Shown: piece by piece, positions 1-64,000 of the stretch
Layout of the letters: the number at the start of each line of letters is the position of its first letter
Numbering within the stretch: position 1 is the stretch's first letter
Source of the DNA: [Leptolyngbya] sp. PCC 7376
Lineage (GTDB): Bacteria; Cyanobacteriota; Cyanobacteriia; Cyanobacteriales; MRBY01
NCBI RefSeq assembly: GCF_000316605.1
Contig: NC_019683.1
Location: 3,518,036 to 3,582,035 of the forward strand
Length of the DNA stretch: 64,000 bases
Direction: 5' to 3'
The notes under the pieces: model-generated
Told to the model about the DNA's origin: nothing
Databases searched by the model: none
The model's input: the letters and a program-made list of their open reading frames with translations, nothing else
Position numbers and translations under genes: made by a program

Positions 1-182
1 TGCCTAAAAATATTTACGAGACGAGTTTCGGGCGATATCGATTCAAGATTAAGGTACAGATTGTTACTGGCGGGGGCACTGTAACTATTGTCCTATTTAG
101 AATAAGGACGGAATCGGCAGACGATAAACCGTTGAGTGGTGATGGCGTTGGCAGGGTCTGCATTTAAAGGAGTGTTTTTTAT

Positions 183-1619
183 ATGGATTTAGCTCGGGAA
201 GTACAGACCTCTCAGCAGCAGCAAAATAGTGTCGAAGTACAGACGGCTGATCAGGAGAGATTTTCGACTTTCCAGCTCTGGAATATGAGTATTGGTTTTT
301 TGGGAATTCAGTTTGGCTGGGGTCTCCAAATGGCAAATATGAGTTCGATTTTTGAACATCTTGGAGCCAGTGCCCACAGCATCCCGATTCTTTGGCTTGC
401 AGCACCTTTGACTGGCTTAATTGTGCAGCCAATTATTGGCAATTTAAGTGATCATACTTGGGGGATTTTTGGGCGTAGGCGGCCTTATTTACTTGGCGGG
501 GCGATCGCCGCATCTATTGCCTTGGTCTTAATGCCACGCTGTTCAAGTTTGTGGATGGCAGCAGGATTGCTGTGGCTGCTAGATAGTAGTGCCAATGTCA
601 GTATGGTGCCGTTTCGGGCATTTGTGGGTGACCTTTTACCGAAAAAGCAGCGGACTCAAGGATTTGCGATGCAGAGTGTGATGGTCGGACTCGGGGCGAT
701 CGCCGCGTCAGTGATGCCTTGGTTGTTTAACCATATTTTGGGTGTTGATCCTTCGACAAATACCACTCGACAAATTCCGTTAACCGTTGAATTGTCATTT
801 TATCTGGGAGCTGCTTTATTCCTTGGCACTGTAATTTGGACAGTTGTCACCACACCAGAATCGCCTCCCGCCGACCTCGAAAAATTCGGCAAGCTCCAAG
901 AAGAACGGGGCGGTATTTTCCATAGCCTAGAGGAGACTTGGCAAGTGCTCGGCGAGATGCCCCCAACTATGAAGCAATTGGCATGGGTGCAAATGTTTAC
1001 GTGGTTAGGAATTTTCTGCTTTTTTATTTACTTTCCTCCGGCGATCGCCCGCAATATTTTTGGCGCGGTGGATATCAATTCGGCGCTTTATAACGAAGGC
1101 ATTGAATGGGCTGGACTCTGTTTCGCCATGTTTAATATCGTTTGTATTCCCTTTTCTTTTGTCTTGCCTTGGCTAGCTCGTCGCTTCGGGCGCAAAGCCA
1201 TTCACATCACCTGTCTCCTGTGTGGAGGAATGAGTCTAATTGCTCTGCTCTTTATCCACAATCCTTGGCTACTGCTCCTCTCGATGGCGGGATTTGGTTT
1301 AACTTGGGCCAGTGCTCAGTCAATTCCCTACGCGATTTTGACCCATGCCTTGCCGACCCAGCGACGCGGTATTTACCAAGGCATTTTTAACTTTTTTATT
1401 GTGCTCCCTGAAATCGGAATTGCACTAGGTTTCGGTTGGATTATGGAGCATATTTTGCACGAAAATCGTTTATTTGCAGTGGTGTGTGGCGGCGTCTTTC
1501 TGTTGATTGCGGCCATGCTTATGCCCTTTGTCCAATCAGCGGTCGGAGCGCCCCATAATCAATTGGTTACTGCTACAACAATTTTGGAAGATCTGGCAGA
1601 AAAACCGCTAATCTCATAG
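183..1619 (+). CDS. MFS transporter, SLC45/sugar-proton symporter-like
   Basis: A 478-residue inner-membrane protein with about 12 hydrophobic segments. After the second or third segment it carries a loop ending in GIFGRRRPYLLGG (about residues 93-105), the RRRP-type loop typical of the sucrose/SLC45 branch of the major facilitator superfamily. A long central cytoplasmic loop (about 230-260) separates the two halves. The family moves sugars or related solutes with protons; the substrate here cannot be told. AGGAGTG lies just upstream of the ATG. It is followed 90 bp later, on the same strand, by another MFS-type gene, so the two may be co-transcribed. Family assignment is solid; sugar specificity is inference. 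Confidence 0.8.
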   Translation: MDLAREVQTSQQQQNSVEVQTADQERFSTFQLWNMSIGFLGIQFGWGLQMANMSSIFEHLGASAHSIPILWLAAPLTGLIVQPIIGNLSDHTWGIFGRRRPYLLGGAIAASIALVLMPRCSSLWMAAGLLWLLDSSANVSMVPFRAFVGDLLPKKQRTQGFAMQSVMVGLGAIAASVMPWLFNHILGVDPSTNTTRQIPLTVELSFYLGAALFLGTVIWTVVTTPESPPADLEKFGKLQEERGGIFHSLEETWQVLGEMPPTMKQLAWVQMFTWLGIFCFFIYFPPAIARNIFGAVDINSALYNEGIEWAGLCFAMFNIVCIPFSFVLPWLARRFGRKAIHITCLLCGGMSLIALLFIHNPWLLLLSMAGFGLTWASAQSIPYAILTHALPTQRRGIYQGIFNFFIVLPEIGIALGFGWIMEHILHENRLFAVVCGGVFLLIAAMLMPFVQSAVGAPHNQLVTATTILEDLAEKPLIS

Positions 1620-1709
1620 CTTTATCGGCAGCTCTCCTTAGATAATAGAGAAATCGCAATTCCGAAAAGCCCAAAACGCCGAAATATTTAGCGACCTATC
1701 AGAGTAGCC

Positions 1710-4700
1710 GTGCAGATTGTTTTTTCACGACCTTTTTCTATCAAGTTCGATCGACTATTGCAATTATTGTGCCTCGCTGTAACGGTCTTGATTTACAGCG
1801 TTCTTGGCATGGCGATCGCCAATTCATTATTTGTCAGCAAAGTTGGTGCACAACAGTTACCCTTCGCTTTTGCTTTGATCGGACTTTGTTCGATGCCAGC
1901 TTATTTGATCTTTTCACAATTAGTTGATCGCTACAGTCGCACAAAATTATTTCGCTATGTGCTGATTGGCTCTGTGCCAGTGATACTCGGTCTACGTTTT
2001 GTGCTGAATTACGATTCACCTTACCTGTACTATTTGCTGCTGATCGCGATCTTTTTTCAGTGGGATTTTCACAATAATGTGCTGTATCCTAGCCTCCTCA
2101 CTGATTATTTCAGCACACTCGAATACAAACGCTATGCCCCTAATATCGGCATCGCCCAAGCAGTGGGGACGTTATTAGGCGGTGCTTTAACCACCTTGTT
2201 ATCGCATTACTTTGCCACAAAGGATCTGCTATTTTATCTGCCGATTTTTTATGTTTTAGGGATTTTTCAACTGCTGTATTTGGAGCGATCACAGCGGCAA
2301 TTAGCCCAACCAAATCAAAGCTCTGAATCGGTTGGACTCTGGGAATCCATTCGAACTTTTCCTGAACTCGTCAAACGTTATCCTCTCAGTTTGTTTTTGG
2401 CGAGTAGTAGCTTTTTGCTGGTGATTATTTACATCAGCTCAGAATTTTTATGGTTTAACATCTACGGCGATAATTTCAGCGATCAAGCATTAACAGGCTT
2501 TTTGGGATTAATGCGCATTGTCATCAGTCTGATTCAAGTGGTTGTAATTTATGGGGCGACACGACCGTTATTAGAAATTCTTGGGGTAGCGCGACTCAAC
2601 CCTGTTTATCCACTCACAACTTTAACCAGTTTTGGGATTTTGTTGTCGAGTTTTGGACTACCTGCGGCGATCGCCCTACATATCAATGGCGATGCCTTCT
2701 ACAAAGCAATTAATTTACCGATTCACCAGCTTAATTACAATGCCATTCCACGGGAATTTGTTGGGCGTATTCGTGCTCTCAGTGATGGGCTAATTTATGC
2801 GATAGGACTAACCTTAGCGGGGGTCGTTCTCTGGTTGGGAGAAATGTATCTCGACCTTCAACAAATGGCCTGGTTCGTCGCAGGTTTAACCTTGATTTTC
2901 TTAGCGGTGCGGCTGCCGATGGGGCGCTTTTATGCCAATGGTTTAGAGGAGATGATTCGCTCTGACAGTATTGATTTGGATGCGTTTGACCTTGACCCTA
3001 TTCCGCTGAATGCCCAATCAAATGAAGCTATTCGGGAACTCCTCAAGGAAGGTGATCGCTACAGCCAGCTCAAGGGTTTAGAGCTTGCGAGACGACTGGA
3101 TCAGCCCGAGCAATTTTTACCGGAAGTCGAAACGCTTTTATCTCCAAATACAGCCACTGATGATCCGCAACTTTATAGCGCGGCGATCGCCTTATTTACA
3201 GACTGTTCAGAAACGGTACAACAGAGTCTTGAAAAGCGTTTAGAGAATCCTGACTGGCAAGCTTTTGCCCTCGAAATTTTATTAATTAATCGCTTTATTC
3301 CTAGCCCCAAACAAATTCAAGATTGGCTCAATCATTCCAGCCCAGAGATGCAAACCTTGGGGGCGATCGCCGAACTTCAGCAATGGGATAAGCTCCCGAA
3401 AGATTGGGGTAAAGAGCTGAATGAAGTCACTGCCAGAATTATGACCCGTGTTGTTGCCACCAGTAATAATCCGATTTTTGCGCCGCTGATCCCCAATGTT
3501 GTTCTCACCCAAACTGACCCTGACATTATCCGAACCGGACTTGAAGCTCTTTTGCCGTTGACCCAAAAGGGGGACCAAGAAACTGCTAGCATTGCCCACA
3601 GTAAACTGAGCCATTTCGAACCGATGGTGAGGATTGCGGCTTTAGATTTATTGCAGGAAGCTCGTTGTCCCGAATTCGTTGAGGCGATCGCCCATTCCCT
3701 TGAAGACCCAGAGCCACGAGTGCGCGAAAGATCTGCAAAAACTCTTGCCAGCTATGGTCGCCAAGGCATTGATGCTGCCCAACCGAGTCTTCAGAATTTA
3801 CGCCCAGAAATTGTAAATGCAGCGATTACGGCGATTGGCGCAGTCAAAACGCGATATGCCAGCGATATTTTATTTCGGTATTTGGAGCCAAACTACAAAC
3901 TTTTAGAACAGACTCGGAAGTGGCAAGCAGATTTGCCGGACTCTCCAGAGTTAAAAGTTTTGCAGGTTGCCATTCAAGACTATGGCGATCGCCTCACCCA
4001 AAAAGTTTTATTTGTACTAGCAGCCCTCGGTTATGCCCCAACGGTTAATGTGATCAACCGTTTGCTAGCGACTAACGCCCAAGCAGAACTTGAAAATGCG
4101 ATTGAATTTCTCACATCTCTCAACCATCGCCGTTTTGTGACGCCCCTTTTACCAAAGCTTAAAGCCCTCGTTGAACAGGACGAACCAACTAGAGAAACAA
4201 CATCAACCCACATCACACCCAAATGGTTGCGAGAGAAAGGTTACCGCTTACTACTTGAGGCGATGGAATCAGGCGATCGCTGGATCAAGATTGGCGCCCT
4301 AATCGCCCTAGAGATGGTACCGTCAGTGCTAGCGAATGATCCCGACCCTTTTGTAAAACAGGTTGCTGGACAACTCTTTGAAACCCATGTGCCCGCCAAA
4401 ACCGCTATGAATCGCCTGTTGCTCTTGAAAACGGTCAAACTTTTTCGCAACCTCTCCCTCGACGAGTTGATGTTGATCGATGATGGCCTTGAGCAAACGC
4501 AAGTTTTAGCAGAGACTGCAATTTTCGATGAAGGGGGACAGGCTGCTTATCTATATATCATTGCCGAGGGCACAGTCCAGCTCAGAAAAAAAATTGATGG
4601 CACGCCCCGCACCACCAAACAATTAACCATCGGTGATTATTTTGGCGAAGTCGCGCTGTTTGATGATGCACCACTTTGGGACGGGGCGATCGCCCAAACA

Positions 4701-4853
4701 GACTGCACATTACTGAAACTCGAAAAAAATCGGTTTCTCAGCCTCATCACCCAACGTCCCCACATAATCCTCGAAATATGCCGTTTTCTCAGCCAAAGAC
4801 TTCGGGAAACAGATAAGTTGCGATCGCCGGAATCAAGCAATATTTTGCAGTAA
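1710..4853 (+). CDS. MFS-like membrane protein fused to HEAT repeats and a cyclic-nucleotide-binding-like domain
   Basis: A 1047-residue protein with a GTG start. Residues 1 to about 420 are strongly hydrophobic with roughly 12 membrane segments, like MFS or ATP/ADP-translocase-type carriers. Residues about 450-880 are helical HEAT-like repeats, for example around LEDPEPRVRERSAKTLASYG. Residues about 900-1030 form a cyclic-nucleotide-binding-like beta roll (LYIIAEGTVQL, IGDYFGEVALFDDAPLWDGA). In that roll the phosphate-binding Arg of CRP-type domains is not seen: the segment reads APLWDGA rather than PRxA. The tail may therefore be a structural sensor rather than a cAMP site. The layout suggests a carrier gated or scaffolded from the cytoplasm. 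The substrate is unknown. Confidence 0.75.
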   Translation: MQIVFSRPFSIKFDRLLQLLCLAVTVLIYSVLGMAIANSLFVSKVGAQQLPFAFALIGLCSMPAYLIFSQLVDRYSRTKLFRYVLIGSVPVILGLRFVLNYDSPYLYYLLLIAIFFQWDFHNNVLYPSLLTDYFSTLEYKRYAPNIGIAQAVGTLLGGALTTLLSHYFATKDLLFYLPIFYVLGIFQLLYLERSQRQLAQPNQSSESVGLWESIRTFPELVKRYPLSLFLASSSFLLVIIYISSEFLWFNIYGDNFSDQALTGFLGLMRIVISLIQVVVIYGATRPLLEILGVARLNPVYPLTTLTSFGILLSSFGLPAAIALHINGDAFYKAINLPIHQLNYNAIPREFVGRIRALSDGLIYAIGLTLAGVVLWLGEMYLDLQQMAWFVAGLTLIFLAVRLPMGRFYANGLEEMIRSDSIDLDAFDLDPIPLNAQSNEAIRELLKEGDRYSQLKGLELARRLDQPEQFLPEVETLLSPNTATDDPQLYSAAIALFTDCSETVQQSLEKRLENPDWQAFALEILLINRFIPSPKQIQDWLNHSSPEMQTLGAIAELQQWDKLPKDWGKELNEVTARIMTRVVATSNNPIFAPLIPNVVLTQTDPDIIRTGLEALLPLTQKGDQETASIAHSKLSHFEPMVRIAALDLLQEARCPEFVEAIAHSLEDPEPRVRERSAKTLASYGRQGIDAAQPSLQNLRPEIVNAAITAIGAVKTRYASDILFRYLEPNYKLLEQTRKWQADLPDSPELKVLQVAIQDYGDRLTQKVLFVLAALGYAPTVNVINRLLATNAQAELENAIEFLTSLNHRRFVTPLLPKLKALVEQDEPTRETTSTHITPKWLREKGYRLLLEAMESGDRWIKIGALIALEMVPSVLANDPDPFVKQVAGQLFETHVPAKTAMNRLLLLKTVKLFRNLSLDELMLIDDGLEQTQVLAETAIFDEGGQAAYLYIIAEGTVQLRKKIDGTPRTTKQLTIGDYFGEVALFDDAPLWDGAIAQTDCTLLKLEKNRFLSLITQRPHIILEICRFLSQRLRETDKLRSPESSNILQ

Positions 4854-4875
4854 TGTTAGTTCGATAAAAGGAGAT

Positions 4876-6114
4876 CTAAGATACGGCATTGGCCAGAGTA
4901 GACTGTTGACTCAGCAAATCAAGTGCTGCTTGATACTGACCATCATCAGATGTTGCCATCATGCGATAGGGAATGGGATTTTGCTCAATCACCTTGTCTG
5001 GCATAATGCCCAACTTATTAATGTCATGGTGGAGCGGTGTTTCGTACTTGGCCACCGTCACAGCCATACCCGCACCATTGGGAAGCTCAAATAAAGACTG
5101 AATGAGTCCCTTACCAAACGTTTTCTCACCAACCAGTAGCGCACGACCATTATCCTGTAGCGCCCCAGCCAAAATTTCACTAGCACTAGCTGTGGCCTGA
5201 TTTACCAGCACAACTAAAGGTTTATCAGTGATCGCATTACCCGTCGCGTTGTAGCTATCAGAAATCCCTTGACGATCCACTGTATAAACAATAGTGTCTT
5301 GATCAAGCCAAAGGCGTGCAATTTCAATACCTGCCTGCAACAAACCACCAGGATTATTCCGTAAGTCCAAAATAAAACGATCTGCCCCTTTCTCTCCTAA
5401 ATCAGTCAACGATTTTTCAATTTCAGCTTTAGCGTTTGCACTAAACTGACTTAGCCGAATATATCCGACCTTTTGATGGTCATATTCCTCCAACTTCGCG
5501 TACACAGGATTTAGCGAAATCGTATCCCGCGCCAGTTTTAATGTTTTAACTTCTTGTGTTGCGGCGGACTGAACAGTGAGGGCAACCGTTGTCCCCTTGC
5601 GACCTCGCATTCTTGCCGCTGCTTCGTCGAGACTAATATTTTTTGTATCAACACCATCGATCGCCAAAATCAGATCTTTTGCTTCAATCCCAGCCTCATC
5701 AGCGGGCGATCCAGCAATCGGCACAATAACCTCTAGTGACCCAGAATCCTGATTAATATTGATTTGTAGACCAACGCCCGATAATTCTCCCGCAGTACTG
5801 ACTTTCAGGCTGCGATATTGCTCAGGACGCAATAAACGAGTGTAGGGATCATCTAAAACTGCGAGCATCTCTGTAATCGCATCGTATGTCTGCTCTGTTG
5901 TATCTAGGTGACGCTTGAGGAACTTTTGGCGTAGTATCCACCAATTGTTGTCATTAAATGTTTCATCGACATAGGATTGGCTCACATATCGCCAAGCCTG
6001 AAGAAAAAGATTTTGCTCATCTGTAAGGGCTACAGCCTCATCCACCGGCGCAAAAACCGTCCCTAAAACTAGTAACAGACCACAGGCGATCGCCCAAAAG
6101 CGTTTTCTCAGCAT
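4876..6114 (-). CDS. ctpA: Carboxyl-terminal processing protease (S41)
   Basis: A 412-residue lumenal or periplasmic serine protease. It has an N-terminal signal peptide (residues 1 to about 29, ending AVA), a helical N-domain, a PDZ domain (about 105-195) and the S41 catalytic domain. The motif NQATASASEILAG and the following GEKTFGKG place the Ser-Lys dyad at about S310 and K335, with the 25-residue spacing usual for the family. In cyanobacteria CtpA trims the C-terminus of precursor D1 for photosystem II assembly, and paralogues CtpB and CtpC exist. The gene is divergent from petBD, a common cyanobacterial arrangement that fits CtpA. Which paralogue it is was judged by context and is less certain than the family. 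Confidence 0.85.
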   Translation of the reverse strand: MLRKRFWAIACGLLLVLGTVFAPVDEAVALTDEQNLFLQAWRYVSQSYVDETFNDNNWWILRQKFLKRHLDTTEQTYDAITEMLAVLDDPYTRLLRPEQYRSLKVSTAGELSGVGLQININQDSGSLEVIVPIAGSPADEAGIEAKDLILAIDGVDTKNISLDEAAARMRGRKGTTVALTVQSAATQEVKTLKLARDTISLNPVYAKLEEYDHQKVGYIRLSQFSANAKAEIEKSLTDLGEKGADRFILDLRNNPGGLLQAGIEIARLWLDQDTIVYTVDRQGISDSYNATGNAITDKPLVVLVNQATASASEILAGALQDNGRALLVGEKTFGKGLIQSLFELPNGAGMAVTVAKYETPLHHDINKLGIMPDKVIEQNPIPYRMMATSDDGQYQAALDLLSQQSTLANAVS

Positions 6115-6381
6115 TCGTCGAGTTTTATGAAAAAGACTTTAATGTTCTCAACACTATAGCTAATTCAGCGTGATTTGAAGTCGAGACAATTTCTACAACA
6201 CAATGGCGAGTTTCTCGTGGCATAGGGGAAGGTAAGACGAATTACGAATCCCCCAACGCATTGACCAGAGAAATTGTTACAAGATTCAGCAAAACACGTG
6301 ACAATCGTCTTTTCAGACTCCCTTGGCGATCAAGCTGTGTTACATTTTTGTAAAGAGATTTTTCGTTTCTAATAAGGCTTC

Positions 6382-7050
6382 ATGTTTACAAAAGAAGTTA
6401 CCGACTCAAAATTATATCAGTGGTTTAACGAGCGGCTAGAAATTCAGGCGATCTCCGATGATATTTCTAGCAAATACGTTCCACCCCATGTCAATATCTT
6501 CTATTGCTTGGGCGGTATTACCCTAACTTGTTTCATTATCCAGTTCGCAACTGGATTTGCAATGACCTTCTACTACAAACCCACTGTAGCAGAAGCTTTC
6601 ACGTCCGTTCAGTACCTCATGAATGACGTTAACTTCGGTTGGCTGATTCGCTCCATTCACAAATGGTCTGCGAGCATGATGGTCTTAATGATGATTTTGC
6701 ACATTTTCCGCGTTTACCTCACAGGTGGCTTTAAGCGCCCTCGTGAATTAACTTGGATTACTGGCGTAATCATGGCTTGTATTACCGTTTCCTTCGGTGT
6801 TACTGGCTACTCCCTCCCTTGGGACCAAGTTGGTTACTGGGCGGTGAAAATCGTATCCGGTGTACCCGCTGCGATTCCTGTTGTAGGTGATCAAATGGTT
6901 GAACTACTTCGTGGTGGCACGAGTGTTGGTCAGGCTACTTTGACTCGTTTCTACAGCATTCACACTTTCGTATTGCCTTGGTTAATTGCGGTCTTCATGT
7001 TGGCTCACTTCCTCATGATCCGTAAGCAAGGTATCTCTGGTCCTTTGTAA
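6382..7050 (+). CDS. petB: Cytochrome b6
   Basis: The 222-residue core haem subunit of the cytochrome b6f complex in the thylakoid membrane, carrying electrons between plastoquinol and plastocyanin or cytochrome c6. Four membrane helices are visible. The haem-ligand His pairs lie in [18 protein letters not shown] and in [11 protein letters not shown]...[14 protein letters not shown]. Length and sequence match the family closely. petD follows after 58 bp on the same strand, preceded by a GAGGAG-type ribosome site. The 267-bp gap to ctpA upstream presumably holds both divergent promoters. Confidence 0.98.
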
Positions 7051-7108
7051 GGATTAGTTCTTACTTCTTTGCTCATAACGACTTAACTGTTGAGGAGAAA
7101 CTTTTATC

Positions 7109-7591
7109 ATGTCTATCATGAAAAAACCGGATCTCAGTGATCCTTCACTCCGGGCAAAGTTGGCTCAAAACATGGGACACAATTACTATGGTGAGCCTGC
7201 TTGGCCTAATGATATCTTGTTCACTTTCCCCATCTGTATTGCGGGAACCATCGGTCTAGTTGCTGGCTTGGCAATTCTTGACCCTGCGATGATCGGTGAA
7301 CCTGGTAATCCTTTTGCAACGCCTTTGGAAATTTTACCTGAGTGGTATTTATACCCTGTTTTCCAAATTCTGCGCGTTCTTCCGAATAAGCTTCTTGGTA
7401 TTGCTTGCCAAGGTGCTGTTCCTCTCGGTTTGATGATGATTCCTTTTATCGAGAGTGTAAACAAATTCCAGAATCCTTTCCGTCGCCCTGTAGCAATGTC
7501 TGTATTCCTCTTTGGAACAGCTGTTACTCTTTGGCTCGGTGCGGGTTCTTGCTTCCCTATTGATGAGTCTTTGACTCTCGGCTTATTCTAA
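7109..7591 (+). CDS. petD: Cytochrome b6f subunit IV
   Basis: This 160-residue three-helix protein corresponds to the C-terminal half of mitochondrial cytochrome b. It forms part of the quinol-oxidation site of cytochrome b6f. The PEWY signature is present ([15 protein letters not shown]). Its N-terminal [19 protein letters not shown] is typical. It is the second gene of the petBD operon and is followed by a hairpin that looks like a terminator. Confidence 0.98.
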
Positions 7592-7625
7592 GTTTTTAGG
7601 ATTGGTTCAATATTTTTGAATGTGG

Positions 7626-7668
7626 CGATCGCCCTTTTACAGCATTTTGCTGTGGGGGCGATTTTTTA
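7626..7668 (+). terminator. Hairpin terminator after petD
   Basis: The sequence ATCGCCC...TACAGCA TTTT GCTGT...GGGGCGAT forms a nested inverted repeat followed by a run of six T, 35 bp past the petD stop. It would stop petBD transcription before the convergent kinase gene. The lower stem uses a HIP1 octamer. Confidence 0.7.
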
Positions 7669-7684
7669 ATAGGAAGCTATCAAA

Positions 7685-9520
7685 TCAAGATGTTGATTGG
7701 TTGATCGGCAAAGTGATTGTAAATTCTGTTCCTACACCCTGTTGAGATTTACAAGCAAGGGAGCCATGGTGATGTTCGGTGATAATTTGGTAGCTGATCG
7801 ACATGCCGAGTCCAGTACCTTTACCAACATCTTTTGTGGTAAAAAAAGGATCAAAGATTCGATTACAGGTTTGTTCATCCATGCCATAGCCGTTATCGCG
7901 AATCATGATGGCGATCGCCTGTTCATGAGTTAGGACAGCAGTTGAAATAGAGATGACTCCATTATTCGATTTTTTCGAGTCAATGATCGCATCAATCGCA
8001 TTACTCAGAATATTCATAAAGACTTGATTGAGCTGACCTGGATAGCACTCAACTTCCGGGAGATCACCATAGCGCTTCTGAATTGTGATTTCCGGTTGAT
8101 GAGGTTTTGCTTTAATGCGATTTTGCAAAATCAGAATCGTGCTATCGATCCCTTCATGGATATTAGCCATTTTGACAGGGGCTTCATCGAGGCGAGAAAA
8201 ATTACGTAGGGAGGTAATAATCTTCTTTATTCGTTCTGCCCCCAATTGAAGCGAGCTGATAATCGCCGGTAAATCGTCAAGGATAAATTCAAGATCCGCT
8301 TCTTGACATAGCGCTACGATATCCGGCGGCTGCTCCTCATGAGACTGTTGATAGGCATCGACAATATTGACTAAAGCACTTGTATAGTCTTGGATATGGC
8401 CAATGTTGCCATAGATAAAATTCATGGGATTGTTAATCTCATGGGCAACACCTGCGACAAGTTGTCCGAGGCTTGACATCTTGGCACTCTGGACAAGGTG
8501 AACTTGGGTTTGTTGCAATTTTGCTAAAGCTTGTTCAAGATCCCGAGTCCGTTGACCAAGGGTAAATTCCAATTGCTTGCGCTTCGTGATGTCGCGGGCG
8601 ATCGCATAAATTCGTTTTTCTCTTGAAATGCAAGTGCCAGACCAAGATAAATATTTATACTTCCCATCAGCACAGCGAAATCGATGCTCTAGTAGCAACG
8701 CCTCACGCCCTCGACTTTCCTGTAGCTTACGCCAAGCCTCTTCCGTGAGTTCCTCATCATCAGGATGGACAAAAGACCAAAAATTACTATTGATCAATTC
8801 ATCCTGAACATAGCCGAGAATATCTTCCCAAGCTGGATTAACCCGGATAAACTCACCATCAAAATCAATCACACAGAATAAATTGGGGGACAAGCTAAAG
8901 AAGCGATCGCGTTCTTGAGTTAGTGACCGCAGCCGTGCGGATTGTTCAAGCGTATGTTCAAGTAATTCACCTTGCTGTAGTGCAATGTCTAAATGGTGGC
9001 CAAGATGCCGAATGAACTCTATTTCCTGCGTTTGCCAATCCCGAGAACTATGACATTGATGTACGCAAAACAATCCCCATAAATGACCTTTAATGCGGAG
9101 GGGAACAATTAAATTCGCTCGCACCTTGAATTGCGCCAAGACATCAATATGACATTGACTTAAATTGGCATTATGGATATCACTAACGGCTTGAATGCGG
9201 CCATTCTGATAATTTCGGGCATATTCATCGCCAAAACATTGATCTCTCACAGGGGTGGCGATCGCCGAAGGTAGTCCTTCTCCCAAAGACTCTGCCACAA
9301 ACTCACCAATACGATAACCAGAGTGGGGCTTAAATCGAAAAATCCCGACCCGATCCGCGCCCAACATTTGTCGGATCTCCAGGGTCGTTGTATTTAAAAT
9401 CTGCTGAACATCCAGAGATTCACGAATGCGATAGACAATATTTAGTAGTGCCTGCTGCTGCTGTTCATTGAGCTGGCTAACAGGCACAAGATTATCGCTA
9501 TCTTTCAACTCAAAGGTCAT
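7685..9520 (-). CDS. GAF-PAS histidine kinase with cyanobacteriochrome (DXCF-type) signatures
   Basis: A 611-residue soluble sensor kinase. The N-terminal GAF domain (about 25-180) contains DQCF at 93-96 and a Cys-His pair at C123-H124 within SQCHIDVLAQF, followed by VRANLIVP and WGLFCVHQC. This arrangement is that of bilin-binding cyanobacteriochrome GAF domains of the DXCF class. A PAS/PAC domain follows (about 205-315), then a coiled segment, a HisKA-type phosphoacceptor at H360 ([11 protein letters not shown]) and a HATPase with DNGYGM and GKGTGLG boxes. No membrane segment is seen. It has no adjacent response regulator and runs convergent to petBD. Bilin binding is inferred from the motifs; without it this would be an ordinary GAF-PAS kinase. 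Confidence 0.8.
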   Translation of the reverse strand: MTFELKDSDNLVPVSQLNEQQQQALLNIVYRIRESLDVQQILNTTTLEIRQMLGADRVGIFRFKPHSGYRIGEFVAESLGEGLPSAIATPVRDQCFGDEYARNYQNGRIQAVSDIHNANLSQCHIDVLAQFKVRANLIVPLRIKGHLWGLFCVHQCHSSRDWQTQEIEFIRHLGHHLDIALQQGELLEHTLEQSARLRSLTQERDRFFSLSPNLFCVIDFDGEFIRVNPAWEDILGYVQDELINSNFWSFVHPDDEELTEEAWRKLQESRGREALLLEHRFRCADGKYKYLSWSGTCISREKRIYAIARDITKRKQLEFTLGQRTRDLEQALAKLQQTQVHLVQSAKMSSLGQLVAGVAHEINNPMNFIYGNIGHIQDYTSALVNIVDAYQQSHEEQPPDIVALCQEADLEFILDDLPAIISSLQLGAERIKKIITSLRNFSRLDEAPVKMANIHEGIDSTILILQNRIKAKPHQPEITIQKRYGDLPEVECYPGQLNQVFMNILSNAIDAIIDSKKSNNGVISISTAVLTHEQAIAIMIRDNGYGMDEQTCNRIFDPFFTTKDVGKGTGLGMSISYQIITEHHHGSLACKSQQGVGTEFTITLPINQSTS

Positions 9521-9742
9521 ACGTATCCAGCATTTTTTAGCAGGGGATCATGCCTTTATCCTACAGGATCACCTTTAACGATTCCGAACATTATGCTAAC
9601 AAGAGATCAAAGCTTTAACCTTAGGCCATGAACGCCATTGAACAAATGTTGCAATTTCTTTGCATAAGTTTTTAGACTTGTTCCAACCAGAAAATCCCTT
9701 GATATCTTTTAGGGGAGATTTAAACATGAGGTGTCAGCATCA

Positions 9743-10480
9743 ATGTCTGATATTAAGCTGGTCGTTCAAGTCGATACTTTTTTTAAAGAAGAGCCTAAAC
9801 AGGGTGCAGACCTAACCGACGATCAAAAAGTTTTTGTTGAAGATGGCAAGGAATACCCAGTGCATTCCTATGACATGTCTTTGATCAATGGTCATGTCAA
9901 AGTGGCATTTAAGAATACATTCCTCGGTCCCAAAAACCGCACGACTTGGTTTATCTACCCTCCCCATGTGCTTATTGATGGCAATGAGCCCGGTAATAAG
10001 CCAAATGATCAGCCCGCGAAAAATACAATCAAAATCAGCAAGTCCTATTCTGGCCCAAAAATCACACTCCCTGGTCATGGCAGTGTTTATCTTTGTCAGC
10101 CAATTATTCCCAACGGTCACTTCAGTTGGGCTGAGGCCACAAAAAATGGTAGTCGGATTCCCGTTGATGGCTCTGTAACGAAGAATATTATCAAGATCGC
10201 GAAGGTGATGGAAGAAGTGCGCGAATATGTTGGCGCGAAACCCATCACAATTAACTCTTGGTATCGTGATCCGGTTAGTAACCGTAAAGCTGGCGGATCG
10301 AAGCGCTCACGTCATATGGTTGGCGATGCGGTTGACTTTGTTGTCGCAGGTATTTCACCTCCAAAGGTCAACAGAATGTTAGAGCCTTGGTGGGGTAGCC
10401 GTGGTGGGATCGCTAGTGCTAGCTGTTTCACTCACATTGATGCTCGAGGCTATAAGGCGCGCTGGAGCTATGGTTTCTAA
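9743..10480 (+). CDS. M15-family (VanY-like) D,D-carboxypeptidase domain protein
   Basis: About 245 residues from the ATG at 9743. A GTG at 9731 in the same frame is possible, but GAGG at 9728-9731 is suitably placed for the ATG. The C-terminal half has the M15 zinc-peptidase signature SRHMVGDAVDFV (Ser-x-His-x6-Asp pattern) and the distal CFTHIDARG. These supply the His, Asp and His metal ligands, preceded by INSWYRDP. The family trims peptidoglycan peptides or cleaves D-Ala bonds. The N-terminal 100 residues are beta-rich and unrecognised, perhaps a wall- or surface-binding module. No signal peptide is evident, which is odd for a wall enzyme. Confidence 0.75.
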   Translation: MSDIKLVVQVDTFFKEEPKQGADLTDDQKVFVEDGKEYPVHSYDMSLINGHVKVAFKNTFLGPKNRTTWFIYPPHVLIDGNEPGNKPNDQPAKNTIKISKSYSGPKITLPGHGSVYLCQPIIPNGHFSWAEATKNGSRIPVDGSVTKNIIKIAKVMEEVREYVGAKPITINSWYRDPVSNRKAGGSKRSRHMVGDAVDFVVAGISPPKVNRMLEPWWGSRGGIASASCFTHIDARGYKARWSYGF

Positions 10481-10740
10481 AAGATATTTATAAATAATTG
10501 GAGACAAGTATCAGGTTGATTTTTTTATAAATTTCCCCGAGCGCTGTCTCATCATTTGAGAGGTCGTCGATTAAGGCTATCTCTTTTTTGTTGTGGAGTT
10601 AGAGATTAAGTATTCATAAATTTGTCCCGAGGGATGGCGATCGCCCTTTGCAAGCGGGTAAGTTTTTCGGGATAATATGGAAATATAAGAAATATTCATC
10701 GCCACGGCATAAAGTTTCTGTGGGCGGAGTTTGAAAAAGT

Positions 10741-11043
10741 ATGTTTCATTTTCTCTTCATCTTGGCATTTGGTACGATTGCGACCATCGCGGTACTTAAT
10801 TTAATCCGCAGCTTTATGATGCTGAGTAGTGAAACAAGGATGTATCCGAATTTTCAAAGGGATTCCCCTCAACTGCCTCGTCAGAAAGTGACACCCCATC
10901 CCGAAATGCTTGATGATGCGGGTCGTCCGATCAGTGAACCGCTTTTAGTCGTAAGATCCCTAGATGTTGAAGATGCAAGGCAACGTCTAGATAATCTTTA
11001 TAATGCTTCCCCTGGCAATGACAATTCGGATAGCGACGCATAA
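10741..11043 (+). CDS. DUF2973 small membrane protein
   Basis: A 100-residue protein with one N-terminal membrane helix (about 2-27) and a conserved cytoplasmic tail containing HPEMLDDAGRPISEPLLVVRS and EDARQRLDNLYNASPG. This pattern matches the cyanobacterial DUF2973 family, whose function is unknown. The end of the gene overlaps the start of nadC in another frame, so the two are probably translated from one message. Confidence 0.75.
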   Translation: MFHFLFILAFGTIATIAVLNLIRSFMMLSSETRMYPNFQRDSPQLPRQKVTPHPEMLDDAGRPISEPLLVVRSLDVEDARQRLDNLYNASPGNDNSDSDA

Positions 11044-11908
11044 AGTTTTGGTTACACCTCCCGCTTGGTTATTAGTTGATCCCTTCCTAAAGCAATGGCT
11101 GCAAGAAGATCTGGGTCGAGGTGATCGCACTACAGAAGCATTATTTACAAATAAAAAAATCCCCACTGGCCAAGCTCAATTAATACTAAAGGCTCCAGGT
11201 ATTGTGGCGGGTCTACCATTTGTGGAACGCGTTTTTCAGCTAATTGGTCCAGATTTTGAGATGCAAGCAGCCTTAGCAGAAGGCAAAGATGGACAACCAA
11301 AAACACTGATTGCTACTTTGACTGCACCTCTCGACACATTATTGATGGGGGAGCGAGTCGCCTTAAATATTTTGATGCGGCTGAGTGGGATTGCGACGGA
11401 GACAGCTCATTATGCTCGTAAAATCGAAGATTTGCCGACAACTCTTGTGGATACTCGCAAAACCACACCGGGCTTAAGGTTGCTCGAAAAATATGCAGTG
11501 CGCGTCGGTGGTGGGCGCAACCATCGCTATGGCTTGGATGACGCGATGATGATTAAAGACAATCATATTCAGGCTGCTGGTGGGATCACCGAGGCGATCG
11601 CCGCAGTTCGTGCGAATAGTCCTTATCCATTAGCCATCGAAGTAGAGGCAGAAACCTTAGAGCAGGCAATCGAAGCTGTGCAGCAAGGTGCAGATATTGT
11701 GATGCTCGATAATATGTCTCCCGCAAAAATGGCTGAGGTGATCCCTCCTCTGCGTGAGATCAATCCCCGCATTAAACTAGAAGCCTCGGGCAATATTACT
11801 CTTGAAACTATTCGCGCTGTGGCAGAAACAGGCATTGATTTTATTTCCACCAGTGCAACGATTACCCGTGCGCCGTGGCTGGACATCAGTATGAAAATTA
11901 CAGCTTAG
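11003..11908 (+). CDS. nadC: Nicotinate-nucleotide pyrophosphorylase (quinolinate phosphoribosyltransferase)
   Basis: NadC converts quinolinate and PRPP to nicotinate mononucleotide, the step that feeds de novo NAD synthesis. The protein is about 301 residues, or 296 if the ATG at 11018 is the start. It shows LGRGDRTTEALF near the N-terminus, the phosphoribosyl and substrate loop DTRKTTPGLRLLEKYAV, then GGGRNHRYGLDD and MIKDNHI, and a TIM-barrel C-half with IEVEAET and VMLDNMSP. The first possible start overlaps the upstream DUF2973 gene by 41 nt. The 11018 start, which begins MTIRIATHK, still overlaps by 26 nt. Confidence 0.95.
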   Translation: MLPLAMTIRIATHKVLVTPPAWLLVDPFLKQWLQEDLGRGDRTTEALFTNKKIPTGQAQLILKAPGIVAGLPFVERVFQLIGPDFEMQAALAEGKDGQPKTLIATLTAPLDTLLMGERVALNILMRLSGIATETAHYARKIEDLPTTLVDTRKTTPGLRLLEKYAVRVGGGRNHRYGLDDAMMIKDNHIQAAGGITEAIAAVRANSPYPLAIEVEAETLEQAIEAVQQGADIVMLDNMSPAKMAEVIPPLREINPRIKLEASGNITLETIRAVAETGIDFISTSATITRAPWLDISMKITA

Positions 11909-14325
11909 TCAAGATAAACAGGATCAACATTAATTGAGAAACCCACCTGACGCGGACAGAGTTCTTGCAAATGTCTAAGCTCTGGGATCTTTGTCTTATC
12001 AGGCGAGAATTTTAAAACCACTTGCCAGCGCCATCGGTTGGCAATGCGGGCAATATTGGCAGGCACTGGCCCCAAAAGTTCATCATCGATATCAAGGATT
12101 TTGTTGCAGGCTGCGGCGATCGCCTCGGTAGTTTTTTGAACGACGTCATGATTTTCTCCAGTGAGACGAATAAGCACAAGTTTGCCGAAAGGTGGATAAT
12201 TCAGCATTTCCCGCTCGGCTAAAATCTGGGTCGCGAAATTTTTATAATTATGGTCTTTTACCGCTTGAATGACGGGATCGTCCGGTGAATAGGTTTGCAA
12301 AATGACTTTTCCAGGGCGATCGCCTCGACCAGCTCGTCCAGCCACCTGCACCAAAGTTTGGAAGGTTCTCTCTGCTGCCCGAAAATCACTCTGAAATAAC
12401 AAACCATCAGCCGCTAAAATTCCCACAAGGGTTACTTGAGCCACATCCAAACCTTTCGTTAACATCTGCGTGCCCAACAAAATATCTGCCTCACCCCGGG
12501 CAAATTGTCCTAATAAATCCCGGTGAGCACCTTTACGTCTGGTGGTGTCACTATCAAACCGTAAACATCGCAACTCTGGAAATTCGTCACGGATGGACTG
12601 GATAACTTTTTGGGTGCCATTGCCAAAAAATTTAAACAACGACGACCCACAATCTGGACAGTGACTAGGCTGCAGTTGGCTATGGTTGCAATAATGACAT
12701 CTCAGGGTTTGAGCACTCCCTTCTTTGACATAGTGGTAGGACAGCGTCACATCACAATATGGGCAGCACATTTTATAACCACAACTCCGGCAAGAAACAA
12801 ATGTACTGTGACCTCGCCGTGCCACAAATAAAATTCCTTGACCTTTTGTTTCCTTTAATTCACCTAAAGCATTGCGGAGGGTTTTACTAAATAATGAAAA
12901 ATTTTTTCGACGTAACTCCTGACGCATATCGACTATTTCGACTGGTGGTAAAGGACGCGCTTGAATCCGTTCTGGCAAAGACAAATAGTGATGTTGAAGT
13001 TTGGTCGTTTGAAATTGTCGCCAAGTATCTAGAGAAGGGGTTGCTGATCCCAAGATGAGTGGACAATATTCTTGGTGGGCACGCCACTGGGCAATAGTTC
13101 TGGCATGATAATGAGGTGATTTTTGGTCCTGTTTGTAGCTGCTGTCATGTTCTTCGTCGAGGATAATCATTCCTAAATTCGGCAAGGGGGCAAAGATAGC
13201 AGAGCGCGTCCCAATTACGATTTGACTGACAGGCATTAACATTTGCCGCCACGTATCAAACCGTTCTCCCGCCGACAATCCACTGTGATAGACCAAAACT
13301 TTGTCACCAAAGCGGGCAGTAAAGCGATCTAACAATTGTGGGGTGAGCCCAATTTCAGGAACGAGCACCAGAGCTGATTTTTGTTGCGTCAAAATATGGG
13401 CGATCGCCTGAAGATAGACTTCAGTTTTGCCAGAGCCAGTGACACCATGCAAGAGAACTTCGCCATAACCATCGATCTGAGTAATTTGTTGGAGAGCCGT
13501 TTTCTGGGAGGTCGTTAGGGATTTAATCTGATCACGATCTTGATTGGCTAATTTATGCAAGCGTAATTTTTCTTGGGTGGCGATCGCCACAGCACCAACT
13601 TTTTCCATTTTGTCGAGGGTTGCAGCCGTTGTCTTTCCCACCGCAACCAACTCATCTAGCCACATTTCACCACCATGATGTTGCAGCACTGACAAAATTT
13701 CCTGCTGACGCTTACTCAATTCCGATTGATGCGATAAGACACTGACAGACTTGCGGTGTTGCACTTTTGTCGATGGTGGCGTTTGCAAATATTGCTCGAT
13801 CAAGCCGTATTTTCGCAACTCTTGAATACCAATTTGGGCAGCTTTGATCTGTCGTTTGAGGTACTTTGTCGTGTAGCCTGCTGCGGATCCCTGCTCCAAA
13901 CGGTCTAAAATTGCGGTCGCTGCTGGTGAAAGCGCTTGACGTTCCTTTGTTGTAAAGCTTGTTTGCCTTAGCCGGATCCGAGTCTGAGATCGCCGTAGTA
14001 AGCCAGGAGGAAGTGCTGCTTTAATCACCGCCATGGTGTCTGCCTGATAGTAGTCTGCAACCTGCAGCAAAAGCTGCCAATAATTCGGAGAAAAAAAACC
14101 TTGAGCAACGATCCCCTCGATAGGCTTAATTCGTTCGGGATCAAGAGAGGAAGGGATATGCGGCAACAGACGAATGGCGATCGCTCCCAGTTGCTGAGAT
14201 CCAAAATTCACCGTCACAATATCACCCGGATTCACTGTTAATCCTGGCGGAATAGCATAAGTAAATAACCCTTGTGCATAGGAAGAGTCTACTAAAACTT
14301 CTACCCAAGGTTTTGCCTCAACCAT
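11905..14325 (-). CDS. priA: Primosomal protein N' (replication restart helicase)
   Basis: An 806-residue 3'-5' DNA helicase that loads the replisome at stalled forks. Order: an N-terminal DNA-binding region (1 to about 100), a winged-helix region, helicase lobe 1 with Walker A HGVTGSGKTEVYLQ and box DEEHDSSYKQDQ, a zinc-binding insert with CRSCGYKMCCPYC and CHYCNHSQLQPSHCPDC, then lobe 2 with GTQMLTKGLD and QVAGRAGRGDRPG. All expected motifs are intact. The gene is convergent with nadC (4-nt overlap of their 3' ends) and divergent from the sigma factor gene. Confidence 0.96.
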   Translation of the reverse strand: MVEAKPWVEVLVDSSYAQGLFTYAIPPGLTVNPGDIVTVNFGSQQLGAIAIRLLPHIPSSLDPERIKPIEGIVAQGFFSPNYWQLLLQVADYYQADTMAVIKAALPPGLLRRSQTRIRLRQTSFTTKERQALSPAATAILDRLEQGSAAGYTTKYLKRQIKAAQIGIQELRKYGLIEQYLQTPPSTKVQHRKSVSVLSHQSELSKRQQEILSVLQHHGGEMWLDELVAVGKTTAATLDKMEKVGAVAIATQEKLRLHKLANQDRDQIKSLTTSQKTALQQITQIDGYGEVLLHGVTGSGKTEVYLQAIAHILTQQKSALVLVPEIGLTPQLLDRFTARFGDKVLVYHSGLSAGERFDTWRQMLMPVSQIVIGTRSAIFAPLPNLGMIILDEEHDSSYKQDQKSPHYHARTIAQWRAHQEYCPLILGSATPSLDTWRQFQTTKLQHHYLSLPERIQARPLPPVEIVDMRQELRRKNFSLFSKTLRNALGELKETKGQGILFVARRGHSTFVSCRSCGYKMCCPYCDVTLSYHYVKEGSAQTLRCHYCNHSQLQPSHCPDCGSSLFKFFGNGTQKVIQSIRDEFPELRCLRFDSDTTRRKGAHRDLLGQFARGEADILLGTQMLTKGLDVAQVTLVGILAADGLLFQSDFRAAERTFQTLVQVAGRAGRGDRPGKVILQTYSPDDPVIQAVKDHNYKNFATQILAEREMLNYPPFGKLVLIRLTGENHDVVQKTTEAIAAACNKILDIDDELLGPVPANIARIANRWRWQVVLKFSPDKTKIPELRHLQELCPRQVGFSINVDPVYLD

Positions 14326-15019
14326 GCCCTTCCCAAAAACAAAATGAGATCTAACTATACCCCATGTTTTTTTATCAATTCAATTCAAGGCAATCATATT
14401 TCTCTATATCCCACTACCGACAGAGTGAAAAGCCAAACTCATTGTGAGAAGTTAATCTTGGGTTGGGTAAATTAAAATCTTACTTTATAGGATTAGAGTA
14501 ACGACTATATCTACTATCTGTTCGCATCAGAATTATTTCGTATTTCTGTACTTTTAGATAATTGTTCGATCGCGTAAAATGGTGTTTTACTAATTTGCAA
14601 GTATTTTAAGAAAAGTTCACAAATGCTGTATATCCTGACGTTGAGCACCATGAGAAATCTTAATTTTGTATTTAACTAGACCAGTTAGGGTGAACAAAAC
14701 TGATAGGTTGTTCTTAATCTCATATTTTTCTAGCGTAATTTTCTATTAGCATCTACTTTTCAGAAACCTAATTTAATGGCAAGAGATGTTTACTTTTATT
14801 AAAAGCTCATTTACAGCCATGAAACATCTAAGGGTATAACAGTTCTAAGCGAATTTCTTATTGCGCCTTTCGTAATCGAGATTCATTTAAATAATGTTTC
14901 CTGTCCACTCTAGTTTGGGTACTTTGCTTTCAAGTAATCACATTCTTCAACCAATTAATCCTCGCTTCATGCACAGTTCCTTTGCTCAACTTTCTTTCTA
15001 ACTTTTTATTAGTAGGATT
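14326..15019. other. AT-rich gap between priA and the sigma factor gene
   Basis: This 694-bp stretch has no credible ORF. It is clearly AT-richer than its surroundings and almost free of HIP1 sites. It separates divergent genes, so it must contain both promoters. Its length implies a long 5' leader or an unannotated small RNA for the sigma gene. Only a weak hairpin is seen (GAACAA at 14692 with TTGTTC at 14708). Confidence 0.5.
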
Positions 15020-16141
15020 ATGTTCGATACAACTCCCCCAATAGATTCCGTCTCAGACACCTTGGAAGTTACCCAAGAAACTTCTAATGACAATGAACTA
15101 GTAGAGCTCGAGGCTGCTAGGAAAACAGTTGAAGCTGAATATTCTGATCTTGATGCCAACGCAAGTAGCCTTAGGTCTTCTCGCAGTAGGAGTGAGGATA
15201 CGGTTGGTGCATTCTTTAAAGAAATGGCGCGGTACCCACTACTCAAGCCTGATGAAGAGATTCAGTTGGCCCATAGCGTTAAGTTCCTCAATGATGCTGA
15301 AGAAAAGCGTTTAGCTCTTACTGAAGAGCTTGGGCGATCGCCTTCGAAAGAAGAGTGGGCAGCCGTTCTAAAAATAGCAACCATTAGAGAGCTAAATTCT
15401 CAGCTTTATAAAGGGCGTGTTGCGAAGCGTAAGATGATTCGCTCCAACTTGCGTTTGGTTGTGTCCATTGCAAAGCGTTATCTCAACCGTGGCGTACCTT
15501 TCCTCGATTTGATTCAAGAAGGGGCGATCGGTCTTAACCGTGCAGCTGAGAAATTTGACCCCAACAAAGGTTACAAGTTCTCAACCTATGCTTACTGGTG
15601 GATTCGTCAAGCGATCACTCGCACCATTGCCAATGATGCTCGCACCATTCGTTTGCCCATTCACATTGTTGAAAAGCTCAACAAACTGAAGAAAGCACAA
15701 CGTACCCTCAAGCAAAAGCTCCAGCGCAACCCCAGCGAAACGGAACTTGCTCAAGAGCTCGATATCTCTGCGGATCAGCTCCATCACCTCCTACAGTTAC
15801 GTCGTCAGTCTCTCTCCCTTAACCACCGTGTCGGTAAAGGCGAAGACACAGAACTTGTCGATCTGCTGGAAGATGATGGTCTCCAGCTTCCCGAAGAGCG
15901 CATGAGTGAAGCAATGATGCGCCAAGAGCTTTGGGATGTCCTCGGTGATGTGTTGACCGACCGTGAGAAGGAAGTGATTGCCCTTAGGTATGGCTTGTCT
16001 TCTGAGCAGCCCCATACCCTTGAGGAAGTGGGTGGTATCTTCAATCTTTCCCGCGAGCGTGTTCGACAAATCCAGAGCAAGGCGATGCGTAAACTCCGTC
16101 GTCCTCAGGTTGCTCGCAAGCTCAAAAGCTGGTTGTACTAA
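15020..16141 (+). CDS. Sigma-70 family RNA polymerase sigma factor, group 2 (SigC-like)
   Basis: A 373-residue sigma factor. An acidic N-terminal stretch (1-60) precedes region 1.2 (DTVGAFFKEMARYPLL). Region 2 holds SNLRLVVSIAKRYLNRG, DLIQEGAIGLNRAAEKFD and YKFSTYAYWWIRQAIT. Region 3 follows, and then region 4 with LTDREKEVIALRYGL and the helix-turn-helix LSRERVRQIQSKAMRKL. The long region 1.1 of the principal sigma is missing and the KFSTYAYWWIR and RLPIHI details are those of non-essential group 2 sigmas of cyanobacteria. SigC is my best guess. Such factors adjust transcription to stress, carbon or nitrogen state. A strong terminator follows. Confidence 0.9.
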   Translation: MFDTTPPIDSVSDTLEVTQETSNDNELVELEAARKTVEAEYSDLDANASSLRSSRSRSEDTVGAFFKEMARYPLLKPDEEIQLAHSVKFLNDAEEKRLALTEELGRSPSKEEWAAVLKIATIRELNSQLYKGRVAKRKMIRSNLRLVVSIAKRYLNRGVPFLDLIQEGAIGLNRAAEKFDPNKGYKFSTYAYWWIRQAITRTIANDARTIRLPIHIVEKLNKLKKAQRTLKQKLQRNPSETELAQELDISADQLHHLLQLRRQSLSLNHRVGKGEDTELVDLLEDDGLQLPEERMSEAMMRQELWDVLGDVLTDREKEVIALRYGLSSEQPHTLEEVGGIFNLSRERVRQIQSKAMRKLRRPQVARKLKSWLY

Positions 16142-16188
16142 GAAGGTTTTTCTTGAATAGATAGTACACAAACTGATTAACTTTTATG

Positions 16189-16217
16189 ACCCCTCAACTC
16201 TGAGGGGTTTTCTTTTG
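16189..16217 (+). terminator. Rho-independent terminator of the sigma factor gene
   Basis: The 7-bp perfect stem CCCCTCA / TGAGGGG (16190-16196 and 16201-16207) with a 4-nt loop is followed by TTTTCTTTT. It lies 48 bp past the stop codon. Confidence 0.9.
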
Positions 16218-16292
16218 GCAATAAAGCTTGACTCTACAGTTAGCTAGAAGGTTTAGATTAAAAGCTCATTATGTAAGAAGAAAAAAATATCA

Positions 16293-18533
16293 ATGGAAAC
16301 GCGACGATTTCAAATTACAGGAATGAGTTGTGCGGCCTGTGGTCAGGCTGTTGAAAGGGTTTTGAATAAAACAGTTGGTGTCACTATTGCCCAAGTCAAT
16401 TTTGCGGCAGAGCAGGCAAGGGTTGAGTTTGATGAAACGGCCATAAATTTAGATGGATTACAGCGGGCGGTTTCGGATGCCGGTTATGAAGCAATTCCTT
16501 TAGTAGAAGGCGATCGCCAAGCACAGCAGCAACAGCGGGAACGAGAACAGAGACGAAAACTTCAGGACTTAACGCATAAGGTTTGGATTGCAGTGGGTTT
16601 AAGTGCGGTTTTGGTCATTGGTAGTCTGCCGATGATGCTTGGTATGCCAATTCCGTTTATTGCCCATTGGTGGCACAATCCCTGGCTGCAATGGGTGTTA
16701 ACAACACCGATTATGTTTTGGGCAGGGCAGGACTTTTTTGTTGGGGCATGGCAGAGTTTGCAGAAAGGCCGCTCTGATATGAATACGCTTGTGGCACTGG
16801 GCACGGGGGTGGCCTATGTTTATTCGGCGATCGCTACGGTTTTCACCTCGCAATTACAAGGCTGGCAAATGCCGACGGATGTCTACTTTGAAAGTGCAGC
16901 GGTGATTATTGCCTTGATTTTGTTGGGGCGACTATTAGAGCAAAAGGCACGCATAAAAACAGCGGCAGCAATTAAAGAACTGATGGGGTTACAGGTAAAA
17001 ACAGCAAGACTTTTGCGAGATGGGGAAACCAAAGATATTTCGATTGAACACGTGATGGTTGGCGATCGCCTGTTAATTCGTCCTGGTGAAAAAATCCCTG
17101 TGGATGGAGAAGTGATTGAAGGGCATTCAACGGTAGATGAGGCGATGGTGACCGGAGAATCTATACCTGTTGAAAAAAATATTGGCGAGCGGGTGATCGG
17201 GGCGACCATCAATAAAACGGGGCGATTAGTAATTCAGGCGACCCATGTGGGGAAAGATACTGTGCTCGCGCAAATTATTCAGCTCGTAGAAGAAGCTCAA
17301 GGCAGTAAAGCACCAATTCAAAAATTAGCAGATCAGGTAATCGGTTGGTTTGTGCCGACTGTATTGGCGATCGCCCTGCTGACGTTTATGGTTTGGGTGC
17401 TGTTGGGAAATTTATCTCTCGCCATTGTGACCTGTGTAAGCGTCCTAATTATTGCCTGTCCCTGTGCGCTGGGGTTAGCGACACCCACTTCAATCATGGT
17501 CGGCACTGGAGTGGGTGCCAAGCGAGGTGTCCTAATCAAAGATGCCCAAAGCCTCGAAGTCGCCGCCGCATTAGACATTATTGTGCTCGATAAAACCGGA
17601 ACATTAACTCAAGGTAAACCCAGCATTACCGATTGCCAAAGCTTAATTGGACAAAAACGTCTATGGTCACTGGTGGCTAGCCTAGAACAATCTTCGGAAC
17701 ACCCCCTAGCTGAACCTTTATTCGCCTATGCTCAGCGCCAAAATTATCCATTTTTACCCATCGATAATTTTCAAGCCATTACAGGAAAAGGGGTGCAGGC
17801 AACGATTGAAAATTCCACGATTCATATCGGTACAGCGAAATGGTTTACTGAATTGACGATCGCCTTACCGCAAAAATTTCGGAGCCAACAGGCAGTCTGG
17901 CAACGACAGGGGAAAACGGTGATTTGGGTGTCTGAAAATCAAGAGGTTGTTGGTGTTATTGGCCTCGCCGATCAACTTAAATCCAGTAGTAAAAAAGCTG
18001 TTAAACGCCTAAAAAATCAAGGCTTAAAGGTGGTGCTCTTAACCGGAGATTCTCGACGCACTGCCGAGGCGATCGCCGCCCAAGTCAATATCGAAAAAGT
18101 CTATGCTGAAGTACGCCCCAGCGAAAAAGCTGCTGTCATTAAATCCTTGCAAGACCAGCATCATCACCCAAAAGTTGCGATGGTCGGTGATGGTATTAAT
18201 GATGCCCCAGCCCTTGCCCAGGCTGATGTAGGGATTTCCATTGGCACGGGTACCGATGTGGCGATCGCCGCGAGTGATTTGACTTTAATTTCAGGGGATT
18301 TAGAGGGGATTTTAACTGCGATTAAACTCAGTCGTGCGACCCTTGCTAATATTCGTCAAAATTTATTTTTCGCCTTCTTTTACAACACTGCGAGCATCCC
18401 GATTGCTGCTGGTGTGCTGAGTAGTTTTGGCATTCTATTAAATCCAATTATTGCTGGAGGAGCGATGGCAATGAGCTCAGTTTCTGTCGTGACCAATGCC
18501 CTAAGATTGCAAAATATTGAACGAAAACTTTAG
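16293..18533 (+). CDS. pacS: Copper-transporting P1B-type ATPase (PacS-like)
   Basis: A 746-residue membrane pump for Cu(I). Order: one heavy-metal-binding domain with MSCAAC at 11-16, membrane segments, the phosphatase loop VTGES, the ion-channel motif [15 protein letters not shown], the phosphorylation site DKTGTLTQG, the SEHPLA nucleotide-site motif, and [16 protein letters not shown] before the last membrane pair. Overall length and segments such as [10 protein letters not shown] resemble PacS, the thylakoid copper pump that supplies plastocyanin, more than CtaA. The choice between these paralogues is inference. It converges with the next gene, leaving only 17 bp. Confidence 0.88.
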
Positions 18534-18550
18534 CCTATTTTTTTCAGTGC

Positions 18551-19519
18551 TTAGATTTTACGAAGCCGTTGCATAACCTCGAAGCTAATCAGGGCAAAGA
18601 CAGCCAGCGTAAAGGGTAAAAAATAATAGAGACAGCGAAAAACGATAAGTACAGCCAAAATATCTTCTCTTGTTTGATTTGGCTCTAGAAAAAAGACCAT
18701 CACCGTCTCGAATACTCCTAATCCACCGGGAATCGTACTCATCAATCCTGCCACCATTGCAATCACATATACTCTAAAAAATGTTGGGAATAGCAGCGGA
18801 TGCCCCAACAAAAAAGATAAGGTGAGCGCCGCAAATCCCCAATCAAAGGCAAAGACACCAACTTGCTGGATAGTAAGTTGCCAAGTCGGAAATTCTAGAG
18901 AGAATTTTCGCCATCGTATTGGCTTCTGGATTCGCCCCACAACTCCAAGATATAACGCACTCATAACCAATAAAATAACGCCGAACTGAGTTGGGGTGAG
19001 CAGCATAAATGATGTGGCGATCGTCTCGGGTAGCTCAAAATTTGTAGCGACAAAAACAAGGCCAGTCATTGGAATGAGACCAACCCACAGACTTAAATTT
19101 GTAAAAGCAATAATTTTGGCAATATCGACATTCGAAACCCACCATTGACGGTATAGGCGATATCGCAAAACACTACCTGACAAAAATGCAAACCCAACAT
19201 TCGGACTAATCGAATAGGTAATTAAACCCGCAAATAAGATTTTCCGAAGAGCGAGTTTCTTTTGAAGATAGCGAAAAGCAAGGACGTCATAACAGGCGAT
19301 CGCCCCGTAACTACACGCCACAAAAATCAGCGCGAATCCTAATTGCCGCAGGGAAATCTGATTTAAATTTGCCCAGACTAAAGGCCAATCGGTCTCCTGT
19401 AAACCACGATAAACAGTGGCGATTGCCCCAACACAAACCAGTAAACTTAGACCAGACAAAATACGCCGAAAAATTGGCGATCGCCCCGGTGCTAAATCTG
19501 AGTCAGTTTCCCGTGGCAT
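18551..19519 (-). CDS. Lysylphosphatidylglycerol synthase-like (UPF0104) membrane protein
   Basis: A 322-residue polytopic membrane protein with about eight hydrophobic segments. It resembles the membrane (flippase-like) domain of MprF/AglD proteins: N-terminal YRGLQETDW, central YSISPNVGFAFLSGSVLRYR and the C-terminal STIPGGLGVFETVMVFF signature. It lacks the C-terminal aminoacyl transferase domain of true MprF, so a lipid-handling role is possible but unproven. It lies 48 bp downstream of the SH3 gene on the same strand. Confidence 0.8.
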   Translation of the reverse strand: MPRETDSDLAPGRSPIFRRILSGLSLLVCVGAIATVYRGLQETDWPLVWANLNQISLRQLGFALIFVACSYGAIACYDVLAFRYLQKKLALRKILFAGLITYSISPNVGFAFLSGSVLRYRLYRQWWVSNVDIAKIIAFTNLSLWVGLIPMTGLVFVATNFELPETIATSFMLLTPTQFGVILLVMSALYLGVVGRIQKPIRWRKFSLEFPTWQLTIQQVGVFAFDWGFAALTLSFLLGHPLLFPTFFRVYVIAMVAGLMSTIPGGLGVFETVMVFFLEPNQTREDILAVLIVFRCLYYFLPFTLAVFALISFEVMQRLRKI

Positions 19520-19567
19520 ATGATTTCGAGCCCATGGAAAAAATCTGTGGCGATCGCCAAACTACGA

Positions 19568-20047
19568 TTAATTGATTTTCTCGACGTTACCTGCCTTTAC
19601 CCAAGCCTCTTGACCACCTTGAGTACGGACTTTTTGCCAGACCTTATCATCACTTTCACCGATGACTAAAAGCTCTTCGTTGTAATCAACACCGCCAATA
19701 CGTGACGCATTTACATTCGGCTCATCCCGCAAACTTAAGCCACTAGACCAAGTTACCCGAGCATTGAAAGCTCCTTCAGGAACATCATCCTCTTCTTCAG
19801 CTTCAGCTTCCTCTACTGCTTCCGTTTCTTCCTCAGCTTCTGCCGCTGCGGTCTCCTCTACAGGTGCTTCAGTTTCAGCAGGTGTTTCCTCCACTGGAGC
19901 CTCGATGGTTTCAGAGAAAACCGGTTTTGGTGGCGCAGAAGCCATGCGATTAAAGATGTAATATGCTGCGCCGACACTGCCCGCGACTAGCAATAAAACA
20001 CCCAAAATAAACCCAAAAATGAATTGAAAAAATCCAGAAATACTCAT
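19568..20047 (-). CDS. Membrane-anchored acidic protein with C-terminal SH3b domain
   Basis: A 159-residue protein: an N-terminal membrane helix (about 8-30), a Pro/Glu/Ala-rich acidic linker (about 40-92, many EAEE repeats) and a bacterial SH3 domain (about 95-157) with GLSLRDEPNVNASRIGG and QEAWVKAGNVEKI. Such domains bind peptidoglycan or act in envelope sensing. Orientation suggests the SH3 domain lies outside the cytoplasmic membrane. The function is not known. Confidence 0.75.
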   Translation of the reverse strand: MSISGFFQFIFGFILGVLLLVAGSVGAAYYIFNRMASAPPKPVFSETIEAPVEETPAETEAPVEETAAAEAEEETEAVEEAEAEEEDDVPEGAFNARVTWSSGLSLRDEPNVNASRIGGVDYNEELLVIGESDDKVWQKVRTQGGQEAWVKAGNVEKIN

Positions 20048-20143
20048 CGTCAGTACACTCCAATGCGATCGCCGCTAGAAAAAATTATTTAAAAAAGTTT
20101 TATTAGAAATTATCTAGGCATTATAAAGGAGGATTTAGCGAAC

Positions 20144-21643
20144 CTACGAAGACAAGAAACTTTGGCGGGATGCAAGGCGCGCTTTTCCGGAGGCAACCCA
20201 GTTCTGCAAAAATTCGATTTGCTCCTTCGCCGTCCGAGCAAGAGGAATAATTTGGCTCGCTGCCTCAAGCACATCATCCGTTGTAAAATCACGCTCCTGA
20301 CTGAATCCGAGGTGCATGGCTTCGATTAATGTTTGCTCAATTTCCGCGCCCGAGAAATCAGGTGTTTCATAAGCCAATCGCTTAATATCGTAGCTTTTTA
20401 GATTGTGGGGGCGTAGCCGCGTTAGATGGACATTAAAAATAGCTTCTCGTTCTGTTTGATTGGGTAATCCCACAAAAAAGATTTCATCAAAACGTCCTTT
20501 CCGCAGCATTTCTGGCGGGAGTTGATGAATTTGGTTCGCTGTCGCCACTACAAATACTGGACTTTGTTTTTCCGCAAGCCAAGTAATAAACGTCCCAAAA
20601 ACGCGGCTGGTTGTACCGCCATCTCCTTTGCTATCCGTCCCAGCGAAGGCTTTATCAATTTCGTCGATCCAGAGAATACAGGGAGATAACGCTTCTGCCA
20701 GCTCAATCATTTGCCGAGTTCGAGATTCCGATTCACCGACCAATCCCGCAAATAACCGCCCCACATCGAGACGTAATAACGGTAAATGCCAATGGTGGGC
20801 GATCGCCTTAGCCGTGAGAGACTTTCCCGTACCTTGAATCCCGACAAGCATCAAACCACGGGGATAAGGCAGACCATATTCACGTGCTTTCGGACTAAAT
20901 GCACCACCCCGTCGCAATAACCATTCCTTGAGATTATCGAGACCACCAATATCCGTAATCTCTTCCTTTGCTGGATAAAAATCTAAAATTTGTGTTTGCT
21001 GAATCGATTGACGTTTTTCCGCCAAAATCAATTCGACATCTTCTGTCGTAATCTCTGTTCCCCCTGCCAAAATTTGTGTCAAAACCCGCCGAATCCGCTC
21101 TAGCGATAAACCTTGCGCTGCTCTGACCAATTCATCGATTAATGTGACGCTTAAATTCTGACCAATCGATTGCAATAGTCGTATAATTTCCGCGCGAATT
21201 TCAGTGGCCTCAGGCAAAGGAAATCTAACAATTGTTAGCGTCTCCCGCAGATCTGCCGGAATATTGATATCAGGGGCAATAATGGCAATATTTTTGGGTT
21301 CTGATTTAAGGCGACGGGCTAAATTCCGCAATTTACGGGCAATGGAAATATCTTCTAAAAATCGCTGAAAATCCCGCAGGATAAAAACCCCACCAACATT
21401 ACTGGGTAGTTTCTCGATAAATTCCAGAGCTTGCAACGGATTGCGCTGACCGACTCCCATACAATTCGGATTGTCCTGATAACCATCCACAAAATCCCAT
21501 GTGTACACCGTGCGATTCGGGAAAGTTTTGACGCATTCGGCGATCGCCATTTCAACCCGTTCTTCCTCTAAGGTCGGCACATAGAGTAATGGATAGCAAG
21601 CTCTCAGGAGCAGTACGAATTCTTCACGAAAGGTCATGGGCAT
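20144..21643 (-). CDS. ycf46: AAA+ ATPase Ycf46
   Basis: A 499-residue AAA+ ATPase conserved in cyanobacteria and algal plastids, linked in the literature to inorganic-carbon response. The N-terminal 220 residues are the Ycf46-specific region. The AAA module follows, with Walker A GIQGTGKS (268-275), Walker B ILWIDEID (323-330), sensor-1 VVATAN and an arginine-finger stretch LRKGRFDEIF. The C-terminal lid ends near residue 480. It lies 43 bp downstream of the DUF177 gene on the same strand and is probably co-transcribed with it. Confidence 0.9.
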   Translation of the reverse strand: MPMTFREEFVLLLRACYPLLYVPTLEEERVEMAIAECVKTFPNRTVYTWDFVDGYQDNPNCMGVGQRNPLQALEFIEKLPSNVGGVFILRDFQRFLEDISIARKLRNLARRLKSEPKNIAIIAPDINIPADLRETLTIVRFPLPEATEIRAEIIRLLQSIGQNLSVTLIDELVRAAQGLSLERIRRVLTQILAGGTEITTEDVELILAEKRQSIQQTQILDFYPAKEEITDIGGLDNLKEWLLRRGGAFSPKAREYGLPYPRGLMLVGIQGTGKSLTAKAIAHHWHLPLLRLDVGRLFAGLVGESESRTRQMIELAEALSPCILWIDEIDKAFAGTDSKGDGGTTSRVFGTFITWLAEKQSPVFVVATANQIHQLPPEMLRKGRFDEIFFVGLPNQTEREAIFNVHLTRLRPHNLKSYDIKRLAYETPDFSGAEIEQTLIEAMHLGFSQERDFTTDDVLEAASQIIPLARTAKEQIEFLQNWVASGKARLASRQSFLSS

Positions 21644-21686
21644 TAGGCGATCGCGGGATTTGCTAGAGGGATTAAATAAGAAATAA

Positions 21687-22190
21687 TTAGGATGAAAGCT
21701 GTTGTTTCAGATCAGCCAGCTTTGCCCAACGCGCATCAACTTGTGGCGTTGCGTCATTCTCTGTCGTATCAGCCCCAGCACAATTTTCTGGGTCACAAAC
21801 TTTACGCAATGGCATTTCCAAACAAAATTGCTCATAGAGCCAAGTTTCTGGATTGAAATAGCCATGGGGATCAACTGATTCTTCTAAGTCATCAAGACTC
21901 ACTTCTCGTTCACTGGGGATCACTTCCATCTCATTGGGACTATGCAACCAAATCAACTCAACGGTTTCAACTTGCAGGCGAGTATTGTAATTCTGTAAAC
22001 AACGGTCGCATGCCAAAGTCACAATGGCAGTTGCTTGGGCAGATATTTCTAAATAGTTTTGGCGGTGAGCAACGGTCACAGAACCGCGCACAGGTGTAAG
22101 GGTCTCTAAATCAGCAAGATTTTCGTCTACCGTTAAAACTTCTTGCTGTTGGGGGGCTTTTAATAAACGAGGAATAAATATGGGTTCCAT
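21687..22190 (-). CDS. DUF177 / YceD family protein
   Basis: A 167-residue cytosolic protein with the family's Cys motif TLACDRCLQNYNTRLQVE and a second Cys pair near PLRKVCDPENCAGAD. That is the zinc-ribbon-like arrangement of YceD proteins, which are linked to 23S rRNA and ribosomal protein L32 expression in bacteria and plastids. It is separated from the upstream jag gene by a terminator and is likely read with ycf46. Confidence 0.85.
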   Translation of the reverse strand: MEPIFIPRLLKAPQQQEVLTVDENLADLETLTPVRGSVTVAHRQNYLEISAQATAIVTLACDRCLQNYNTRLQVETVELIWLHSPNEMEVIPSEREVSLDDLEESVDPHGYFNPETWLYEQFCLEMPLRKVCDPENCAGADTTENDATPQVDARWAKLADLKQQLSS

Positions 22191-22245
22191 CGCGTGAAAC
22201 TCCTTGATTTAGAGCATTACAGACCCTATCCTACCGTAAATCCCC

Positions 22246-22273
22246 ATAGAAAAAAGCGGGACATTGCCCGCTT
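22246..22273 (-). terminator. Terminator downstream of jag
   Basis: Read on the minus strand, the stem AAGCGGG / CCCGCTT (22254-22260 and 22267-22273) with a 6-nt loop is followed by a T run. It lies about 40 bp beyond the jag stop and closes the rpmH-to-jag cluster. Confidence 0.85.
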
Positions 22274-22314
22274 CTAAAAATTCAAAACCTAAATTTAAAT
22301 CCGGAGAATCGTCA

Positions 22315-22806
22315 CTACGGGCGTAAACTCACGACTAAATTACGATTAGGTTCTTGACCACGACTTTCGGTATCTAGATTGCCAAATTCTTTAAAGAAGG
22401 TGTGCATTTGGCGGCGTTCAGCAGAAGACAAGTTCTCAATGGCTTCTTCCTCTCCTGTATCTTGTACTCTCGCAGCAACTTCGTTGGCGATCGCCTCTAG
22501 TTCAGACAAACGCTTTTGACGATAATTGCCGATATCCACAGTAAAGGGATGTTGTTCCTCTCTGGGAATACCGTGGTTCAGCGTAATATTCGTGAGATAT
22601 TGCAGCGCATCAATCGTTGTGCCGCGCTCACCGATGACACGCATGATCTGCGCTTCAGACAAATCTTCGTGATTAATCTTTAGCCAGAAGCCGTCGCCCC
22701 CTTCCGCCTCAGGTAAGACTTCAGGTGTTACAGAAGCAGGTAGAGCAATCAGTTGGAGCAGTTCCTCTAACCATTGCTGACCTTGTTGGATTTTGGTTTC
22801 ACTCAT
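22315..22806 (-). CDS. Jag/KhpB RNA-binding protein (KH-R3H)
   Basis: This 163-residue protein sits directly behind yidC (8 bp). It has a KH domain (about 50-110) with the loop GERGTT between helices (VIGERGTTIDALQYL) and a C-terminal R3H domain with LSSAERRQMHTFF (Arg-x3-His). Jag/KhpB proteins bind RNA and are found next to yidC in many bacteria. The N-terminal Jag domain of Firmicutes is missing, as is usual in cyanobacteria. Confidence 0.88.
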   Translation of the reverse strand: MSETKIQQGQQWLEELLQLIALPASVTPEVLPEAEGGDGFWLKINHEDLSEAQIMRVIGERGTTIDALQYLTNITLNHGIPREEQHPFTVDIGNYRQKRLSELEAIANEVAARVQDTGEEEAIENLSSAERRQMHTFFKEFGNLDTESRGQEPNRNLVVSLRP

Positions 22807-22814
22807 GTCCTAAA

Positions 22815-23978
22815 TTATCCTGAAGTCTTTTCTTTACGTTTCGAGCCTTTCTTACGCTCAAAGGGTAATGTCTCACGACCTTTCTTTGCCTTTTCTTCCT
22901 CATCTACCATTTTTTGTAAATTTTCAGGAAGCGGCTCTTTCGTCAAAATAAACGTCTGTACCGTTTGAAAAGCATTGGCGATCGTCATGTACATCAAGAC
23001 ACCAGCAGGAAGAGGGAAGAATAAAAACATTCCCGAGAAAATAAGAGGTGTAACTTTATTCACAGCTTGCTGAGCTTGAGCTTTTTCGTCACCACCAGTC
23101 GCTTTTTGCTGAGTACCACCAGAAATCGTCTGGTTGATATACAAACTAATACCGAAGAAGAGAACCATTCCCAAAATATCCCAGTGGATACCATCTTCAC
23201 CATTAACGCCAATGCGGCCCAAAGCTTCAACAAAAAGAAAACCGCTGTCTGCCGCAATACCAGGAATTGTCACCTGCACCGTTGCATCACCAGTTTCTAA
23301 AGCGACCAAGCTGCCATCATCATTAATCTTGAGGCGTTCTTGACCTTTAGTAACCTCAAAGATGGGCTTGAGGTTATTGTCTGGGTATTCAGCTGCGATG
23401 TTACTGTAAGCTTTGCCTTCTTTGCTCTGCAATGCAAACTGGAACTCTTCACCAACACCCACTTTATTACCTGTCGGCAAAGATAAAGTGATGGGGTAAT
23501 GGACACCGCTATCAAAATAGACATTTTGAGTTTTGACAGTGGTGGGCTGAATCTCCACCTGCTCCATTTTCTCGCCAGGCAGGATTTGAATATTTGCAGT
23601 GTAGTTAATATTCGCAAAAGGTGTACCACGCAATGTTGCGAACAACGCAAACAAAATTGGCATTTGGAGCACAATTGGCAAACAACCAGCTAATGGATTG
23701 CCAAATTCTTTGTAGACCTGCGACATCGCTTCCTGCTGCTTCGCTGGTTCATTTTTGAAACGTTCTTGGATCTCCTTAACGCGTTTCTGCATGAGCGGCT
23801 GCGTAATCTTGGTGCGTCTCATGCTCCGAATTGATTTAGCACTAAGGGGATAAACCGCAAAGCGAATGACGAGGGTGAGCGCGATGATTGCAAAGCCATA
23901 ACTTGGCACAATTCCGTAGAAAAAATCTAGGATTGGCAACATCACATTATTTGATAAAAATCCGATCCCAAAATCCAT
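22815..23978 (-). CDS. yidC: Membrane protein insertase YidC/Oxa1
   Basis: A 387-residue insertase that places membrane proteins, including photosynthetic ones, into the cytoplasmic and thylakoid membranes. Visible parts: a hydrophobic N-terminus, the [21 protein letters not shown] helix with the conserved Arg, a coiled cytoplasmic hairpin ([14 protein letters not shown]), [16 protein letters not shown], a soluble insert of about 130 residues typical of cyanobacterial YidC, then the last two helices with [12 protein letters not shown] and a basic tail (KKGSKRKEK) that can bind ribosomes. Confidence 0.95.
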
Positions 23979-24051
23979 GCTTCTGATTATTTGTCTAACT
24001 GTGAGTTGATAATGCCAGTTTAAGTGTTTTAGTTGCTGTTTTTAAATGGCG

Positions 24052-24100
24052 TATTAAAAAAATAATGGGGAATTACCGTCGTTTAATTCGTAATTCCCCT
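24052..24100 (-). terminator. Strong hairpin between the PH-domain gene and yidC
   Basis: The 10-bp perfect arms GGGGAATTAC (24067-24076) and GTAATTCCCC (24090-24099) enclose a 13-nt loop. On the minus strand the stem is followed by ATTATTTTTTT. It would terminate, attenuate or stabilise the 3' end of the rpmH-rnpA-PH message ahead of yidC. Confidence 0.75.
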
Positions 24101-24136
24101 ACAAGTTATTTGTAATGAATGAGTTTTCACTCAACT

Positions 24137-24535
24137 TTAAATGGCAGTGATTGCCTCAATAGGAACACCTGTACGAGCAGATGCTTTCTGGGCAATGTGA
24201 TCATAAATGTCGCGGAAGTTTGGCATAGCGCGTAGTTCCAAACGGCTACCATCTTGGAGCGTAACAACAAGATCGCCGTAGAGACCAAGACCCCGAGGGA
24301 TCTTCACAACTTTACGGACTTCGCTGTAAATAATATCTGTGCGATCACGGCCATTCCAACCACCTGTCACAGAGATACGGCGGGAAGTAATGCGATACCG
24401 CAACCAAAGTGCACGTACAACAGCTCCAACGGTCAACGGGAGAAAAATCACGGTGAATCCCATCAAAATACTGATGATCAGATCACCAATATGGGGGCCA
24501 CCTTCATAGATAACGTCTTCTTTAATGCCCATCAA
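24137..24535 (-). CDS. Bacterial PH-domain membrane protein
   Basis: A 132-residue protein with two membrane helices near the N-terminus (about 15-45) and a bacterial PH domain of the YdbS/YdbT type after it (RYRITSRRISVTGGW, then YSEVRKVVKIPRGLG). The function is unknown. Its start overlaps the end of rnpA by 14 nt, so translation is probably coupled. It holds the position of this family in the rpmH-rnpA-yidC cluster of other cyanobacteria. Confidence 0.8.
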   Translation of the reverse strand: MMGIKEDVIYEGGPHIGDLIISILMGFTVIFLPLTVGAVVRALWLRYRITSRRISVTGGWNGRDRTDIIYSEVRKVVKIPRGLGLYGDLVVTLQDGSRLELRAMPNFRDIYDHIAQKASARTGVPIEAITAI

Positions 24536-24914
24536 GCACCTCAGCTTTGATCAGTAACTGTTCTAATTCTCGCAAAAAATCTTCATGTTCGCATTCTGCG
24601 GAGCCCGAACGCACAATGATGATCACTTGCCTATGATGCTTCATGCTGGGTAAAAACAGTCTACAGATATGGCGTAAGCGGCGTTTAATCTTGTTGCGAA
24701 CAACGGCTTTTTTACTGACTTTTCGACTGATACTGATCCCAATGTTGGTTGGTTGATCAGCAGGAGTCGACCGATGAACAATTAAAACCAGATGCTTGCC
24801 ATGAAATCGCTTGCCCTGCTTATAAACTGTCCTAAAATCTCGCCAATGTTTAAGCCGATGTGCTTTCGGAAGTCCCACAAAAACCCTGTGAAGGAGACGA
24901 TTTTGTCCCCCCAC
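24522..24914 (-). CDS. rnpA: Ribonuclease P protein component
   Basis: The 130-residue basic protein that assists RNase P RNA in trimming the 5' ends of tRNAs. It has the signature RNKIKRRLRHICRLFL (RNR motif), preceded by NIGISISRKVSKKAV. The N-terminus LPKAHRLKHWRDFRTVYKQGKR is typical. It lies 28 bp after rpmH, the near-universal order. Confidence 0.95.
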   Translation of the reverse strand: MGGQNRLLHRVFVGLPKAHRLKHWRDFRTVYKQGKRFHGKHLVLIVHRSTPADQPTNIGISISRKVSKKAVVRNKIKRRLRHICRLFLPSMKHHRQVIIIVRSGSAECEHEDFLRELEQLLIKAEVLDGH

Positions 24915-24942
24915 TAAAATAAATGATTTTTATTTAGTGCGA

Positions 24943-25080
24943 TTAGACGCTGAGACGATGACGACCTTTCTTACGACGGGCACGGATAACGTTTTTGCCA
25001 GTGTGGCTACGCATGCGAGCGCGAAAACCAGATGTTCTCTTTTGTTTGCGGACTGTACCGCCTAGAGTTCGCTTAGTCAT
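24943..25080 (-). CDS. rpmH: Ribosomal protein L34
   Basis: A 45-residue strongly basic protein that reads [20 protein letters not shown] at the N-terminus and [13 protein letters not shown] at the end. These are the defining features of bacterial L34. It heads the rpmH-rnpA-PH-yidC-jag cluster. An AGGACATCG-type stretch upstream on the minus strand serves as the ribosome site. Confidence 0.97.
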
Positions 25081-25289
25081 AACTTACGATGTCCTCCTCG
25101 ATTCCTTATGTTTTTTCTTGCGAGATTGCTGTCACTTCCTTGGGTACTTGTGCTTTCTACTCAATAAAAGCGACAGCTAACCATTATACCGATGATGTCA
25201 AGTTCGCCAAAGTTTTTCGTACTTTTTTCTGGTGAAGTCTTGATTGAACTCTTGGCGACAGGATGTAATCGCCCAGATTCATTGGCATT

Positions 25290-26081
25290 TTAAAATTCAA
25301 CGTCGAGGAACCAAGCACCTAGTTTGCTTGGGAATGGGGCACCTTGGGTACGGGCAAAAGCGGTGACGACATACATACCACCGCTGGATGGGTTCTCCAC
25401 TCTGTCGAGGATGATTTCTACTTCGCTTTCTTTCTTTAGGGGCTCAGCAAGGGTGATAAATAGTGAACGGCTACGGGGTTCGTCGGAGTCTACTTCTGCC
25501 TCGTCTTCGATTGCTTCTGCAGAATTGTCGCTAACAGCGTTGGCGATCGCCTCTTGCTCTGCGAGTTCAGCTTGATCAACAAAGACTAAATTGCCGCTCT
25601 CATCAATAACCAATTCGCCACCTGTATTACCTGGGGCAGGAGCAGAAGCGGAAGCATTTTCAATATTGGCAACGGTTTCGCTAGAACTTTGGGTGTTACT
25701 TAAAACTGGAGAAGCGACGGGATCCCACGCAGTATCTTCTGCGATGAGTTCTACTTCTTTGCCATTGACGCGAACACGGATCTTCTCGTCGTTAATCTCG
25801 CCATCAAATTCCTTAGGGAAACTCAGCTCAAAGGTACGGAAATTGTCGGAGATTTTACTCTTTTTGATGTCGAGATAATAACGGTCATTGCGTCCAGCGC
25901 CTGTATTCCACTCAACAGCACATTTCAGGATATCGCCTTGGCGGACGGTACCTCCCCAGTTGATCGTAAATGAGCCGCAGGGCTGTCGAGCTTCAACGGC
26001 TTGGGGAATAATCGCCAATGTAGAGCCAAGTAATGTGGTGGCGATCGCCAAACGAGAGAGTGTGGAGCGGAAGAATTGCAT
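25290..26081 (-). CDS. DUF2808 exported protein
   Basis: A 263-residue exported protein. An N-terminal signal sequence (about 1-31, ending VEA) is followed by a DUF2808-like beta domain. That domain is interrupted by a low-complexity acidic stretch (about 130-205) and resumes with SLFITLAEPLKKESEVEIILDRVENPSSGGMY and a C-terminal GAWFLDVEF. The family is cyanobacterial and of unknown function. The acidic insertion looks longer than in typical members. Confidence 0.75.
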   Translation of the reverse strand: MQFFRSTLSRLAIATTLLGSTLAIIPQAVEARQPCGSFTINWGGTVRQGDILKCAVEWNTGAGRNDRYYLDIKKSKISDNFRTFELSFPKEFDGEINDEKIRVRVNGKEVELIAEDTAWDPVASPVLSNTQSSSETVANIENASASAPAPGNTGGELVIDESGNLVFVDQAELAEQEAIANAVSDNSAEAIEDEAEVDSDEPRSRSLFITLAEPLKKESEVEIILDRVENPSSGGMYVVTAFARTQGAPFPSKLGAWFLDVEF

Positions 26082-26383
26082 ATTAAGGACGACCTTCAGA
26101 ATCTGTTACTGATTGTGACTAAAGTTTGCATTTTCAGCAACTCCCTTGACGAAATCCCGACAAAGAAGTGCCCACGCAACAGAGATTTACAAAAACTGAT
26201 AAGACACATTACAGACAGTCCCCTTCTCCAAAAAGATAGTTCTACACTGCGAACAGGCGGGAAATTTACGGTGCTTTGTGATTGAAAATCCGTGATTCAG
26301 CATCGGTTTTCTGTCGACTGTCACTGAGCTTCTCCACATTATTTTTTCAGTGTTTCAGCTATCGTTTCACTATAGGAGTTTCT
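26082..26383. other. Gap between DUF2808 and pntA1
   Basis: About 300 bp between divergent genes. An in-frame TTG at 26282 would lengthen PntA, but the ATG at 26384 has TAGGAG ahead of it and gives the normal N-terminus. The region presumably carries the divergent promoters. No clear regulatory site was recognised. Confidence 0.5.
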
Positions 26384-27529
26384 ATGAAAATTGCTGTTGC
26401 TAGGGAAAGTGTCCTTGGGGAACACCGAGTAGCACTAACCCCGGATCAGGTTTCTCGTCTCATTAAAAAGGGCTGGGAAATCGTTGTTGAGTCTGGGGCG
26501 GGTAATAATTCCCTCAGTACTGATGATGCATATCAACAAGCAGGGGCAGCTATCGAAGGCGATCGCCAAACGCTTTGGCAGTCGGGCGACATTCTCGTTA
26601 AAGTAGCGCCTCCAACAGCGGAAGAGATTGATCTCATGCCTGAGGGATCGATGTTTGCAAGTTTGTTAAATCCTTTGGGCCAACCGGAAGTTATCCAACA
26701 ATTAGCCAATAAAAAGATTACAGCGTTGGGGATGGAATTGATCCCCCGTACCAGCCGTGCCCAAAGCATGGATGTTTTGTCGTCCCAAGCAGGGGTTGCT
26801 GGTTACAAAGCTGTATTAATGGCAGCGGCAGCACTCCCCAAATTTTTCCCAATGTTAACTACCGCGGCGGGCACAATTCGTCCAGCTAAGGTGTTTATTA
26901 TTGGTGCAGGTGTTGCCGGTCTCCAGGCGATCGCCACAGCCCGTCGTTTGGGCGCTATTGTTGAAGCCTTTGATATTCGCCCTGCAGTCAAGGAAGAAGT
27001 GCAAAGTTTGGGCGCAAAATTCGTTGAAGTTGAATTAAACGAAGAAACAGCCACCGCTGGTGGTTATGCCAAGGAAGTTTCTGAAGACTCCAAGAAAAAG
27101 AGTCAGGAACTGATTGCTAAGCATGTGGCCACAGCAGATGTTGTCATTACCACTGCTCAAGTACCCGGTAGACGCGCCCCTGTCCTCGTGACTGATGCGA
27201 TGATCGCTGAGATGAATCCTGGTTCAATCCTCGTGGATCTTGCGGGAGAACAAGGTGGTAACTGTGAAGGTTGTGTCGCTGGTCGAGAGACGCAAGTTCA
27301 TGGCGCGACAATTATTGCACCAATTAATTTACCGTCGACAGTGTCTGTTCATGCCAGCCAAATGTTCTCTAAGAATATGTCCACGCTGTTGCAACTTTTG
27401 ATCCCCGAAAACGAAATTAATCTCGATTTTGAAGATGACATTATCGATTCGGTTTGTGTCACCCATGCCGGGGAAGTACGCAATGAACGCGTTAAAGGGG
27501 CGATCGCCCAAACAGCGGTGACAGCTTAG
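26384..27529 (+). CDS. pntA: NAD(P) transhydrogenase subunit alpha, part 1
   Basis: 381 residues from the ATG at 26384 (MKIAVARESVLGEHRVALTP). This is the NAD(H)-binding domain I of the proton-translocating transhydrogenase, which links NADH/NADP+ exchange to the membrane potential. The Rossmann motif VFIIGAGVAGLQAIATARRLGA and the mobile-loop region are present. In cyanobacteria the alpha subunit is split into this soluble part and a small membrane part, which follows after 55 bp. Confidence 0.95.
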   Translation: MKIAVARESVLGEHRVALTPDQVSRLIKKGWEIVVESGAGNNSLSTDDAYQQAGAAIEGDRQTLWQSGDILVKVAPPTAEEIDLMPEGSMFASLLNPLGQPEVIQQLANKKITALGMELIPRTSRAQSMDVLSSQAGVAGYKAVLMAAAALPKFFPMLTTAAGTIRPAKVFIIGAGVAGLQAIATARRLGAIVEAFDIRPAVKEEVQSLGAKFVEVELNEETATAGGYAKEVSEDSKKKSQELIAKHVATADVVITTAQVPGRRAPVLVTDAMIAEMNPGSILVDLAGEQGGNCEGCVAGRETQVHGATIIAPINLPSTVSVHASQMFSKNMSTLLQLLIPENEINLDFEDDIIDSVCVTHAGEVRNERVKGAIAQTAVTA

Positions 27530-27584
27530 CCCTTTTCCTAAATCTTAAAAATTTATTCACTAACAACAGGAGTTATTACTGTTC

Positions 27585-27878
27585 ATGACAACAGCAACGC
27601 TACTCAGTAGCCTGTTCGTATTTGTGCTGGCTTCCTTTGTGGGATTTGAAATCATTAATAAAGTCCCACCAACTCTCCACACTCCCCTCATGTCCGGTGC
27701 GAATGCCATTTCTGGTATTGCCGTTGTGGGTGCTCTGCTTGTCTCTGGCGACAACAGCAATCTCAACCTCACCGTCATCCTCGGTCTCATCGCCGTGGTC
27801 TGCGCCACAATCAACGTCGTTGGTGGCTTTCTCGTGACTGACCGGATGCTGCAAATGTTTAAGAAAAAGGAGGCCTAA
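27585..27878 (+). CDS. pntA2: NAD(P) transhydrogenase subunit alpha, part 2 (membrane)
   Basis: A 97-residue protein with three or four membrane helices, equal to the C-terminal membrane domain of E. coli PntA. HTPLMSGANAISGIAVVGAL and a terminal GGFLVTDRMLQMFKKKE are typical. It is three bases from pntB, so translation is coupled. Confidence 0.95.
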   Translation: MTTATLLSSLFVFVLASFVGFEIINKVPPTLHTPLMSGANAISGIAVVGALLVSGDNSNLNLTVILGLIAVVCATINVVGGFLVTDRMLQMFKKKEA

Positions 27879-27881
27879 ACA

Positions 27882-29285
27882 ATGGATAGCGTTTTAGGAA
27901 ATGGTATCGAGCTCAGTTATCTCGTTGCCGCATCTCTGTTTATTCTCGGTCTAAAAAAATTAGGTTCCCCTGCGACTGCCCGGCGCGGTAATCAGTTAGC
28001 CGCAGTGGGAATGCTTCTCGCTGTTGTCGCTACGTTACTCGACCAGCAGGTGCTCAATTACGGCATGATCGCTGGTGGTATTGTCATCGGCTCCATCATT
28101 GGTTTGATCACCGCGAAGAAGGTTGAAATGACCGATATGCCCCAACTGGTGGGTTTGTTTAATGGTCTGGGTGGTGCTGCTTCTGCATTGGTGGCGATCG
28201 CCGAATTCTGGCGGCTATTGACTATTGGTGAAACTATCACCATCACCACAACCGTCACCATTATCTTGGGCGTGTTAATTGGTGGTGTGACCTTAACTGG
28301 TAGCTTTATTGCCTTTGCCAAATTGCAAGGCATTATGCCCGGTCGTCCCGTTATTTTCCCAGCCCAACAACTGATTAACTTCGGGATTTTAGGCGGTTTC
28401 CTCACAGGAAGTGTTTATCTCTTCCTTAACCCAGACCCCAATATTTTCCTCGTCCTTGTTGGGATTTCCCTTTTCCTCGGCGTACTCTTCGTTATCCCTA
28501 TCGGTGGTGGCGATATGCCCGTGGTTATTTCCTTGCTCAACTCCTATTCTGGTTTGGCAGCAAGTGCCGCTGGTTTCGTGGTTGGGAACAACATGCTCAT
28601 CATCGCAGGTGCATTGGTTGGTGCGTCAGGTATTATCCTCACCCAGATTATGTGTAAGGCGATGAACCGCTCCATTACCAATGTCCTCTTTGCCGGATTT
28701 GGTAGTGACAGTGGCACGGCCGTAGCAGGTGGTGCAGGCGCAGATATCGACGGCACAGTAAAGAGCGTTGATGCTGAAGAAAGTGCGATGATGCTCGGTT
28801 ATGCTCGCAACGTTGTCATCATCCCTGGTTACGGTATGGCGGTAGCCCAGGCACAGCACTCCGTTAAAGAATTAGCTGACATGCTCGAAAAAAATGGCGT
28901 TGATGTGAAATATGCCATTCACCCTGTAGCGGGACGGATGCCTGGTCATATGAACGTGCTTCTAGCTGAGGCAAACGTACCTTACAACCAGCTCTATGAC
29001 ATGGATGATATCAATACCCAATTTGATAACACCGATGTCGCATTGGTAATCGGTGCCAATGATGTAGTTAATCCCGCAGCACGCCACGACAAAGGCAGTC
29101 CAATCTACGGAATGCCTATTCTAGAAGTGGATAAAGCAAAGACCACAATTGTGATTAAGCGCAGTATGAATACTGGTTTCTCTGGTGTTCAGAATGAGTT
29201 GTTCTTTAAAGACAAAACCATGATGCTTTTTGGCAGTGCAAAAGACATGGTCGAAAAGATTGCCTCTGAGGTGAAAGAACTTTAA
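27882..29285 (+). CDS. pntB: NAD(P) transhydrogenase subunit beta
   Basis: 467 residues. About eight or nine membrane helices (1-270) form the proton path. Then comes the NADP(H)-binding domain III with VVIIPGYGMAVAQAQHSV, HPVAGRMPGHMNVLLAEA, VIGANDVVNPAA and the terminal VDKAKTTIVIKRSMNTGFSG. All conserved boxes are intact. It is the last gene of the pnt operon and a terminator follows. Confidence 0.97.
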   Translation: MDSVLGNGIELSYLVAASLFILGLKKLGSPATARRGNQLAAVGMLLAVVATLLDQQVLNYGMIAGGIVIGSIIGLITAKKVEMTDMPQLVGLFNGLGGAASALVAIAEFWRLLTIGETITITTTVTIILGVLIGGVTLTGSFIAFAKLQGIMPGRPVIFPAQQLINFGILGGFLTGSVYLFLNPDPNIFLVLVGISLFLGVLFVIPIGGGDMPVVISLLNSYSGLAASAAGFVVGNNMLIIAGALVGASGIILTQIMCKAMNRSITNVLFAGFGSDSGTAVAGGAGADIDGTVKSVDAEESAMMLGYARNVVIIPGYGMAVAQAQHSVKELADMLEKNGVDVKYAIHPVAGRMPGHMNVLLAEANVPYNQLYDMDDINTQFDNTDVALVIGANDVVNPAARHDKGSPIYGMPILEVDKAKTTIVIKRSMNTGFSGVQNELFFKDKTMMLFGSAKDMVEKIASEVKEL

Positions 29286-29310
29286 GTCTCATCTGAAATT
29301 GAATTGTTTA

Positions 29311-29338
29311 AAGGCGTACTCTATGTACGTCTTTTTTG
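29311..29338 (+). terminator. Terminator after pntB
   Basis: The stem GGCGTAC / GTACGTC (29313-29319 and 29325-29331) with a 5-nt loop is followed by six T. It lies about 28 bp past the pntB stop. Confidence 0.85.
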
Positions 29339-29363
29339 TGAGAGGAAATAATAAATAAGCCGA

Positions 29364-29495
29364 TTATTTGCCGCTTACAGTGGGAAACGAACGAGAGGGA
29401 CTGGGCATTAGGTATTCGAGAAGGTAAACATATGCACCGAGGAATGCGGCAAAAATACCAGTGAGTTGTAAAACAGCGATAAGTTGTACAGACAT
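29364..29495 (-). CDS. 43-residue single-helix membrane protein
   Basis: A small ORF reading MSVQLIAVLQLTGIFAAFLG and continuing AYVYLLEYLMPSPSRSFPTVSGK. GGAG lies 11 bases ahead of its ATG. It has one membrane helix (about 3-29) and a polar tail. It resembles the tiny subunits of thylakoid complexes in size and form; an NDH-1 NdhP-type subunit is one possibility, but I do not recognise it with certainty. It runs convergent to pntB. Confidence 0.6.
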   Translation of the reverse strand: MSVQLIAVLQLTGIFAAFLGAYVYLLEYLMPSPSRSFPTVSGK

Positions 29496-29825
29496 TGTTT
29501 TTGCTCCGGAAAAAAGAAAGAGTTGTCGAGAGGGTTCTCAAACTTTGTTTATTGAACCCATCTAAACTTTAGATCCACCATCGATGAATCTATATCCGCA
29601 AAATAATGTAGAAAAATCCGTCTTTTTCAATTAAAAAATGTTGGCTACGTAAAGGATCGATAAAGCATAAACTGGCTTGTAATCCTCAAAAGCATTTCCT
29701 AAACAGGTATAGAGGCATATTTCCTATCTGATTTTCAAATAAAGGTTTCATAAATCAGCTACAAGAGTTCATGCTTCTTGTTAAGTGCTTACAAAAGTAA
29801 AAGATCGCGATAGTCGCTAATTTTT
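29496..29825. other. AT-rich gap upstream of the small membrane protein
   Basis: 330 bp without a convincing ORF or hairpin. It probably contains the promoter of the 43-residue protein. It ends where similarity to the uvrC 3' end begins. Confidence 0.4.
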
Positions 29826-30103
29826 TTAGTCTGAGAAAATCTGGTTTTGAGAATGAAAATAGTTATTAATATCTTCGGCTAATCAAGGCTGAATGCCTCT
29901 CACTGAAGCAATTTGGTCTGGTTTTGCTTCGCGAAGGTAGTCGAGGAAATGGAAAGGAGCTAAGAGCAATTTTTTTACGATGATGTTCTAAGTCTGGAAT
30001 GTCATCGAGTGGCGATCGCCGAATAGACTTCATGAGCTGTTTGTGGTGGAGATCCGCTCTGAATACATCAAAGAAATGAAATCCTGGATTGATCTTTGTC
30101 GCT
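29826..30103 (-). pseudogene. Decayed fragment of a uvrC 3' end
   Basis: Read on the minus strand this segment aligns with the last 90 codons or so of the intact uvrC at 35161-37062. Matches include SDKDQ (for SEKDQ), MKSIRRSPLDDIPDLEHHRKK and YLREAKPDQIASVRGIQP, then LAEDI and NYFHSQN. It is clearly broken: about 20 nt are missing before MKS, an extra base after the HHRKK codons shifts the frame, and an Arg codon has become TGA before LAED. Exact shared runs exist, for example 14 bases at 29869-29882 and 35189-35202, but overall it is diverged. It therefore arose long ago or came from another strain. Confidence 0.85.
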
Positions 30104-30237
30104 TTAAGTCATCCCTAAATTATCAAGTAAGCTCATGTTCTTTAAGTTCAGAGAATAAATGGTGCAGTAAAAGTTCTTTCGGTTATCCTTGAAGTCCAAT
30201 AAACTCAACAGATCAACTCACTGATTGTGCATGTCTC

Positions 30238-30795
30238 ATGGCTATAAAAAACATCAAGATTCCATCGTTGTTACTCAGCTTTGCTGCAATTATTGCGCTC
30301 ACTGGGTGTGGTGAAGCTGAGCAGACTTCAGAGACGATACAGACTGATTCATCGACCGAACAGACCGAAACAATAGAGCCATCAGCGGCTAACTACAGCG
30401 TCAATATCGACGAAAAGGGTAGGGCATTGCGAGGCAATGATCCAGTGGCTTACTTTACGAATAATGAACCTGTTGTTGGCAATCAAGAATTTAGCTTTCG
30501 ATGGAATGATGCCGAATATTATTTTGCGACAGCCGAAAATCGGGATGAATTCATCAGCGACCCAGAGAAATACGCTCCTGCAAATGGTGGATATTGTACT
30601 TTTGGGGTAGTGCTGGCCAAAAAATTTGATGGTGACCCAGAAGTTTGGTCTGTCCACAATGATCGCCTTCACGTTTTCCTCAACCAAGAAGTTAAAGAAA
30701 AATTTTTACAGGATGAGTCCGGAAATCTAAGTAGGGTTGCTGAAATTTGGCCTACTATTCGAGATAAGTCTCCAGAAGAGCTCGAAGCCTCTTAA
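30238..30795 (+). CDS. YHS-domain lipoprotein
   Basis: A 185-residue protein with a lipoprotein signal (lipobox LTGC, Cys at about 24), a Thr/Glu/Ser-rich linker, and a YHS-type domain. The domain shows GRALRGNDPVAYFTNNEPVVG, then a Trp-Asn-Asp turn, AENRDEFISDPEKYAPANGGYC. YHS domains often bind metal, but the canonical Tyr-His-Ser triplet is not obvious. It stands at the left side of the block between the uvrC fragment and the intact gene. Confidence 0.75.
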   Translation: MAIKNIKIPSLLLSFAAIIALTGCGEAEQTSETIQTDSSTEQTETIEPSAANYSVNIDEKGRALRGNDPVAYFTNNEPVVGNQEFSFRWNDAEYYFATAENRDEFISDPEKYAPANGGYCTFGVVLAKKFDGDPEVWSVHNDRLHVFLNQEVKEKFLQDESGNLSRVAEIWPTIRDKSPEELEAS

Positions 30796-30972
30796 TCAAA
30801 CGGGTCTAATTTAAGGGTTAGCCTATCAAAATTCCCTTGTCTCAAGAGTGTTCGGGAGATGAGGGATTACTGGTTTGTCTCTATCTCAACAATTGGCGAT
30901 CGCCCTCTGGATTATTTTTTGAATTAGTTAAGGACACAATCCTAAGGCAGTATCAAATCTCTACGTTGCTCT

Positions 30973-33690
30973 ATGAATCGGCGTCGACCAGGATTTTTTA
31001 ATCAGTTTTCGCAATTAGCTGTGGTCGCTCTAGTGGTCACTCTGATGTTAGCCATTCTCGATTTTCGCGATCGTTCAGAAGTCAATCGTATCCTGATAGA
31101 GCAACAGACACTTTTACTCTTAAAAAAGCAACTTACCCAAGCTAATCAGGACTTACTAAGAGCAAGACTCAATGAATCGCAATTAATTAATACACAAAAA
31201 TCCATTTTCTTTAAAGGATTTGAAGCAAAGTTAGAGCAGGTTGAAGCCCAAACGAAAAACCTAACTGAAGAGTCTAGCGATAAAGAAATCCGTGAACCTC
31301 TAACCACCACGCTTGTACATCTTGAGAATTATCAGAACTCAGTTTCCAATACTCGCAACCTGCAACGGGAGATGGGCTTAGATGATGTTGATGGTATTTT
31401 GACTCAGCTAAAAACCTCTAACCAGACCATCGAAAAATATTTGGATCTAGCCGAAAAAAAAGACTTGATTTTTGAATTTGCTCACATGCAAATCCAGGAA
31501 AAAGACTTTAGCAGTACCCTCGATATGCGGCTAGCAAATCAACTAAATGATCAAATCGAGGAAATGGACTTAGCGATTCAAACTTCGACTCTCTCCACAG
31601 ATTTGAAGGGAATGTTGCTAAACGAAATTGCTATCTACGAAAAACTGGTTTCTGCATTTATTAACAACACCATTGAACTAGAACTATCCATCGCAGAAAG
31701 TACCCTCCACTATGACCGGATTGCCCCGGAAATGGCTCTTAGTCAGAACAAAATCGATCAGATTTTAGAAGAAACCTCTGAAAAATTGCGATCGCAGCGC
31801 CGCAGCTCCACAATTCAAACCATCGCTATTTTTAGTAGTGCCTTTATTGTTTTGATATGGCTTGTCATTCTGCAATTGCAAGGTGCGAGAAAACTCGCTA
31901 AACGTCTACAGCAATTGGCTCAAGGGATGCAAGAAGTGGCAGCAGGAAACTTTGAAGAAATTGGTGAATTGCCCCAAGGCAATGACGAAGTGGGGACATT
32001 AGCGGAGACCTTTTTAGCAATGGCCACGAAGATTCGTAGCCAAATAACAGTTATTCAAAAGGCTCAAGAAAAAGCAGAAATCGCGAATCAGGCTAAATCA
32101 AGTTTCCTCGCTAATATGAGCCATGAGCTGCGTACCCCGCTAAATGCCATCTTGGGGTTCACTCAAGTTATGCAGCATCACGATAGCCTGACGACAGAGC
32201 AAAATAATCACCTCAACATTATTAATCAGAGTGGCGAACATCTTCTCGCACTTATTAATGATGTTTTAGATATGTCCAAGATTGAGGCAGGGAAATCCAC
32301 GCTCAATAAAGATAGTTTTAATCTCCCGAAGCTACTAGAAACTTTAGAAGCGATGCTGAAGTTTAAGGCTGAGTCTAAAGGGTTAGATCTCGTAATTGAC
32401 TGCGCTCCCGATGTACCTCGGTGGATTCGGACAGATCAGCAAAAACTGCGCCAAGTCTTAATTAACCTACTTGGTAATGCCCTGAAATTTACTCAGGATG
32501 GGCAAGTTCAATTACAGGTCACTCAAACTAATGCATCTGAAGAAAATCCAGAAAGCAGATTAGAGGCGACATCAGCTTTAAGTCAGGTATTAACCTTTGA
32601 GGTTATAGATTCTGGCCCAGGTATTACTCCCGAAGAATTACAACATCTATTTGATTCGTTTAGCCAAGGTGAACATGGCAAGCAGCAAGGTGGTACTGGT
32701 CTAGGGATGGCCATTAGTCAGAGCTTTGTTCAGCTGATGGGAGGAAAAATTCGGGTTGAAAGTCAGTTGGGACAAGGGACTCGATTTAGTTTTGAACTGC
32801 CTGTAGAAATAGCTTCTTCGGTCAATCCAAGCTTGGTAAAATCACGGGCGATCGCCAAACTAGCTGAGAACCAACCGGATTATCGAATTTTGGTTGTGGA
32901 GAATAATCAAACTAGTCAGTTACTAATGGTGCAACTTTTGACTGGGGTTGGATTTTCTGTAAAGACAGCAAGTGATGGACAGGAAGCTCTTGAACGCTGC
33001 CAGGAATGGTATCCGCACCTCATTTGGATGGATTTCAATATGCCGGTTATGGATGGTTATGAGGCGACTCGACAAATTAAACAGTGGGCTGAAACTCAAA
33101 GAGCATCCCATTGGGTTTTACCCTTGCAGTCTCAAGCCATCAATAAAAAGACGAACATTATGGCGGAAGTTGTTGGCAAGTCGTCTTTAGTTCTCCACGC
33201 AAAAGAAGAAAAAAATATTGACTCTGTTGTCTCCCAAGATTTTCCTGTGGTGATTGCGCTAACGGGCAAGATCTTTGAGATTGATCGCCAGCAGATGTTT
33301 TCAGCGGGATGTTGCGACTTTGTTTGTAAACCCATTCAACGGCAGCTAATTCTGGAGAAAATGGCTGATCATTTGGGAGTTTGTTATCAATATCAAGAAA
33401 TGGAGGTTCACTCTACACTTCAGGGGCGATCGCCCGTTTCAGACATAGACATCACAACTCATGGGAATGCTGCTGAACTTAGCGTTGAAATGTTGCAGAC
33501 AATCTCTGTGGAATGGGTTAAACAGCTTCACGATGAAGCTTGCCTCGCTGAGCAGGAAAACATCATTGATTTAGTCAACGATATTATGGATTCCAATCCC
33601 TCTTTAGCCTTAGCGATTCGGCATCTAGTAGATCAATTTGATTACGGGAAAATCATCATTTGTACAGAGCAGGTGTTAAAGCATGAATGA
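30973..33690 (+). CDS. Hybrid sensor histidine kinase (TM-HAMP-HisKA-HATPase-REC)
   Basis: A 905-residue membrane sensor. Two membrane helices (about 14-31 and 279-301) flank a long helical periplasmic domain. HAMP (about 302-355), HisKA with H384 ([14 protein letters not shown]), and HATPase with [16 protein letters not shown] and [10 protein letters not shown] follow. A receiver domain begins at [11 protein letters not shown], with the phosphoacceptor at D687 ([14 protein letters not shown]). The receiver is split by about 50 extra residues before its last strands (VVIALTG ... [11 protein letters not shown]). The C-terminal 100 residues are helical. The stop overlaps the start of the next kinase gene by 8 bp. 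Confidence 0.88.
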
Positions 33691-35098
33691 CGCTTTCCCA
33701 CAGCATATAACAGGTCATATTCTGATCGTTGATGATGTCCCTGAAAATGTTCAGTTACTTTCTCGTACCCTCTCTGAGAAAGGTCATAAAGTTAGGGGAG
33801 TTCTGTCAGGAGAGATGGCCCTTAGAGCCTCGAATTCTCTACCAGATTTGATCCTTTTGGACGTCATGATGCCCGATATGAATGGCTATGATGTTTGCCG
33901 CCAATTAAAAAAATCCCCTCATACTTGCAATATTCCCGTGATCTTTTTGAGTGCTTTGGATGCTTCAGCTCATAAAGTGCGAGCTTTTGATGTTGGTGGA
34001 GTTGATTATATTACTAAGCCCTTTCAGCTCAAGGAAGTTCATGCCCGAGTCAGTCACCAATTAAAGCTACAGCACTTGCAAAAGCAATTGATCGCTCAAG
34101 CGGAAGCTCTGAGCGAAAAAAATAAGCATTTGCAACAGGAAATCCATGAGCGTAAACAGATAGAAGAGGCGCTGCGAGAGTCAGAGATAGAAGAGAGGCA
34201 GAAAAAGCAGGAGTTGAGTCAAACTTTGGATCAACTGCAAAAAGCTCAATCTCAACTCATTCACCAAGAAAAGATGTCGGGATTAGGACAGCTTGTGGCT
34301 GGGGTCGCCCATGAAATTAATAACCCAGTCACATTTATCTATGGCAATCTAGAATGTGCTGAAACTTATGCCCAAGATCTCCTTAAAGCATTACAGATTT
34401 ACCAAAAGATAGAGTCTCAGTTACCTAAGAATCTGAAGGCTGAGATAGATGATTTAGGTCTGGATTTTATTAGAGAAGACTTTCCTAAATTGTTGGAATC
34501 AATGAATGTCGGTGCTGAGCGTATTCGTGAGATTGTGAATTCCTTACGGGTTTTTTCTCGTCATAGTGAGGGTGAAATTAAGCCCGCTGATATCCATGAA
34601 GGACTCGACAGTACGTTGATGATTCTCCAAAGTCGGCTTCGTCCCCAGTCTAGTTATGGGGCTGTAACAGTAGAAAAAAATTATGGAGATTTACCGAAAA
34701 TCGAGTGCTATTCGGGTCAGCTCAACCAGGTCTTTATGAATATTTTGACCAATGCGATTGATGCATTAGAACCCCTGAGAATAAAAGGAGAAACGGAGAC
34801 TTTTTATTCTCATCGGACGCCCACTATTCAAATTCAGACAAAGTCCCTACCTGATAATGTCATTGGTATTTATATTTCTGATAATGGCCCTGGTGTTCCT
34901 AAAGAAGTTAAGACACGATTGTTTGATCCATTTTTTACGACCAAGGATATTGGTAAGGGCACAGGGCTAGGACTTTCTATTAGCTACAAAATTGTTGTGG
35001 AGCGTCATGGGGGAGATCTACGCTGTATTTCGGTGTCAGGTCAAGGAGCAATGTTTGCGATCGAAATTCCAGTGGTGCAACCGAAGAAATCATCCTAA
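33683..35098 (+). CDS. Response regulator-histidine kinase
   Basis: A 471-residue soluble protein with the receiver at its N-terminus: D60 in [16 protein letters not shown] and Lys in ITKPFQ. A coiled coil (about 125-190) leads to a kinase core with H210 ([18 protein letters not shown]), [17 protein letters not shown] and [11 protein letters not shown]. The start overlaps the preceding hybrid kinase gene, so the two should be made together. Phosphate may pass from the membrane kinase to this receiver and thereby control its own kinase core. The output target is not in view. Confidence 0.88.
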
Positions 35099-35160
35099 AT
35101 GTTTTGCAGGCGATCGCCAGAAATAGTTTTCAAACTTATTACATATGACGCAGCAAGCAA

Positions 35161-37062
35161 TTAATTTTTTGGGTGAAAGTAGTTATAAATATCTTCGGCT
35201 AAGCGAGGACCAATTCCTTTCACCTCTGCGATTTGCTCGGGTTTGGCTTCGCGGAGATAGTCGAGGGAATGGAAATGGGCTAAAAGTTGTTTTTTTCGAT
35301 GATGGCCGAGTCTAGGGATGTCATCAAGTTGCGATCGCCGACTAGATTTCATGCGTTGTTGGCGATGGAAACTTACGGCAAAACGGTGGGATTCATCACG
35401 GACGCGTCGTAATAACTGGATACCGGGCTGGTCTTTTTCGCTAGAAATGGGTTCAGATTCGTAGGGGAAATAAACCTGTTCTTGTTTCTTCGCGAGACTG
35501 ACAATGTTGAGTTTGTCGACAAGGTCGAGGTCTTCCATTACCTTCATCACCGCCGACAATTGGCCTTTACCACCATCGATCATGATTAGGTCGGGAGCAT
35601 CTTTTGTCAGACCTTTGCGGAAACGACGACGCATAATCTCCGCCATACTCGCAAAGTCATCTGAACGGCCAATATGAATATCTGGGTTCTTAATTTTGTA
35701 GTGGCGATAATCCTGTTTTGCAGGCACACCATCAATAAACACAACCTGCGAGGCAACGGCATTTGAACCCTGGATATGGGAAATGTCATAGCCTTCAATT
35801 CGCTTCGGCAATTCGGGCAAATCGAGCAATGTCGCCAAGTCTTCCATCGCTTTCAGGTTTCTATCGGCAGCGCGTTGGGTACGATTCAGTTCATGTTGGG
35901 CGTTGCGTTCCACCATTGCAATTAGGTCTGCTTTTAGTTGTCGCTGCGGTTGGATAATTTGTACTTTCGCGTTGCGGCGATCGCCTAAAAATCCTGCGAG
36001 CCATTCCTGATCGCGGAGAGGATATTGCACCAAAATCTCGGACGGAATTTCGACTCCATCGACATTCGCATAATGGTTCTCCAGGACATGTTGCAAAATT
36101 TTGCCGTACTCAACATCGCGGTCTTCCCCAAGGTTTTCGGGTAACTCAGTAAAAAATCCCAACCGTCCAACTAATCGCCCAGCACGCACTTGAAACAACT
36201 GGATTGCGCAATGGTGGTCATCCGCTGCCAGGGCGATCACATCGCGGGACACTCGGTCATCCGGCAAACTTACTTTTTGGTCGGCATTGAGAGCACTAAC
36301 CGCCTTAATCTGATCCCGCAGTTGCGCGGCTTTTTCAAATCGCTCATTTTCAGCAGCCTGCATCATCTGCTCAGTCAGCGCTTCGACGAGTTCATTACTG
36401 CGCCCTTGAAAAACCATCGCCACTTTTTGCACGGTTTGACGATATTCATCTGGCGACACAACTTTCTGACAAACCCCCGGACAGCGACCAATATCGTAAT
36501 TCAAGCAGGTGCGGTTTTTAAATAGAGGCTTCCGTCGTTGTCGCAATGGGAAAATTCGCTTCATCAAGCCCAAGGTATATCGCAGCAACCTACTGTCTAC
36601 ATAGGGGCCATAATATCGATCGCCTTTACGACCGAGAGAGCGCTTACGAGTGACAAAAAAGCGTGGATAATCCTCCGACCATGTAATGCAGACATAGGGA
36701 TATTTCTTGTCGTCCTTCAGCAGAACGTTGTAATAGGGCTGATGGCGCTTAATGAGGTTTGCTTCGAGGGCAAGGGCTTCAGCTTCGGTATCGGTGACAA
36801 TAAACTCGATTTCGGCGACCTGCTGCACCATCATTTCGATGCGAGGGCTATGCATCCGCGATTCCCGAAAATAAGACCGCACCCGATTTCGTAGAGTTTT
36901 CGATTTGCCGATATACAAAATATCGCCCTGACGACTGTGCATAAAATACACACCCGGTTCCGCTGGGATTTCCTTGAGGCGCTGCTGCAACCTTTCAGGG
37001 TCTTTCATTAATGGGCTTTGGAGGAGGGTCGTCATATCCCAATGGCAACAATGGTCAGACAA
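35161..37062 (-). CDS. uvrC: Excinuclease ABC subunit C
   Basis: A 633-residue nucleotide-excision-repair nuclease that cuts on both sides of a DNA lesion. It has an N-terminal GIY-YIG domain (PGVYFM...[18 protein letters not shown]), a Cys-containing linker, a UVR motif ([13 protein letters not shown]), the RNase H-like C-nuclease ([25 protein letters not shown]) and a terminal helix-hairpin-helix pair ([31 protein letters not shown]). The start at 37035 ([12 protein letters not shown]) is also possible. A decayed copy of its 3' end lies 5 kb away at 29826-30103 in the same orientation. Confidence 0.96.
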
Positions 37063-37121
37063 ATATTATAGAAAACCCTGCCTTTATTGGTTTTACGATA
37101 TGCCTTGATCGGTGGGTTGGA

Positions 37122-37187
37122 AGATCCCCGACTTCTTTTACTGCGTGGAAATAGAGCTGAAAATCTAGCCGCAGAAGTCGGGGATCT
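37122..37187. repeat. Palindromic intergenic element (AGATCCCCGACTTCT arms)
   Basis: Perfect 15-base inverted arms (37122-37136 and 37173-37187) enclose a 36-base centre. The AAGTCGGGGATCT arm is familiar as a dispersed palindromic repeat in several cyanobacteria, where it lies between genes as a MITE-like or terminator-like hairpin. It sits between the caspase-FGE gene and uvrC. A partial copy of the arm (TCGGGGATCT) occurs near 42909. Confidence 0.7.
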
Positions 37188-37339
37188 AGGTCACAAAATT
37201 GATCGCCTAACGGCGAGAATGCTCAAGACATTTATTTGCATCATAAACCACCAAAATACACGAAAGCTACTTTTGTACTACAAAAAGCTGTGCGTCGGAG
37301 AAGGGCAAGAGGGCAAAAGTGAAAGAGGGCAAGAATGCC

Positions 37340-39163
37340 TCAGGGCACACACACAACACGGAAACCGACACTGTAGTTGCGAACGCCGGGGGTATTGTAG
37401 TTGCGGTACGCAGAACGGCAATTGCGCGGATTACTGATCCAAGAGCCGCCGCGAATAACTTTTTTAGCACCAGAATTTACAAAAGGTTTTTGGTTTCTTG
37501 ATATTTTGTAGCTGTCTTCCCAGCTATCCTCACACCATTCCCAGATATTTCCATACATGTCGTACAGTCCAAATTGATTTGGCTTTTTCTGACCCACGGG
37601 ATGGATTCTACAATTATTTCCTGTAATTCGTCCTCCATAATTTGCTGAATCTATGCGCCAAATTTCTGCACTATCAAGTCTTTTATCACCGCTATTGTCC
37701 GCGAACCAAGCATAATCACCCAATTGCTCTGCATTATCTCCAAAGTAATACCGCCGAGTCGTTCCGGCACGACAAGCATATTCCCACTCTGCCTCACTTG
37801 GTAATCGATATTGTTTGCCCGTTTTCTGATTTAACTTCTCTAGAAACTTTTGGCAGTCATCCCATGACACCTGTTCCACGGGATAATCATCACCCTTTTT
37901 GAAATGTGACGGATTATCATCTCCCATTACTGCTTGCCATTGCCCCTGCGTTACTTGAAACTTGCCAAGATAAAACGCTTCCGTGATTTCAACTCGATGC
38001 AAAGGCTTTTCACAGTTGTACCAGTCATCACCTGATTCTTTAATTAATCTCGCCACTTCTTCATCGGTATTCCCCATCAAGAAGTTTCCTTTTGGTATAA
38101 GAATCATCTCCAGCTTCACCCCATTCCCTAGTTCTTCCACCAGCGATTTCGGCAAAGTTTTAGCTGCTTTTTCCTCAGATTTCAGGACAACAGCCTCCGG
38201 TTTCGGCGAAGCAAATTCTGGAGCTTTTACCTGCTGACTGCCCACATATCTGAGCTGCTCTAGTGCCTGCTGCCTATCTTTCGGATCGTTCGCGTGAATG
38301 ACAACCTGTTCCCACAACTTTTCTGCTTGTTGCCACTGCTGTTGCTGAGTCGCGACCATCGCATCCCACATCAGACTTTTGATATCAGTGTTGTGCGATG
38401 AACCAGGAATATTTGTCACCACCCGTTGCGGCACCGGCAATAACATCTGAGTCGCCTTTTCTATCGGCTCTGCGATCACATAGGGACATTGCTGTGACTT
38501 CAGTTTTTCTGCCACCAAATTTGGCACCGTTTCCCGCAAATATTTGCTGAGCTGTTGGGCATTACAACGACTGGGATGATATTCACCTTCCAGCGCCTGC
38601 AATAAACCATAGGTAAAAGCTCCCTGTTTTAGATCCTTTAGCTCATAGGATTTCTGACCCGGCTCACAGGAAAATAGCGTAATAATTCCTGCTTGCTTTA
38701 CCAGCTCTAAAGTTTGGTGGCTACCCTTGCCATAATTTGGAATAACATTCCGACAAGCATCCAAAATCAGAACGAGATTTCCCGCACCACAACGCCTTAA
38801 AGCTCGAACGACTTCCTCGATGGCGATCGCCGAACGCTCTAAAGTTTGAGAAGAACCATATGTGGGTAAAAGATAATCCCTGCCCTCTTGCCGACCGCCA
38901 TGACCACTAAAGAAAAACCAAAAACTATCCTCTTTTCCTAAACGCACCGTATTCGAAATTCGCTTGATGCCGATCAGCAAGTTCGTCAACTCTGGCTGAT
39001 AATCTTTTTCCCCGTCCGCGTAGAGAATCACTTCCTCAAAGCCATTCCGCTGAAGATAGGACTGCATCGCTTTCGCATCATTCCCTGCAAACTCCAGCGA
39101 GCGTTCATATTGATAATGATTTACGCCGATGGTGATGGCGACATTGCGAGGCATAGCAAACAA
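37340..39163 (-). CDS. Caspase-like (metacaspase/orthocaspase) protease fused to a formylglycine-generating-enzyme-like domain
   Basis: 607 residues. The N-terminal C14-type domain (1 to about 235) has the His of the dyad at H88 (FFFSGHGGRQ) and the Cys at C137 (LILDACRN). A linker of about 100 residues rich in Gln and Glu follows. The C-terminal FGE/SUMF1-like domain (about 345-607) shows PKGNFLMGNTDEE, EVTQGQW-type FQVTQGQWQAVMG, YPVEQVSWDDC, RLPSEAEWEYACRAG, LYDMYGNIWEWCEDSW, VIRGGSW and a terminal VGFRVVCVP. The combination is known in cyanobacterial caspase homologues. In many such proteins the FGE part acts as a binding or recognition module. The start could be the Met at residue 4 (MPRNVAITIG). 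It follows the Trypco1-like gene by 66 bp. Confidence 0.9.
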   Translation of the reverse strand: MFAMPRNVAITIGVNHYQYERSLEFAGNDAKAMQSYLQRNGFEEVILYADGEKDYQPELTNLLIGIKRISNTVRLGKEDSFWFFFSGHGGRQEGRDYLLPTYGSSQTLERSAIAIEEVVRALRRCGAGNLVLILDACRNVIPNYGKGSHQTLELVKQAGIITLFSCEPGQKSYELKDLKQGAFTYGLLQALEGEYHPSRCNAQQLSKYLRETVPNLVAEKLKSQQCPYVIAEPIEKATQMLLPVPQRVVTNIPGSSHNTDIKSLMWDAMVATQQQQWQQAEKLWEQVVIHANDPKDRQQALEQLRYVGSQQVKAPEFASPKPEAVVLKSEEKAAKTLPKSLVEELGNGVKLEMILIPKGNFLMGNTDEEVARLIKESGDDWYNCEKPLHRVEITEAFYLGKFQVTQGQWQAVMGDDNPSHFKKGDDYPVEQVSWDDCQKFLEKLNQKTGKQYRLPSEAEWEYACRAGTTRRYYFGDNAEQLGDYAWFADNSGDKRLDSAEIWRIDSANYGGRITGNNCRIHPVGQKKPNQFGLYDMYGNIWEWCEDSWEDSYKISRNQKPFVNSGAKKVIRGGSWISNPRNCRSAYRNYNTPGVRNYSVGFRVVCVP

Positions 39164-39194
39164 AAAATCGAGTTGGTTTCAAAAATTCAAAATC

Positions 39195-39214
39195 GGGCGG
39201 TTCGTGAACCGCCC
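39195..39214. repeat. GGGCGGTTC palindrome
   Basis: Arms GGGCGGTTC and GAACCGCCC around a 2-nt centre, followed by CCTACAA. This resembles a dispersed GGGCGGTTCGCGAACCGCCC-type element seen between genes of many cyanobacteria. It lies between the caspase gene and its upstream neighbour and could act as an internal hairpin in their shared transcript. Confidence 0.6.
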
Positions 39215-39229
39215 CTACAAATTGTGGCA

Positions 39230-39601
39230 TCAATCAGGCTTGCCAAACTTGAGGGTAATCGCCCCTTCCACACCCGCTTGGGTTCCACCAATCCCTAACA
39301 GACTAACCTCTCCCGCCGCATTAATCGACACAGACAGCTCCACCTCTTGCAACTCCATACCCGCAACATCTCCCGCTGACTGCTTCACTCGACTGAGAAG
39401 CTTACCGACATTTTTCAGGAGGTTTGTCATCTGCGCTTCCATAGCCTCTATGGGTACTTCCACACGACCAATACTTTTCTCCTGTCCTGTCGATGGGTCA
39501 GAATTTCCGGCGATCGCCTCCCCCAACAAACCTTTACTCAGAGCTGCTGCATTTTTGTCTTCGGGCAGATAGGTAATCAAAGAAATTGTGTCGTCGCTCA
39601 T
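39230..39601 (-). CDS. Trypco1-like (CU044_2847-type) small protein
   Basis: About 123 residues from the ATG at 39601 (MSDDTISLITYLPEDK); an upstream start at 39655 is possible. It resembles the trypsin-co-occurring domain 1 / CU044_2847 family: a short N-terminal strand, a helix with AQMTNLLKNVGKLLSRV, and a C-terminal beta pair with MELQEVELSVSINAAGEVSLL and GVEGAITLKF. In the literature these small domains accompany proteases and effector-associated domains in predicted bacterial conflict systems. Here it is placed between a DnaJ protein and a caspase, which supports that reading. Family assignment is from pattern memory. Confidence 0.65.
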   Translation of the reverse strand: MSDDTISLITYLPEDKNAAALSKGLLGEAIAGNSDPSTGQEKSIGRVEVPIEAMEAQMTNLLKNVGKLLSRVKQSAGDVAGMELQEVELSVSINAAGEVSLLGIGGTQAGVEGAITLKFGKPD

Positions 39602-39660
39602 GGGATTCTGGAGAAAGTGTGGATTATCCCTGAAGGATAGCGAGTTTATCTTCAATCGCG

Positions 39661-40338
39661 CTAACCGAGTTCGGCGATCGCCTGTCGTACTTGCCGAGAG
39701 AACTGATAGGCACGATGAAACATTTCCTGACCAGTGTATAGATAATCCTCACTGTAGTTGAGCGTAAACCATTCAAACTGTTCCAGACCATCACTGAGAT
39801 GATTGAGACAATAATATAAATCTCGCGCGATCCGGGCGACATTAGCGGGATTAGGGAGTGATTGGAAAATCTTTTGAGCCTGTTCTACCGATTCTTTTGA
39901 CTCTTCCAAATAATCCATAAAAACCTGCATCAACTCATCATCAAACGGATCAGCCGATAAATCTTCGATTTGCTCTTCAAGCGGATCAATAACGGCATTA
40001 ATCGTGCGATTCAGAGGACGATAAATCTTCTTAAGCCACACCTCCAGATCCACTTCAGTCGAACGACGAGGCTTGACATTCACCCCTTGGGCAGAACGAA
40101 TCCCTCGAAACATGACGGCATTGCGATCATGGTCATATTGCCGCCGATGCTGCTCATCCCCTAAAACTTCATAGGCTTGATTGATCTCGACAATACGTTC
40201 TTTCCCTTGTTGTGCAGTGGTTTCACAAACATCTGGGTGGAACTGCTTCGCGAGTTTGCGGTAAGCAATTTTGATTTCCTGCTGCGTTGCCCGTGGTGAA
40301 ATATTTAGCGTTCTGTAGTGGTCTGGAATCGAGGGCAT
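39661..40338 (-). CDS. DnaJ-domain protein
   Basis: A 225-residue protein with an N-terminal J domain (about 5-70) carrying the HPD motif (KLAKQFHPDVCE). The rest (about 75-225) is helical and unrecognised, with no Gly/Phe or zinc-finger region. It is therefore a type III J-protein that would call DnaK to a specific client. It is the first of three same-strand genes (59 bp then 66 bp gaps) ending in the caspase-FGE gene. Confidence 0.85.
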   Translation of the reverse strand: MPSIPDHYRTLNISPRATQQEIKIAYRKLAKQFHPDVCETTAQQGKERIVEINQAYEVLGDEQHRRQYDHDRNAVMFRGIRSAQGVNVKPRRSTEVDLEVWLKKIYRPLNRTINAVIDPLEEQIEDLSADPFDDELMQVFMDYLEESKESVEQAQKIFQSLPNPANVARIARDLYYCLNHLSDGLEQFEWFTLNYSEDYLYTGQEMFHRAYQFSRQVRQAIAELG

Positions 40339-40422
40339 AATCTGAATTAGCCATGCACTGAAAATTTAAAATTGTCGTTATGCTAGCGATATTTTCTCGC
40401 CTGATGCTAAGCAGTGAAGAAT

Positions 40423-41106
40423 TTAAAGATAGCCGTGTTCTGCCAGAAAATCATTGGTGATGGATGAGGCTTTCGACTGGTCTTTGTAGCTAATAAATCG
40501 CTGCACATATTTCCCTAAAATATCGCCTTCAAGATTTACCCAACTGCCAGGCTGGAGATAAATCAAATTGGTTTCGGCATAGGTGTGGGGAATAACGGCA
40601 ACTTTAAACCAATGGCCCTGGCGATCGCACTCCGCGACAGTCAGACTAATACCATTGACAGCAATACTCCCCTTTGGCACAAGACAAGGTGCAATATTCT
40701 CCCACCAGGTATCTTCATTCTCGCGATTGTGAGTGAACCACATTTCCCAAGCTTGGGCGGTTTGCACTGATTTTTCGAGGCTGCCAACGCTATCCACATG
40801 GCCTGTGACAAAGTGACCCCCTATTTTGCTGCCCACCCGCAATGATGTTTCGATATTGACTTTCTCTGATCGGGCGATCGCCTGACCGAGAATAGTTCGG
40901 TTCAGGGTTTCGGGGGAAGCTGTCGCCACAAATCCTTGCTCTAAAATGACTTCGACCGTGAGACAAACGCCGTCTACAGCCACACTGTCGCCAATCTCTA
41001 AATCTTTCATAATTGGCGCTGCGCCCTCAGCTGAGATCGAAATTTCGAAGCGATCGCCCCCGAGAGCCTTTACCGTACCGAGAGCTTGAATTAATCCAGT
41101 AAACAC
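40423..41106 (-). CDS. ribE: Riboflavin synthase alpha subunit
   Basis: A 227-residue enzyme that joins two lumazines to give riboflavin. The characteristic N-terminus MFTGLIQALGTV and two tandem lumazine-binding halves are present: GDSVAVDGVCLTVE with SKIGGHFVTGHVDS, then GSIAVNGISLTVAE. The C-terminal extension is slightly longer than in E. coli. No FMN riboswitch was seen upstream. Confidence 0.95.
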   Translation of the reverse strand: MFTGLIQALGTVKALGGDRFEISISAEGAAPIMKDLEIGDSVAVDGVCLTVEVILEQGFVATASPETLNRTILGQAIARSEKVNIETSLRVGSKIGGHFVTGHVDSVGSLEKSVQTAQAWEMWFTHNRENEDTWWENIAPCLVPKGSIAVNGISLTVAECDRQGHWFKVAVIPHTYAETNLIYLQPGSWVNLEGDILGKYVQRFISYKDQSKASSITNDFLAEHGYL

Positions 41107-41191
41107 AGCGTTGTTGCGAGAATTAGTGATTGCTTGATTCTACGACAATCAGTTTTCGAGAGAGCACTGAGGCAAAAAGTTCACAAAAAAA

Positions 41192-41250
41192 GAGGCTAAA
41201 TCTAAACGTTGGAACATCCCAGTTCAGATTAGCCTCATTCATTTTTTTTG
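41192..41250. terminator. Hairpin between the Cys-rich gene and ribE
   Basis: GAGGCTAAATCTAAAC and GTTCAGATTAGCCTC form a long imperfect stem (41192-41236) flanked by A-rich sequence on the left and ATTTTTTTT on the right. It could stop transcription in either direction; on the minus strand it lies just past the stop of the 66-residue gene. Confidence 0.75.
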
Positions 41251-41260
41251 TGGTGAGAGT

Positions 41261-41461
41261 TTATAACTCGTCAGGAATCACCCATTTTGGTGGTTCCGCT
41301 AACTTTTTCAAACGGGCTTCTTCTGCCATTTCCAGCATCCGATCAAGGGATGTTTCTTGCATAAATTGGCTCGCCTCCTCGACATACCCTTTATTCGGGC
41401 AATCATCGCCAAGGACACAGCCATCAACGCAATCCACTGCGCAATTTACTGTTTGAGTCAT
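41261..41461 (-). CDS. Cys-rich 66-residue conserved cyanobacterial protein
   Basis: A 66-residue protein with four clustered Cys near the N-terminus (TVNCAVDCVDGCVLGDDCPNK) and an acidic helical C-terminus ending KWVIPDEL. The Cys cluster could hold a metal or iron-sulfur centre. I do not recognise a named family, though the sequence has the look of a conserved cyanobacterial small protein. It lies between thiS and ribE on the same strand and is followed by a terminator. Confidence 0.75.
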   Translation of the reverse strand: MTQTVNCAVDCVDGCVLGDDCPNKGYVEEASQFMQETSLDRMLEMAEEARLKKLAEPPKWVIPDEL

Positions 41462-41511
41462 TGTTTTAAGGTCGGTAAATCAAAAGGGGTTAAATACCGT
41501 AGTGTAACGTT

Positions 41512-41715
41512 TTAGCCGCCCCCGACAATGGTGACAATCTCTAGGCGATCGCCTTCTTGAATAATCGTATTTCCCCAGAGCTGACGATGGAGGATTTCGC
41601 CGTTATATTCCACCGCAACTAGACGGGGATTCGTTCCCATATGCTCTAAAAATTTTGGCATGGTCAACTCGCCCGGCGCTGATTGGCGATCACCATTTAC
41701 CCACACTTGAATCAT
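41512..41715 (-). CDS. thiS: Sulfur carrier protein ThiS
   Basis: A 67-residue ubiquitin-fold protein that carries sulfur as a C-terminal thiocarboxylate for thiazole synthesis. The protein ends IVTIVGGG, supplying the required Gly-Gly tail, and has DRLEIVTIVGG-type terminal strands. Only 3 bp separate it from thiE, so they form one unit. Confidence 0.92.
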   Translation of the reverse strand: MIQVWVNGDRQSAPGELTMPKFLEHMGTNPRLVAVEYNGEILHRQLWGNTIIQEGDRLEIVTIVGGG

Positions 41716-41718
41716 GGC

Positions 41719-42786
41719 CTAGTTCGCCCCCTCGATACGCATCAAAGTTTGCTTACGACTGAGCTGTGCCACGAAAAATTGTGTCGCCAAGGTTGGCTGC
41801 TCACTTTGCATAATCGCCCGAACGACTGCCACCCGCTGTGCCCCGGCCTCAAGCACCTCATGAATATTGTCCGTATTCACACTACCAATCGCGAACCATG
41901 GCACAGTGCAATATTCCTGTGCATAGCTCACATAAGCACAACCAGCCGCAGCTTTCCCTGGTTTAGTTGGCGTTTCATACACAGGCCCGACACCCACATA
42001 ATCTGCCCCTTCCTTGAGTGCCTTATCCATCTCCTCAGGATTAGTTGTGGAACGACCCACAATTTTGCCAGCCCCTAAAATTTCGCGAGCCGTGGCGATC
42101 GGTAAATCTGTTTGACCAAGATGTACCCCATCCGCATCCACTGCCGCGGCAATATCCACCCGATCATTCACGAGAAATAAAGCACCGTAGCGATCGCACA
42201 ACTTTTTCATCGCAAGGGCATTTGCATATCGCTCCTCATCATTTTTGTGCTTATCGCGATATTGAACAATGTGCACACCACCCTGCAACGCTTCCTCGAC
42301 TACCCCCAATAAATTCTCATGAGGAGAGGTGACAAGATAAAGATAAGCCTCTTGCAACTTCTGTTTGAGCTGGGGAGCAAAAAGCTGACTTTCGAGGCTA
42401 TAGACCTGATATCGCATTTGCTTACAACCTTGGGCAATCTCCCCGTTGTAAAGCTTGCTATATTCCTCGATCACTCGCAGCGCTTCCTCGATTCGGCAGA
42501 TATTTGCTCGCAGCAATTGAGTGAGATCGCTACGATTTTCTTCATTCGGGTGACTCAGGGCTGTACCAACATCATTGGGAGTATCCCGCGCAGCCCGGAA
42601 TTCTTCACTGTGCCATTGAGCAAGGGTTTGGCGCATCTCTTTGCAACTGCCTGCTAGATCTGCATTATCTAAGCCAAACCGACACCATTCTTCGACAATG
42701 CGCAGGCCTTCGCGGGCGCGGTCGAGATTTGCATCTAAAATCCGGAAAATTGCTGCTGTTTGAGGAGAAGATGAGTGTTCAGCCAT
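41719..42786 (-). CDS. thiE: Thiamine phosphate synthase with cyanobacterial N-terminal extension
   Basis: 355 residues. The C-terminal half (about 145-345) is ThiE, which joins the pyrimidine and thiazole halves of thiamine. It shows VQYRDKHKNDEERY, FLVNDRVDIAAAVDADGVHL, VGRSTTNPEE and YVGVGPVYETPTKPGK. The N-terminal 140 residues are a helical domain (ILDANLDRAREGLRIVEEW, ICRIEEALRVIEEYSKL) found fused to ThiE in cyanobacteria. No TPP riboswitch was recognised upstream. Confidence 0.93.
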   Translation of the reverse strand: MAEHSSSPQTAAIFRILDANLDRAREGLRIVEEWCRFGLDNADLAGSCKEMRQTLAQWHSEEFRAARDTPNDVGTALSHPNEENRSDLTQLLRANICRIEEALRVIEEYSKLYNGEIAQGCKQMRYQVYSLESQLFAPQLKQKLQEAYLYLVTSPHENLLGVVEEALQGGVHIVQYRDKHKNDEERYANALAMKKLCDRYGALFLVNDRVDIAAAVDADGVHLGQTDLPIATAREILGAGKIVGRSTTNPEEMDKALKEGADYVGVGPVYETPTKPGKAAAGCAYVSYAQEYCTVPWFAIGSVNTDNIHEVLEAGAQRVAVVRAIMQSEQPTLATQFFVAQLSRKQTLMRIEGAN

Positions 42787-43041
42787 AATCTCTGGGTAAG
42801 GGAAATGTAGTTTGTGGAGTTACGCGCCATATCTTATACCACCTACTTATGGAGATGTTTGCTTGGCACGGTATCTTACTGATTTTAAAGATAGACTTAT
42901 TGACGGTCGTCGGGGATCTGCTTCGCTGTTTGGTAAAGAAGCTTAATTATCCGATTCGAGTAATTTCCCTTAAGATTTTAGAAATAACCTATGAATCTTT
43001 TGCACCCCAAAGATTTTCGCGATTATAGGGCATAGTCTAGA

Positions 43042-43797
43042 ATGCAACTTCCCCTCACTCAGATTTCTCAGCAGTACCACTCTCAGGCGATCGCCGTTGA
43101 ATCGAAACCAGAACTTAACCATTACATTGCCCAATGGCAGTTCAAAACGCCGAGGCCGACATTAGTGATCGTGGGTGGTGCAGGGGGGATTGCAGAAGAA
43201 GATTGCGATACGCTACAGCAACTTTTTATTGATTGTGTGGCTCCTTGGGCAGAAGCTCATGGTTTAGCCGTTGTGGATGGCGGTACAGATGCCGGCATTA
43301 TGCGGTTCATTGGGGTAGCAAGGGAAACGATTCAAGGCACTTTTCCATTAATTGGGGTCGTCGCTGAAGGAACGGTGAATTTACCTGAGCATCCCGGCAC
43401 GAATCCCTATGCCGCTGAACTCGAGCCCCACCACAGTCATTTTGTACTGGTGCCCGGTGAGGAATGGGGCGATGAATCTCCTTGGCTCGCTGGCACAGCT
43501 ACGGCGATCGCCGCTGAATACCCATCCGTCACCTTTGTGATCAATGGCGGCAACATCACATGGCAAGATATCGAGTGCAGCATTGACGAAAATAGACCTG
43601 TGGTTACCTTTGCAGGTAGCGGCAGAACCGCCGATATCCTAGCAGAAACCCTTAAAGGCAATGAACAGAATGAGCGTGCCGAAAAAATAATCGAACGCGG
43701 CAAGATCCACGCCATCTCTATGCACACTTCTCCCAGCGACTTACAAGTCTTGCTCGCAGACCTCTTCGGTATCTCCCTCACTCAACCCGAAGCCTAG
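43042..43797 (+). CDS. SLOG-domain protein of the TRPM-like prokaryotic class (LSDAT)
   Basis: A 251-residue Rossmann-like protein. Key sites: VIVGGAGGIAEED (phosphate loop, 42-54), VVDGGTDAGIMRFIG (77-91), FPLIGVVAEGTV, HHSHFVLVPGEEWGDESPWL (130-149), FVINGGNITW and the terminal AGSGRTADIL (191-200). These match the prokaryotic LSDAT/SLOG-in-TRPM family, whose predicted job is to sense or process a nucleotide-derived signal. The next gene encodes a SLATT two-helix membrane protein, its expected partner. No membrane segment is present. The ligand is unknown. Confidence 0.88.
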   Translation: MQLPLTQISQQYHSQAIAVESKPELNHYIAQWQFKTPRPTLVIVGGAGGIAEEDCDTLQQLFIDCVAPWAEAHGLAVVDGGTDAGIMRFIGVARETIQGTFPLIGVVAEGTVNLPEHPGTNPYAAELEPHHSHFVLVPGEEWGDESPWLAGTATAIAAEYPSVTFVINGGNITWQDIECSIDENRPVVTFAGSGRTADILAETLKGNEQNERAEKIIERGKIHAISMHTSPSDLQVLLADLFGISLTQPEA

Positions 43798-44071
43798 TTG
43801 CAACTAGATACTCCAGTTTTTCTAAGTACAATTTTTTCACGATAGTTTGGGGCAAATTATTGACGCTACAACACCCCAACTTTGATCCTCCTCAGACTTG
43901 CTAAGAACCAAAATAGTGTCTAAAAATCACATTTCACAGACTTTTTTTTGTGGAAGGCTTAACGTTTTGCGATTAAATATCGTTTTTTACCAAAAATTCA
44001 TCCAAAATCAGCCATAAATTTTCTATCATTCTTTAAGTTCCCTAGCCAGCATTTACTTGACTGCGTAAGTT
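43798..44071. promoter_or_regulatory. Spacer between the SLOG and SLATT genes
   Basis: 274 AT-rich bases separate the two same-strand genes, long enough for a separate promoter for the SLATT gene. A weak inverted repeat (CACAGACTTTTTTTTGTG, near 43937) might act as partial terminator. No defined operator is visible. Confidence 0.35.
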
Positions 44072-44857
44072 ATGCCACATTATCTGCAAGAGCCCCTCGA
44101 AACAGTAATCGATCAACTCGATTTGACCGCGCGAGAAAAACACTTCATTAAGGGTCGTTGGCTCGATCAGCTCATCTATGCAGATAAGCGAGCAAGTAGA
44201 GATCAGAAAAAATATTTTCGTCTACGCATGATCACCATTGTCGGTGGTGTGATTGTCCCTGCGTTGGTTAGTTTGAATAATATTGAAAATACAAGAATCC
44301 GCAATGCGATCAGTTGGATTACTTTTGTGACAAGTTTGACGGTTGCAGTTAGTGCCGCCGTTGAGGAATTTTTTCAATATGGGGAGAGCTACCGCCGCTT
44401 CCGAAATACTGCTGAGGGCATGAAAATCGAGGGTTGGTCTTTCTTCCAACTCAGTGGTCCTTATGAAGATGCCGCGAGTCACGCGAAAGCCTATAAAACA
44501 TTTGCGTCCCACGTGGAAAAAATCATCCAGAAAGATGTGGAAGGTTACAACGCAGAGATGATGAAGAAGCAAGAGGATCAGGAGGATGAAGATGATGTCA
44601 AGACAGTGAGAAAATCGGTCCAGACCATCGAAAAAACAGAGAAAACTTTGGATGATGCAGATGTGCCAGTAGAAACGACCACTGTCGTACAAACTGAAAC
44701 GACTGAAATTACAACACCCCAATCTGAGGCACCAGCAGTTGCAGAGGTGGTGGAGTCCACTACTCCTGAGACAAAGGAAAGTTCTGAACCTGTAGAAAAA
44801 GCTCCTACGGCTACAGCAACAGAGACACCTCCTGCTGATGACACAGAAAAAGCTTAG
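44072..44857 (+). CDS. SLATT / DUF4231 two-helix membrane protein
   Basis: A 261-residue protein. The conserved stretch RWLDQLIYADKRASRDQKKYF (25-50 region) leads into two membrane helices (about 53-70 and 78-97), then a helical cytoplasmic segment with EEFFQYGESYRRFRNTAE and WSFFQLSGPY. These features mark the DUF4231/SLATT family, predicted membrane effectors that partner SLOG proteins and nucleotide-signal enzymes in bacterial conflict systems. A disordered Thr/Glu-rich tail of about 95 residues follows (165-261) and is unusual in length. It lies downstream of the SLOG gene and 98 bp before queE. Confidence 0.85.
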   Translation: MPHYLQEPLETVIDQLDLTAREKHFIKGRWLDQLIYADKRASRDQKKYFRLRMITIVGGVIVPALVSLNNIENTRIRNAISWITFVTSLTVAVSAAVEEFFQYGESYRRFRNTAEGMKIEGWSFFQLSGPYEDAASHAKAYKTFASHVEKIIQKDVEGYNAEMMKKQEDQEDEDDVKTVRKSVQTIEKTEKTLDDADVPVETTTVVQTETTEITTPQSEAPAVAEVVESTTPETKESSEPVEKAPTATATETPPADDTEKA

Positions 44858-44955
44858 ATTGTTGCAATGGAATTGAGCGGCGATCGCCTGTTGTATTAGG
44901 TAGACCTTTTACAATACGAAGAGGTTACTGTATTGTTTCTTTTTCGTGTTTATTT

Positions 44956-45618
44956 ATGGCAACTGTCGCCACTAACGTTGTGTTCTCCCCTGTGCTCGTC
45001 TCTCCTACTGACTCGCTTCACACCAAAACTTATCCCATCGTTGAAACCTTCCATTCGTTGCAAGGAGAAGGAGTCTGGTGTGGTGTATCTGCATTTTTTA
45101 TTCGGCTAGCGGGCTGCGATGTGGGCTGTCCTTGGTGCGATACAAAAATTTCTTGGAGCGCGAAACATCACCATCAGGTGGCGATCGCCACATTAACCGA
45201 GCAAGTAAAAAAAGCCATGCCGCGCATTATTGTGATCACAGGTGGTGAGCCATTAATGCATGATTTAAAACCGCTAACCGATGCGCTGAAATCTCTCGAT
45301 ATTCCGCTACACATCGAAACCTCTGGCTCCCATCCTCTTAGCGGTGAATTTGACTGGATTACGCTATCGCCGAAAACATTTAAGCAGCCTCTGCCAGAAA
45401 TTTATGCCTTTGTGAATGAACTAAAAGTGGTGATTGATAACGAGGCCGATTTTGATTGGGCAGAATCTGAAGCGAATAAAATCAACCCCACCATCCCTAA
45501 ATATCTACAACCACAATGGGAAAATTCTGACAGCAAAGATTTGATTTTTCAGTACATTCTCAAACATCCAGATTGGCGACTCGGCTTACAAACGCACAAG
45601 TTTTTGGGGGTACAGTAA
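44956..45618 (+). CDS. queE: 7-carboxy-7-deazaguanine synthase
   Basis: A 220-residue radical SAM enzyme that makes the 7-deazaguanine core for queuosine. The cluster motif is CDVGCPWC (Cys-x3-Cys-x2-Cys) followed by DTKISW. VITGGEPLMHDL and HIETSGSHPL are further family marks. The stop abuts queC with no gap, so the two are translated together. Confidence 0.93.
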   Translation: MATVATNVVFSPVLVSPTDSLHTKTYPIVETFHSLQGEGVWCGVSAFFIRLAGCDVGCPWCDTKISWSAKHHHQVAIATLTEQVKKAMPRIIVITGGEPLMHDLKPLTDALKSLDIPLHIETSGSHPLSGEFDWITLSPKTFKQPLPEIYAFVNELKVVIDNEADFDWAESEANKINPTIPKYLQPQWENSDSKDLIFQYILKHPDWRLGLQTHKFLGVQ

Positions 45619-46293
45619 ATGCAAAAAGCCGTTGTTTTACTTTCCGGTGGTCTCGATTCTGCCACTAGTGCCGCCCAGGCGATCGCCGATGGTTTTGAAG
45701 TGATTGCGTTGTCATTTCGATATGGCCAAAAACATAGTCGCGAACTCGAAGCGGCAAAACAAATTGCCATTCAGCTCGGCATCACTGAGCATTTTGTGAT
45801 GGATGTAAATCTGTCTCAATGGGGTGGCTCATCCCTGACTGATTCTACTCAAGAAATCCCGAAAGACGGCGTGCAAACGGATATGATTCCCTCAACCTAT
45901 GTGCCAGGGCGCAATACTGTGTTTTTAGCCTTAGCCTTATCCCTAGCAGAAGCGAAAGAAGCAGAGGCCATTTATTTGGGTATCAATGCTGTGGACTATT
46001 CTGGCTATCCTGATTGTCGTCCAGAATATCTTGAGGCCTATCAAACCCTTGCAAATCTCTCCTCAAAAGCGGGTATCGAAGGCCATGCGCCAAAATTAGT
46101 TGCGCCTCTTGTCCTCGATAGCAAAGTCGAAATTGTTCAAAAAGCAATCAAACTCGGTGTGGTGATCGCCGACACATGGTCGTGTTATGAAGGCGGAGAG
46201 CAAGCTTGTGGCGTATGTGATTCCTGTCGTATTCGCGATGAAGCCTTAATTAAAGCGGGTTACCCAGAACTAACAAGCCAAAGCAAAGCATAA
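45619..46293 (+). CDS. queC: 7-cyano-7-deazaguanine synthase
   Basis: A 224-residue ATP-dependent enzyme turning 7-carboxy-7-deazaguanine into preQ0. It has the PP-loop [15 protein letters not shown] near the N-terminus, [21 protein letters not shown], and the zinc-binding Cys set [18 protein letters not shown] near the C-terminus. Its start follows the queE stop directly. Confidence 0.96.
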
Positions 46294-46393
46294 GATTTCG
46301 TAACATTTTTGCCCTCAGTAACAGAAGAAACCTGAACAAATTCGCTATAACAGCATCAGGATTTTTAAATCTATTACATGAGGAAAAATAATT

Positions 46394-46876
46394 ATGGAAC
46401 GCCGTAAATTTATGGGGTTATTTGGAGTTGGGATGTTTGCCTCATCTCTACCCATCGTATTGGCTGCATGCTCCAATAATACAACTGAGGAAATCACAGA
46501 AACAATCGAAGAGACTGCTACAGAAGCAGGTGAAACGGCGATCGCCAAAGCCGAAGAAGCAGGAGCAACCATCGCTGGTTTTACTAAAGTTGGCGATGCA
46601 GGTCAGCTTACTGAGGGTGGAACTATTTCTAGCGAAGTTAATGGAAAAAAAGTCTACGTTTTCCAAAACCCAAATGACGAAAGTATTGTTGCCCTAGACC
46701 CAACTTGCAATCACCAAGGCTGCCCTGTCAAGCTTGATGGTAGCGAACTTGAATGCAGTTGCCATGGCTCTCTCTTTAAACTCGATGGCAGCTATGTTTC
46801 TGGCCCTGCCACCGAGGGCTTAGCTGTCTATGAAGTGAAAGAAGAAGGCACCGATATCTACGTCAAAGTGGGCTAG
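46394..46876 (+). CDS. Rieske 2Fe-2S protein with Tat and lipoprotein signals
   Basis: 160 residues. The N-terminus MERRKFMGLFG has a twin-arginine signature and LAAC a lipobox (Cys at about 26), so it is exported folded and probably lipid-anchored. A low-complexity Glu/Thr linker (about 30-60) precedes the Rieske fold with cluster motifs CNHQGCPVKL and CSCHGSLF. It is not PetC, which keeps its membrane helix and has CTHLGC-type boxes, so an accessory electron carrier is likely. Partners are unknown. Confidence 0.85.
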   Translation: MERRKFMGLFGVGMFASSLPIVLAACSNNTTEEITETIEETATEAGETAIAKAEEAGATIAGFTKVGDAGQLTEGGTISSEVNGKKVYVFQNPNDESIVALDPTCNHQGCPVKLDGSELECSCHGSLFKLDGSYVSGPATEGLAVYEVKEEGTDIYVKVG

Positions 46877-47023
46877 AATTTCCCCGTATAACCCATCAAT
46901 CAAAACAAATCAAATCAATATTATGCAAGTCCTATTTTCTGATGAGAGTGGGGCTATTTTTTTGACAAATATTTTTCTGATCCCACAAAAATTGAAGTTT
47001 TAAATTTTGCGGAAGATCTAGAT

Positions 47024-47677
47024 TTAATAATCTCGACCACGATATTTGCGTGTCGATTTTTTCTGAGTCTTTTTTTGTTTTGGAGGGCTATCAGATGTTT
47101 CTGTGTTGTCTATATCCGCAGACTGGGTATTCCTTCTAGTATGAGAACTTTTGGTGATGGAATTCAAAAAAGAAGAGCCTTGAGCTGAGCCTTGGTCATC
47201 AAAATCAGATGATGCACTTGCTCTAAATTCCTGTTGAATCTCAACAATGCAACTCGACAAATTCTCTTTAATTAGTGGTGTATTAAGGGCTGATGTGATG
47301 CATTTTGAGGCAGTGATTGCATCAATTGCTATGGTTTCCGATGCAAATTGAGGAACGAGATCAAAGACACCTGCTTGTTTGACACTTTGCCGGGCAATCG
47401 GATTACTTTTATGGACTTGTTCATCAATTAAAATCACTGGCACTGATTGGGATCGAGAACTAAGCCAATCACAGAATTCAGCTGGGTCAAGATTGGGTAA
47501 TGTCTTATCAATTAAAAGTGCATCTGGCGAACGTTTATTTGTGATTTCTTCACTTAATAGTTGTTGCTTTAAATCTTGGTCAAAATTCAGTGTATATACT
47601 GCAATTCCTTGAGATTTTAATATTTTTTTCCAGACACGAACTTGTAAATCTGATTGGTGCAAAATAAAAACATTCAC
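47024..47677 (-). CDS. Receiver-like protein with basic C-terminal tail
   Basis: A 217-residue protein. The first 125 residues look like a receiver fold: MNVFILHQSDLQVRVWKKIL, a possible phosphoacceptor in DALLIDKTLPNLDP, and VPVILID. The second acidic residue of the usual receiver pocket and the KP lysine are not clear, so phosphorylation is doubtful. The tail (about 150-217) is polar and ends with Lys-rich KKTQKKSTRKYRGRDY, suggesting nucleic-acid or membrane binding. I know no named family. Confidence 0.6.
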   Translation of the reverse strand: MNVFILHQSDLQVRVWKKILKSQGIAVYTLNFDQDLKQQLLSEEITNKRSPDALLIDKTLPNLDPAEFCDWLSSRSQSVPVILIDEQVHKSNPIARQSVKQAGVFDLVPQFASETIAIDAITASKCITSALNTPLIKENLSSCIVEIQQEFRASASSDFDDQGSAQGSSFLNSITKSSHTRRNTQSADIDNTETSDSPPKQKKTQKKSTRKYRGRDY

Positions 47678-48051
47678 AATCTAATACTCCAGTGATTTCA
47701 AAAAGATGTGTTCCTAATTAACTGAGTTACTGGTTTTGGGAGCACTCTCATTGCCTTTTTTTGAGCTATGAAAGGCGGTAGATGCATTGAATAGGAAAGA
47801 TTTTGTTAGTTTCAGAGCCAGTCTTGATGGCAATCAGCATTAATCAAATTAAATTTGCAAATCCTAATTTTTATTGACTAATTTTTCGCTACTTACTACT
47901 TATAGGTTAAATAGAAATAGGGACAAAATATCGTGAATATTTCTAACATTTTCTTATTATTGCCTCTTCTCCGAAGATATCTTTTCCGGACAAAAATCTC
48001 CACACTTTGAATGGAGTTTTTCGAGCTTATAAAAATCTGACCCATTTGATA
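47678..48051. other. Gap upstream of the ammonium transporter
   Basis: 374 AT-rich bases between divergent genes. An NtcA-type GTA-N8-TAC site was looked for and not found by eye. No ORF or clear hairpin is present. Promoters for both genes must lie here. Confidence 0.4.
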
Positions 48052-49530
48052 ATGATCCCATCTCCAGTCGTTCGTTTTCCAAATCTTCCATCACTGCCAT
48101 CTTCCTGGCGCAATCGTTCTCGTTCGTTACGTTTTCTTTGTTTATTTTGTTTGCTGCCAATTTTGTGGGCTGGCACAGCGATCGCCCAAGATGCAGTCAG
48201 TGAAATACCGTTCGAAGTTCAAGTTGTTTTAGACACCCTATGGGTGATTCTTGCAGCGATTTTGGTTTTCTTCATGAACGCCGGTTTTGCAATGGTGGAA
48301 AGTGGTTTTTGCCGCGCAAAAAATACCGTTAATATTTTGGCGAAAAACCTTATTGTCTTTGCCATTTCGAGTTTTGCATTCTGGGCGATTGGCTTTGGGC
48401 TAATGTTTGGGGATGGTAATGGTTTCCTCGGACTAAATGGTTTTTTCCTAGGCGGTGCGGATAATAGCCCGATGACTGGGGAAATGTATAGCGGTGTTTT
48501 CCAATCTTTGAGTTGGGCGAGCGTCCCTCTCTACGCCAAATTTTTCTTCCAACTAGCATTCGCTGGAACTGCTGCAACGATTGTGTCTGGTGCAGTAGCG
48601 GAGCGTATTAAGTTTCCGGCATTCGTAAGTTTTAGTTTGGTACTTGTGGCTCTGCCATACAGCATCACAGGTCATTGGATTTGGGGGGGTGGCTGGTTAG
48701 AAGGATTTGGGTTTTATGATTTTGCCGGTGGGACAGCTGTTCATATGGTTGGCGGTTGGGCTGCGCTCACAGGGGCAATTCTTTTGGGGCCTCGGATCGA
48801 AAAATATAATGGCGATCGCATCAATGCCATTCCCGGTCATAACATGAGTACTGCAACCCTCGGTATTTTGATTTTGTGGCTGGGATGGTTTGGGTTTAAT
48901 CCGGGTTCAACCATGAGTGCAGACCCAGAGGCTATCAGTCATATTCTTGTCGTCACCAATATGTCTGCAGCAGCAGGAGCATTAGCAGCAGCTATTACAT
49001 CCTCGGTTCTCTTTACTAAGCCTGACCTTTCCATGATTGGCAACGGTGTATTAGCTGGGCTGGTCTCCATTACGGCAGGTTGTGCATTTGTTAGTATTCC
49101 TTTTGCGATTGTGATTGGGGCGATCGGCGGCACAGTTGTCGTAAATTCAGTCCTTCTCCTAGAAAGAGTCCGAGTTGATGATCCTGTGGGTGCAATTTCT
49201 GTGCACTTAGTGTGTGGTATCTGGGGCACAATCGCAGTGGGTTTATTTAGTGTTGGCGACGGCATTTATGACTGGTATACAGCAACGAGCGGGCCAGCAA
49301 AAGGCTTACTCCTCGGCGGTGGCATGGGGCAAGTACTAATTCAATTATTAGGTGTGGTTTCTGTCAGTCTCTTTGTTGGAGTTTTCAGCCTAGTGATCTG
49401 GTTACTCCTCGCTTTCACTGTGGATTTGCGCGTATCGGAAGCGGAAGAAGTGGAAGGTTTAGATATCGGTGAGCACGGTATGGAAGCCTACAATGATTTC
49501 TTTAGAGATCTCGAAAAAGATTTTGAATAA
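48052..49530 (+). CDS. amt: Ammonium transporter
   Basis: About 492 residues from the ATG at 48052; a TTG 45 bases upstream is also in frame. A signal-like first segment (LCLFCLLPILWAGTAIAQ) is followed by 11 membrane helices of the Amt family. Marks are NAGFAMVESGFCRAKN, the pore region WIWGGGWLEGFGFYDFAGG with TAVHMVGGWAAL, and LGILILWLGWFGFNPGS. It takes ammonium into the cell when nitrogen is scarce. No glnB or glnK gene is adjacent. Confidence 0.93.
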   Translation: MIPSPVVRFPNLPSLPSSWRNRSRSLRFLCLFCLLPILWAGTAIAQDAVSEIPFEVQVVLDTLWVILAAILVFFMNAGFAMVESGFCRAKNTVNILAKNLIVFAISSFAFWAIGFGLMFGDGNGFLGLNGFFLGGADNSPMTGEMYSGVFQSLSWASVPLYAKFFFQLAFAGTAATIVSGAVAERIKFPAFVSFSLVLVALPYSITGHWIWGGGWLEGFGFYDFAGGTAVHMVGGWAALTGAILLGPRIEKYNGDRINAIPGHNMSTATLGILILWLGWFGFNPGSTMSADPEAISHILVVTNMSAAAGALAAAITSSVLFTKPDLSMIGNGVLAGLVSITAGCAFVSIPFAIVIGAIGGTVVVNSVLLLERVRVDDPVGAISVHLVCGIWGTIAVGLFSVGDGIYDWYTATSGPAKGLLLGGGMGQVLIQLLGVVSVSLFVGVFSLVIWLLLAFTVDLRVSEAEEVEGLDIGEHGMEAYNDFFRDLEKDFE

Positions 49531-49550
49531 ATCATTCTTTTCTCTAATAG

Positions 49551-51308
49551 TTATTCGTTCATTTCTGTTTCTGAAAAATGACGTTGGATTAATGAGTCAA
49601 TTGTTGTTTTAAAGGCAGGGGCATCGACTGTACTAAATATCGTTGCGTCAAAATCAACTTGACGCAGGCGATCGCCTACAGCTTGTCGATACTCTTCATC
49701 CAAAATCAATTTGAGAGCAGTCTGAATATAGTCTTGCTCGGTTGTGGCGATTAAGTCCATTAAGCCAACTTGTCGGAGAATATGAGCGCCAATGCGGTTG
49801 TACCAGCGATCGCCTTCAAAAACGACCGTTGGCTTATGGAGATAAAGACTATCGACGACCGAATTGCAGCCTCCGAAATGAAATGAATCGAGGGCTATAT
49901 CTCCCGCTTCCATCAGTTTCATATAGTCTTGATAGGCGATCGCCGGAACGAGTTCAAAATATTCACGCGGCAGAATAGTTTCAATATCTTGGGCAAATGC
50001 GAGATAGCTATTTTGGCGTAACGAAGACCCACAGAAAAATCGAAATAATGGCGGCTGCACAGCTTTTTCTGTGATCCGTTTTAAAGCATTAAGCAGCGGC
50101 ACATTAATCTTTTGGGCTGACCAAGGACAATTAATTACCACTCTAAAATTTACTGGCGATCGCCCTAAGCGTTCATAATTGGGTTGATTATGAATTACCC
50201 CAGCACCAGGTAATAACTTGAGTTTTTCAGAATAAAATTGCTCAGCTCCTTCGGGAATTTCGACGGATTGACCACTGAAAAAATAGTCGATTTTTGAGCC
50301 ATAGGTACTGACTGAATGTCCCATGCCACAGCATTGAATGGGTGCAAGGCGCATATTTGCCAATACAATACTTTCTGCACTCATCCCCACATCAGCAAAA
50401 TAAACGAGAGAAAATTGATTCTCTCGTAGTGCATCAAGATTTAATGAACCATCTTTCGACTCTAAATAAATAACCTTTTTAAATAATTTCGTATCCACAA
50501 GGGAATAATCATTCCCAAAATTAATTAGCGTTAACTCATAGTCATTTTTAAGAGCAGCAATATATTGGGACAATGTCCGATAAACAGAATGCTGCGGATA
50601 CCAGAAGCCACTGACAATTGCGATTTTTTTAGGATCAGGTTGATTCTGAATTGTTATCTGAGCTGCCTGATTTTGTTGTAGCGAGAAATTGATTTTATAT
50701 TTCAGGATGCGATCAAGCTTTGGGTCAATATAAGTCGATCCAAAATATAGATCAGGATGATTATAAAAATGCGTTAAGTGGGGATGATCATAGGCACAGT
50801 GAAACTTGATTCTCTCTGCAACTTTTTCATCTGCAAGCCCTGTTAAATAATGACTAAATGTATTGCTATACCAATAACAGGCGAGGTCTGAATTAGACGT
50901 GAAAATTTTATTATAGTCAACGTAAATCTCATTTCGGGGTGAATATAGAGTCAGGATTTTGTTGAGATTATCGGTTTGGGAGAGGAGAATTTTTAAATAG
51001 GTATCTGTATTCTGAAAGCTTGTGATCGCAGCGAGATTAGCAATAATACGATTACAACGAATAAAGGAACGCGAATATTGCTCAGGTAAGACAAATTCAC
51101 GTTGAGTAAACAGATAAAAAAAGTTATTTAAAAATTGCTCTAAATATACTTTTAAAGCTGTGGGGAGCTGGGTATAAACACGCTGTTCAAAGTAACTAAG
51201 AATGTTGAGGTATTGTGTGGCGATCGCCTCAATATCTTTTACTAAAAAAAGTTGTAAGATTTCGGAAGGATTAAAGTCTGGAATATTGGGCTTCTGAAGA
51301 GTCGACAT
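49551..51308 (-). CDS. SPINDLY/OGT-type glycosyltransferase-like protein
   Basis: 585 residues. The C-terminal half resembles the catalytic region of O-GlcNAc transferase-like (GT41) proteins: KIAIVSGFWYPQHSVYRT, VYFADVGMSAESIVLANMRL, APIQCCGMGHSVSTYGS, then LDSFHFGGCNSVVDSLYL and HKPTVVFEGDRWYNRIG. The N-terminal half is helical and lacks obvious TPR repeats. The acceptor is unknown; surface polysaccharide or protein glycosylation are both possible. It follows an ABC permease gene by 9 bp. Confidence 0.75.
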   Translation of the reverse strand: MSTLQKPNIPDFNPSEILQLFLVKDIEAIATQYLNILSYFEQRVYTQLPTALKVYLEQFLNNFFYLFTQREFVLPEQYSRSFIRCNRIIANLAAITSFQNTDTYLKILLSQTDNLNKILTLYSPRNEIYVDYNKIFTSNSDLACYWYSNTFSHYLTGLADEKVAERIKFHCAYDHPHLTHFYNHPDLYFGSTYIDPKLDRILKYKINFSLQQNQAAQITIQNQPDPKKIAIVSGFWYPQHSVYRTLSQYIAALKNDYELTLINFGNDYSLVDTKLFKKVIYLESKDGSLNLDALRENQFSLVYFADVGMSAESIVLANMRLAPIQCCGMGHSVSTYGSKIDYFFSGQSVEIPEGAEQFYSEKLKLLPGAGVIHNQPNYERLGRSPVNFRVVINCPWSAQKINVPLLNALKRITEKAVQPPLFRFFCGSSLRQNSYLAFAQDIETILPREYFELVPAIAYQDYMKLMEAGDIALDSFHFGGCNSVVDSLYLHKPTVVFEGDRWYNRIGAHILRQVGLMDLIATTEQDYIQTALKLILDEEYRQAVGDRLRQVDFDATIFSTVDAPAFKTTIDSLIQRHFSETEMNE

Positions 51309-51317
51309 AGTGCCATA

Positions 51318-52166
51318 TTAGTCACGGCTGGTGGGATTGAGCCATTCGTTTAACCCTTCACCCATCAATGATAATCCCATTACCATCATTGTCATGGTTA
51401 ATCCGGGGAAAAGGGCTGTCCACCAAATTCCGGTCGGTAAAGCATCGAGGGCCAAACGTAAATCATGTCCCCATTCTGGTGTGCCATCGGGCAAACCTAA
51501 GCCTAAAAATCCCAGACCACCTAAAATCAAAATTGCATCTGCAGAGTTAAGCGTAAAAAGGACTGGGACACTCTGAATTACATTCCGGAAAAGATACTTT
51601 GAAAGTATACGACTGGGAGTTGCACCCATTGCCTGGGCAGCTTCGATAAAGAGTTCTGTTTTGGCGCTAGTGGTGCGATTTCTAACGATCCGAAAATATT
51701 GGGGCACATAGGAAATACTTAGGGCGATCGCCGCATTAAAAACCCCTTTTCCCACGACAAAAGCCAGCGTTACGGAGAGTAATAGGCCGGGTAATGTGTA
51801 AATCGTATCCATGAGGAAGAGCAAAGCGCGATCTACTTTACCGCCGAAATAGCCACTCACCATTCCCAAAGGCACACCGATGATGAGACTAATACTAGTG
51901 GCGAGCAGGACAACTTTTAAAGCAGCCTGGGTACCAAATAAAGTCCGAGATAAAACATCATAGCCTTGGCGACTCGTGCCAAACCAATGCTCCCAACTCG
52001 GTGGTTCATGGATGGGGAAACTGAGGGAATCGAGGGGATCTTTTAGCCAACCGATATTTTCGAGGAGAGGTGCACCGATGGCGATCGCCACAAATAAACC
52101 TGTGATGCCCACCCCAAAAAACGTTAACCAACGCGATAAATTTGCCTCAGGATTTCCCCCCGCCAT
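51318..52166 (-). CDS. ABC transporter permease, DppC/OppC type
   Basis: A 282-residue inner-membrane subunit with about six helices and the permease signature EAAQAMGATPSRILSKYLF. N-terminal segments HEPPSWEHWFGTSRQGYDVLSR and LLLATSISLIIGVPLGM are those of peptide/nickel-type importers. The ATPase, the second permease and the binding protein are not adjacent, which is common in cyanobacteria with scattered dpp genes. The substrate is unknown. Confidence 0.9.
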   Translation of the reverse strand: MAGGNPEANLSRWLTFFGVGITGLFVAIAIGAPLLENIGWLKDPLDSLSFPIHEPPSWEHWFGTSRQGYDVLSRTLFGTQAALKVVLLATSISLIIGVPLGMVSGYFGGKVDRALLFLMDTIYTLPGLLLSVTLAFVVGKGVFNAAIALSISYVPQYFRIVRNRTTSAKTELFIEAAQAMGATPSRILSKYLFRNVIQSVPVLFTLNSADAILILGGLGFLGLGLPDGTPEWGHDLRLALDALPTGIWWTALFPGLTMTMMVMGLSLMGEGLNEWLNPTSRD

Positions 52167-52234
52167 AGCTGTCTAATCCGAACTTGAAATGTGACGTAGT
52201 CAGTATAGCGGTTGATGCCGTGCCCCGATGATCT

Positions 52235-52579
52235 TTACCAAATATCTAAACCAATCAATAAACTCTCACGATCAGACAAGTCCCCAATAAGTTTGCGCAG
52301 TGGTGGAGGTAATTTTTTAATTAAAGTGGGGGTTGCAACAATATGATCAGACTCTGCGAGATCGGGATGTTCATAAATATCGATAACACGAATCTCATGG
52401 CGACCCACTAGATATTCATTGCAGATACCTTTGAGTTGCTTAATTGCCGAGCGAGAGTTGCTTGTCCTTCCAGCAACATAGAGATACAACACATAAAAAT
52501 CCTTTTCATGATGCTCTGATTGCTGAGTAATCCAGTTTGCAGGGGATGAAGGGTGCTTCTTGGAAAAATCAGAAGACAT
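52235..52579 (-). CDS. KaiB-family protein
   Basis: A 114-residue thioredoxin-like fold-switch protein. The KaiB core is clear: [60 protein letters not shown] and [12 protein letters not shown]. It has an N-terminal extension of about 30 residues and stops right after LDIW, so it lacks the acidic tail of the clock KaiB. There is no kaiA or kaiC nearby. It is therefore probably a KaiB paralogue (KaiB2/KaiB3-like) rather than the central clock protein. It starts 17 bp after the cysteine desulfurase gene. Confidence 0.88.
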
Positions 52580-52596
52580 AGAGTTTGGTAGAGACG

Positions 52597-53763
52597 TTAG
52601 GTGGGGAGAAGGTTCGCTGCCTGTTGTCTGAGAATTTGCTTAAGGGCGATCGCCGTCCATTCTATATCCTCTTTTTGAGTTTGGGCACCGCAGGACAAAC
52701 GAATTCCGGAGAGGGAGGCCGCGTCAGAATAGTCCATTGCCTTCAGAATTGCGCTAGGACTGAGGGTGCCACTATGGCAAGCTGAACCCGCACTAATGCC
52801 TATTCCCGCGAGGTTGAGCTGGCGTACAAGACTTTTGCCTGTAAGGCCTCGCAAGGGTGAATCATCACGAATCACAAAACTAATATGATGTGGCAAACGA
52901 TGGTTGCGATCGCCTGTGGGTTGCAGATGTTTACAATCAGCTAATAGCTCAAAACATAAATCCCGCAATTGCTGTAATCGTATTGATTCTGTGACAAGAT
53001 TTTCCGTTGCTAACTCTGCGGCTACTCCAAATGCAGCAATGCCCGGAACACCCTGAGTACCTGAACGCAATGTGTTTTCCTGACCACCGCCGAATAGTTG
53101 AGGCTGAAGCTGGACGCCATCGCGGATATAGAGTGCCCCAGTTCCCTGTAAACCATAAATTTTATGACTAGACAGGGAGAGTAAATCAACGGGCAACGTT
53201 TCCACATCAATTGCCACACGACCCGCAACTTGCACTGCATCAGTATGAAACAGCACATCATGTTTGTGGGCGATCGCCCCTAGCTCTTCAATAGGTTGCA
53301 ATGTTCCCACTTCACTTTGACCATAAATAATCGAAGCCAAAATGGTATTTGGTTGAATTGCTCGTTCAAACTCTTCTGGATTTACCCGACCAAAATGATC
53401 AACAGGTAAACGTGTGATTTGCCAACCTTGCGTTTCGAGATAATCCGCAGCCTTGGCGATCGCCGGATGTTCCACACTCGAAATAATCAAATGCTGAGGT
53501 GTTTTAAATTGACTAGTAATGCCAAAAATTGCCAAATTATCTGCTTCCGTGCCGCCAGCAGTAAATATGATGTTGTCAGGATTTGTTCCTCCCACTAGAC
53601 CTGCCACTTGCATCCGTGCCATCTCAATCAAAGTGGCTGCTCGATTTCCCCAACTATGCAGACTCGATGGATTGCCCCAGTCCGCTGTGCAAACTTCTTG
53701 AACCTTCTCCAGCACCAACGGATGAGGCGGTGTTGTCGCACTGTAGTCAAGGTAAATTTGCAT
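52597..53763 (-). CDS. Cysteine desulfurase (NifS/IscS-like)
   Basis: A 388-residue PLP enzyme taking sulfur from cysteine for Fe-S clusters and thiolation. Marks: [19 protein letters not shown], the HTDAVQVAG box, the PLP lysine in [16 protein letters not shown], and the active-site Cys in [12 protein letters not shown]. The reading [11 protein letters not shown] near the N-terminus is usual for the group. Several such enzymes exist per cyanobacterium, so a precise symbol is not given. KaiB, an ABC permease and a glycosyltransferase follow closely on the same strand. Confidence 0.92.
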
Positions 53764-53937
53764 GGCACTATCAAAAATTTTCTATGTCTAATGTAGCGAT
53801 TTTGAAGGAAAGTTCAGATACGCTTTGGCGCGCATGAGTGGAATATCGAAAATTATCCACTAAATTTTAAAGACTTGTCAGGATTAATCGCTTTAACCCA
53901 ACAAGCCTCTATCAAATCATTTTGTCAACGACGTAGA

Positions 53938-55341
53938 TTAAACTAACTCTCTCACATCACTGACTTCGCCTTTAATCGCTGCAGCGACAACCATTGCAGG
54001 GCTCATCAGTAACGTACGACCAGTGGACGATCCTTGACGACCTTTAAAATTACGGTTGGAAGATGATGCACTAATTTGATCCCCCTTCAATTTATCGGGG
54101 TTCATCGCAAGGCACATCGAACAACCTGGCTCACGCCATTCAAAGCCTGCTTCAGTAAAAATTTTATCGAGACCTTCAGCTTCGGCCGCAACCTTAACAC
54201 GTTCAGAACCCGGCACCACAAAGGCTTTAACACCACTTGCCACATGATGACCTTGAGCATATTTTGCCGCTTCTTGAAGATCGCTTAAACGACCGTTGGT
54301 GCAGCTCCCGATAAAGCAGACATTAATTTTGGTGCCTTGGAGAGGTTGACCCGGTTCGAGCTGCATATATTTGTAAGCTTCAAGGGCAAGGGCTTGTTCA
54401 TCAGCGGGCATACTGTCGGTTGTTGGCACAGGTTCATCAACACCAATACCCTGGCCGGGGGTAATCCCCCAAGTCACAGTGGGTGCAATGTCAGCCGCAT
54501 CAAAAGTGACCACGTCATCATACTCAGCATCAGTATCACTGCGGAGACTATCCCACCAGGCGATCGCCTTATCCCAGTCCCCATCCTTAGGCGCAAAATC
54601 ACGACCTTTGAGGTAATCATAGGTAATCTGATCAGGATTGACATAGCCGCAGCGCGCACCACCTTCAATCGCCATATTGCAGACTGTCATGCGCTCTTCC
54701 ATCGACATTTTTTCAAAAGTGCTGCCAGCATATTCGTAGGCATAACCCACACCGCCTTTCACACCCAATGTACGGATGATATGTAAAACCACATCTTTGG
54801 CATAAACACCAGGCTGAAGATCGCCATTCACTTCAATTTTACGAACTTTCAGTTTCGCCAACGCAAGGGTTTGAGAGGCTAAGACATCCCGTACATTTGA
54901 TGTGCCAATACCAAAGGCGATCGCCCCGAATGCACCATGGGTAGATGTATGGGAATCGCCACAAGCAACGGTCATCCCCGGCTGTGTTAAACCCTGTTCC
55001 GGCGCAATCACATGGACAATCCCTTGGCTACCAGAACCGACGTTATAGAAACGAATATTATTTTCTTTTGTATTCTGTTCGAGCTCTTGCATCATCGCTT
55101 CAGCGAGGGGATCCGCAAAAGGACGCGCTTGATCTTCTGTGGGGACAATGTGATCCACCGTTGCCACTGTCCGCTCGGGATACATCACTTTCAGACCGCG
55201 CTCTCTCAGCATGGCAAAGGCTTGGGGGCTGGTTACTTCATGGATCAGATGTAGCCCAATAAACAGTTGAGTTTGACCAGATGGCAAAACTTTAACTGTG
55301 TGCAAATCCCAAACTTTATCGAAGAGAGTGCCCTTGCTCAT
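53938..55341 (-). CDS. leuC: 3-isopropylmalate dehydratase large subunit
   Basis: A 467-residue aconitase-family enzyme of leucine synthesis, isomerising 2- to 3-isopropylmalate with LeuD. Marks: [33 protein letters not shown], and the Cys ligands of the 4Fe-4S cluster in GSCTNGR and GCSMCLAMN. leuD is not adjacent. The neighbouring regulator gene upstream runs in the same direction. Confidence 0.96.
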
Positions 55342-55392
55342 GTGACTGAATGACTGTAATTACTTAATTCACGGTCTTCAATGATACATCCT

Positions 55393-56547
55393 TTATTCCT
55401 CGTCGGAGTTGGTTGTGTGGTATGTGGGCAAGGTAATGGAAAAAGTTGTTCCTTCTTTCGGTTTAGATTTGAAAGAGATATCGCCTTGGTGGGCTTCAAT
55501 AATCAGTCGCGACAAATACAAACCAAGACCGCTACCGCCTTTGAAATGCTTACCCTGTCGGAATCGTTCAAAAACTTCTGCTTGGTCACTAATCGGGATG
55601 CCGGAGCCACTATCAGTCACGTTGACCAGAATGGTGTTTGTATCTTCACAACTCAAGTCAACTTTTACGAAGCCTTTTTTCGTAAATTTAATGGAGTTGC
55701 TTACCAAGTTTGTAATGACACGATGTAAAGCGAGGCGATCGCCCTCAATCCAGACGGTCTCCTCTGGTACCGACATATCAAGGGTAAGTTTTTTTTCAAG
55801 CGCTAGAGGATTGAGCTCTTGAATCACATTCTCGATTACTTTTTTGAGGTCAGTTTTGCTGAAATAAAATGTTTTCCGTTCTGATTCATAGCGATAAACC
55901 TCCAGGATATTATTGACCATTTCAAGAAGGTTGGCATTACTGTGGGACATGGTGTGCAGCACTTCCAGCATCGGCTCAGAGAGATCTCCGAACGCACCAT
56001 TGAGCATCAGATTTAACATCCGATCAGCGGCGATGAGTGGCGTTCTCATGTCATGGGTCAGGCGCGACGCAAAGTCCTCCCGTTGGCGGGCGATCGCATT
56101 GCGGTCATCCACTGTATGTTTCAGTCGCAAAAGAGAACGCACCCTGGCAACCAATTCATCAATCTCTACAGGCTTACGAATAAAATCATCAGCACCAATA
56201 TCGAGTCCTAAAGCAACACTTGGCTGGGCATGGGCTGTAATCAACAAGATCGGAATATAGGGTAATGATTCATTATTGCGAATACGGCGGGTCACCTCAA
56301 AGCCGTCAATATCCGGCATCATCACATCCAACAAAATTAGTTGGCAGGGTTCTTTTTCAATTAATTCAAGAGCTTCAGTCCCATTAGTGGCAGTAATCAA
56401 CTCTAATTCTTCATTTTCAAGAATACTCTGAATTAACAATAAGTTATCGGGGGAGTCATCTACTACCAATATGCGATCTGAAGTGCTTGCTGAAACCATA
56501 GACTCATGAAGAGAGAAAAGACGTAAATGCAACGATGATGCATTCAT
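55393..56547 (-). CDS. Response regulator-histidine kinase
   Basis: 384 residues, or 368 if the Met at residue 17 (56499) is the start. The receiver comes first: RILVVDDSPDNLLL, phosphoacceptor Asp in [22 protein letters not shown]. The kinase core follows with His in LTHDMRTPLIAADRML, NLVSNSIKFT, DSGSGIP and GGSGLGLYLS. No membrane segment is present. Similar REC-kinase proteins in cyanobacteria take signals from a separate sensor. Confidence 0.88.
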   Translation of the reverse strand: MNASSLHLRLFSLHESMVSASTSDRILVVDDSPDNLLLIQSILENEELELITATNGTEALELIEKEPCQLILLDVMMPDIDGFEVTRRIRNNESLPYIPILLITAHAQPSVALGLDIGADDFIRKPVEIDELVARVRSLLRLKHTVDDRNAIARQREDFASRLTHDMRTPLIAADRMLNLMLNGAFGDLSEPMLEVLHTMSHSNANLLEMVNNILEVYRYESERKTFYFSKTDLKKVIENVIQELNPLALEKKLTLDMSVPEETVWIEGDRLALHRVITNLVSNSIKFTKKGFVKVDLSCEDTNTILVNVTDSGSGIPISDQAEVFERFRQGKHFKGGSGLGLYLSRLIIEAHQGDISFKSKPKEGTTFSITLPTYHTTNSDEE

Positions 56548-56868
56548 TCAGTAAAAGAGATTTAGACCTATTTTTTAACCACCTTTGGGCATATATATAA
56601 TTAAGGAGATTAGCCACCAACAGAATAATAAGGTTGTGGGCAATATTCTCAAAAACAATGAAGCCTTTCAACAATGAAATTGCAACATTTTTTTGATAAT
56701 TATTAACGTTTATTCAGAGTTAAGTATCACTACTCATTAAATATTTTCTTTAGAATATTTTCAGGATCTATCAATAGAAATAGGGCGTAGACATTGATTC
56801 TGTATTGATCCTTGTTTCGACTCCAAATATTTGGGATAGCTGAGAAATCTTATTGTGTGTGTTTAAGA
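56548..56868. other. Gap between the WD40 and regulator genes
   Basis: 321 AT-rich bases with no ORF, terminator-like hairpin or repeat that I can see. It should contain the promoter of the kinase gene on the minus strand. Confidence 0.4.
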
Positions 56869-57762
56869 CTACGGTTTGTACTGCCAATATTTAATAGTGC
56901 GATCCCAGCTGGCACTTAAGAGGTCATAACTCTTCGGGAGAAAGGTGATTGACCAGACCCAACCCTGATGATCTTTTAAAGTGGCGATCGCCTTTCCTGT
57001 TTTTAGGTGCCAAATTTTGATTGTGTGATCTTGAGAGCCTGTCGCAAACAGCTTGCCATCATCACTAAAACAAACACTATTAACTGGTTGATCATGGGCC
57101 TGGAAACTTTGCTGAAGCTGCTGATCCGTCACCGACCAAAATTTCACCACGCCATCAGCGTCACCACTTGCCGCTAATTTTCCTGTGGGGTAAACCGCAG
57201 TAGTCAAGACTTCAGAGCGATGTCCCGTCAATACCTTTAGCAATTGATTTGTGAAAAGCGACCACAACCGTACCGTTTGATCTTTGCTGCCGCTCATCAA
57301 AATTTGCTGCTGTTTGCTGAGTGACAAACTGACAACCCAATGGTCATGGCCTTCTAGGGTCGCGAGCACCTCATGGCTGTTCGGTTGCCATAGCTTAATG
57401 GTCTTATCTTGAGCAGCACTGACCAACGTATGTTCGTTAAATAGCAGCGCCCGTACCCAATCTTTATGACCCATCAAACTAAATTGTTTTTTGCCGGTGA
57501 AGGGCTCCCAAATTTCAATGCTTGTGTCATTGCCTCCCGTTGCAATGGCGAGGCCATCTGGTTGAATGGCGACGCATCGTAACCAGGACTCATGGCCGCC
57601 AAAACTATGGATCGCTTTCGATTGATCTAGATACCAAACTTTTGCTGTTTTATCGCCACTAGCCGTCACAAAAAAGCGTTTATCTGGACTCACAGCGATC
57701 GCCCGAACCCAAGATTCATGTCCACAATAGGTCGTCGAGCAGTACCAAGCAGCAGTCATCAC
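56869..57762 (-). CDS. WD40-repeat protein
   Basis: A 297-residue protein made almost wholly of seven WD40 repeats. Each shows GH...W/V then D..I(K/R).W patterns, for example GHESWVRAIAVSPDKRFFV, SGDKTAKVWYLDQ, GSQDHTIKIWHL and SASWDRTIKYWQY at the end. That is one complete beta-propeller with no other domain and no signal peptide. It is probably a cytosolic scaffold. Partners are unknown. Confidence 0.88.
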   Translation of the reverse strand: MMTAAWYCSTTYCGHESWVRAIAVSPDKRFFVTASGDKTAKVWYLDQSKAIHSFGGHESWLRCVAIQPDGLAIATGGNDTSIEIWEPFTGKKQFSLMGHKDWVRALLFNEHTLVSAAQDKTIKLWQPNSHEVLATLEGHDHWVVSLSLSKQQQILMSGSKDQTVRLWSLFTNQLLKVLTGHRSEVLTTAVYPTGKLAASGDADGVVKFWSVTDQQLQQSFQAHDQPVNSVCFSDDGKLFATGSQDHTIKIWHLKTGKAIATLKDHQGWVWSITFLPKSYDLLSASWDRTIKYWQYKP

Positions 57763-58152
57763 AAAAATGCCTTAAGCCGAGAAGGAAAGATTAAGTAAAT
57801 AGAAAAGTTACACTATTTAATTCTGCACCCAAATTACCCACCCTGAAAAAAATCACATTGAAATTCATTAAATTGCTCAATTCACTAAGGAATAAAGTAT
57901 TGGCCAGCAGAAGTAATTTGGTACGATTAGGATTGATAAAGAATCAAAATAAATATTTTTCTTGACATCAAGATAATTCATTATTGCTTTAATAGTGCAT
58001 TGATTTTTATGAAAATAAGCAAGTATTAAACTGACTCAGCAATAATTTACACTCACATTAAAAACGATAAAAAATCGTCTTTTTTTACCCCGTAAAATAG
58101 CGGCGGTGTGTAGTTCAAGAATTCTTTGGACAATACAATTCAAGGTTAGTTA
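57763..58152. other. Gap upstream of the GGDEF-EAL gene
   Basis: 390 AT-rich bases between divergent genes. No ORF, hairpin or known site was recognised. It carries the promoters of the WD40 and GGDEF-EAL genes. Confidence 0.4.
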
Positions 58153-61100
58153 ATGTCTAATTCGATTTCTCCTGACACTTTCCCACCACAGCAATGGGCT
58201 TTTGTCCTGCTGTTACAGAGTTATTGTCAGGCGATCGCCAAGATTCAGGCACAGGCGCAAGAAATCGAAACACTCGAAGCCTCTATGCAGCAAACGCTCT
58301 GCAAATATCACGAGGCAATGCACCAATATCATGACCTCAGAGAGCAGTTTGACCACCAATATAGCCAGCAGTACCAACAATACTTTTCATTGCCCATTCC
58401 CTGTTATAGCTGGCAATATGCCGACGAAACCCTACAGTTGATCGACTTTAATCCTGCTGCTGCCCGCTTTAGCCAAGATAAACTCGGCCATCGCACTGTC
58501 GCCATTGGTCACAAGCCAGAAAAATTATTTTCAGAGTGCCCTGCTCTACACCGTTACCTCAGTGATAACTATCAATCTCAAACATCAAGTACCTACCACC
58601 TAGAATTTCGCCATCGGCAGCTGTATCTCAAAGTGGACTATGTCTACCTTGAGCCGGATCAGATTTTGATGTTTATCGAGGATGAAAGTGAGCCGATTAT
58701 CACGGAGAAAAAATTACGGACAAAAGCAAGACAACAATCGACTATTTCCCGTCTTGGCCAACTAAGTTTAGAGGCAGAGCAGCTTGATCACAAAGAACTA
58801 GATAAATTGTTTTACCAGAGTGTTATCGCTGTGGCACGGATGATGGAATTACCTCTAGCTTCTCTATACCGAGTCAAGTCTAGTGACACAACTTGTTTAC
58901 TAGAAGCGGGATATGGCTGGGCAGAAGAGCTGGTAGGTATAGCAACGGTCAGTCGGGAATCCTCCCTCAGTCATATTGGCCACACCATCTCAGTTCAGGA
59001 TACGGTGGTTATTGATGATCTACGACTCGAAAAACGCTTTAGGGCAGAATCACTGCTCAATAAACATGGGGTTGTTAGTGGTGTGAGTGTTCTGGTTGGG
59101 ACTGGCGAAAATCTCTGGGGAGTTTTGGCTGTGTACAGCTTGGAGATACAAGCTTTTTCGAAAGATCAAATTAACTTTTTGCAGGCGATCGCCAATATCA
59201 TTGCCACCGCCGTTCATCGTGAGCAGCAAACCCGCAATATGAATTTATTGCACCACTCTATTAATGCTATTGATCAAGGCGTCATCATCACTGATCCGCG
59301 CCAGAGTAAAAATCCAATTATTTATGCAAACCAAGGTTTTGAGAATATTTCAGGCTACAACGCCTCAGAAATTCTTGGTAAAAATTGTAATTTCCTCCGG
59401 GGAGAACAAACAGAAAAAGCGTCCCTAAACAAATTGAGAGATGCTGTTCTCCAAGGCAAACCCTGCCATGTCATTCTCCGTAACTATCGTAAATCTGGGG
59501 ATATGTTTTGGAATGATTTACAGATTTTTCCTGTTCAAGATACCGATGGTACTCTTACCCACTTCATTGGCATTCAAAAAGATATTACTGAGCAGCGGGC
59601 GATCGCCGAACATCTCTATGAAAGTGATTTCCAGTTTCGCCAGATGTTTCATCTCGCACCGATTGGGATGGCTATTACCGATCTCGAAGGACGCTACATT
59701 ACTGTGAATGAGGCATGGAGCAAAACCCTTGGCTATGAACAGCGAGCCTTACAGGAGTTGAGCTATCTAGAGGTGACCTATCCCGAAGATATCTCCGAAG
59801 ATTTACATCAAAATCAGGCCTTACAAGCCGGTCAAATTAAACAGTTTCAGCGAGAAAAGCGCTATCTCACAAAAGATGGCCAGGTGATCTACACAATCAT
59901 GCAGGCAGTTTTGGTGCAAACAGCAGCAGGCGAGCCACACCATGTGATTCGGCAAATGGTTGACATTAGCGATCGCAAACATATGGAGCAGCAACTTATT
60001 CGAGATGCACTGTACGATTCTCTGACCAATTTACCAAATCGCTCCCTACTCCAAGAGCGTCTCCAGCAATCGATTCAGCGTCACCAACGTTATCCAAATT
60101 ATAATTTCGCAGTACTCTTTCTCGACCTCGACCATTTCAAATGGGTCAACGATAGTCTTGGGCATCCAGTGGGTGATCAGCTGCTACAAGTTTTTGCATT
60201 GCGGGTACAGGATTGCCTCCGAAAAACGGATACTTTAGCGCGGTTGGGAGGGGATGAGTTTGTAATTTTGCTGGATGAGATTCACCAGGAAAGTTTTGCG
60301 CTACAGATTTCACAACGAATTCATGAGGCGTTGCAATGGCCATTCAAATTAGCCGCGCAGAATATTTTTGTGGATGTCAGTATTGGCATTGTGCAAGGGT
60401 CGATGAACTATAGCAGTCCAGAGGCCTTATTGCGGGATGCGGATGTGGCGATGTATCAAGCAAAATCTCGCGGGCGATCGCGCTCAGAGGTGTTTGACCA
60501 TCAGCTGCAACAGGAAGTTTTAAATCGTCGACATCTGGAGCAGGATCTACGACAGGCGATCGCCGAGCAGAGTTTAACGATGCGGTACCAGCCAATTATT
60601 CGCCTAGATCATGGTGAATGTGTGGGGATTGCCGCTCAGATTAATTGGGAACATCCTCGGGATGGCTTGATTGACCCTGATTATTTTTGGGCGATCGCCA
60701 CTGAAACAAGCTTAAGTCGACCTTTACTGCGTTGGGGATTGAGAGCAGCCTGTCAGGATTTACAACAATGGCAACAGACCTTGGGCAGGACTCTCCAACT
60801 ACACTTTTATATTTCCGCTCAACAACTTCGGGATCCCCAGCTCCTTCATCTGATTACAGCCATGCCAACGACTTATGGCCTGGACTATCAACAGCTAATT
60901 TTAGAGTTTTGTGAGTATCCCGAAGATGTTACTGATATTGAAATTCGACAACATCTCGTCCAACTGAAAACCCTTGGAGTCAAGCTATTTCTCGATGATC
61001 TTGGCGACACTAATCTTGCACTAAACTCTCAACATTATCAGCTCATTCAAGGAGTAAATATTAAAGCAAAAATCCTCAAGGATATTGCCAATGAACAAAA

Positions 61101-61311
61101 TGCGGAGTCTGCTTTATTTGGTGCGTTAGTGCATCTTGCCCACAGTCTTGATCTAGAGATCTTAGTGCAAGGTATCCAAACAGAACAGCAGCAACAAATC
61201 GCTCGCACTTTTAATTGCACATTTGGACAAGGAGACTTTTTCGGAGAATGGCAAACCAAGCAGCAAATTGCAGGGCTATTACAATCTCTGGCGATCGCCT
61301 CGTCAACCTAA
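58153..61311 (+). CDS. PAS-GAF-LOV-like-PAS-GGDEF-EAL signalling protein
   Basis: 1052 residues, soluble. Order: N-terminal coiled helix; PAS (about 75-175); GAF (about 215-355); a PAS domain closely like LOV (about 365-480) with GKNCNFLRG (Cys at 412), NYRKSGDMFWN and FIGIQKD; another PAS (about 490-610); GGDEF (about 620-780) with intact LGGDEF (699-703) and an RKTD inhibition site at 690-693; and a degenerate EAL (about 800-1050). In the EAL the signature is AAQINWEHP and the metal motif reads DDLGDT, so phosphodiesterase activity is unlikely. It should make c-di-GMP under control of one or more of the sensors; blue light is plausible. Confidence 0.85.
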   Translation: MSNSISPDTFPPQQWAFVLLLQSYCQAIAKIQAQAQEIETLEASMQQTLCKYHEAMHQYHDLREQFDHQYSQQYQQYFSLPIPCYSWQYADETLQLIDFNPAAARFSQDKLGHRTVAIGHKPEKLFSECPALHRYLSDNYQSQTSSTYHLEFRHRQLYLKVDYVYLEPDQILMFIEDESEPIITEKKLRTKARQQSTISRLGQLSLEAEQLDHKELDKLFYQSVIAVARMMELPLASLYRVKSSDTTCLLEAGYGWAEELVGIATVSRESSLSHIGHTISVQDTVVIDDLRLEKRFRAESLLNKHGVVSGVSVLVGTGENLWGVLAVYSLEIQAFSKDQINFLQAIANIIATAVHREQQTRNMNLLHHSINAIDQGVIITDPRQSKNPIIYANQGFENISGYNASEILGKNCNFLRGEQTEKASLNKLRDAVLQGKPCHVILRNYRKSGDMFWNDLQIFPVQDTDGTLTHFIGIQKDITEQRAIAEHLYESDFQFRQMFHLAPIGMAITDLEGRYITVNEAWSKTLGYEQRALQELSYLEVTYPEDISEDLHQNQALQAGQIKQFQREKRYLTKDGQVIYTIMQAVLVQTAAGEPHHVIRQMVDISDRKHMEQQLIRDALYDSLTNLPNRSLLQERLQQSIQRHQRYPNYNFAVLFLDLDHFKWVNDSLGHPVGDQLLQVFALRVQDCLRKTDTLARLGGDEFVILLDEIHQESFALQISQRIHEALQWPFKLAAQNIFVDVSIGIVQGSMNYSSPEALLRDADVAMYQAKSRGRSRSEVFDHQLQQEVLNRRHLEQDLRQAIAEQSLTMRYQPIIRLDHGECVGIAAQINWEHPRDGLIDPDYFWAIATETSLSRPLLRWGLRAACQDLQQWQQTLGRTLQLHFYISAQQLRDPQLLHLITAMPTTYGLDYQQLILEFCEYPEDVTDIEIRQHLVQLKTLGVKLFLDDLGDTNLALNSQHYQLIQGVNIKAKILKDIANEQNAESALFGALVHLAHSLDLEILVQGIQTEQQQQIARTFNCTFGQGDFFGEWQTKQQIAGLLQSLAIASST

Positions 61312-61315
61312 CCAC

Positions 61316-62173
61316 TTACCCTTCGACTTCGGCAATAAGTTGATCCAGTTCAGCTTGCATCGTCGTTAGCACTTGCTGATAACAAGCCTCTACATATTCG
61401 CGATCGCCTGCCGCTTTACGACCATATTTCTCAAAACGAATCGGGGCGCACATCCGAGTGTGCATTTGCGTGGGCAGTGGGAAATTTGGGAAAGGGCCAA
61501 ACGCGAAGCCCCAAGGTAACCCCAGATATACCGGGAAGACTTCTGGATCAATGCCAAATAACCACGGCAAATTAAACGTTTTCAGAAACGCTTTCATCTC
61601 ATCATAAATATCGTCGATCACAAAAATACTGTCGTGGGCTCCCCAAGAAATCCCTGGCACAATGGGTACCTCTTGCCGCAACGCTAATTTGATAAACCCT
61701 CTTCTCTCGGCAAAATAAATTTTGTGGCGATCGCCGTGGGGACGAAACACATCCTGACCACCACCGGGATAAACCAACACATCAGCCCCAGCTTTTAACG
61801 CCTTAATGCCCATTTTTGGATGAGCTTCCAATGCTCCAGTCCTGACCGCAAACTTTGCCAACTCCGGAAATACGCGCCAAATGTTGCGATGCATCAAGCC
61901 ATAGGTTAGCCGCTCTGTCCCAAACTTCTTAAACCAGTCATACATCATCATCCACATGTCCGGCGCTGCCAAACCGCCATTGTGAGAACCGACGACTAAA
62001 ACATTTTCATCTGTTGGCACATGCTCCCAGCCACTTGTCTGTACCCGAAAATAATGCGTATAGAGCCATTCCCACACAGGTAACCATTGCTCAATAACCT
62101 TCGGATCACGACCATCTAACGACCAACCATCGAAAGGGGACTCTAGCCGTGGAAATGGGGGAAAAAGCTGCAT
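61316..62173 (-). CDS. Acyltransferase of the LPLAT/DGAT-like family
   Basis: A 285-residue enzyme with the family His-Asp block VVGSHNGGLAAPDMWMM, where His and Asp are eight positions apart, followed by YPGGGQDVFRPHGDR and VPIVPGISWGAHDS. The blocks fit the LPLAT MGAT-like group, which adds acyl chains to glycerolipids or other lipid alcohols. No clear signal peptide; membrane association is by hydrophobic stretches. The exact substrate is not known. It converges with the GGDEF-EAL gene, 4 bp apart. Confidence 0.8.
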   Translation of the reverse strand: MQLFPPFPRLESPFDGWSLDGRDPKVIEQWLPVWEWLYTHYFRVQTSGWEHVPTDENVLVVGSHNGGLAAPDMWMMMYDWFKKFGTERLTYGLMHRNIWRVFPELAKFAVRTGALEAHPKMGIKALKAGADVLVYPGGGQDVFRPHGDRHKIYFAERRGFIKLALRQEVPIVPGISWGAHDSIFVIDDIYDEMKAFLKTFNLPWLFGIDPEVFPVYLGLPWGFAFGPFPNFPLPTQMHTRMCAPIRFEKYGRKAAGDREYVEACYQQVLTTMQAELDQLIAEVEG

Positions 62174-62397
62174 ATTGACTAGAATTAAGCGTTACATATC
62201 TTCAAAGTATGACATGCCTTACTTCTTGAAAGGTTGTGAAGGCGCTGTAAAGCTAGATTCAAAGGCTTTCGACTGAGGCGTTTGAGAATGAGTTTGACCT
62301 CAAAATATCTTGCGAGATTATTAATTTTTTGAATGATCCGTAAAAAGTCCCGCCACAATTGGAGTTAATGACGACGTTACGTTGTGCTTTTGACATT

Positions 62398-63012
62398 ATG
62401 AATATTAGACCAATTCACCGGGCGATTACGCCACTTCTCTTAACCGTCTTTTTGCTAACGGCTTGTGGCACGTCAGCGCCACCTCCGGTTAGCACAGGTG
62501 GCTCAGGTAGCTCTACGACGACAACGACAACCACAACTTCTAATACGCCAGACTCGACAGCACCAACTGCAACACAGGAATCGACAAGCGAAGTTGCTGT
62601 AACGGAAGAGGCGGCTCCCGCTTCCTCGCTGAAGGATATTGCGGGTTTGCCTCCCCAGAAAGGTAGTGCGTTTAATAAGTATTTTCCTGATGGGAAGGGG
62701 TCAGAATTTGATGTGACCTTTACACAGGAAAAGGAAGGGTTTGCTGAGGTCAAACTCTCGATGAAAGGGAAAGAAATGGCAAAAATTTCGATCTCTGACA
62801 CCGTCACAAATTTGACGGCACGGAGCAAGTTTGAGGATGCAAAGGACAAGGTCTCTGGTTTCCCAATGGTTGCTCAGGGCAAGAAAGCTCATGCGACCCT
62901 CGTCGGCGATCGCTACCAAGTAAAGGTAATGTCCCGAGATGCATCATTTACGGATGCAGATCGTAAGGCATGGCTCGGCAAGGTCGATTTGAAAGGACTT
63001 TCCAGCTTATAA
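62398..63012 (+). CDS. Lipoprotein of unknown function
   Basis: About 204 residues from the ATG at 62398 (MNIRPIHRAITPLLL); TTG 62359 and ATG 62368 are in frame too but would place charged residues before the signal. The lipobox LLTACG predicts a lipid-anchored Cys. A Thr/Ser-rich tether (about 25-65) leads to a domain with GSEFDVTFTQEKEGFAEVKL and GDRYQVKVMSRDASFTD. I know no named family. The next gene follows after 80 bp. Confidence 0.75.
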   Translation: MNIRPIHRAITPLLLTVFLLTACGTSAPPPVSTGGSGSSTTTTTTTTSNTPDSTAPTATQESTSEVAVTEEAAPASSLKDIAGLPPQKGSAFNKYFPDGKGSEFDVTFTQEKEGFAEVKLSMKGKEMAKISISDTVTNLTARSKFEDAKDKVSGFPMVAQGKKAHATLVGDRYQVKVMSRDASFTDADRKAWLGKVDLKGLSSL

Positions 63013-63092
63013 AATTCTCGGCTTTCTCTTTAAGAGAATTGCATCTGCCATAGCTAACTACATTTTTTATTGACAACAATTTAGGAGTTTGT

Positions 63093-63983
63093 ATGAGTGA
63101 ATCCATCGTTGAGTTAATGGACGATCTACCCCAACGTAATCTCACCACAATGATGCTTAACAGCCTTGATTTTGTGGTGCCGGGAGAATGGAACAATATC
63201 GTTGGCTTTGACAAGATGGTTACCGAAGTCACCGGCGAAGATGATCCAGAAATGATTCAGCAAATCCGCGATCGTGCCATTGTGCTCTATACGGATAAGG
63301 ATCAAGGTTATCAACGGGCAATGTGGATTTATCAAACCGTAGATAATGCGGATAAAGCCCTTGCTGCTGCTGCTTTGGCGAATAAAGTAGGCGATAAAAT
63401 CCCTCTCGTTGGCGGCTTTATGAAAAAAGTCACCCCTAGTGCCGATAAAGCGCAGGCGATCGATCTCAGCATTAAACTTGTTGCGGAAATCACAGCTTAT
63501 TGCAAAATTAATGGCATTCCCGGTGACAGTATCGGCGACTTTATGGGGGCTGTTGGTAGCTATAGTGGCGAAGAAATTATGCGCTTGGCGACCCTCGTCT
63601 GTGTTGATGGCTTAATTCCCCTTGGCCCAGATTTTCTGCGGAAGATTCAAGACACTATTCACAGCATCTCTAGTGGTGAATTGTCTGAAAATGCAGCGTT
63701 TAAGCGGATCAGTAATTTCATTCCTGGTGATGGTGCTGATGGCAAACTCGGTTTCATCAACAATAGTTTCGACTCGATGAAAGATTGGATGGAAGGCTTT
63801 GTCACTGATCGTGGTCTAACTCCTGACAAGGTGATGGATAGTATCAGTGACATCATTGATGTTTCTGATAACAAGCTGGATTATGTGGCGGCTTTCATTG
63901 ATGTCAGCACTAACTACTATGAGCACACTGGCACTCAAACGATTGCCCGTAGCTTGATTGACCGTGCCTATGGCGAAATCTAA
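63093..63983 (+). CDS. Conserved hypothetical protein
   Basis: A 296-residue acidic, mainly helical cytosolic protein starting MSESIVELMDDLPQRNLTTM, with GAGG-like TAGGAG before the ATG. It has no signal peptide. A Gly-rich loop (GDKIPLVGGFMKK) and ATLVCVDGLIPLGPDFL are the most distinctive parts. I do not recognise a family. It lies 80 bp after the lipoprotein gene on the same strand. Confidence 0.75.
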   Translation: MSESIVELMDDLPQRNLTTMMLNSLDFVVPGEWNNIVGFDKMVTEVTGEDDPEMIQQIRDRAIVLYTDKDQGYQRAMWIYQTVDNADKALAAAALANKVGDKIPLVGGFMKKVTPSADKAQAIDLSIKLVAEITAYCKINGIPGDSIGDFMGAVGSYSGEEIMRLATLVCVDGLIPLGPDFLRKIQDTIHSISSGELSENAAFKRISNFIPGDGADGKLGFINNSFDSMKDWMEGFVTDRGLTPDKVMDSISDIIDVSDNKLDYVAAFIDVSTNYYEHTGTQTIARSLIDRAYGEI

Positions 63984-64000
63984 ATTTGACAATTAATTCG

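Follow-up and report, generated by a model that had tools for sequence, protein, structure and literature searches.

The gene at positions 7685-9520 of the window, by which the whole 64,000-nucleotide stretch of DNA from [Leptolyngbya] sp. PCC 7376 analyzed here is meant, raises the question of whether its product perceives light through a bilin and, if so, between which colors it would switch. The reading favored here, with somewhat more confidence than doubt, is that of a dual-cysteine (DXCF) cyanobacteriochrome histidine kinase with a teal photoproduct.

Gene and Domain Architecture

The gene and its domains lie on the reverse strand:

7685-9520, reverse strand: whole gene, a 611-residue GAF-PAS-histidine kinase (open reading frame list and translation)
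8978-9412, reverse strand: GAF domain with the putative bilin pocket, residues 37-181 (Pfam PF01590, 75.4 bits; AlphaFold2 model of residues 18-200; PDB matches)
9299-9301, reverse strand: F74, Phe on beta-2, one of the two trapped-twist (teal) residues (rule from the accessible parts of PMC5578081 and PMC5240096)
9233-9244, reverse strand: residues 93-96 (DXCF motif), C95 being the second cysteine (aligned to TePixJ C494)
9149-9154, reverse strand: canonical Cys-His, residues 123-124 (aligned to TePixJ C522-H523)
9128-9130, reverse strand: F131, Phe in helix 4, the other of the trapped-twist (teal) residues (same rule and sources as F74)
9065-9067, reverse strand: C152, additional cysteine of the ring-D column, nearly invariant across the clade (column counts in the alignment rows)
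8567-8902, reverse strand: PAS domain, residues 207-318 (NCBIfam TIGR00229, 76 bits, above cut-off; Pfam PAS_3, residues 225-303)
8183-8470, reverse strand: HisKA dimerization domain, residues 351-446 (Pfam), with H360 in HEINNP at 8426-8443
7700-8035, reverse strand: HATPase_c, residues 496-607 (Pfam, 84.8 bits; N, G1, F and G2 boxes found)

An earlier reading, made from the letters alone (the sequence-only reading), had described a GAF domain with DQCF at 93-96, Cys-His at 123-124 and VRANLIVP thereafter, followed by a PAS domain and a full kinase core. All of these elements are present exactly as described: the GAF match (E 8e-21) contains both motifs, VRANL occupies residues 133-137 and is followed by IVP, and Pfam returns PAS_3, HisKA with its histidine, and HATPase_c with all four boxes, which is the equipment of a sensor histidine kinase. 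The same reading had warned that a generic annotation would miss the light-sensing potential. This is borne out, since no Pfam match to the kinase, and none of the best 25 of 80 NCBIfam families, among which TIGR00229 (PAS) is the sole model above its cut-off, names a bilin sensor of such kind; GAF, PAS and kinase names are all that they yield. The gene is not that of a phytochrome (GAF-PHY), as Pfam shows PAS and kinase domains, not PHY, after the GAF.

An AlphaFold2 model of residues 18-200 (mean pLDDT 94.2), computed with 30 window and locus sequences in the input, represents the protein without bilin. Its best PDB matches are bilin GAFs, both in Foldseek (6OB8 with TMq 0.85 and 44% identity; 4FOF with TMq 0.77 and TMt 0.83) and in VIA-align (3W2Z, Z 25.1, rmsd 1.6 over 170 aligned residues; 6OAQ, Z 24.6, rmsd 1.8 over 169; 4FOF, Z 21.7, rmsd 3.4 over 164). 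The modeled domain has the bilin-type GAF fold, a common fold that does not by itself demonstrate binding. It ends in a long C-terminal helix (model residues 147-182, protein residues 164-199).

The Bilin Pocket and the Class of the GAF Domain

A phmmer search of the PDB with the GAF domain placed cyanobacteriochromes first: 6OAP (148.1 bits), NpR6012g4 (6BHN, 118.5), miRFP670nano (6MGH, 111) and TePixJ (3VV4, 109). The blue/green DXCF protein TePixJ (4FOF, 4GLQ, 3VV4) has the same fold, DXCF and Cys-His in equal columns, and 60 of 157 aligned residues identical. Because the alignment has no gap from DQCF to VRANL, C95 and C123 are placed on TePixJ C494 and C522, which are bonded to C10 and to ring A of the bilin, respectively, according to the accessible text of PMC6955287. 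Five of the eight pocket residues listed in that text are kept (D492=D93, C494=C95, C522=C123, H523=H124, N535=N136), and three are changed (H498 to E99, W499 to Y100, Q526 to V127); the commonest clade residues at the latter sites include Tyr at 100 (25/40 rows of the clade described below) and Val at 127 (21/40). An intact orthologue of the same genus (G005, 74% identity) keeps DTCF and Cys-His. TePixJ differs from the target in carrying Val and Leu in place of the tuning phenylalanines and Ile at column 152, in lacking a three-residue insertion between beta-1 and beta-2, and in its PDB name, methyl-accepting chemotaxis protein, whereas the target is a kinase.

At the level of sequence, the gap-free alignment to TePixJ and the conservation in the orthologue confirm that both cysteines stand in the right columns by more than chance. 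The sequence-only reading had proposed the DXCF class and had named the absence of bilin-pocket residues from such an alignment as the result that would speak against it. That result did not occur, and the assignment to the DXCF cyanobacteriochromes is supported by the columns of the two cysteines and by the fold matches. The three changed pocket residues, the frameshifted G004 copy and the absence of receiver matches within 22 kb of the gene weigh on the other side. We regard the gene as very probably encoding a covalent bilin sensor, and dual-cysteine DXCF photochemistry is predicted with a confidence only slightly lower.

Other bilin GAF classes fit less well. The best PDB match by both sequence and Foldseek, the dual sensor histidine kinase 6OAP/6OAQ/6OB8, shares 75 of 169 aligned residues and the kinase context with the target, but its red/green-type GAF has DQYF for DQCF (no second cysteine), Val at beta-2, and a place in another clade. 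An extended red/green cyanobacteriochrome is discarded on account of V91 in the Trp column of WXDXXL and the presence of C95. The latter also speaks against the NpR3784 group (DXXF, no second cysteine), as does the tree, in which the target stands apart from both miRFP670nano and 6OAP. The Phe at the beta-1 notch of this group corresponds to G59 by spacing, in our own mapping. In an Insert-Cys protein the second cysteine would lie elsewhere; here it sits in DXCF, and the three-residue beta-1/beta-2 insertion has none.

Clade Membership and a Third Conserved Cysteine

Matches to the target GAF at E 1e-38 or better are found in 194 of the 291 genomes of the class, its own included. A first tree of 150 domains comprised the target together with six PDB references, GAFs of its own genome, the orthologue, and loci from three queries (target GAF, 6OAP and TePixJ; profile intake at E 1e-15, duplicates removed). 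The target falls in a clade of 40 rows (SH-aLRT 93, not starred), separate from TePixJ-like, red/green and NpR3784/6OAP-like domains. DXCF, the canonical Cys and both tuning Phe occur together in 37 of these rows, the exceptions being L009_219 (DHSF), L168_505 and L150_99. Outside the clade, 70 of 110 rows combine DXCF with the canonical Cys, none of them with the Phe pair, which appears there in nine non-DXCF rows. The closeness to 6OAP had suggested a second cysteine newly gained in a red/green or NpR3784-type domain; this idea was rejected because the target is nested inside a clade of DXCF domains. The surveys of the named genomes (79 loci) matched mainly through the kinase part, and their few GAF rows were left out of the trees. 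Among 11 plasmid records the best identity was 38.8%, with no closer relative.

A further trait of the clade is a cysteine at position 152. It is present in 39 of the 40 clade rows, in none of the 70 outside DXCF rows (mostly Ile, 63/70), and in two of the remaining 40 rows, L222_319 and L193_696. Sixty further stretches, hand-picked rather than random, were drawn from three hit lists (40 + 16 + 4) and gave, after removal of one duplicate, 39 clade-like and 20 comparison rows. Every clade-like row has C152, with DXCF and the canonical Cys in 38 and the Phe pair in 37, as compared with one C152 (L289), 16 DXCF motifs and no Phe pair among the 20 comparison rows. In a FastTree including these rows, support values not being considered, the target and L009_30 first come together in a group of 79 members, of which 78 carry C152 and 75 the Phe pair. 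The tree was also rebuilt with 144 rows, with seven trait columns removed and L010_146, L193_696, L028_184, L150_99, L160_192 and L023_23 dropped; these include the sole clade row without Cys152 (L150_99) and one outside row with it (L193_696). Here a single branch (SH-aLRT 97, starred) separates the 39 labelled C152 rows from all others. Counting in L222_319, which has Cys152 and was unlabelled, C152 requires two changes on this tree, the Phe pair four, and the D.C motif twelve.

C152 fails as an exclusive marker, since it also occurs in the DXCF domains L289 and L229 (the latter from another kinase), both devoid of the beta-2 Phe, and in the non-DXCF rows L222_319 and L193_696. It is thus, as far as alignment columns tell, a strong, non-exclusive clade marker. 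By alignment, and by our own count of the spacing to the WXDXXL Trp, column 152 corresponds to Ile1076 of MCC3606390g2 (Ala in AnPixJg2), which lies at the beta-face of ring D in the accessible text of PMC11284453. It is conceivable, although improbable, that in this clade C152, beside ring D, binds the bilin reversibly as an additional thiol ligand or else serves as a switch sensitive to redox state; if so, its kinases would sense light and thiol state jointly through this residue. No counterpart of a conserved third pocket cysteine was found in the accessible literature with the wording "third cysteine", which is weak evidence of novelty, and the DHCF motif was not met in a literature search on teal-DXCF cyanobacteriochromes.

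The genome of the strain encodes at least seven GAFs with DXCF and the canonical Cys, the target included, among 30 of 50 GAF matches examined. Two other loci of this genome contain GAFs of the same clade. At L009 2026-2535 (genome position near 3491937), the second cysteine has been lost naturally, with DHSF in place of DHCF; this GAF keeps C152 and the Phe pair and adjoins an intact DHCF GAF in one 803-residue frame. At L181 (4914500-4923000), an 870-residue frame joins one DHCF GAF to two red/green-like GAFs, with Ile for Trp (IEDTHL), and a kinase.

Genomic Neighborhood and Distribution

Two genes precede the kinase in the window:

6382-7050, forward strand: petB (open reading frame list)
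7109-7591, forward strand: petD (open reading frame list)

The kinase does lie beside petBD, as had been pointed out, but adjacency is where the relation ends: the genes converge, their stop codons lying 93 bp apart, and the kinase is therefore no part of a petBD operon. A functional link is likewise not supported. The order petD, kinase, M15 peptidase, ORF100, nadC, priA is retained in a second member of the genus (G004) and, except for the peptidase, of which only short pieces match, in G005. All three copies being from a single genus, this conservation is weak evidence of anything. In G001-G003, no match to the kinase, M15 peptidase, ORF100, nadC or priA was found at E 1e-10 within 16 kb around petBD. 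One terminator-like site was detected at 7500-9800, not above chance (mean of 1.6 in shuffled sequences).

With the whole protein as query at E 1e-100, 29 of 60 genomes match, the own genome included. G005 matches at 74% over the full length and G004 at 68% from residue 87 on. The remaining matches listed start at residue 132 or later and therefore lack most of the GAF; three remaining members of the genus have no whole-protein match at this threshold. A frameshift interrupts the G004 kinase at residue 88/89, just ahead of DXCF (L177, about 8936). Since nadC on the same contig is also split (11283-11295), the frameshift may be a sequencing error; the two breaks reflect either such errors or decay. 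Across the 291 genomes of the class, E 1e-140 is reached in five, counting the own genome; G004 and G005 are absent among the matches listed. The others are G214 (49%), whose GAF has DHCF, and three genomes that belong to a single family (45%; DPCF in L229). No full-length protein nearer than the G214 kinase (L156/L226), from the same class and another order, was found beyond the genus; it is a GAF-PAS-kinase with DHCF and Cys-His that aligns over residues 6-610 and has a longer N-terminus. Within the 29 loci L141-L169, its gene (L156) alone aligns with the target across all three domains; elsewhere the GAF is matched, and any kinase match leaves out the PAS.

Several other genes of the window deserve mention. 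The M15 peptidase gene (9731-10480) is intact here and in G004 (91%), and the short pieces in G005 lie at L176 about 11179-11374. At 30973-33690, a hybrid kinase has a receiver matching positions 1-68 of the 111 of the Pfam model, and the remainder seems, by eye, to resume some 60-80 residues further on, as though an insertion separated the two parts. A protein at 37340-39163 combines Caspase-like (Peptidase_C14) and FGE-sulfatase domains. At 58153-61311, a GGDEF-EAL protein with GAF and PAS domains shows neither DXCF nor Cys-His in its GAF and is probably no bilin sensor.

Color Prediction and Competing Photocycles

In the accessible passages of PMC5578081 and PMC5240096, Phe residues at beta-2 and in the helix are tied to the photoproducts of teal-DXCF cyanobacteriochromes. 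The target has both (F74 and F131), at the beta-2 and helix-4 positions by which this subgroup is recognized, and shares DXCF, the canonical Cys and the Phe pair with members such as NpR1597g1 (PMC5240096, in part) by the published rule. Because F74 and F131 are present, a teal photoproduct is likelier than a green one, and we judge it likely provided that the dual-cysteine DXCF photochemistry holds. The prediction is thus a violet/blue dark state that gives way to a teal photoproduct, with the color taken from the Phe rule and not from kinship with measured domains. This rule comes from two secondary passages; moreover, the Phe pair also occurs in red/green domains, which form no adduct, and this counts against the teal reading. 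The accessible portions of PMC10151467 and PMC9415938 hold nothing decisive. Since the bilin sensor is very probable, its dual-cysteine photochemistry nearly so, and teal likely given the latter, the three together are moderately probable.

The sequence-only reading had expected a blue or violet to green cycle. Of this, the DXCF class stands, while the green color is probably to be replaced by teal in view of F74 and F131. An ordinary TePixJ-like blue/green photocycle would agree with the two cysteines, Asp, His and Asn that the target shares with TePixJ, and blue/green is the typical DXCF cycle in the accessible text of PMC11284453; nevertheless, TePixJ has Val and Leu at F74 and F131, and the absence of the Phe pair from all 70 DXCF rows outside the clade sets the target further apart, which makes this cycle unlikely. 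Slightly less likely again is an atypical bilin GAF with no dark-state adduct of C95 to C10, or with no phycoviolobilin, with, for instance, a cycle between teal and yellow or between blue and orange. Photoproducts that are teal, green or orange are described for some DXCF members (PMC5578081, in part), the kinase DpxA is a teal/yellow sensor (PMC4937213, in part), and Q94 is unusual, the corresponding residue being Pro in 65 of the 70 outside DXCF rows and His in 33 of the 40 clade rows, but D93, C95, C123 and H124 are all retained.

It could also be argued that the GAF is a relict devoid of pigment and that the kinase responds through its PAS domain alone. Pfam and NCBIfam (best 25 of 80 families) detect no more than GAF, PAS and kinase, and one of the three copies in the genus, that of G004, is frameshifted within the GAF. 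This reading is very improbable in light of the two cysteines and the five of eight checked pocket residues in the window copy, of DTCF and Cys-His in the 74% orthologue, and of the split nadC in G004, by which the frameshift may be a sequencing error. The blue/teal switch remains the preferred reading.

Proposed Mechanism and Chromophore Supply

The gene, its domains, the columns of both cysteines, the fold, the clade and the presence of PcyA in the genome are direct results; from them we infer the chromophore, adduct, colors, signal path, direction of signaling and partner as follows. The GAF domain would take up phycocyanobilin, with ring A fixed at Cys123, and addition of Cys95 to C10 would give a violet/blue-absorbing 15Z dark state. 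The phycocyanobilin would probably be converted to phycoviolobilin, whose formation is typical of DXCF domains (PMC11284453, in part). Blue light would then isomerize C15=C16 and break the Cys95-C10 bond, while Phe74 and Phe131 would keep ring D twisted and thereby give a photoproduct that absorbs teal and not green light. From the C-terminal GAF helix (about residues 164-199) the signal may travel via the PAS domain to reach the dimerization helices, altering phosphorylation, of His360 first and of an unlinked response regulator thereafter; this path is proposed on the basis of the domain order and the long helix.

Phycocyanobilin can be made by the organism, since the genome encodes PcyA (phycocyanobilin:ferredoxin oxidoreductase) at 1978019-1978684 (350.6 bits against a cut-off of 206), one of three Fe_bilin_red matches. 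The other two adjoin each other at 727050-728638 and are possibly, as a guess, a pair for phycoerythrobilin synthesis. The genome has 95 receiver domain matches, none of them within 22 kb of the gene, which counts against a linked partner, and a cognate response regulator nearby was accordingly dismissed. DpxA, a GAF-containing kinase that senses teal/yellow light, lowers phycoerythrin in Fremyella, according to the accessible text of PMC4937213.

Conclusions

The target belongs to a known and widespread type of GAF kinase and is most likely a blue/teal switch; the sequence-only reading was right on its class and probably slightly off on its color. In an otherwise ordinary find, the conserved C152 beside ring D stands out as the one feature with no match in the accessible papers. 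For this organism, the generic label of a GAF/PAS kinase gives way to that of a light sensor with a color prediction. For the family, the motif set of DXCF, canonical Cys, Phe pair, C152 and short insertion can serve to pick a large clade of cyanobacterial sensors from unannotated genomes.
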